NCBI GenBank assembly: GCA_020724225.1
Contig: DYHI01000013.1
Coordinates: 1 to 33,020 of the forward strand
Origin: Candidatus Altimarinus sp.
GTDB lineage: Bacteria; Patescibacteriota; Gracilibacteria; BD1-5; UBA6164
Direction of reading: 5' to 3'
Length of the DNA: 33,020 bases
In this document: piece by piece, positions 1-33,020 of the stretch
How positions within the stretch are numbered: the first letter of the stretch is position 1
Layout of the letters: every line of letters begins with the position of its first letter
Made by a program: the position numbers and the translations under genes
The notes under the pieces: generated by a model
What the model was told of the DNA's origin: nothing
The model's database searches: none
Seen by the model: the letters and a program-made list of their open reading frames with translations, nothing else

Positions 1-56
1 GCCGTAGTAATTTTATGAAAATTTACTACACAACCTGATAGGTTTGTACATATTAG

Positions 57-1268
57 TTATTCACTATTAGTTATTAATTTTTTAAGTTTCTCACTTCCCT
101 CTTTTTCAATCAATTCAAAAACATCTAGTACTTCTTGAAGAGATTTTTTTAAATTCACTAAATCTCTAGGTCAACTTCTATTTAGTGCTAATCTATTTAA
201 AATAGTATCTATATCAGAAACATATTTCAGGTGATTTTGAACTTTATCAAGTAAAACTGGTAATTTCAAAAACTCATCTATCATCTCAAGCCTTGCATCA
301 ATTTCTTTTTTATTTTGCAAAGGTTTCAAAATAGAATCTCTTAAAAATCTTGTTCACATTGCTGTTTTTGTATCATCAAGGATTCAAAAAAGTGTTCAAA
401 CTTTGTGAGATTTTGTTGCAAAATTGTAAATCAAATCTAGATTTCTAATTGTTGACTCATCTAAATCAAGGTATCAAGAATAAGTCTCGTATGAAATAGA
501 TTGTAAAAAATTAAGGTTTGATTTTTGATTAAGTTCAAGATATTCTAAAAGTAAAGAACTTGATTTGATAGCCATATTTTTTCATTCCAATCAAAATCAA
601 GATAGGCTTTTAACTCAAAAATGATTTATTAATTTTTCTCTATAATCTGAAACTAAATCAAAATAATAAATATTTAAACTGTACTTTTTTGATAATAAAT
701 CTTTAATAGAATCATCACTAAATAATTTCTTTTCTAAAATAACTTCTTTTGGTGAAATCTTATAAATTTGAAGAGAGAGATTTTGAAAAGTATCAAATTC
801 TGAAGTTGTCCATTTATTTGTAGATAAATCTAATATACTCAAACCATACCTAGAATCGTCATAAACAATAGAAATCATATAATTTGATATATTTTCTTTA
901 GAGTATTCTTCTCATTCTAGATATAGTGTTGCAGGAGTGATAACTCTTTGTACTTCTCTTTCAACTATTCACTTAAGTTTAGGATCTGAAATTTGTTCTG
1001 CTATTGCTACTTTATATCAAGCTTCAATAAGCTTAGGAAGATATTTTTCTTTTGCATGATATGGAATTCAAGCTAATGCTTCAGGATTTTTTGCATTTTT
1101 ATTTCTACTTGTTATCGCAATTCAAAGAACATTATGTGCTATCATGGCATCTTCTCAAAACATCTCGTAAAAATCTCACATCCTAAAAAAAAGTATAGCA
1201 TCAGAATACTTTGTTTTAAGTTCTTTATACTGTCTCATTGCTGGAGTTAGATTTTCTTGTTCTGACAT
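57..1268 (-). CDS. mutS: DNA mismatch repair protein MutS, N-terminal part only (mismatch-binding, connector and start of lever domains; no ATPase)
   Basis: UGA=Gly reading gives [57 protein letters not shown]...[26 protein letters not shown]...LDDTKTAMGTRFLRDSILKPL...LNRLALNRSGPRDLVNLKKSL...KKLITNSE*; exact multiple of 3 (404 codons), ends at TAA 57-59. Confidence 0.88.
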
Positions 1269-1271
1269 ATA

Positions 1272-2516
1272 TTATATCCTTTCCTTATTAAAATAATTCA
1301 TTAATTTAGATGATCTAGAAAATCTTGATTTAAAGAAACTTTCTTTATTATCTACATATCTAGAAATATTTAATACTATAGCTAATCACATAATACAAGT
1401 AAGTAAGCTTGATCAACCATAACTTATAAATGGCAAAGTTATTCAAGTAAGTGGTACAATATTTAAATTTACTCAAATATTTATAAATGCTTGCATCAAA
1501 AACCGCGAAGACATACCAAGTGCAACATACCTAGCAAACAAATCAGTAGATCTAAGTGCTATATAAATCCCTCTATATCATATAAAAATATATATAGAAA
1601 CAAGTATAAATGCTCAGAAAAATCAAAGTTCTTCAACTATTACAGAAAAAATAAAATCTCATTGTACTTCAGGTAAATAACCAAATTTTTGAATAGATTG
1701 TCAAAATCAAAGTCATCAAAATCATCAACTTCAAATTGCAATTATTGCTTGTTCTGTTTGATAATTTATAGATTTATTTTCGATAGAAGTTTTTTCATCA
1801 CTTAGGAAATTATCAATTCTTTGAGAAATATATCAAAAACTATTTAAATTTTTTCAAGTTGATTTATCATAATCTCATATAGAATAAACTGTGAAAATAA
1901 GTAAAAATCAAGCTAATATGAGTCATAAAATATACTTCATATTTGCTCATGCAACAAAAAACATAATTGTAGCAACGGGGGCTAAAAGCATAACTGTTCA
2001 AAAATCAGGTTGCATAGCTACAAGAAAGATTACTCATGATAAAATAAATAAAAATGGTAGAAATCAATCATTAAAAGTATGTAGTAAATGTTTATTTTTC
2101 TTGAAAAAATATGCTAAATATATAATAAATCAAAATTTCAAAAACTCTGTTGGCTGGATTGTAAAAGGAATTCATGGTATAGATATCCATCATCTTGCTC
2201 ATTTCAATGTAATTCACATAAGCAAAACTATTAGCAACAAAGATAAACTTCAATAAAATATATATCTTGCATGTTTTTCAAAAAATGTATATGGAACTTT
2301 TACCAAAATTCATAGTAAAACTAAAGAAACAATAACATGTATAATATTTCTAATAACATAAAAATAATTATAAGGAGCTTCAATTAATCACAATTTAACC
2401 ATATTATTTGTAACCTTAAATGATGGATAAACAGAAACTGAGCTAATCATAATCATTCAAAAAATAACTAGGAGAATAACAGCAAAAAATAATTTATAAT
2501 CAACAGGTTTAGACAT
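1272..2516 (-). CDS. ftsW: FtsW/RodA/SpoVE family lipid II polymerase (cell division)
   Basis: 415 codons; C-terminal GMSSRFLMQAFINIGVNLNIVPLTGITLPFISYGGSSLLTCIIGLAIVLNISR is the SEDS signature; N-term MSKPVDYKLFFAVILLVIFGMIMISSVSVYP. Confidence 0.9.
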
Positions 2517-2564
2517 AAAAAATTAATAGTTAGAAATTAATAATTAATAATTTTAGATAAATTC

Positions 2565-2861
2565 CTAATTACTAATTAATTTATTTAAAACAGTTTGAAT
2601 TCACGGATTTAATGTAATTATTAATCCCTTTAAAAAAATTAAAATTATAATTATTACAATAGGTGTAAAATCTAGAGGTCAAAATGAAGTTGGAATATAT
2701 TTTTTTACAAAAGCATAAATAGGATCAATTATATCAGCAATAAATTTAGGTCTAAGATTTAATCACATAAGTGATATCCATGATAAAATAACATCAATAA
2801 AAATTATATAAAACAAAATTTCACAAAATATAATTATTGCAATTAATAAAGTTTCTAGCAT
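2565..2861 (-). CDS. YggT family membrane protein
   Basis: 99 codons: MLETLLIAIIIFCEILFYIIFIDVILSWISLMG...DPIYAFVKKYIPTSFGPLDFTPIVIIIILIFLKGLI; typical YggT pattern. Confidence 0.7.
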
Positions 2862-2872
2862 AGAAAAAATAA

Positions 2873-3610
2873 TTAAATAATAATACTATCCCTTTTCTCA
2901 TAAGCATCTTTTGCTGCTTGTTCTTGTCATTTTTTCTTACTTGAACCTGATCAAGTTCATATAAGCTTATCTCATATATAAATTCAAACCTTGAAATTTT
3001 TATCATGATCTGGTCATTCTTCAAGTAAAACTTCATATGTAGGAGTTATATCAAACTCAGCTTGTGCATATTCTTGTATAAGTGATTTAAAATCTTTAAA
3101 ATAATTATTTTCCAATATCTCCTTTAAAGTTGGATATATAAATTTATTTATAAAATTTTTAGCATTTTCAATTCATAAATCTATATAAATCGCTCAAATA
3201 AAAGCTTCTAAGGTATTAGCTAAAAGGTAATCACTATCTCTTCATCATCAAAGTTCTTCTCATTTTCAAAGTAACAAAAACTCACTAAATCAAAGATCTC
3301 TTGAAACTTTTGCTAGATTTCTTCATCTAACTAAAGCACTTCTTATATCTGTTAGTTCTCATTCAGTTTTATCTATAAAATCATTATACAAATTATCTGT
3401 AATTACAAGTTCCAATACAGAATCTCATAAAAACTCTAACCTTTCGTTATGTTCTGGAGCAAAATCAGGCCTTTCATTTACGATTGATCTATGTATAAAT
3501 GAATGGATATAATACGAAATCATATTAAAATTTATCTCTAATTTTTTTAATAATGATGTAACTTTTTCTATAACATCAGGATGTTCTATAGCTTTTTTTA
3601 CGATTACCAT
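2873..3610 (-). CDS. rnc: Ribonuclease III
   Basis: 246 codons; HNERLEFLGDSVLELVITD signature, GRNLAKVSRDLGFSEFLLLGKGEE, C-terminal dsRBD GSSKKKWQEQAAKDAYE. Confidence 0.93.
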
Positions 3611-3742
3611 ATATTTCTAATTGCAAATTAATAAAAACAATTAATAATCAAGTAGAAATAGAATAATTTATTATTCAAAATTTACTTAACAATTAATTTA
3701 TCTATTTTTACTTTTTTTTTGATAAAAATCAATAAAAAAAGA

Positions 3743-3763
3743 TAGTTTTATCTATCTTTTAAA
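3743..3763 (-). terminator. Rho-independent terminator downstream of nusB
   Basis: minus strand AAAAGATAGATAAAACTATCTTTTTTT: stem GATAG/CTATC plus T-run. Confidence 0.55.
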
Positions 3764-4225
3764 AATTGAAAATGTATTTAATGTTTTAAAATCTTTTAAC
3801 TCAATAACAAGGTTATCATAATCCTTTAAAATATTATTCAAAATTCAATTAATTACTCTTTTTATTCACTCATCTCAATATGTTTTTGAAATTTCTATAG
3901 CTTCATTAATGGATACCAGCGCAGGGATTTCTTCTTCTAAATAAAACATCTCTGCACAAGCTATAAAAATAGGTAAAATATATAATATACTCATACCTTT
4001 TACATCAAACTTTGGTGCATATCTTTTTATCAAATCTAAAAAAACTCACTCTTTCTCAAAAATTATATTTTGCATTTTATCATAATAATCATTATCCATA
4101 GTCAGGTTTCCATCATCAAAATAGAAAGATTTTAAAAACTCACTATCTTTAACATCACTATATCACAAAGCAAATAACTTTTGAAACAAAAGCCTTCTTG
4201 TAAGTTTCCTAGATTGTTTAGACAT
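3752..4225 (-). CDS. nusB: NusB-family transcription antitermination factor
   Basis: 158 codons: MSKQSRKLTRRLLFQKLFALGYSD...[32 protein letters not shown]. Confidence 0.8.
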
Positions 4226-4313
4226 ATTTTAAATTTAATGAACGAAAAATAAATAAAAATAAAGTAGAAAATTATTTAATTCTATAACTTTCTACTTTTA
4301 AATTACAAAAAAA

Positions 4314-4526
4314 TTATATTCTAGTTACTTTTTTTACTTTTGATTTCACAGAAAAAACTTGTCTTCCGTTATACATCCCGTCAGCATCAGCAAAGTGAGC
4401 TAAACCGTTTCCATCCTTATTTAAAGCTACTCTATTTTTTAATTTCAATGCAGTTCTTTTAATCCAAGCACTAACTCTTGTTCTAGATCTAGTTTTTGAT
4501 ATTTTTTGTTGTGGTGCGAATGTCAT
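4314..4526 (-). CDS. rpmF: Ribosomal protein bL32-like, lacking zinc-binding cysteines
   Basis: 71 codons: MTFAPQQKISKTRSRTRVSAWIKRTALKLKNRVALNKDGNGLAHFADADGMYNGRQVFSVKSKVKKVTRI*; short, basic, L32-like spacing, no Cys. Confidence 0.65.
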   Translation of the reverse strand: MTFAPQQKISKTRSRTRVSAWIKRTALKLKNRVALNKDGNGLAHFADADGMYNGRQVFSVKSKVKKVTRI

Positions 4527-4710
4527 ATATAAATAATTAACAATTAACAAATTACAAATTAACAAATGATTACTTTTGTTATTTCGCAGAGAATTTTATA
4601 AAAAAACTTTTAAAAAGCAAATTTTATTTTAAAAAAATGTAATATTTTCTTGACATTTTACTATTATATATGATAAGATATAAATATAAGTTTTTAAAAT
4701 ACATAGAACT

Positions 4711-6228
4711 ATGAAAAAAATACTAAAATCTCTTGTTGCATTAATATGATTAATCTGCTATTTACAATGATATGCAGAAAATTTAGAAATAAATTTATCA
4801 TCAAATACAAATATATCATGATTAACAAATATAAATGATTATGATAATAATTCTGAAATAAATCAAAGTGAAAATTCCGAAAATAATATAAAATTGGAAG
4901 ATGAATTAAAAAAAGATTGAATAACATTGAATTCAGCTAATGATAAAAATACAAATATAGTTGATTTAGCAAATGATTTAAAAAATAAAGAAATAAATAA
5001 ATTATTTTGAAAGACTGAGGAAGAAAAAAATATTAATACAATTGAAAATGTACTTGCTAGCTTAGAAATAAAAAAAGATTTAGCAAGTAATCAATTAGAA
5101 GAAATTGAAAATAGTCTAAAACTATTACAAAAAAATATTGAAGATAATAATAAAACAATTACTTCTTTAAGGGAATCAAAAAATATAACAGAGGTTAAAA
5201 ATGAACTACAAAAATTAGAAGAGATAAATGAAGAATTAAAAAAAGATCTAGAAAGAAAAGAAAATTTGATATTTGACTTAAATAGTGATTTAAAAAAATA
5301 TGTTTCAAGTGAAGAAAAATATCAATTACTTATGTCAGATTACATTGAGGCAAAAAAAGAAAGAGATACAAAAATTTGAAACGAAAAAATTAAAAAACTT
5401 TACTACTTATTATCATTTTTATCGATTTTTTTAATTATATATGTAATTAAAAATATACTTATAAAAAATGAAAAATTTATAAAAAGTCGTCCAAATTTCT
5501 GAGAATACTTTGATTTATTGTATTGAATTTCATTAGTTATATTTCTTGTTATTTATGTATTTTATTTATTTCCTGAATTATATGCTTTAGTTATATTGAT
5601 ATCTTCGGCTTTAATCCTTATAAATGCACAAGTCATATCATCATTTGTTGCTAGTTTGATATTATTTAGACATTTCAAAATTTGAGATATCATAAAAATT
5701 TGAACAGAAAAATGAAAAATAATAAAAATGAATCCTCTAAGCACAATTGTTAGAAAAATAAATGAGTATTGAGTTATAGAAAATGAAGAAGTAAATATAC
5801 CAAATATAGATTTATTGAAAGAGAAAGTTACACTAGCAAAAAATTCTCAAAATAAAGAAAATGTATTCAATATTATTTTATCCCTTAATTGAAAAAAAGA
5901 TATATTTGAAATAGTTGATAATATAAGAGAAAATATATTTTCAAAAATGCTAGATAAAAAATTAACAACTCTTAATCCTGATAATAATGATACATTTAAA
6001 ACAAAATATGAACATATAGATCAAGATAAAATCAAAATCACTTTTTATTGGATATGAAATAGTGAATTAAATAGGAAAATAGAAAAAAGAATAATACAAT
6101 ATATAAAAAATTATATTTACTTTGATGAGTGAGAAAAAAATAAAACAAAAAAACAAACTTCAACTAAAAAAACAAGTGATTGAAATGTACAAAAAATTGC
6201 AATAATTCAAGAACAAATGACAACTTAA
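4711..6228 (+). CDS. MscS-family mechanosensitive channel with long coiled-coil N-terminus
   Basis: 506 codons; signal/TM, about 200-aa coiled coil, TM helices, then FKIGDIIKIGTEKGKIIKMNPLSTIVRKINEYGVIENEEVNIPN matching the MscS beta domain. Confidence 0.72.
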
Positions 6229-6259
6229 AAACCAAAAGAAAATCTTTTGGTTTTTTTTA
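6229..6259 (+). terminator. Rho-independent terminator
   Basis: aaCCAAAAGAaaaTCTTTTGGtttttttt directly after the TAA. Confidence 0.85.
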
Positions 6260-6302
6260 AAAATAAATATAATTAAGTCACTTATATAATAATTTTATAA
6301 TT

Positions 6303-6842
6303 ATGAAATTACTTAATGAATTCAAATCTTTTGCTATGAAAGGAAATGTAATTGATTTAGCTGTATGAGTTGTAATTGGTACAGCTTTTGGAAAAATTGT
6401 TTCATCTCTAGTTGCTGACATAATAACACCTACACTTTGAGTACTAGTTTGATGAGTTGATTTTACAAAATGGTGATATAGTACTACTACCCTAGCATGA
6501 TGAGAAGTAATGATTGCTTATGGAAAATTTTTGCAAACAATGTTTGATTTCATAATCATTGCTTTCTCTATATTTATAGTTATAAAGATTTTAAATAAAG
6601 CTCAAGAAAAAGTAATTAAAAAAGCCGAAAAAGATGATAAAAAAGAGGTTGTTAAAAAATCAGATGATTTAATTGTTTTAGAAGAAATTAGAGATTTACT
6701 TAAATCAACAAAAGGTTCGTCAAAAAAAGAAGTTATAGAAAAAAATATAACAGAAGTAATAGTAGAAAAAGCTACTCCTAAAAAGTCAATTCAAAAAACT
6801 AAAAAACCTATTGAAAAAACAACAAAAAAATCTACAAAATAG
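6303..6842 (+). CDS. mscL: Large-conductance mechanosensitive channel MscL with Lys-rich C-terminal tail
   Basis: 180 codons: [54 protein letters not shown]...; track ORF 6510..6842 is only the part after the last in-frame TGA. Confidence 0.95.
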
Positions 6843-6869
6843 AGATGTTAGAAACATCTCTTTATTTTT
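6841..6869 (+). terminator. Rho-independent terminator after mscL
   Basis: AGATGTTagaAACATCTctttattttt hairpin plus T-rich tract. Confidence 0.7.
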
Positions 6870-6920
6870 ATTAATTAATAGTTATAATATTTTTATAAAT
6901 TTAATATTTTATTTATTTTC

Positions 6921-7583
6921 ATGGAAAAGATTTTTATAATTGAAGATGACTTTTGAATAATGAAATCATTAGAACTATACTTATGAAACTCTTGATATGA
7001 GGTTTTTACTTATAGTACAGGGGAAGAGGGAGTAAAAAATCTTAAAGATATTAATCCAGACTTAATAATACTTGATATAAATTTACCTTGAAAAAACTGA
7101 CTTGAAATATGTAGAGAAATAAGAGAAAATAATATTATTCCAATAATAATGTTAACTGCTAGAAATACAGAAAATGATAAATTAAAAGCTTTTGATGCTT
7201 GAGCAGATGATTATATTGCAAAACCATTTTCACCAAAAGAACTTTTAGCAAGAATACAATCAATACTAAGAAGAATAAAAATGAAGGAAGAAAAATGAAA
7301 TACTATAAAGCATTGAAAAATAGAAATAAACTTGGATAAAATGAAAGTAAAGGTATGAAACAATGAAGTTTTTTTTACTAAAAATGAATTTGATATACTT
7401 AAAAAAATATTTGAAGCAAATTGAAAAATAGTTTCTAGAGAAGATTTAATGGATATAATATGATATAGTGAATATCTTTTTGATAGAACTATTGATACTC
7501 ATATAAAAAACATAAGAAAAAAAATTGACCATAAAGATATGATTTTAACAGTAAGATGAGAATGATACAGACTGAATAACTAA
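6921..7583 (+). CDS. OmpR/PhoB-type response regulator
   Basis: 221 codons: [28 protein letters not shown]...[17 protein letters not shown]...[38 protein letters not shown], winged helix ending [16 protein letters not shown]...TVRGEGYRL. Confidence 0.95.
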
Positions 7584-7744
7584 AAATAGTGAATAATTAT
7601 TGAGATAACTGAAATTTAAATTTAATAGTAAAAGTTCTAGTTTTTATTTTACTAAAAAATTTAAAAAATCTGCATACTGTTACAACTTGATATTACATTA
7701 ATTATTCACTATTAGCTATTCATTATTAATTATTAATTAAGTTT

Positions 7745-9052
7745 ATGTCACTTTCTAGAAAATTTTTGATAGTATTTCTTTTTAGTATATTTTTTATAAC
7801 TATTACAAACATAATAGCTTTTTATAGTTTTTACAACACATATTTAAAAATATATTTAGCTGAAAACATACAAAATAAAAGTGAAATTACTCTTGAATAC
7901 ATAAACAATATCGTCAAAAAACAAACTGCAGATGAAATTGATAATATTTTCAATGATACTGAAGTTGAATTTTTTGATATACTTGAAACAAATGAATGAA
8001 AAATCCCTTTAAATAAAGAAAAAAATAGAGATATAGTTATAAATTATCTTATAAAAAGTTGAGTTACACCAAAATATATAGAAGAAATAATCCCAACAGA
8101 TAATTTTTGAAAAGTTATTGAAAAAGTAAAAGAAAAAGATTCTCCAGAATACAATTTTTTACAAAAACTTTTATGATCAATAATAGTAACAAATATTTTA
8201 GCTATACTACTTATAGTCATATTTATATGAATATTTATAAGAAAAACAATATATCCAATAAAAGACATAACTAGAATAATTAAAAATCTTGATTTCAACA
8301 AAAAAACAAATCCTGAACTTATATATACAAAAAAAGATGAAGTTTGACTACTTGTATGAGCAATAAATGATTTAAATAAAAAACTAAAAATACAAGAGAA
8401 TATAAAAAGTAAGTTACTTGCTGATATCAGTCATGAATTAAAAACTCCGATTACATCAATTCAATGCTATTTAGAATGAATTTCTGACTGAGTAATAAAA
8501 CTAAATGAAAAAACTCTAAACTCTTTAATTGATGAAATGAAAAGATTAATAAATCTTGTAAATATAATCATGGAATATGAAAAATTTGATAATCAAGAAT
8601 TAAATTTAACATTAAGTGATGAAAATATTACAAATATATTAAAAGAGTTATCAAATACACATAAGAAAAAACTTGAAAACACAAAACAAAGAATAAAAAT
8701 TTCTTGAATAGATGATGTAATACTTAAAATTGATAAAAATTTATTTAAACAATTAGTGCATAATATAATTTGAAATTTTCTAAAATATGCTTGATATGAT
8801 ACAATACTAAATATAAATGTTACAAAAAATTATATAGAATTTATAGATAATTGAAACTGAATATCTCAAAGTGAAATCCCTTATTTAACAGAAAAGTTTT
8901 ATCAAGGAAAAAAGGAAAAATCATGAGATGCAAAAGAAAGATGAATTTGAGTTTGATTAAGTCTAGTTCAAAAAATTGTTGAAGCTCATAATTGGAAAAT
9001 TAGAATTAAATCAGACATATGAAAATGATTTAGCATAAAGATTAGCTATTAA
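7745..9052 (+). CDS. Membrane sensor histidine kinase (HAMP, HisKA, HATPase)
   Basis: 436 codons; two TM segments, ADISHELKTPITSIQCYLEG H-box, GNFLKYAG N-box, FIDNGNGIS, ERGIGVGLSLVQKIVEAH; partner of the preceding regulator. Confidence 0.95.
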
Positions 9053-9227
9053 TAATCTTCACAAAATCTCCACATAACAGATTTTGAATATTAAAATTTT
9101 TGGTTAAAATAAAATTACAAAATTAGGGGATCACTTCATTTTAGTGTTAAAGCCTTAGTTTACAAAATAACATTAAATAAGATTCCCTAGTTTTTGTTAA
9201 AATACGGTGAATGTTAATTTATTTTTT

Positions 9228-9992
9228 ATGAAACTTACATCAAAACTTATTAATCTTGTTTTTTTAATTACGATTTCATTCGTATTTTTAACCGTGTCTG
9301 CGACAGAAGTAGTAACAATAAAAGATTTACAGAACAATATAAAAATATTAGAAGAAAAACAATGAGAAATATCTAAAAAAATTTCCTCTGACCTATGAGA
9401 TATCTGAGATATAAAAACTTTTTTAAAAGAAGCTTTATCAGAAAAAGAAATTCATGAGATAAAATTAATTATTACAAACTATAATAATTTAAAATCAGAA
9501 ATAAATTTAAACAATAATGGAAAAGAGGAATTAAAAAAACTATTACTTGAATTAAAAAGAGAAACATATAAAAAACTTATTCCATACATAGAACACAGTA
9601 AACTTGAAGAATATTTACAATATATAAGAAAAAATGTAGATATATTAAAACAATGAAAAGAAATAAATGAAGAAATTCATAAAAATAGAGAATTACTAGA
9701 ACAAAAAGTAATAATTCTAAAAGAAAAAATAAAAACTAACGAAGATAAATTAAAAAATGAAATTGATGAACTTATAAATAAAAAAATTGATGAAAAAATA
9801 AATATAATCAAAAATAATGAAAAATTTAAGTTACTTGATTTAGAAAAGAGAAAAGAACTTATAAATAAAACCATTACTAAAATAAAAAATATTTTATCAA
9901 AAATGGAGATAAAGGATGAAAACAAGAAAAAAATAGCAATTTACAACACAGTAATTGAAAAACTTGAAAATGTTCTCTCAGAATTAAAATAA
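9228..9992 (+). CDS. Secreted/periplasmic coiled-coil hypothetical protein
   Basis: 255 codons: MKLTSKLINLVFLITISFVFLTVSATEVVTIKDLQNNIKILEEKQGEISKK...; signal peptide plus Lys/Glu-rich coiled coil. Confidence 0.75.
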
Positions 9993-10027
9993 AAGTCTTA
10001 TTTTTATAAAAATAAGACTTTTATTTT
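9991..10027. terminator. Bidirectional Rho-independent terminator between convergent genes
   Basis: AAAAGTCTTATTTTTATAAAAATAAGACTTTTattt, perfect long inverted repeat. Confidence 0.9.
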
Positions 10028-10049
10028 AAGAAGCACTAAATTAATTCAA

Positions 10050-11474
10050 CTACTTCAATTTTGTTCTTAAAAACTCATTTAATTCACTTATCTCTACAAG
10101 TTCTTGTTCCATACTATCTCTATATCTTACTGTAACTTTTCAAGCATCATAATTTTCACTATCAATTGTTACACAAAATGGTGTTCAAATCTCATCAAAT
10201 CTAGCATATCTCTTCCCTACAGATCATACATCATCATATTCACAAACAAAATCCTCAGCTAATTGTTTGTAGATAGGTTTAGCAATATCTGCTAATTTTT
10301 TTACAACTGGTAAAACTCATACTTTGATTGGAGCGACTTTTGGATCTAACTTCAAGTAAGTTCTTTGTTCCTCTCATTCCCCATCTACAGTATAAGCATC
10401 GCATAAAGCAGTTAAAAATAATCTATTTAATCAAACTGATGGCTCAATAACATATGGAATAAATTTTCTATTATTTACAGGGTCAAAATAACTCATATCA
10501 GCTTTTGATTCAGTCATATGTGCTTTTAAGTCAAAATCTGTTCTATCAGCTATTCACCAAAGCTCTCACCAACCAAATGGAAATTTATATTCTATATCTG
10601 TTGTTGCATTACTATAATGAGATAGTTCATCTGGATCGTGATCTCTAAGTCTAATATTTTCTTCGTGCAATCACAAAGTATTTAAAAGAAAATTTTTACA
10701 ATCTTCTTTCCATCTAGCATGAACTTCTAAATCTGTTCCTGGTTCACAAAAATATTCAATTTCCATTTGTTCAAACTCCCTAGTTCTAAATATAAAATTA
10801 CCTGGAGTAATTTCATTTCTAAATGCTTTACCAACTTGAGCTACTCAAAATGGTATTTTTCTTCTACTAGTTCTAAGAACATTTGGAAAATCAACAAATA
10901 TACCTTGTGCAGTTTCTGGTCTCATATATACAGTTGCAGAACTATCATCAGTAACTCATTGAAAAGTTTTAAACATCAAATTAAATTTCTTTACATCTGT
11001 CCAATCTCATACTTGTCAATTATTTGGATTTTTTACTTTTTCTCATCTCATAACCTCTGCTTGTTTTTCCATAGGCCAAGATTCTGGGATAAGGTTATTT
11101 ACTCAGTATTTTGATTCTAAAGATTTAGCATTAGATCACATTTCCTCAATCAAAGCTTCAAGTAATTTATCAGCTCTAAATCTTTCTTTTGTATTTTTGT
11201 CATCAATCAAAGGATCTGAAAATCCTCACACATGTCATGAAGCGACCCAAACTTTAGGATTAAGAAGTATAGAACTATCAAGTAACATCATATCATCTTT
11301 TTTTTGAACAAATTCTTTTATCCAAAGATTTTTTATATTTTCTTTCATCAAACTTCCATAAGGACCATAATCCCAACTATTTGCAAGTCATCCATAGATT
11401 TCGCTTCAAGCATATACAAATCATCTAGCTTGTGACAGATTCACTATATCTTTCATTGTAAAATTTGTTTCCAT
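10050..11474 (-). CDS. glyS: Glycyl-tRNA synthetase (class II, single-chain type)
   Basis: 475 codons: [51 protein letters not shown]...[64 protein letters not shown]...[15 protein letters not shown]...; several of these glycines are TGA. Confidence 0.96.
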
Positions 11475-11491
11475 ATTTTATATTTAAATAA

Positions 11492-11650
11492 TAAAAAGAC
11501 CCTTAAAGCACTCTTATGAAATGCTCTCGGGGTCCATTTGTTTTTGCTTTGGACGGTTCCACCCAAGTTTCCCTCAATTAAGAAGGACTCTTTTTTTATA
11601 AATAACTCTTACAAGATTCCAACCTTGCTTTAAAACAAGCTATTATTTAT
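11492..11650 (-). promoter_or_regulatory. T-box riboswitch (short stem I) upstream of glycyl-tRNA synthetase
   Basis: minus strand carries the T-box core GGGTGGAACCG (+ 11554-11564) in antiterminator helix TTGG...CCAA, preceded by helix CCTTC/GAGGG, followed by terminator GACCC...AGCATT/AGTGCT...GGGTCTTTTT; short stem I closed by ATAAATAA/TTATTTAT. Confidence 0.87.
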
Positions 11651-11684
11651 GTTTATTTTATATTTTTATTTGTTTTGTCAAGTT

Positions 11685-11954
11685 TTACTTTTCAATTATC
11701 AAAGCTTCTTTATGAATTTCATTCCAAATTTTTTCTATAAGCTCTTCTGAAACTCACTTATTTTTTGCTTCTTTTCTTATATTCTCAAGTACTTTTTGCC
11801 ATCTTGCAGCATCTAGTGGATTATCTACTCAAACTTCTTTTTTTATCTTTCAAATTTCTTTAACATAATCAAATCTACGAGCAAGTAAATATATTAATTC
11901 CCTATCAAGTGTATCTATTCAATCTCTGTAATGTTTAATTAATTCTTCATTCAT
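11685..11954 (-). CDS. Chorismate mutase (AroQ-type) domain protein
   Basis: 90 codons: MNEELIKHYRDGIDTLDRELIYLLARRFDYVKEIGKIKKEVGVDNPLDAARWQKVLENIRKEAKNKGVSEELIEKIWNEIHKEALIIEK*. Confidence 0.85.
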
Positions 11955-11962
11955 AAAAATTA

Positions 11963-12583
11963 CTATGGAACTAAAATCTCTTTACTATCAAATTCAGGAA
12001 AACTTTTACTTATAACATAAAAAATCCATCATCTTTTTGCATTTGAATTATAATCAAACTGCTTACTTGTAATTAATCATAAATCAAAAGCAGTATCAAC
12101 ATAGTCTTTTTGCCAATTATTTGTACTATATTTTTTTTCTATTTTTCTTGCTTTAAATACAAGTTTCAAAACCTCTGCACTTGTTATATTATCATTTGGT
12201 CTAAAGGTCTCAGTTTTTACTATATATCAAGCATCAAGTGCTGATTCTATATATTTACATCACCAATCATCTATAACATCAATATAAAATGAATTACAAG
12301 TAGATTTAGTTCTCAGTTGAGCTACATTTGAAATAATTTTCATAACCTCTTTTCTTGTTATATTATCTCAAACTCTATAATTTTCTGGATTCTTTGAATT
12401 ATCTTGTATATAATTTCTATTTGACATAAATATTGCAGATCTTAATTGATCATCTATAGAACAATTATTATCTTTTAAAAGTGTAAAATTTACTCATAAC
12501 TGTTCACATTTATATGATTCCTCTGCAAATACAAAAAAAGTAGTTAAAATAAAGAAAGTACAAAGTATAATTATCTTTTTCAT
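11963..12583 (-). CDS. Secreted S-layer homology (SLH) domain protein
   Basis: 207 codons; signal peptide MKKIIILCTFFILTTFFVFAEE; ITRKEVMKIISNVAQL...FYIDVIDDWGCKYIESALDAGYI...TFRPNDNITSAEVLKLVFKARKI. Confidence 0.8.
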
Positions 12584-12597
12584 TTACAAATTATTAA

Positions 12598-13182
12598 TTA
12601 TTTAATTTTTACTTCATCACTATAAAAAGAACTTTTTAAAAATTCATTGTAATCAGGAAAAGTCTTTGCAACAGCTACAAAAATCCGTCATCTTTTTGCA
12701 TCAGAATTATAATTACTAGCTATATCATCAATCAATCATAACTCATAAGCTGATTTCATATAGTCTTCTTGCCAAACTCAAGTATTATATTTTTTATCAA
12801 GATTTCTTGCTTTGAAAAGTAATTTTAAAAATTCTGCTTTTGTTACATTGTCATCAGGTCTAAATTTATCATTTTTAGATATAATTCAAGCTTTTAAAGC
12901 CGCTTCAATATATTTACATCCCCAATCATCAACTACATCTTTAAAAGATCAAACACAATTATTTTCTGTTTTTAGATAAGCAACATTTGCAATTATTTTC
13001 ATCGTTTCTTTTCTAGTTATATTATCACTTATTCTATAATCTTTAGGTGAAGAACTAGAATCTTTTATAAAATTTTTTGATGCCAAGAAGTTTCAAGATT
13101 TTATTTGTTCAGATTCACTAAGAGCAAAAACAGATACTATAGTCATTGCAAAAATTGCAATTATTGATAACAATTTTTTCAT
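12598..13182 (-). CDS. Secreted SLH domain protein, paralog of the adjacent gene
   Basis: 195 codons: MKKLLSIIAIFAMTIVSVFA...ITRKETMKIIANVAYL...FKDVVDDWGCKYIEAALKAGIISKNDKFRPDDNVTKAEFLKLLFKARNLDKKYNTGVWQEDYMKSAYELGLI. Confidence 0.8.
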
Positions 13183-13195
13183 ATATATTTATTTT

Positions 13196-13238
13196 AAAAA
13201 ATAACCCTTGTATTATATTTACAAGAGTTATTTTTGCA
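13196..13238. terminator. Hairpin terminator (copy 1 of a duplicated element)
   Basis: AATAACcCTTGTA-ttatatt-TACAAGaGTTATTtttgcaaaaa. Confidence 0.75.
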
Positions 13239-13252
13239 AAAATTTTTTGTTT

Positions 13253-14215
13253 TTAAATATTTACAACTAAATAGATAATATATGAAAAATAAATAAGTAC
13301 CATAAATATTCATTCTGCTCTTCAAATAGTATGTTTTTTTAAAACAAACATTGTGATAAATAATAATATTGTTGCAAATATAGCCATAAATATATCTTTG
13401 TTTGCTTCAGAAGAAAATGATAATGGTGTGATAATTGATGTTATTCAAAGAATCCAAAAAATATTAAAAATATTACTTCAAACTACATTTCAAATTGCAA
13501 TATCACTTTGCTTTTTCAGTGCAGCAACAACAGATGTAGCAAGTTCAGGTAAACTTGTTCATACTGCAACAACAGTCAATCAAATAACTGATTCAGTCAT
13601 ACCAAGATTTTTAGCTAATTCAACAGCTCAATCTACTATCCATTTTCATCAAATAGTTAATCAAGCAAGTCATAAAACTATAAATAAAATTGATTTTAAA
13701 GCTGAAATTTCTACTAACTCTTCATCATCAGATGATTTTTCATCTTTTATTTTTGATATACCAAAAGTATAATATAAAAATATTATAAAAAATCCTATTA
13801 AAATAAGTCAATCTGATTTTGAAATTTGATTTGAAAATCATGAATCAAAAAAAACATCATTTGCCATTATTCACAAAACTAAAACTCAAAGAAGTGCAAA
13901 TGGTATTTCTTTCCAAACAGTAGTTATTTTTGATCTAACTGGATAAATAATAGCTGTAATTCAAAGTATAAGTAATATATTTGCTATATTACTTCAAAGT
14001 ATATTTCATATAGCTAAATCAGTTTTTCAATCAATCGCCGAAAACATATTTACTGCCAATTCAGGAGTAGATGTTCAAAAAGCAACTATAGTTAATCAAA
14101 TCACAATTGCAGGAATATTAAATTTCAAAGCAATAGATGAAGCTCAAGAGACAAGTATATCAGCTCATTTTATCAAAAAAATAAATCAAATAACAAAAAG
14201 TAAATATGTTAACAT
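13253..14215 (-). CDS. Ca2+/Na+ (K+-dependent) exchanger, CaCA family
   Basis: 321 codons; two repeats FNIPAIVIGLTIVAFGTSTPELAVNMFSAIDGKTDLAIGNILGSNIANILLILG and LGMTESVIGLTVVAVGTSLPELATSVVAALKKQSDIAIGNVVGSNIFNIFWILG. Confidence 0.94.
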
Positions 14216-14232
14216 ATATAAAATTATTAATT

Positions 14233-14277
14233 TAAAAAAATAACTCTTGCATTCTATATACAAGAGTTATTTTTGCA
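14233..14277. terminator. Hairpin terminator (copy 2 of a duplicated element)
   Basis: AATAACTCTTG-cattctatata-CAAGAGTTATTtttgcaaaaa. Confidence 0.75.
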
Positions 14278-14287
14278 AAAAATTATA

Positions 14288-15199
14288 TTAATAATTGTAA
14301 TTTCTCAAATTTTCTATTCTATCATCTAAATCAGGATGTGAAGAAAATAAAGCCATTATTCAAGTTTTATTTCTTGTGCTAATCTTCATAGTTGCAAGTT
14401 TAGACTCATCATTTTCTGCTCTATCAATCATCTTCTTAAGTGCTTGTAATCAAGCAATCATATTTTCTTTACCAACAAATCTAGCACTTCATTCATCTGC
14501 TCTATACTCTCTATATCTTGAGAACCACATAACTATAACTGAAGCTAATATTCATAAAATCAAATCAAGAAGAATAGAAACAATATAATAAATGAAAGAT
14601 GGTTCAGATGAACTACTATCTTTTCTAAAATAACTATCTGCTATATTTGCTATGATTCTTGATAAAAATACGACAAATGTATTTATAACTCATTGTAACA
14701 ATGTCATAGTAACCATATCTCAGTTAAGAATATGAGCCATTTCATGTCATACTACTCATTTTATTTCATTTTCATTCATCATATCTAAAAGCCCTGTAGA
14801 AACTGCAACTAAAGAACTATTTTTTGTAGCTCATGTTGCAAATGCATTTGGATCTGAACTTTCATATATTCATACTTCTGGCATTTTTATACCATTTTTC
14901 ATAGATAAATCAAAAACAATGTCATATACAAGTTTCTCTTTTGTTGACAAGTTATATAAATCACTTTGATCTATTATTGTTATATTATAAGCTCTTTTAG
15001 CCATCCACTTTGACATAAAAAGACTTATAAAAGCTCATGTGAATCAAACTATTGTTGCATAAATAAAGATTGAAGTATAACTTTGTCAGAATCAAGATAT
15101 ATTTATTCCAAATACTTTTTCTGCAATCGCAATCATAATTCATATAAGAACTATAACAGCTATATTTGTAAGTAAAAATAAAAATACTCTTTTAATCAT
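14288..15199 (-). CDS. htpX: Zinc metalloprotease HtpX
   Basis: 304 codons; [72 protein letters not shown]. Confidence 0.95.
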
Positions 15200-15219
15200 A
15201 TTAAATTGTTTGTTATAAA

Positions 15220-15438
15220 TTAATGTAAGATATACTTATCAAATCAAGATTGTCTAATAATTGCACTTAATAGTAATTTTCAAAAGTTTTATTTGAATGA
15301 ACTGGAACCGTAGTTCTTTTTCATGTTTTTACATTTTTTAAAGTACAATGACTTCATAACCCAAGAATGCTCTACAAATCATAATTTCTTTAATATGTCT
15401 ATTAAATCTTTTCATTTAATTTGAGAGTTTTTAGGCAT
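15220..15438 (-). pseudogene. hicA: HicA-like mRNA interferase toxin remnant, at least two frameshifts
   Basis: Fragments across three frames: MPKNSQIKGKDLIDILKKLGFVEHS / GLGSHCTLKNVKTGKRTTVPVHSNKTFEN / LLSAIIRQSGFDKYILH*, collinear with HicA. Confidence 0.78.
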
Positions 15439-15651
15439 TTACTAGATCTTTAGAGATTAAATTAAATCTAAAATCTTTAATATCTTTTTGTAAACTAACT
15501 ATATATGATAATATAGCTTCTTTTAAATTAAAATCTAATTCTTCTAAATTGTATCAGTAAGTAAAACAACCAGGAAATTTAAAACCTCAGCATAATAAGT
15601 TCAATCATCTTCTTTAAAAACTTTTATATCAAAATCTGATAAATTTGTCAT
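15431..15651 (-). pseudogene. hicB: HicB-like antitoxin remnant with one frameshift
   Basis: MTNLSDFDIKVFKEDDGTYYAEVLN then, after a 1-nt shift at TTTAAATTTCC, FPGCFTYGYNLEELDFNLKEAILSYIVSLQKDIKDFRFNLISKDLVNA*. Confidence 0.78.
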
Positions 15652-15683
15652 AATAACATTATTAAATTTTAATGGTAATTATT

Positions 15684-17036
15684 TTATTCAAGTAAACTCA
15701 TTTGTCAAAATAAACTAGTTCATTTTTTTTGAATTTTATTTAATGATTTTGTTTCATTACTTAAGTCAAATTTTCTCATAAATAACTCAATTATTTCTAA
15801 ATCATATTTAATATTGTGTCCTATTATTTTAAAATTTCAGTTTAAAATAAATTTAAAAAAATCATTTAATTCTGCTTTATCAAGCTTTGGTCAATTATGA
15901 GCTACATTTATATAGTAAATATGATTTTCATCAATTAATACTGAAACTCAAACAAGTTCTGCTTCAATTATATTTAGTGATGTTGTTTCTGTATCTAAAA
16001 CAAACTCATCTCTCTTAGAAATAAGTTTTTTTAAATTTTCAAGTCATTCATTATCTCAAATTATTTGAACTTTTAGTCATAAATCTTTCCATGTTTTTTC
16101 TTTTTTAATATGTTCTTTTCAAAGTAAACTATTAAATTCATATTTTTTAAAGAGTTCTATAACTTCATCATCTACTAAATTATCTTTATTAAATTTGTAT
16201 GCTTCAAGGTTAAATCAATCTTTATAGATTCCTGCCTTCGCAGGAATGACGATAGAGGATAAATCAACATCAAATTTTATTGTTGCAAGTTTTTTTGATA
16301 AAAAAGCCATTTCACGAGCTGAAACAATTTTTTCAAGAGTTTTCCCTGAAAGTATTTTTTTTATTTCTTGATTTTCACTTACTTTTCCAGAATCTATAAA
16401 ATCATAGATTTCTTCAACTGTTCCTAATTCATTTATAAGAGGGACTGCTTTTTTTGGTCATATCCCGTCAATTCAAGGAATATTATCTGAACTATCTCAG
16501 TTAATAGCTAGATAATCTATAATTCTCGGAGGTATTACTCAAAATTTTTCTGTAGTTTTTTTGATATCAAATACATCTTTTTTTATAATATCATATATTT
16601 TAATATTTTCTGTAACTAAACTATAAAGATCTTTATCTCAAGAAAGTATAAATACTTGATTTTCTTTATCCTTTCAAAGCTCAATAGCAAGTGTAGCAAT
16701 CACATCATCTGCCTCAACCATTGGTATTTCAATTACTGGAGTATGAAAAAGTGCAACCATATCATTTATCTCTTCTACCTGGCTTCTCAAATTATCAGGC
16801 ATTCTATCTCTTGTAGATTTGTATTCAGTATAAATTTGATGACGAAAATTTTCTCATCTAGCATCTCTTATAAACACGAGGTAGTCAGGATTATCTCTTA
16901 CAAGATCTTGCATAAAAAACTTTGCAATTCAAAAAATTGCACTTACATGTTTTCAACTTTTTGTTGTAAAATCAGGAATAGCAAAAAACATACGATATAT
17001 TAATGCATTTCAATCAATTAAAAAAATCTTTTTCAT
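15684..17036 (-). CDS. polA: DNA polymerase I N-terminal region: 5'-3' exonuclease plus partial 3'-5' exonuclease domain, no polymerase domain
   Basis: 451 codons: MKKIFLIDGNALIYRMFFAIPDFTT...TDYLAINGDSSDNIPGIDGIGPKKAVPLI...; then VLDTETTSLN (ExoI) and IIGHNIKYDLEII (ExoII); stops about 30 aa later. Confidence 0.88.
16221..16250 (-). repeat. 30-bp palindromic interspersed repeat (copy 1, inside polA)
   Basis: minus GTCATTCCTGCGAAGGCAGGAATCTATAAA, encodes VIPAKAGIYK in frame. Confidence 0.9.
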
Positions 17037-17201
17037 TGTATATTAAAGTTTAGAGTTTATAGATTAGAGTTTAGAAATTTTGTAATTTATAAATAAAAAT
17101 CTGAAAATCAAAACCATTTTATTTATAAATTTTGTTTTGACAAATGATATATTTTGAATAAATTATTTATTGACTTATATAATATTTATTGTATTTATAA
17201 A

Positions 17202-17435
17202 ATGAATAAAAATACTTTTGAACAAGAAAGGTTAGATGATTTTTTAGAAATTCTTCCTATAAATCTAGATAGTGAAACTAAAAAAGCAATAGATGAATAC
17301 ATATGAATATTGATGAATACAATATCTTTGTTTGAATGACAAGAATGAATTAGTGAAGAAGATTTACAAAAAATAACAAAAAATTTAGTTGATTCGTTTA
17401 GATTTTGTGTTTGATTGTTAATTAAAAGAGATTAA
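17202..17435 (+). CDS. Small helical hypothetical protein
   Basis: 78 codons: MNKNTFEQERLDDFLEILPINLDSETKKAIDEYIGILMNTISLFEGQEGISEEDLQKITKNLVDSFRFCVGLLIKRD*; TAATG overlap with next gene. Confidence 0.7.
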
Positions 17436-17731
17436 TGAAAAAAATAGAATTATCATATGAGGAATCAATAGATTCTCTAACTTTTCAGGTAAAAGATTTA
17501 AATAGTTGAATTAATGAAAAATTAAAAGAAACAATAAATAGTATACCTAAAAACATAAGTAACGAAAGCAAACTCCTTATTGCAAAATATGCAAGCTTAA
17601 CAATAAAATCTATAACTTTATTTAAAAAATTATACAAAAAAGAAGAGGAGTTAGATGAATTAAACTGAGTTGTAAGAGAAGTAATAATTAGTTTTAAATA
17701 TGATGTAAAACACAGTTTAGAAAGTAATTAA
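17435..17731 (+). CDS. Small helical hypothetical protein, apparent paralog of the previous one
   Basis: 99 codons: MKKIELSYEESIDSLTFQVKDLNSGINEKLKETINSIPKNISNESKLLIAKYASLTIKSITLFKKLYKKEEELDELNGVVREVIISFKYDVKHSLESN*. Confidence 0.7.
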
Positions 17732-17748
17732 TTTATAATCAATTTTCT

Positions 17749-18723
17749 ATGAAATATGAGTTATGACAGTTACCCGAATGAAATCATAAATGAAATGTTT
17801 GAGAAGATGATATAACACTTAAAGATATCCAAAATATTGTTAGTGTTATATTATGATGAAGAAATAATAATACTGTAGTATTAACTACTTGATCTTCATG
17901 AAGATGAGAAGAATATGCTGCTATAGATGATTTAGAACTATTAATTTTTTGAGATAATAAATGTTTATTAGCAGAAGAAATACTAAATATGATATGAGTA
18001 ACTAAAAGAAAATGTTCACTTTTAATAGAAAGAAAGACTTTTGATAATGTTGCTTTTTTTGAATGACTAGAGTGTTCACCTATACAATCACCTGTTTTCT
18101 TCCCATCTAGATTTATTGATTACTGAGTTATTTACTGAGATGATTCAAAATTAATTCCATTGGAAAGTAATTTTATTCACTCTCTACATGAAATTGGTAG
18201 AAAAGACTTAGATAGATGGAATGAAAGAATTAGATATCATAAAAAAGTATCTCAAACATGAGAATGATCTTGGAAATGAGGTACATTTAAAATTTTTGAT
18301 CAAAATGAAAGAATTTTAATATATGAAAAGTGAGATAATAAAGAAGTATCTATTAAAATTTGACCTTTAAGGTATATTCAGTATTTAATTGTTAAAATAA
18401 TCATTCAATTAGTAAAATTATGAGATGTAAAAGAAAAAAATTTTAGAGATATCTGAAAATCAATTTCTGATAAATTGGACTTTTTATCTGAAAGAAAAAT
18501 TGAGTTGAGATATTTAGAGGTAGAAGAATTAAAAAGTCTATATAATTTCTTTTTAAATATTCATAACAAAATGAGTAAAAACTTTAAAAGGAATCAAGAT
18601 TGAAGTATATCATTTTCAGATGAGGACTTCAAGATATTCACAGAACAACTAAGTAGATTTAATACATTACTTTGAAAATTAAGATTAAATGATATAAATC
18701 CTTTGACAAATATTCAAAGATAA
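17749..18723 (+). CDS. Nucleotidyltransferase-fold-like protein (GSxGRGE motif), hypothetical
   Basis: 325 codons; VVLTTGSSGRGEEYAAIDDLELLIFGDN resembles the GSxGR(G/R)E...D motif of GlnD/DUF294-type nucleotidyltransferases. Confidence 0.6.
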
Positions 18724-18794
18724 TTATCATTCACGAGTCAAGATTAATAATCAAGACAAACTTTCTTTATTAACTTTTTGAGAGGAGGTCTTCC

Positions 18795-19013
18795 ATGAAG
18801 ACAAGAACAATTGTAGTAAACGGAAGTACATATATAATCCCATACCCACGATGTGAACTACCAGACGAAAGAAATGGTTGGCGAGCATTCAAGGAATGGA
18901 AACACGATTTTCAGGAACTAAATCCAAGTGTAATGACTCTTTCCTCAAAAGAAAGAGAAGGTATATATAATGAAATATTGAGGTCATTTGGATTTATATC
19001 CTGACAACCCTAA
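18795..19013 (+). CDS. Small hypothetical protein with strong Shine-Dalgarno
   Basis: MKTRTIVVNGSTYIIPYPRCELPDERNGWRAFKEWKHDFQELNPSVMTLSSKEREGIYNEILRSFGFIS(G)QP*; GAGAGGAGGtcttccATG; strong terminator after. End is 19013 if TGA=Gly, 19007 if TGA=stop. Confidence 0.65.
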
Positions 19014-19014
19014 C

Positions 19015-19044
19015 AAAAAGCTCCCTGCGGGGAGCTTTTCCCAT
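19015..19044 (+). terminator. GC-rich Rho-independent terminator
   Basis: aaaaAGCTCCCtgcGGGGAGCTttt. Confidence 0.8.
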
Positions 19045-19117
19045 ATTTTAAAAACAAATTTGCAAAATTTTAAAAAATCATAAAATCAGAGATTAATACA
19101 ACATTAAGCAAATTTTA

Positions 19118-19795
19118 ATGATAAAAGATTTCAAACTAATAGAAAAAACAAAAGTTACTCCTGATGTATTTGAGATGATTTTTGAAGTAAATGAAATATT
19201 TAACTACTCTTACTGACAGTTCATCACTTTTCTGCTTCCTGCACCTATCTGATGAAGAGCTTATAGTATACTTGATGTTACAGATTGAAACAAAATAAAG
19301 TTAATAATAAAGAGAGTTGAAAATGGTAGATGATGAAGTAAATACATATGTGATAGTGAAGTTTGAACTTTCTTAAAGTGAGTTTGACCTGCATGACACT
19401 TCACGCTTAAAGAAAATAATAAAAATAAACTTTTTATTGCTACTTGAGTTTGATTTGTTCCACTTTATAATCAAATAATTTGAAGTATCAGAAACTGACT
19501 TAATTGTAATATAAAACTTTTATTTTGAGTTAGAACTGATGAAGATATATTTTATGAAGATGTATTAAATGAGATGAAAAATAATAACTCAAACTTTAGT
19601 TTTGAGTATTATATAAGCCGTGAACATGATTTACATCATAACTTTTGAAGAGTAACTGATTTCATTACAAAAGAAAATATTTCAAACTTTGAAGAATTTT
19701 ATATATGTTGAAATCCATATATGATTGACGATAGTATAAATATACTACTAAATCTATGAGTTTCAAAAGAACAAATATTTACTGAAAAATTTTAA
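19118..19795 (+). CDS. Ferredoxin-NADP reductase-like FAD/NAD-binding oxidoreductase
   Basis: 226 codons; NGRGGSKYICDSEVGTFLKGVGPAGHFTL...LFIATGVGFVPLYNQI...EFYICGNPYMIDDSINILLNLGVSKEQIFTEKF*. Confidence 0.82.
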
Positions 19796-19827
19796 AAAAA
19801 TCATTCTATAGAATGATTTTTTATTCT
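19796..19827. terminator. Bidirectional hairpin terminator
   Basis: AAAAAATCATTCTATAGAATGATTTTTT. Confidence 0.85.
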
Positions 19828-19837
19828 TATTTTTATT

Positions 19838-20476
19838 TTATAACATTACTTCAACTATATTAACTAAATTATCAACAAAAAATTGATTATTTCTTTCTTC
19901 TGAACCTTTTATACAACATCTAATAACAGAAGTCATCTCATAATCTTCCTGATTTAATAACTTCAAAAATTTGTATGAGACCATATCTTTTACATCTCAT
20001 GAAAATTCTTCAAAAGTAACATTATCAGATCAACAGTTACAATTTGTAGAGCAATGGGTTTTTTCAGCTCACATATCATACAAAACTCAGTTCAATATAA
20101 GTCAAAATGTATTTAAATCAAAGTTTTCTCAAATTGCATAATCTAAAAATATAGCATTTTCTCACTTTTCATCCAAAAAAGTGTTTGGAATTATTATATC
20201 TCAAGCTTCAATATCTTGATTTCTTACTATTTTTGAGAATCAAAGTAAAACAATTTTTTGCAAAATATAATTTTCTTTTATATAATCTATTGTATTTTTC
20301 AAGTTTCACTCAGTTATATGTACAAAAACTATATTTTCTATAATTTCCTCAACTTCTCTATTTCAAGTATAAATCTCATATAAAGTATTATTTTCTTTTT
20401 TTAGATCTAATCTAGAAATAATAGTATCTCTTATATTTTTTTCAGTTGTAAATATTACTTTTGTATTTAAATTCAT
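19838..20476 (-). CDS. Nucleoside-phosphorylase-like hypothetical protein with Cys cluster
   Basis: 213 codons; ILQKIVLLGFSKIVRNQDIEAGDIIIPNTFLDEKGENAIFLDYAIG...KTHCSTNCNCGSDN...SGDVKDMVSYKFLKLL; PNP/UDP phosphorylase-like pattern. Confidence 0.5.
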
Positions 20477-20592
20477 TAATTAGTAATTAGTAGTAAGTAA
20501 TTAGTAGTAAGTAACAAGTAGATAGTGAAAAATAACAGTGAATAGTAAAAAAAATTACTAATAACTAGTTACTAACCACTAAATACTAAATA
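20474..20592. repeat. AT-rich imperfect tandem repeat tract (TTAGTAATTAGTAG family)
   Basis: attaattagtaattagtagtaagtaattagtagtaagtaacaagtag...attactaataactagttactaacc. Confidence 0.7.
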
Positions 20593-20640
20593 GATTTTAT
20601 CAATTCTTTTGAAAAAACAAAATTAATTATTAATATAGTT

Positions 20641-20720
20641 TTTAGTTTAGAGTTTATAGATTAGGTAATAAATTTATGTTTTTCATCTAATCTCTAATCT
20701 CCAATCCCTAATCTCTAATC
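20641..20720. repeat. Imperfect repeat tract (TAGAGATTAGAG family, both orientations)
   Basis: tttagtttagagtttatagattagg...catctaatctctaatctccaatccctaatctctaatc; related tracts at 17046-17075 and 23349-23375. Confidence 0.65.
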
Positions 20721-20728
20721 TTTTCTAA

Positions 20729-21790
20729 ATGAACCAATACCTTATCCAAATTTTTTCCTTTTGAATAGCTACTTTTTTGATTTGATACTTAATTATTCCT
20801 TACTACATAGATTTTCTAAAAAAACTTAAGCTCTGAAAACAAATAAGAGAGGAAGCTCTTGTTTGAAAGGCAATGGAGTTTTTTAAACTGCACAAAGACA
20901 AAGCCTGAACTCCAACTATGTGATGAGCAATAATTTTAGCAATAGTTTTTTTAATGGTAATTGTAAGTATATGATTGCAAAGTTTTGGAATAACAAATAA
21001 TTCTCTACTTAACCAAAGAGAGACATATTTATCACTATTTACATTAGTAACTGTTTGATTTCTATGAATGATTGATGATTACATGAACATCAAATGAATC
21101 TGAGAAAAAAAATGATTATCAGCTAAATTTAAAATGTTTTGGTTAATAGTTTTTGCTCTACTTGGATCAATGTGGTTTTATTACAAACTTTGATGGAATC
21201 TAACAGATATAAACTGAAATTATATAAAAACTCTTTTAATTCCATTTTGAGAAAAACTAGAATTATGAATATATTTTATACCATTTTTTATATTTATAAT
21301 AATTGCCTCAGCAAACAGTGTAAATATAACTGACTGACTTGATGGACTTGCTTGATGACTTTTACTTTTTGCATATAGTGTTTATGCATATATAACATAT
21401 GATCAATGACTTTTCCTATTGTCTACACTTTGTCTTGTAATTATATGAAGTTTGATAGCTTTTCTGTGGTACAATGTAAAACCAGCAGAATTTTATATGT
21501 GAGATGTATGAAGTCTTGCACTTGGAGCAAATCTATGAATAATAGCAGTTTTAACAAATACTATTTCTGTTTTTTTAATTGTTTCTGCTATATTTATTCT
21601 AGAAACATTAAGTGTAATTATTCAAATAACTAGTAAAAAACTAAGAAAATGAAAAAAGATTTTTAGAATTGCCCCTTTCCATCATCATCTTGAAGCTATT
21701 TGATGGAGTGAAGAAAAAGTTGTTTTTAGGATGTGGCTAGTTGGAATAGTACTTTCTGTTGTATGAGTAATAGTTTACCAATTGCAATAA
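20729..21790 (+). CDS. mraY: Phospho-N-acetylmuramoyl-pentapeptide transferase
   Basis: 354 codons; [89 protein letters not shown]. Confidence 0.97.
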
Positions 21791-21823
21791 AAAAAGTAGA
21801 ATTACTTGAATTCTACTTTTAAA
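21788..21823. terminator. Bidirectional hairpin terminator
   Basis: AAAAGTAGAATTacttGAATTCTACTTTTaaattt. Confidence 0.85.
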
Positions 21824-21834
21824 TTTTAATTATA

Positions 21835-22023
21835 TTAGAAAAAATATGAATATATTTGACTAATATGTGGTAATGAACTACTATATGCTGGATCATAAGC
21901 TCATGCTTGAAGCATTTGTAATCCTACAACTATAGCCACAGCTCCAACCAATGTCCAATGTACTATTTCTGACATTTCACTTCTAAAAGCATGTCTTAAA
22001 GTTCCAATTTCTATATTTTTCAT
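21835..22023 (-). CDS. Small single-TM hypothetical protein
   Basis: 63 codons: MKNIEIGTLRHAFRSEMSEIVHWTLVGAVAIVVGLQMLQAGAYDPAYSSSLPHISQIYSYFF*. Confidence 0.6.
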
Positions 22024-22124
22024 AATTTATATAGTTATTAAATAAATGTAAGTATATTACATCACATATTTTTATAATTGTCAAATATTTTAATACTATT
22101 TTTAAAAAAATGTGAAAATTTAAA

Positions 22125-22424
22125 ATGATAAATGAAAGTTTTATTTGTGAAAATTGCAATAAAACTATAGAAAAACACCCAGAGGGTAGTGCTAGAAACC
22201 ACTGTCCTTCATGTCTTTACTCAAAACACTTAGATAAAGATTTTCCATGAGATAGACTTTCTGAATGTTTTTGACTTATGAAACCTATTTGAATTGATAA
22301 TAAGAAAAATAAATGATGGATGATAAAACATAAATGCACAAAATGTGAAAAAGAAATACTTAATAAACTAGCTCCAGATGATGATTTTTTGGGGTTTATT
22401 AAAAATAATAATAAACTAATTTAA
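22125..22424 (+). CDS. RNHCP domain zinc-finger protein
   Basis: 100 codons: MINESFICENCNKTIEKHPEGSARNHCPSCLYSKHLDKDFPGDRLSECFGLMKPIGI...KCTKCEKEIL; literal RNHCP motif. In-frame ATG at 22110 is an alternative start. Confidence 0.88.
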
Positions 22425-22425
22425 T

Positions 22426-23346
22426 ATGGAAATTTTTCTTCAAAAATATTTTAAAAAAGATGATAAAGTAATACTAGCCTGTTCTTGCTGACCAGACTCT
22501 ATGTATTTACTTTATAAAATCCTTGAAACTAGTTACAAGGATAATTTAGTTGTGTGTTATTTTAATCACAAGTTGAGACCAGAAGCAGATGAAGAGGAAA
22601 AATTTATAGAAGAATTGTGAAAAAAACTTTGATTCCAGGTTGAGATATGAAGTGCAGATATAAAGGCTGTTCACGAAAAAGTCCCAAGTAAAAGTATAGA
22701 AGAAATCGCTCGTGAAAAAAGATATGCATTTTTCAATGCTATTTTAAACATTTATAACTCAAAACATATACTAACCGCACATCATCTAGATGACAAGATT
22801 GAAACTTTTATGTTTAATCTACTTAGATGAAGTAAAATCACATGACTTATCAATATGACTGAAAAATCTTGAGCTATTTTGAGACCACTTTTAGATATTA
22901 CAAAAGATGAAATTTTAGAATATTTAGATAAAAATAATTTAAAATATTTTGTTGATAAAACAAACTTTAATACTGATATTACTAGAAATCATTTGAGGCA
23001 TGAAGTTATACCAAAACTAGGAAAGATTAACTCAAACTTCAAAGAGAATATAAATAATTTTATGAGTTATTTAGAGTGAGTCAAGGAATATATAGATGAA
23101 GAGGTTAAGGTTTTCCTATGAGAAAATAGCTATTTCTCAATCAAACACTTCAATTCACTATCCCATTTTCTTCAAAACGAAGTAATTAGATATATCTATT
23201 TTATAAGAAATTGAAACTCTACTATTTGATTATCTGAAAGTAACATAGCTGAAATTATTAGGTTTATTAATTGAAAATGAAATAAAACAATCAAAGAAAT
23301 CAAAAACCTATCAATGAAAAAAGACTGAGATAAGTTATATTATTAA
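22426..23346 (+). CDS. tilS: tRNA(Ile)-lysidine synthase
   Basis: 307 codons; VILACSCGPDSMYLLYKIL PP-loop, YFNHKLRPEADEEEKFI, IAREKRYAFFNAIL, LTAHHLDDKIETFMFNLLRGS, ILRPLLDITKDEI, DITRNHLRHEVIPKL. Confidence 0.95.
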
Positions 23347-23639
23347 AAAAGTTTAGATTTTAGAGATTAGAGATTGTAGATTTTAATTAAATGATTTTTT
23401 GTATTATCTACTTACATTTTCAATTTTATATTTCTATTTTTATACTTCATTATTTATCTTTGTCAATACTAAAAAACTTGTCTTATATTTTTTTTAGTTA
23501 TAATGTCGGTCTATAATTTATTTTTTAATTATAAAAAAGTAATTAAATATTATAATTACAATAGAAATTAAATAATTAAGATTAGTGACAAATCAATTAA
23601 TTTTTTAATTCGTAATTCGTAATTTTTAATTTGCTTCCT

Positions 23640-24593
23640 ATGTTACCTCGATTGTTAAACAAAATTATTTTTATCATAATTTTACTATTAATTACATCAT
23701 CTCAGGTATATTCATCTAACACTTGAGATATAGATTTAAACTCAAATCCTCAAAATCAAGAAACAAGACAAGAATTAGAATTATTGATTACAGGATATTA
23801 CTCTCCCCTACCTGATCAAAAATCATATATAACAGGTAGTTATGAAAAAGAAATTAAATTGAACTGAGACTGAGTATGAATGGCCTCTGGTAAAAAAGTT
23901 TTTACTGGAGCTATTGCTGCTCCAAAAAAATACCCATTTGGTACAAAAATATATATAGAATGATACTGAGTTGGAGTTGTTGAAGATAGATGATGATCTA
24001 TAATAGATGATACTCATACTAGAATAGATATATGGATGTGATATGGTGATGAATGACTACAAAGAGCAAAAAATTGGTGATCAAGAAAATTAAAATGATA
24101 TATAGTAAAAGAAAATTCAAAAGTTACTATAGAATTTAAAAGTGAGATAGAAGATTCATATAAAAATCTTACTCTAAAACCAGAATCAAATGATGAAGAA
24201 GTAAAAAAAGTACAAATATTTTTCAAAGAAATATGACTTTATAAATGAGAAATTGATTGAATTTATGAAAGTATAAAACCAACAATTGTAAAATATCAAT
24301 TATCTAGATGAATAATTGATTCTGAAAATGATTCTAATGCTTGATACTTTTGACCAAAAACAATTTCAGAATTAAAAGAAGACTATTGATTAGTTTTAAA
24401 ATGAGAATATGGTATAAGTAAAAAAGAAAGAGATAATTTAAATAAAAAAATAGATAGAATAAAGAAAAGACTTTGAAATGAATACGAAACAAAAATAAAA
24501 GAAGTTTTAAAACAAATAAAAACTTTGAAAAACAAAGAAGGATTAAATAAAAAAACAAAATCTTATCTTGAATACTTAGAACTAATATTGTAA
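23640..24593 (+). CDS. 3D-domain (MltA-like barrel) secreted protein with peptidoglycan-binding-like repeat
   Basis: 318 codons; LLITGYYSPLPDQ...GDGVGMASGKKVFTGAIAAPKKYPFGTKIYIEGYGVGVVEDRGGSIIDDTHTRIDIWMGYGDEGLQRAKNWG; C-term VKKVQIFFKEIGLYKGEIDGIYESIKPTIVKYQ. Confidence 0.85.
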
Positions 24594-24679
24594 TTATTTT
24601 TTTCAAAAATACACATTTTTGACTTAAGAAAACAATTATGATATCATTTATAAGTAATTTTATATTCTAAAAGACTATT

Positions 24680-26128
24680 TTGGTAAATCGATTATTAATA
24701 ACATTTCTTTTATTTATAGGATTTGGTAATCTTATATATATTGCAAATGCAAACGAAGAAACAAAGTATTTTATAGTTACAGCTTATTACTCACCTCTTC
24801 CAGATCAAGAATACTACTTGAAAGGAAATTATGAAGATGAAATAAGACTTAACTGAAGATGAATAAGATGAGCATCATGAATGGAAGTATTTGATTGAAT
24901 GCTTGCTGGGCCTAAAAAATATGCTTTTGGTACAAAAATATACTTAGAGGGAATTTGAACATGAGTTATCGCTGATAGATGATGAGCTATAGTTGAGGCA
25001 TGAGTTAGATGATATGATTCAGATAGGATAGATGTATGGATGTGATACGGGGATGAATGACTTAAAAGAGCTATATCATGGGGAAAAAGGAAAGTTTCAT
25101 GAAAAATAGTATGGACTCCTGAAAATACTTGAACTTGAGATACTTCTGTATGATTTGATTTCCAAGCATGAAATATAAACTTATCAAAATATAAAAAAGA
25201 TAACAGAGAATATATATTTACTAAAAATCTTTGAATAGAAGATAGTTGAGATGATGTAAAAAAACTTCAAGAATTACTTAAAAGTAAATGATTATATAAT
25301 TCTGAAATAGATTGAATATATAATAGTGAATTAATAAAATCAATAATTGATTTTCAAATAGAATATGCTATAATAAAAAATAGAAATGATTACTGAGCTT
25401 GATATTGGTGACAAAAAACTAGAGATGCATTTTTCAAAAATAAAGACAAAGAAAACCTTTTAACAAAAAAACAAGAAGTAAAAATAACTTCAATCAAACC
25501 TAAAGATTTATTTGAAACATACATTAGTCCAGACTCTAACAGTGAAGATATAAAAATACTTCAATCTAAATTAAATGAAATGGAGTTATACAGTTGAGCT
25601 ATAAATTGAAAATATAGTGATTTAAGAAACATTCTTTTAAATTACCAATTATCGAAAAGTATAATTTCAAGTAAAAATGACATATGAGCTTGATATTTTT
25701 GACCAAAAACAAGAGAAATATTAAAAAATGACTATATAGCTTTTTTAGCAAAAAAAGAAGCGGAAGAAAGAGATAGAAGAAAACTTGAAGAAGTAAAAAT
25801 TGTTTCTGAAAAACTAGCTAATGAACAAATAGAAAAAATTTGAACACCTAAAATATGAGAAGTATCACAAAATGTAAGAGAACTTCAAAAAACTCTTTGA
25901 TACTTTGAATGAAAAGATACAGCAATTTACTGAGAAATAACAAAACAGAGTATATATGAATACCAAGTTTCAAAAAATCTTGTAGGTAAAATCACAGATC
26001 CATGAGCTTGAAAAATATGAGAGAAAACAAAGGCAGAAATTAAAAAAGATCTTGCAAAATTATTACTAGAAAGAAAATTAAAAGAAGAAAATATGGTAGC
26101 ATATACTTCAAAAAAAACTTGAAATTAG
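24680..26128 (+). CDS. 3D-domain protein paralog with three peptidoglycan-binding-like repeats (TTG start inferred)
   Basis: 483 codons; FIVTAYYSPLPDQEYYLKGNYEDEIRLNGRGIRGASGMEVFDGMLAGPKKYAFGTKIYLEGIGTGVIADRGGAI...RIDVWMGYGDEGLKRAISWG plus three LQ..L...G-type repeats. Confidence 0.85.
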
Positions 26129-26139
26129 TAAAAATTTAA

Positions 26140-26172
26140 AAACCTGAAAACCAAAGTTTTCAGGTTTTTTTG
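26140..26172 (+). terminator. Rho-independent terminator
   Basis: AAACCTGAAAAccaaaGTTTTCAGGTTTTTTT. Confidence 0.88.
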
Positions 26173-26177
26173 AACAT

Positions 26178-26290
26178 AAAAAAGCCCCCGGGCAAGCCCG
26201 GGGGGGTGTGGTAAAACCGACGTTGCGTCGGTCAGGGAGTTTTGGTACACTAACACTTATATATTTCTTATATGGCTAGTGTAAAAAACT
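26178..26290 (-). ncRNA. GC-rich structured transcript/trailer candidate downstream of the tRNA pair
   Basis: minus: ACACTA/TAGTGT hairpin, CCGACG-CAA-CGTCGG hairpin, then CCCCCGGGC-TT-GCCCGGGGGcTTTTTT terminator, in otherwise AT-rich DNA. Confidence 0.45.
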
Positions 26291-26437
26291 TGGCGGGCAT
26301 GGAGGGAATCGAACCCTCAACCTTTACCTTTGACCATGAGGATATTCACTAGGAACCATTACCTAATTACTAGTCTCTCACTATCCACGATGTATTGTGG
26401 AATTCGATAATATTCTTACCACCTGAACTACATGCCC
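26291..26437 (-). tRNA. tRNA interrupted by about 70 nt in the anticodon region; identity uncertain
   Basis: minus: acceptor GGGCATG/CATGCCC, D-arm GTTC-AGGTGGTAA-GAAT, T-arm GAGGG-TTCGATT-CCCTC, encoded GCCA end; anticodon stem TTATC/GGTAA encloses 77 nt instead of 7. Confidence 0.72.
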
Positions 26438-26450
26438 TGTAAAATCTTTG

Positions 26451-26523
26451 TGGAGCTAACTGGATTCGAACCAGTGACCTCTCAGATGCCATCTGAGTGC
26501 TCTGCCCACTGAGCTATAACTCC
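26451..26523 (-). tRNA. tRNA-Ala(GGC)
   Basis: minus GGAGTTA-TA-GCTC-AGTGGGCA-GAGC-A-CTCAG-ATGGCAT-CTGAG-AGGTC-ACTGG-TTCGAAT-CCAGT-TAGCTCC-A; full cloverleaf, CCA not encoded. Confidence 0.95.
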
Positions 26524-26587
26524 ACAAAAAGATTTTACTTATATATATTAATGCTTTTTTATTTATTGTCAAATTTATTTTTTGATT

Positions 26588-26700
26588 TAAAAAAGCCGGG
26601 CTGAAGCCCGGCATAAATTCCACATGGTGGAATGGAGGAGACGACAACCAGGCCTACAAATATGATGGGTCCCACCCCACCAAGAAACCTGACTGTCAAT
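26588..26700 (-). ncRNA. GC-rich structured small RNA candidate with its own terminator
   Basis: minus GACAGUCAGG/CCUGGUUGUC (10 bp incl. tandem GU), GGUGGG/CCCAUC hairpin, AUUCCAC-CAU-GUGGAAU hairpin, terminator GCCGGGC-UUCA-GCCCGGC-UUUUUU; no good ORF. Confidence 0.55.
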
Positions 26701-26796
26701 TAAAATATAACCATAAATATATATTTGTCAAAGTATTTTTTCTTTACAAAGAAATTAAAGTAAATAAACTAAAAATTATAAGTTTAATAAAAAAAT

Positions 26797-27492
26797 ATGT
26801 GAAAATTATATACTATACTTAAAGATTATACTATAGATGATGCATTAAATATAGAAAAACAAGACTCACAATATAAAAGCCTTGAAAAACTATATGCAAA
26901 CTTAAGAAATAAAGAACTATTTTTATCCCTTGTTTTAGCTAACTGTATAGTTTGTTATCAACTATCAAGTACATGAGAAAAATACTGGGAAGAGTTTGCT
27001 AGTTATTTTTCATCTGTCATTCCTGCGAAGGCAGGAATCTATAAAATAGATATCATTAAATTAATGATTGATTTTTTACCTAATTCCAAATGAAATAAAA
27101 GATTCGTAGATACAAAAATAAATAGATTATGAAAACTTGAGATATTTTTAAGTAAATTTGAAAAAGAAATAGATTTTTACTCAAATAATTTAATAATTCT
27201 TAGAAATGAGCTAGCTACAACTATGTGACAAAAAAAAGATGCAAAAACTATAGTTTTTGCAATCAAGATGATTCTTTACTGATTATCTATCATAAACAAC
27301 TGAAAATCAACTCTATGCCCTTTTGAAATAGAAATACCAATTGATTCAAGACTTACACAAATATTTGAGAAGTATAAAGAAAACTATACTGATATTAAAC
27401 TTTTTTATAGTGATTTATCAAAAAAAATTCAGATTCCAGAAATACATCTAGATGCAATTATTTGGGTTAATTTTGAAGAATTGATGAGATAA
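26797..27492 (+). CDS. AGOG-type N-glycosylase/DNA lyase (8-oxoguanine glycosylase) with in-frame palindromic repeat insertion
   Basis: 232 codons; LKDYTIDDALNIEKQDSQYKSLEKLYANLRNKELFLSLVLANCIVCYQLSSTGEKYWEEFASYFS...IDFLPNSKGNKRFVDTKINRLGKLEIFL...TTMGQKKDAKTIVFAIKMILYG. Confidence 0.8.
27016..27045 (+). repeat. 30-bp palindromic interspersed repeat (copy 2, inside AGOG glycosylase)
   Basis: Identical 30 nt GTCATTCCTGCGAAGGCAGGAATCTATAAA, encodes VIPAKAGIYK in frame. Confidence 0.9.
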
Positions 27493-28321
27493 TTTCATTC
27501 ACAAAACTAAAATCACTATCATTTATAATAACAACATCATAGTTTTGTTTATAAATTTCTAAATCTCTTTCAACTTCTTTGTTTAAAAAGCCTATCTTTA
27601 GTAAATTATCATATTCAAATCAATCTATCATCCCTACATCTCATAAACTATCTCAAAGCAAAATCACATTTTTTCTATCTTTTATTTTATCAAAAATGAA
27701 AGGATTATTTTCAAGAATTTTTTCATCTTTATTGAAAGTATGTATAACCTCACTTCACTTTCATATAGCATATCAGTTGTCATCCCATATAAAACTATTT
27801 GATTCTATATAAGTATTTGTGAAAAAAAGATTATGTGATTCCAAAAATAACTTCATACTATCTCAACCAAGTCAATTTGCAGAAATAATTACTAGTGGAA
27901 TGTTATTTTTATCCAAAAACTTTAAAAAATCAGGAACTCCGGAGCGAAGTTTAACAATTCCTGAATTAATCGCTTTTTCTATATCAGATATATTTAGTTT
28001 TGATTGAACTAGCAAATCAAGATGAGCATTCCACCACTTTGTCATCTCATCTTTTTTTATTTGTAAATCTATGTTTGGATCTACTTCAATTGGATGATAA
28101 TAATCATAAAGTTCATAAGCTTTTTTAGAGTAATCCTCTCATAAAATCTTCTTTTTTCTAAGAACAGAAATAAGACTAGGTCTTTCTTCTCAGTCTACAA
28201 TATTGAAAGTCAAAGTTCTATCAAAATCAGAAACTATATGTATTTTATCAAATCATCAAGCTTTAAAGTTTGAGATTATTTCATCAAACTTTGACCTGTT
28301 TGAAATTATTATATTTTGCAT
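27467..28321 (-). CDS. HAD-superfamily 5'-nucleotidase (UMPH-1/NT5C3-like)
   Basis: 285 codons; IHIVSDFDRTLTFN, SGVPDFLKFLDKNNIPLVIISANGLG, SFIWDDNGYAIGK, VILLGDSLGDVGMIDG. Confidence 0.8.
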
Positions 28322-28337
28322 TGAATCAGTTAAAGAA

Positions 28338-28892
28338 TTACCCTTGTCCAACAACAACTTTAGCTACCCTAAGCACTCTATCCCCTATCATATATCATTT
28401 TTCAAATTCATCAACTATAACTCACTCTTCTCATGGAACTTGTGTCATAACTTCATGTTTATCTGGATCTACTTTTTCTCACTTAGAAACAAATGATTTT
28501 ACTCAAAGTCTTTCTAAATCTGCAACTAACTTTTTTTCAATTGAAACTATTCATTCATAAATTGCTCAAACTCTTTGTTCTTCAGGTGTAGCTGTAATTA
28601 TCCTTTGCATATCATCAATCCTAGGTAAAACTTTTTTTAGTATATCTGCTTTCAAAAAAAACATCATATCTTCCCTATCTCTTTCAACTCTTTTTTTGAA
28701 ATTATCATAATCAGCTTGTTGTCTAGCAAAAGCTTCTTTTAGTCTAGAGAATTCATCATTTCATAAACTTTCTTGCTCTTGTTCATCATTTTCACTTTCT
28801 AGTTCTTCTTCATTCTGAATTTCATTTAACTCTTCATGAATTTCTTCAGTTAAATCCTCTAGTTTTTGATCTTCTTTTTTATGTTTCGTCAT
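28338..28892 (-). CDS. grpE: Nucleotide exchange factor GrpE
   Basis: 185 codons; ADYDNFKKRVERDREDMMFFLKADILKKVLPRIDDMQR...VGAIYEGIVSIEKKLVADLERLGVKSF...DPDKHEVMTQVPGEEGVIVDEFEKGYMIGDRVLRVAKVVVG. Confidence 0.94.
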
Positions 28893-29024
28893 TTGTAATA
28901 TTTTTTAATAATAAATTTTAGGATTAAAATATATTTATTTTTCATTTTTTTTCAAGATTTAAAACTTTACTTTTTATTAAAAACATTAAAATAAATAAAA
29001 CCTCATTAAAATTAAACAAAACAT

Positions 29025-29810
29025 ATGAAAATAATTACTTGGAATGTAAATGGAATAAGAGCAGTAGTTCAGAAATGATTTAAAGATTTTGTACAAAGTG
29101 AAAGTCCTGACATAATATGTATACAAGAAACCAAAGCATTTGAAGACCAATTTTTAAAAGAAGTTTGAAATTTAGATTGATATCACTATGTTTGGCATGC
29201 TTGAACAACTGCTTGATATGCTTGAACAGCTATATTTTACAAAAAAGAATTAGACATATTAAACTGAAGAAATCATTTTGATGATGTAGAACATTTTCAT
29301 AGTGACTGAAGAATAACTGAAATAAAAACTCCAGATTTTGTGCTTTTAAACTGATATTTCCCTAACTGATGAACCAGAGCAGATTGAACTGAAATGCTTA
29401 CATATAAACTTGAATTTTATGATAAAATTATTGACTATGCAAACAAGTTGGTATCATCAGGAGAAAATGTAATTATAACTTGAGATTTCAATATCTGTCA
29501 TGAGGAAATAGATATTGCAAGACCTAAAGAAAATGAAGATAGTATATGATTTTTACCTATTGAAAGAGCAAAAGTGACAGAACTTTTAGATAATTGATAT
29601 ATAGATGTTTGGAGAAAATTCTATCCAGAAAAAAGAGATGTTTACAGTTGGTGGAGTTATAGGGCTTGAGCAAGACCAAGAAATATATGATGGAGAATTG
29701 ATTATTTTGTAGTAAATAAAAATTTCCTAGATAAAGTTACTTGAATAGAATATATGACTCAAATTATGGGATCTGATCATTGCCCAGTTAAATTAGAGAT
29801 AAAGTGATAA
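29025..29810 (+). CDS. xth: Exodeoxyribonuclease III family AP endonuclease
   Basis: 262 codons; MKIITWNVNGIRAVVQKGFKDF...DIICIQETKAFEDQF...VIITGDFNICHEEIDIARPK...[24 protein letters not shown]...MGSDHCPVKLEI. Confidence 0.96.
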
Positions 29811-29887
29811 ATTGACCAAATGATTAAATGAATTAAATTTAATCTATCTCTTTATCTATTCTTCATTTTATCATTTCATCATCTTTT

Positions 29888-30559
29888 ATGAACAAATACG
29901 AAAAATTATTTTTCAGCAAATTTATACCTGAGTGAAGTGAAGTAAAATATATAGTTCACGAACACATCATAGTTATAGTATGAAAACTATTTTTAATGCT
30001 ATGTTTATTTGTGATTATTCCTAGTTTTTTATATTTTCAATCTCTTGCAATAAGAAATCTAATTCCTTTTTACATACTTGAAATTTATTTAATTATTGTA
30101 TATATAAAAATAGTTTATGATATATTTAACCGGTACAATGATGCATGGATTATTACTGAATCAAGTGTAATAGACCTAAAATGGGCATTATTTCATATCA
30201 AAGTAAATTCTGTAAACTTTGAAAGTATAGAATGAATAGAAGTTGAACAAAATTGAATAATTGATACTATTTTATGAAAATGAACATTAATAATTCATAA
30301 AATATGAGAGGAACTTTTTGTTTTAAATGAAGCAAAAATTCCATTTGAAGCATTAGATGAAATAGAAAAAATTAGAGAAGAAAAAAAAGAAGATCCAGAA
30401 AAGGAAGAAAAAGATAAATTTGAACTTATAATGGAAGCACTAACTTGAGTAGTTAATCAGTATTTAGAAACATCAACAGGATTAAAAAAGAAGGAAATAG
30501 AAAAAAAATCTATTGAAGATGATGTTAAGTGAAAAAAGTGAACTATTGATTTGAGATAA
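29888..30559 (+). CDS. PH-domain-like (bPH2/YdbT-type) membrane protein
   Basis: 224 codons; two TM helices then NRYNDAWIITESSVIDLKWALFHIKVNSVNFESIEGIEVEQNGIIDTILGKGTLIIHKIGEELFVLNEAKIPFEALDEI. Confidence 0.6.
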
Positions 30560-30590
30560 ATAATATATAAAACTATATTAAAATCAAATT

Positions 30591-32444
30591 ATGTTAAATC
30601 TCAAAAATATCCCTAAATCCCCTTGAATTTACAAATATTTCAACAAAGATTGAAAAATAATTTACATTTGAAAAAGTGTAAATCTTTTTAGTCGTGTAAA
30701 TTCGTATTTTAACTGAAAATCAAAACTAAATTTTGCAAAGAAAAAAATGGTTTCAGAAATAAATAATATAGAGACAATAGTAGTAAACAATGAGAAAGAA
30801 AGCTTAATCCTAGAAACAACTCTAATCAAAAAACATAAGCCAAAATACAATATACTAATGAAAGATGATAAAAATCATCTTTACATAAAAATAACTAATG
30901 AAGAAATTCCAAAAATTATCAAAACAAGAATTAAAAATAACTCTTGAACATATTTCTGACCTTATATTAGCTCAAATAATGTAAATAATATACTCAAAGT
31001 AATAAAAAAAATATTTTGATATAGAAGTTGTCAAATTGATTTTAGTCCTAAAAACTGAGAATTAAGTTTAAAAAAAATTTGAAATACTAAAATTCCTTGT
31101 ATTGATTATTACACAAAAAGATGCTCTTGACCTTGTCTTCTTTGAGGTAAAGAAATAAATGAATATAAAAAGTGAATAATAAATATCATAAATTTTCTAA
31201 ATTGAGATTTCAAACAGGTTATTAATTTGCTACAAGAGAAGATGTTATGAAAAGCTAAAGAACTTAAATTTGAAGAAGCTGGAAGCATAAAACAGGATAT
31301 AGAAAGTATAAAAAGTCTAGAAGAGAACTCAATAGTAAGAGATTATATTAAGTGAGATTATGATGTAATAAATTATTTAGAAAAGTATGATAAAATATAT
31401 ATTTGATTAGTTTCAATCAGATCTAGTAAAATAGTAGATCTAAGAAATTATGAAATTGAGACAAAACTTGATGAAACAATTGAAGAAATTCTAGAATATT
31501 TTATAGAAAGAGAGGTAATTGTAAAATCCCCAGACTCGCTATCAGGGGTACAAGAAAAAGTAACTTTGCTTTTACCAATTTCTCTAAACTCTAAACTAGA
31601 AACTATAATCTCTTATGAAGTTCCAAAAATTTGACCAAAACTCGATTTACTTAAATTTGTATATAAAAATCTCTATGAATATGCTTACAAGAAACATATT
31701 GATTCACTAAGTACAAAATGATTTACAAAACAAACAATGAAAAATTTGTTAACTACTTTATGATACAAAGAAATAAATAAAGATATTATCTTTGAATGTA
31801 ATGATATTTCTCATCTTTCAGGAAGCCATACAGTTGCATCAAGAAGTATTATAGAAAACTGAAAAACAAATCCTTCAAAATATAGAAAATTCAACATAAA
31901 AACTCTTCCAGACTTAAAAATAGATGATTTTTCAAGTATGAAAGAAATAATGACAAGAAGGCTAAAAGAACTTCTAGAAAAATGAAATTTACCTGATTTG
32001 ATAATAATTGATGGTTGAGTCGGGCAATTAAATAGTGTATTACAGATAATTACGAATTACAAATTACAAATTACAAATTGAGAAAATAATTCCCTACTTT
32101 CTAATCTTCAACTAGTTTCAATAGCAAAAAGAGAAGAAGAATTATTTTTACCTTGAATTAAAGAACCTGTGATTTTAGAAAAAGATAGTCAAGAACTTAG
32201 ACTTGTGCAAAAAATCAGAGATGAAGCACACAGGTTTGCAATAACTTTCAATAAAGAAAAAAGAATTAAATCTATGAAAAAAAATATACTAGAAGAAATT
32301 CCATGAATCTGACCAAAAACTAGAACAAAACTTACAAAAACTTATGGAAATATAGATAATTTAAAATGAGTTCCAAAAGAAGAATTAAAAAAGCTTCTAT
32401 CAATAAATCAGATAGAAGCACTTGAAAATCATGGTATAATTTAA
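30591..32444 (+). CDS. uvrC: Excinuclease ABC subunit C, with in-frame low-complexity insertion
   Basis: 618 codons; [40 protein letters not shown] domain; PCIDYYTKRCSGPC; FECNDISHLSGSHTVASRSIIENG; LPDLIIIDGGVGQLNSVL; C-terminal HhH. Confidence 0.95.
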
Positions 32445-32517
32445 AAAATTTTACTTTTAATAAATTTTTACTAAAATGTAACTAATTCCTAATTACTACT
32501 TACTAACATATAAAAAT

Positions 32518-33020
32518 ATGTCTGATATAATTTCAAAATACAAAAAACATAATTACATAAAAAACACTTGATTAGTTACAATGAGCTTCTTTTTAGCACT
32601 TGGAATCAACTTTGTAATACAAGATACTTCAATGTGACAAAAGTTACAAATAAGTGTTTTAAATTCAACAGAAAATTTAAAAGTTTGAGATGTTTTTCTA
32701 AAGAAAAATGAAAACAAACTTGAACTTTTAGTATGAAAAGATATGAAAAATGTAAAAAGCATCTCTTTTTCACTAACTTATAATCCAACAAATGTAAAAA
32801 TAAATAGCATTAATTCTACAATATGATGAAATATTATCAATCAGGCTAATGAAGAATGATTAAATACACTAGTTATAAACTTTTCTACACCAATAGATAT
32901 AAAACAAGCTGATGTTTTACTTGAAGTTACAACATCGAAAACAGAAGAAAAACTTGAAAATATAAATATAATCAATGCTAATTTCACAGATTCAAATAAT
33001 CAAGTTTACCTACTTTCAAG
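32518..33020 (+). CDS. Cohesin-like/secreted hypothetical protein, truncated by window end
   Basis: MSDIISKYKKHNYIKNTGLVTMSFFLALGINFVIQDTSMGQKLQISVLNSTENLKVGDVF...VKSISFSLTYNPTNVKINSINS...; open to 33020. Confidence 0.55.

Follow-up and report, generated by a model that had tools for sequence, protein, structure and literature searches.

A conserved tRNA-like element with a two-hairpin insert in place of its anticodon loop in Candidatus Altimarinus

The locus and its surroundings

In this study, we analyzed a stretch of 33,020 nucleotides from Candidatus Altimarinus sp. (contig DYHI01000013.1 of assembly GCA_020724225.1, our genome G000; hereafter the window). This chromosomal contig reads well in genetic code 25 (UGA = Gly) and poorly in code 11, and the neighbouring genes on it encode a PP-loop protein, a peptidoglycan-binding protein, an AGOG-type DNA glycosylase, UMPH-1, GrpE and UvrC. 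At 26437-26291 on the minus strand lies a tRNA-like element of ~147 nt with an insert and an encoded CCA. By reading tRNA 3' ends within the same genus, we located a homologue in Candidatus Gracilibacteria isolate STE_160 (G001; L119:1050-1215, on contig C3), where the element is flanked by the same two protein genes. The features of the locus, in the order in which the minus strand reads them, are as follows.

26545-26572, minus strand: promoter-like TTGACA-16-TAATAT upstream of the tRNA/element unit (consensus match; directly before the element in STE_160 too)
26450-26523, minus strand: tRNA with anticodon GGC ('Ala'), upstream of the element (absent from the STE_160 locus)
26291-26437, minus strand: complete tRNA-like element, including the insert and the encoded CCA (Rfam tRNA match; homologue in STE_160)
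26431-26437, minus strand: acceptor stem, 5' strand GGGCAUG (structural alignment with the homologue)
26412-26428, minus strand: D-arm GUUC-AGGUGGUAA-GAAU (structural alignment)
26406-26410, minus strand: anticodon stem, 5' strand UUAUC (structural alignment)
26382-26405, minus strand: 5' hairpin of the insert, UUCCAC...GUGGA (variable; 44 nt in STE_160)
26336-26381, minus strand: second hairpin of the insert, 16S helix 43-like, with the loop-E internal loop CUAGUAAU/GUGAAUA and the conserved AAUGGUU loop
26366-26373, minus strand: CUAGUAAU strand of the 16S helix 43-like internal loop (motif comparison)
26343-26349, minus strand: GUGAAUA strand of the same internal loop (motif comparison)
26329-26335, minus strand: GGUCAAA, the 7 nt preceding the 3' strand of the anticodon stem (GGUAGAG in STE_160; no conserved anticodon)
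26324-26328, minus strand: anticodon stem, 3' strand GGUAA (structural alignment)
26302-26318, minus strand: T-arm GAGGG-UUCGAUU-CCCUC (structural alignment)
26291-26301, minus strand: acceptor 3' strand CAUGCCC, discriminator G73 (A in STE_160) and encoded CCA
26246-26283, minus strand: hairpin downstream of the CCA, UACACUAGC...GUGUUAGUGUA (re-paired with other letters in STE_160; pairs read by eye)
26232-26239, minus strand: single-stranded motif CUCCCUGA between the downstream hairpins
26185-26204, minus strand: rho-independent terminator, 8 G-C pairs and a T run (conserved in STE_160)

In both genomes, the element stands between a promoter-like site and a strong terminator. What follows the CCA is shared as well: first a hairpin, next CUCCCUGA or CCUCCCUGA, and then another hairpin ahead of the terminator. 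This conserved tail (26283-26185, minus strand) may be a separate small RNA from the same transcript. Just upstream of the unit, another small RNA appears to be encoded (26704-26595, minus strand), with promoter-like TTGACA/TATATT (26731-26704), a GUUGUCGUCUCCUCC motif, a terminator of seven G-C pairs (26612-26595), a counterpart in STE_160 (GUUGUCUCCUCC) and sub-threshold Rfam similarity to SorY/SorX-type sRNAs. The upstream tRNA with anticodon GGC has A3-U70 in place of G3:U70 and no encoded CCA; blastn against 24 relatives returned no orthologue, only partial matches to other tRNAs, and its identity as tRNA-Ala is doubtful. Elsewhere in the same genome, a tRNA body of the Glu(CUC) type (CTC in L090 of the relative G002) carries the anticodon CUU (L019:1501-1575; G000:C2:9061), and a divergent tRNA has anticodon CCG and G73 (L027:1501-1577; G000:C40:12191). 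The latter is possibly tied to the CGG reassignment reported in related bacteria.

An interrupted tRNA body conserved by compensatory change

The Rfam tRNA model matched the element with 46.5 bits (E 4.7e-7 over the window) and placed a long insertion within it. ARAGORN missed the element without its intron option and, with that option, proposed a 72-nt intron and the identity 'Leu(CAA)'. All cloverleaf arms and the CCA are present, including a complete D-arm (GUUC/GAAU), a variable region of 5 nt and discriminator G73, and the anticodon stem strands UUAUC and GGUAA are paired across 77 nt (26405-26329). The original prediction had described an intact tRNA body with an insert in the anticodon region, TTATC and GGTAA as a 5-bp anticodon stem, UCA at positions 34-36 with G33 instead of U33, and G73; this description proved correct throughout, and the stem pairs in the homologue as well.

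The homologue has an insert of 95 nt, compared with 77 nt in the window. In a structural alignment of the two sequences, which was drawn up manually in knowledge of the structure, a procedure that favours the pair count, all 30 pairs were kept: 15 were unchanged, 3 had changed on one side, 12 on both sides, and none was broken. In a control, shuffling of one strand yielded a mean of 12.0 pairs and a maximum of 20. Identity between the two sequences was 55% in paired and 69% in unpaired columns. Every stem of the tRNA body (acceptor, D, anticodon and T) shows such changes, as does each of the two stems in the second hairpin of the insert, so that selection acts on the insert and the tRNA body jointly. 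Of the 12 two-sided changes, 7 lie wholly within the 91-nt 3' part, and a MAFFT alignment of this part is gap-free. Since no pair is lost in the syntenic homologue of the second genome, we confirm that the interrupted tRNA body is real and far beyond chance, and this comparison of two sequences makes the element look like a working RNA. The homologue also shows some unusual letters, with C8 for U8, G14 for A14 and an odd D-loop.

Distribution of the element

A pattern search for insert-bearing tRNA genes in 77 genomes of the order revealed no second case, the matches that resembled other interrupted tRNAs being adjacent tRNA pairs or chance. With a looser pattern, the only true cases among 353 genomes of the class were those of the window and STE_160, and a motif search in 36 relatives recovered the same two. 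A scan of 84,980 species genomes again found the place in STE_160, together with two chance matches. Matches in Peribacteria, Paludibacteraceae and viral contigs had no tRNA at the site and were attributed to chance, and phage records gave, among the matches listed, short partial matches only, the annotated ones being to tRNA genes. The genomes known to carry the element in these pattern searches, in which more diverged homologues could be missed, are therefore two. At the same locus of the relatives G003, G004, G005 and G013, the neighbour genes lie together and the element is absent.

The insert and its likeness to 16S rRNA helix 43

The insert is composed of a variable 5' hairpin and a second one, in which CUAGUAAU/GUGAAUA forms the internal loop and AAUGGUU stands at the apex. 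Its unpaired motifs (CUAGUAAU, AAUGGUU, GUGAAUA and CAUGGU) are identical in the two genomes. All 15 letters of CUAGUAAU/GUGAAUA recur in helix 43 of these organisms' 16S genes; the 16S gene of the window's own genome is absent from the assembly, and the genes of relatives were compared instead. When a covariance model was trained on nothing but the two inserts, it matched helix 43 with E values of 0.001-0.0012 in two 16S genes picked by Rfam, and it also matched helix 43 in other 16S genes, those picked by motif. Plain alignment gave a weak result for the STE_160 insert against the 16S gene of STE_160 (32 of 1000 shuffles were as good) and nothing significant relative to shuffles for the insert of the window against that gene. 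The match to helix 43 goes beyond the loop-E core in both sequence and structure (15 shared letters; model E ~0.001), and it rests on the conserved motif and the covariance model. In both RNAs CUAGUAAU/GUGAAUA surrounds loop E, whereas the hairpin of the insert is simple and has a closing stem of its own, with the apical AAUGGUU in place of the rRNA loop.

Within the internal loop lies AGUA/GAA, known as the loop-E or S-turn motif and found in the specifier loops of T-boxes (PMC4695836). Since such loop-E modules recur in unrelated RNAs, T-boxes included (PMC4695836), the likeness of the insert to helix 43 may be convergent.

Decoding capacity

The UCA triplet had led to the suggestion that this gene may be a tRNA-Gly reading UGA, and that a second such gene should be sought. 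We found one: an intact tRNA-Gly(UCA) with U73 lies on contig C5 of the same genome (3' end at C5:7187), as detected by Rfam and by a T-arm/CCA pattern search of that genome. Its sequence is identical in the relatives G003 and G004, and its 3' end also occurs in STE_160. Because of this intact gene, the interrupted one is not needed for reading UGA, and the identity tRNA-Gly(UCA) is not supported for the element. Counted from the 3' side, the triplet at positions 34-36 is UCA in the window and UAG in STE_160, and the discriminator is G73 versus A73; neither is kept between the orthologues.

Two other identities were considered and rejected. The Leu(CAA) reading from the ARAGORN intron mode would require a shifted stem and a long variable arm, which is absent here, and the same mode called the homologue Ala(UGC). 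The isotypes missing from the window's genome (Val and one more) are more likely explained by the Met cluster, which stands at a contig end in that genome; in STE_160, the likely 3' ends of a Val-type tRNA and of one more are seen near this cluster. None of the eight ways of dividing the 7-nt loop gave U33 with a 5-bp anticodon stem in either genome, and the element has no usable anticodon loop, either directly or after splicing.

Possible explanations of the element

On balance, and with moderate confidence, we favour the explanation that the element is a conserved tRNA-like RNA that does not decode and in which a domain of two hairpins has taken over the position of the anticodon loop; it is probably not an intron-bearing tRNA. 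The main alternative, which we consider unlikely, is a tRNA gene with a small anticodon-loop intron of an undescribed kind, whose removal by an equally undescribed enzyme or ribozyme would give a functional tRNA. The full tRNA body with CCA, the position of the insert exactly in the anticodon loop and the structure conserved between the two genomes would all fit such an intron, but the differing triplets and discriminators, the conflicting ARAGORN identities and the fate of the missing isotypes speak against it. In addition, no PF01974 tRNA-splicing endonuclease was found in the window's genome (94.6% complete), STE_160, G004 or G010, whereas four of four archaeal controls were positive. Inserts of 77 and 95 nt are too short for a group I intron, the core of which takes ~200 nt or more, and no Rfam intron model matched at E values up to 10, which agrees with the earlier exclusion of a group I intron. 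To our knowledge, self-splicing introns are the only short anticodon-loop inserts in bacterial tRNAs, and a literature search returned nothing on tRNA introns in Patescibacteria. The spliced intron of the original prediction is thus unsupported, because no junction restores U33 in either genome and no such endonuclease was found. If the insert were spliced after all, bacterial tRNA introns would gain a new class.

It is very improbable that the tRNA scaffold carries a T-box-like or other module for binding tRNA. The S-turn is that of T-box specifier loops (PMC4695836), the letters after GAA are UAU in the window and UAC in STE_160 (both tyrosine codons), and UGGU is complementary to an ACCA end; however, GAAUAU is equally present in helix 43 of the 16S genes of these organisms, and two sequences cannot show codon covariation. 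The element also has neither the apical elements of Stem I nor an antiterminator, and the Rfam T-box model (RF00230) gave no match even at E values up to 10. That a tRNA gene was broken by insertion, or that the element is an assembly artefact, is scarcely credible: the D-loop is odd in STE_160 and other genomes of the genus are without the element, but it occupies the same place in two separate assemblies. Because all 30 pairs are kept, 12 of them by two-sided change, the comparison contradicts both a decaying pseudogene and an assembly error, and the decay in relatives that had been named as a sign of a pseudogene is not seen in STE_160. Finally, the chance that the element is a short or derived tmRNA is close to negligible. 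It shares with tmRNA the tRNA ends and a long insert in the anticodon region, but its D-arm is full and its insert lacks a conserved reading frame, the Rfam tmRNA model (RF00023) did not match it, and ordinary tmRNAs are encoded elsewhere in the genus (STE_160, L118:2279-2741; G004, L120:2882-3346). The tmRNA of STE_160 was missed by ARAGORN and found by Rfam just above the cut-off.

For a non-decoding tRNA-like RNA, the following course could be envisaged. The element would be transcribed from its own promoter, and both ends would be trimmed by the tRNA maturation enzymes (RNase P, and 3' processing to the CCA). The product would then be kept unspliced as a stable RNA of ~147 nt, in which the tRNA body provides a stable scaffold, while the second hairpin of the two-hairpin domain presents a helix 43-like loop-E module. 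Helix 43 is part of the uS7 binding site. The domain is possibly a binding site for a ribosomal protein, and it would most likely be bound by a partner that normally sees this part of the small subunit, with uS7 as the first candidate, or by another RNA. A more specific and rather improbable version is a natural 'tRNA scaffold' RNA whose anticodon loop has given way to a 16S helix 43 mimic that titrates uS7 or a 30S assembly factor; we know of no description of ribosome regulation of this kind. A tRNA body that selection maintains while an rRNA-like domain occupies its anticodon loop would be a natural example of tRNA employed as a stable scaffold, here in the setting of a code-25 lineage with a reduced genome.

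Comparison with known systems

Group I introns occur in the anticodon loop of some bacterial tRNA genes, and the element resembles these genes in having an insert at this site of a tRNA body; it differs in its length (77 or 95 nt), in having no group I core or conserved anticodon, and in offering no junction compatible with U33. Archaeal and eukaryotic tRNA introns, which are cut by a splicing endonuclease, are also short inserts in the anticodon loop, whereas PF01974 was not found in the genomes searched and the insert of the element carries conserved unpaired motifs. Like tmRNA, the element has an acceptor stem, a T-arm and CCA with additional RNA between them; unlike tmRNA, it has a full D-arm, a length of ~147 nt and no tag frame, and a separate tmRNA is present in the genus. 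YrlA-type bacterial Y RNAs combine tRNA mimicry with a second module, and if the element is indeed a stable non-coding RNA, it would share with them tRNA-like arms joined to another domain. However, its cloverleaf is complete with CCA, its extra domain sits in the anticodon loop, and no Rfam Y RNA model matched it. In the engineered tRNA scaffold, foreign RNA is put in the anticodon arm for stable expression. The architecture of the element is the same, but the element is natural and conserved between species.
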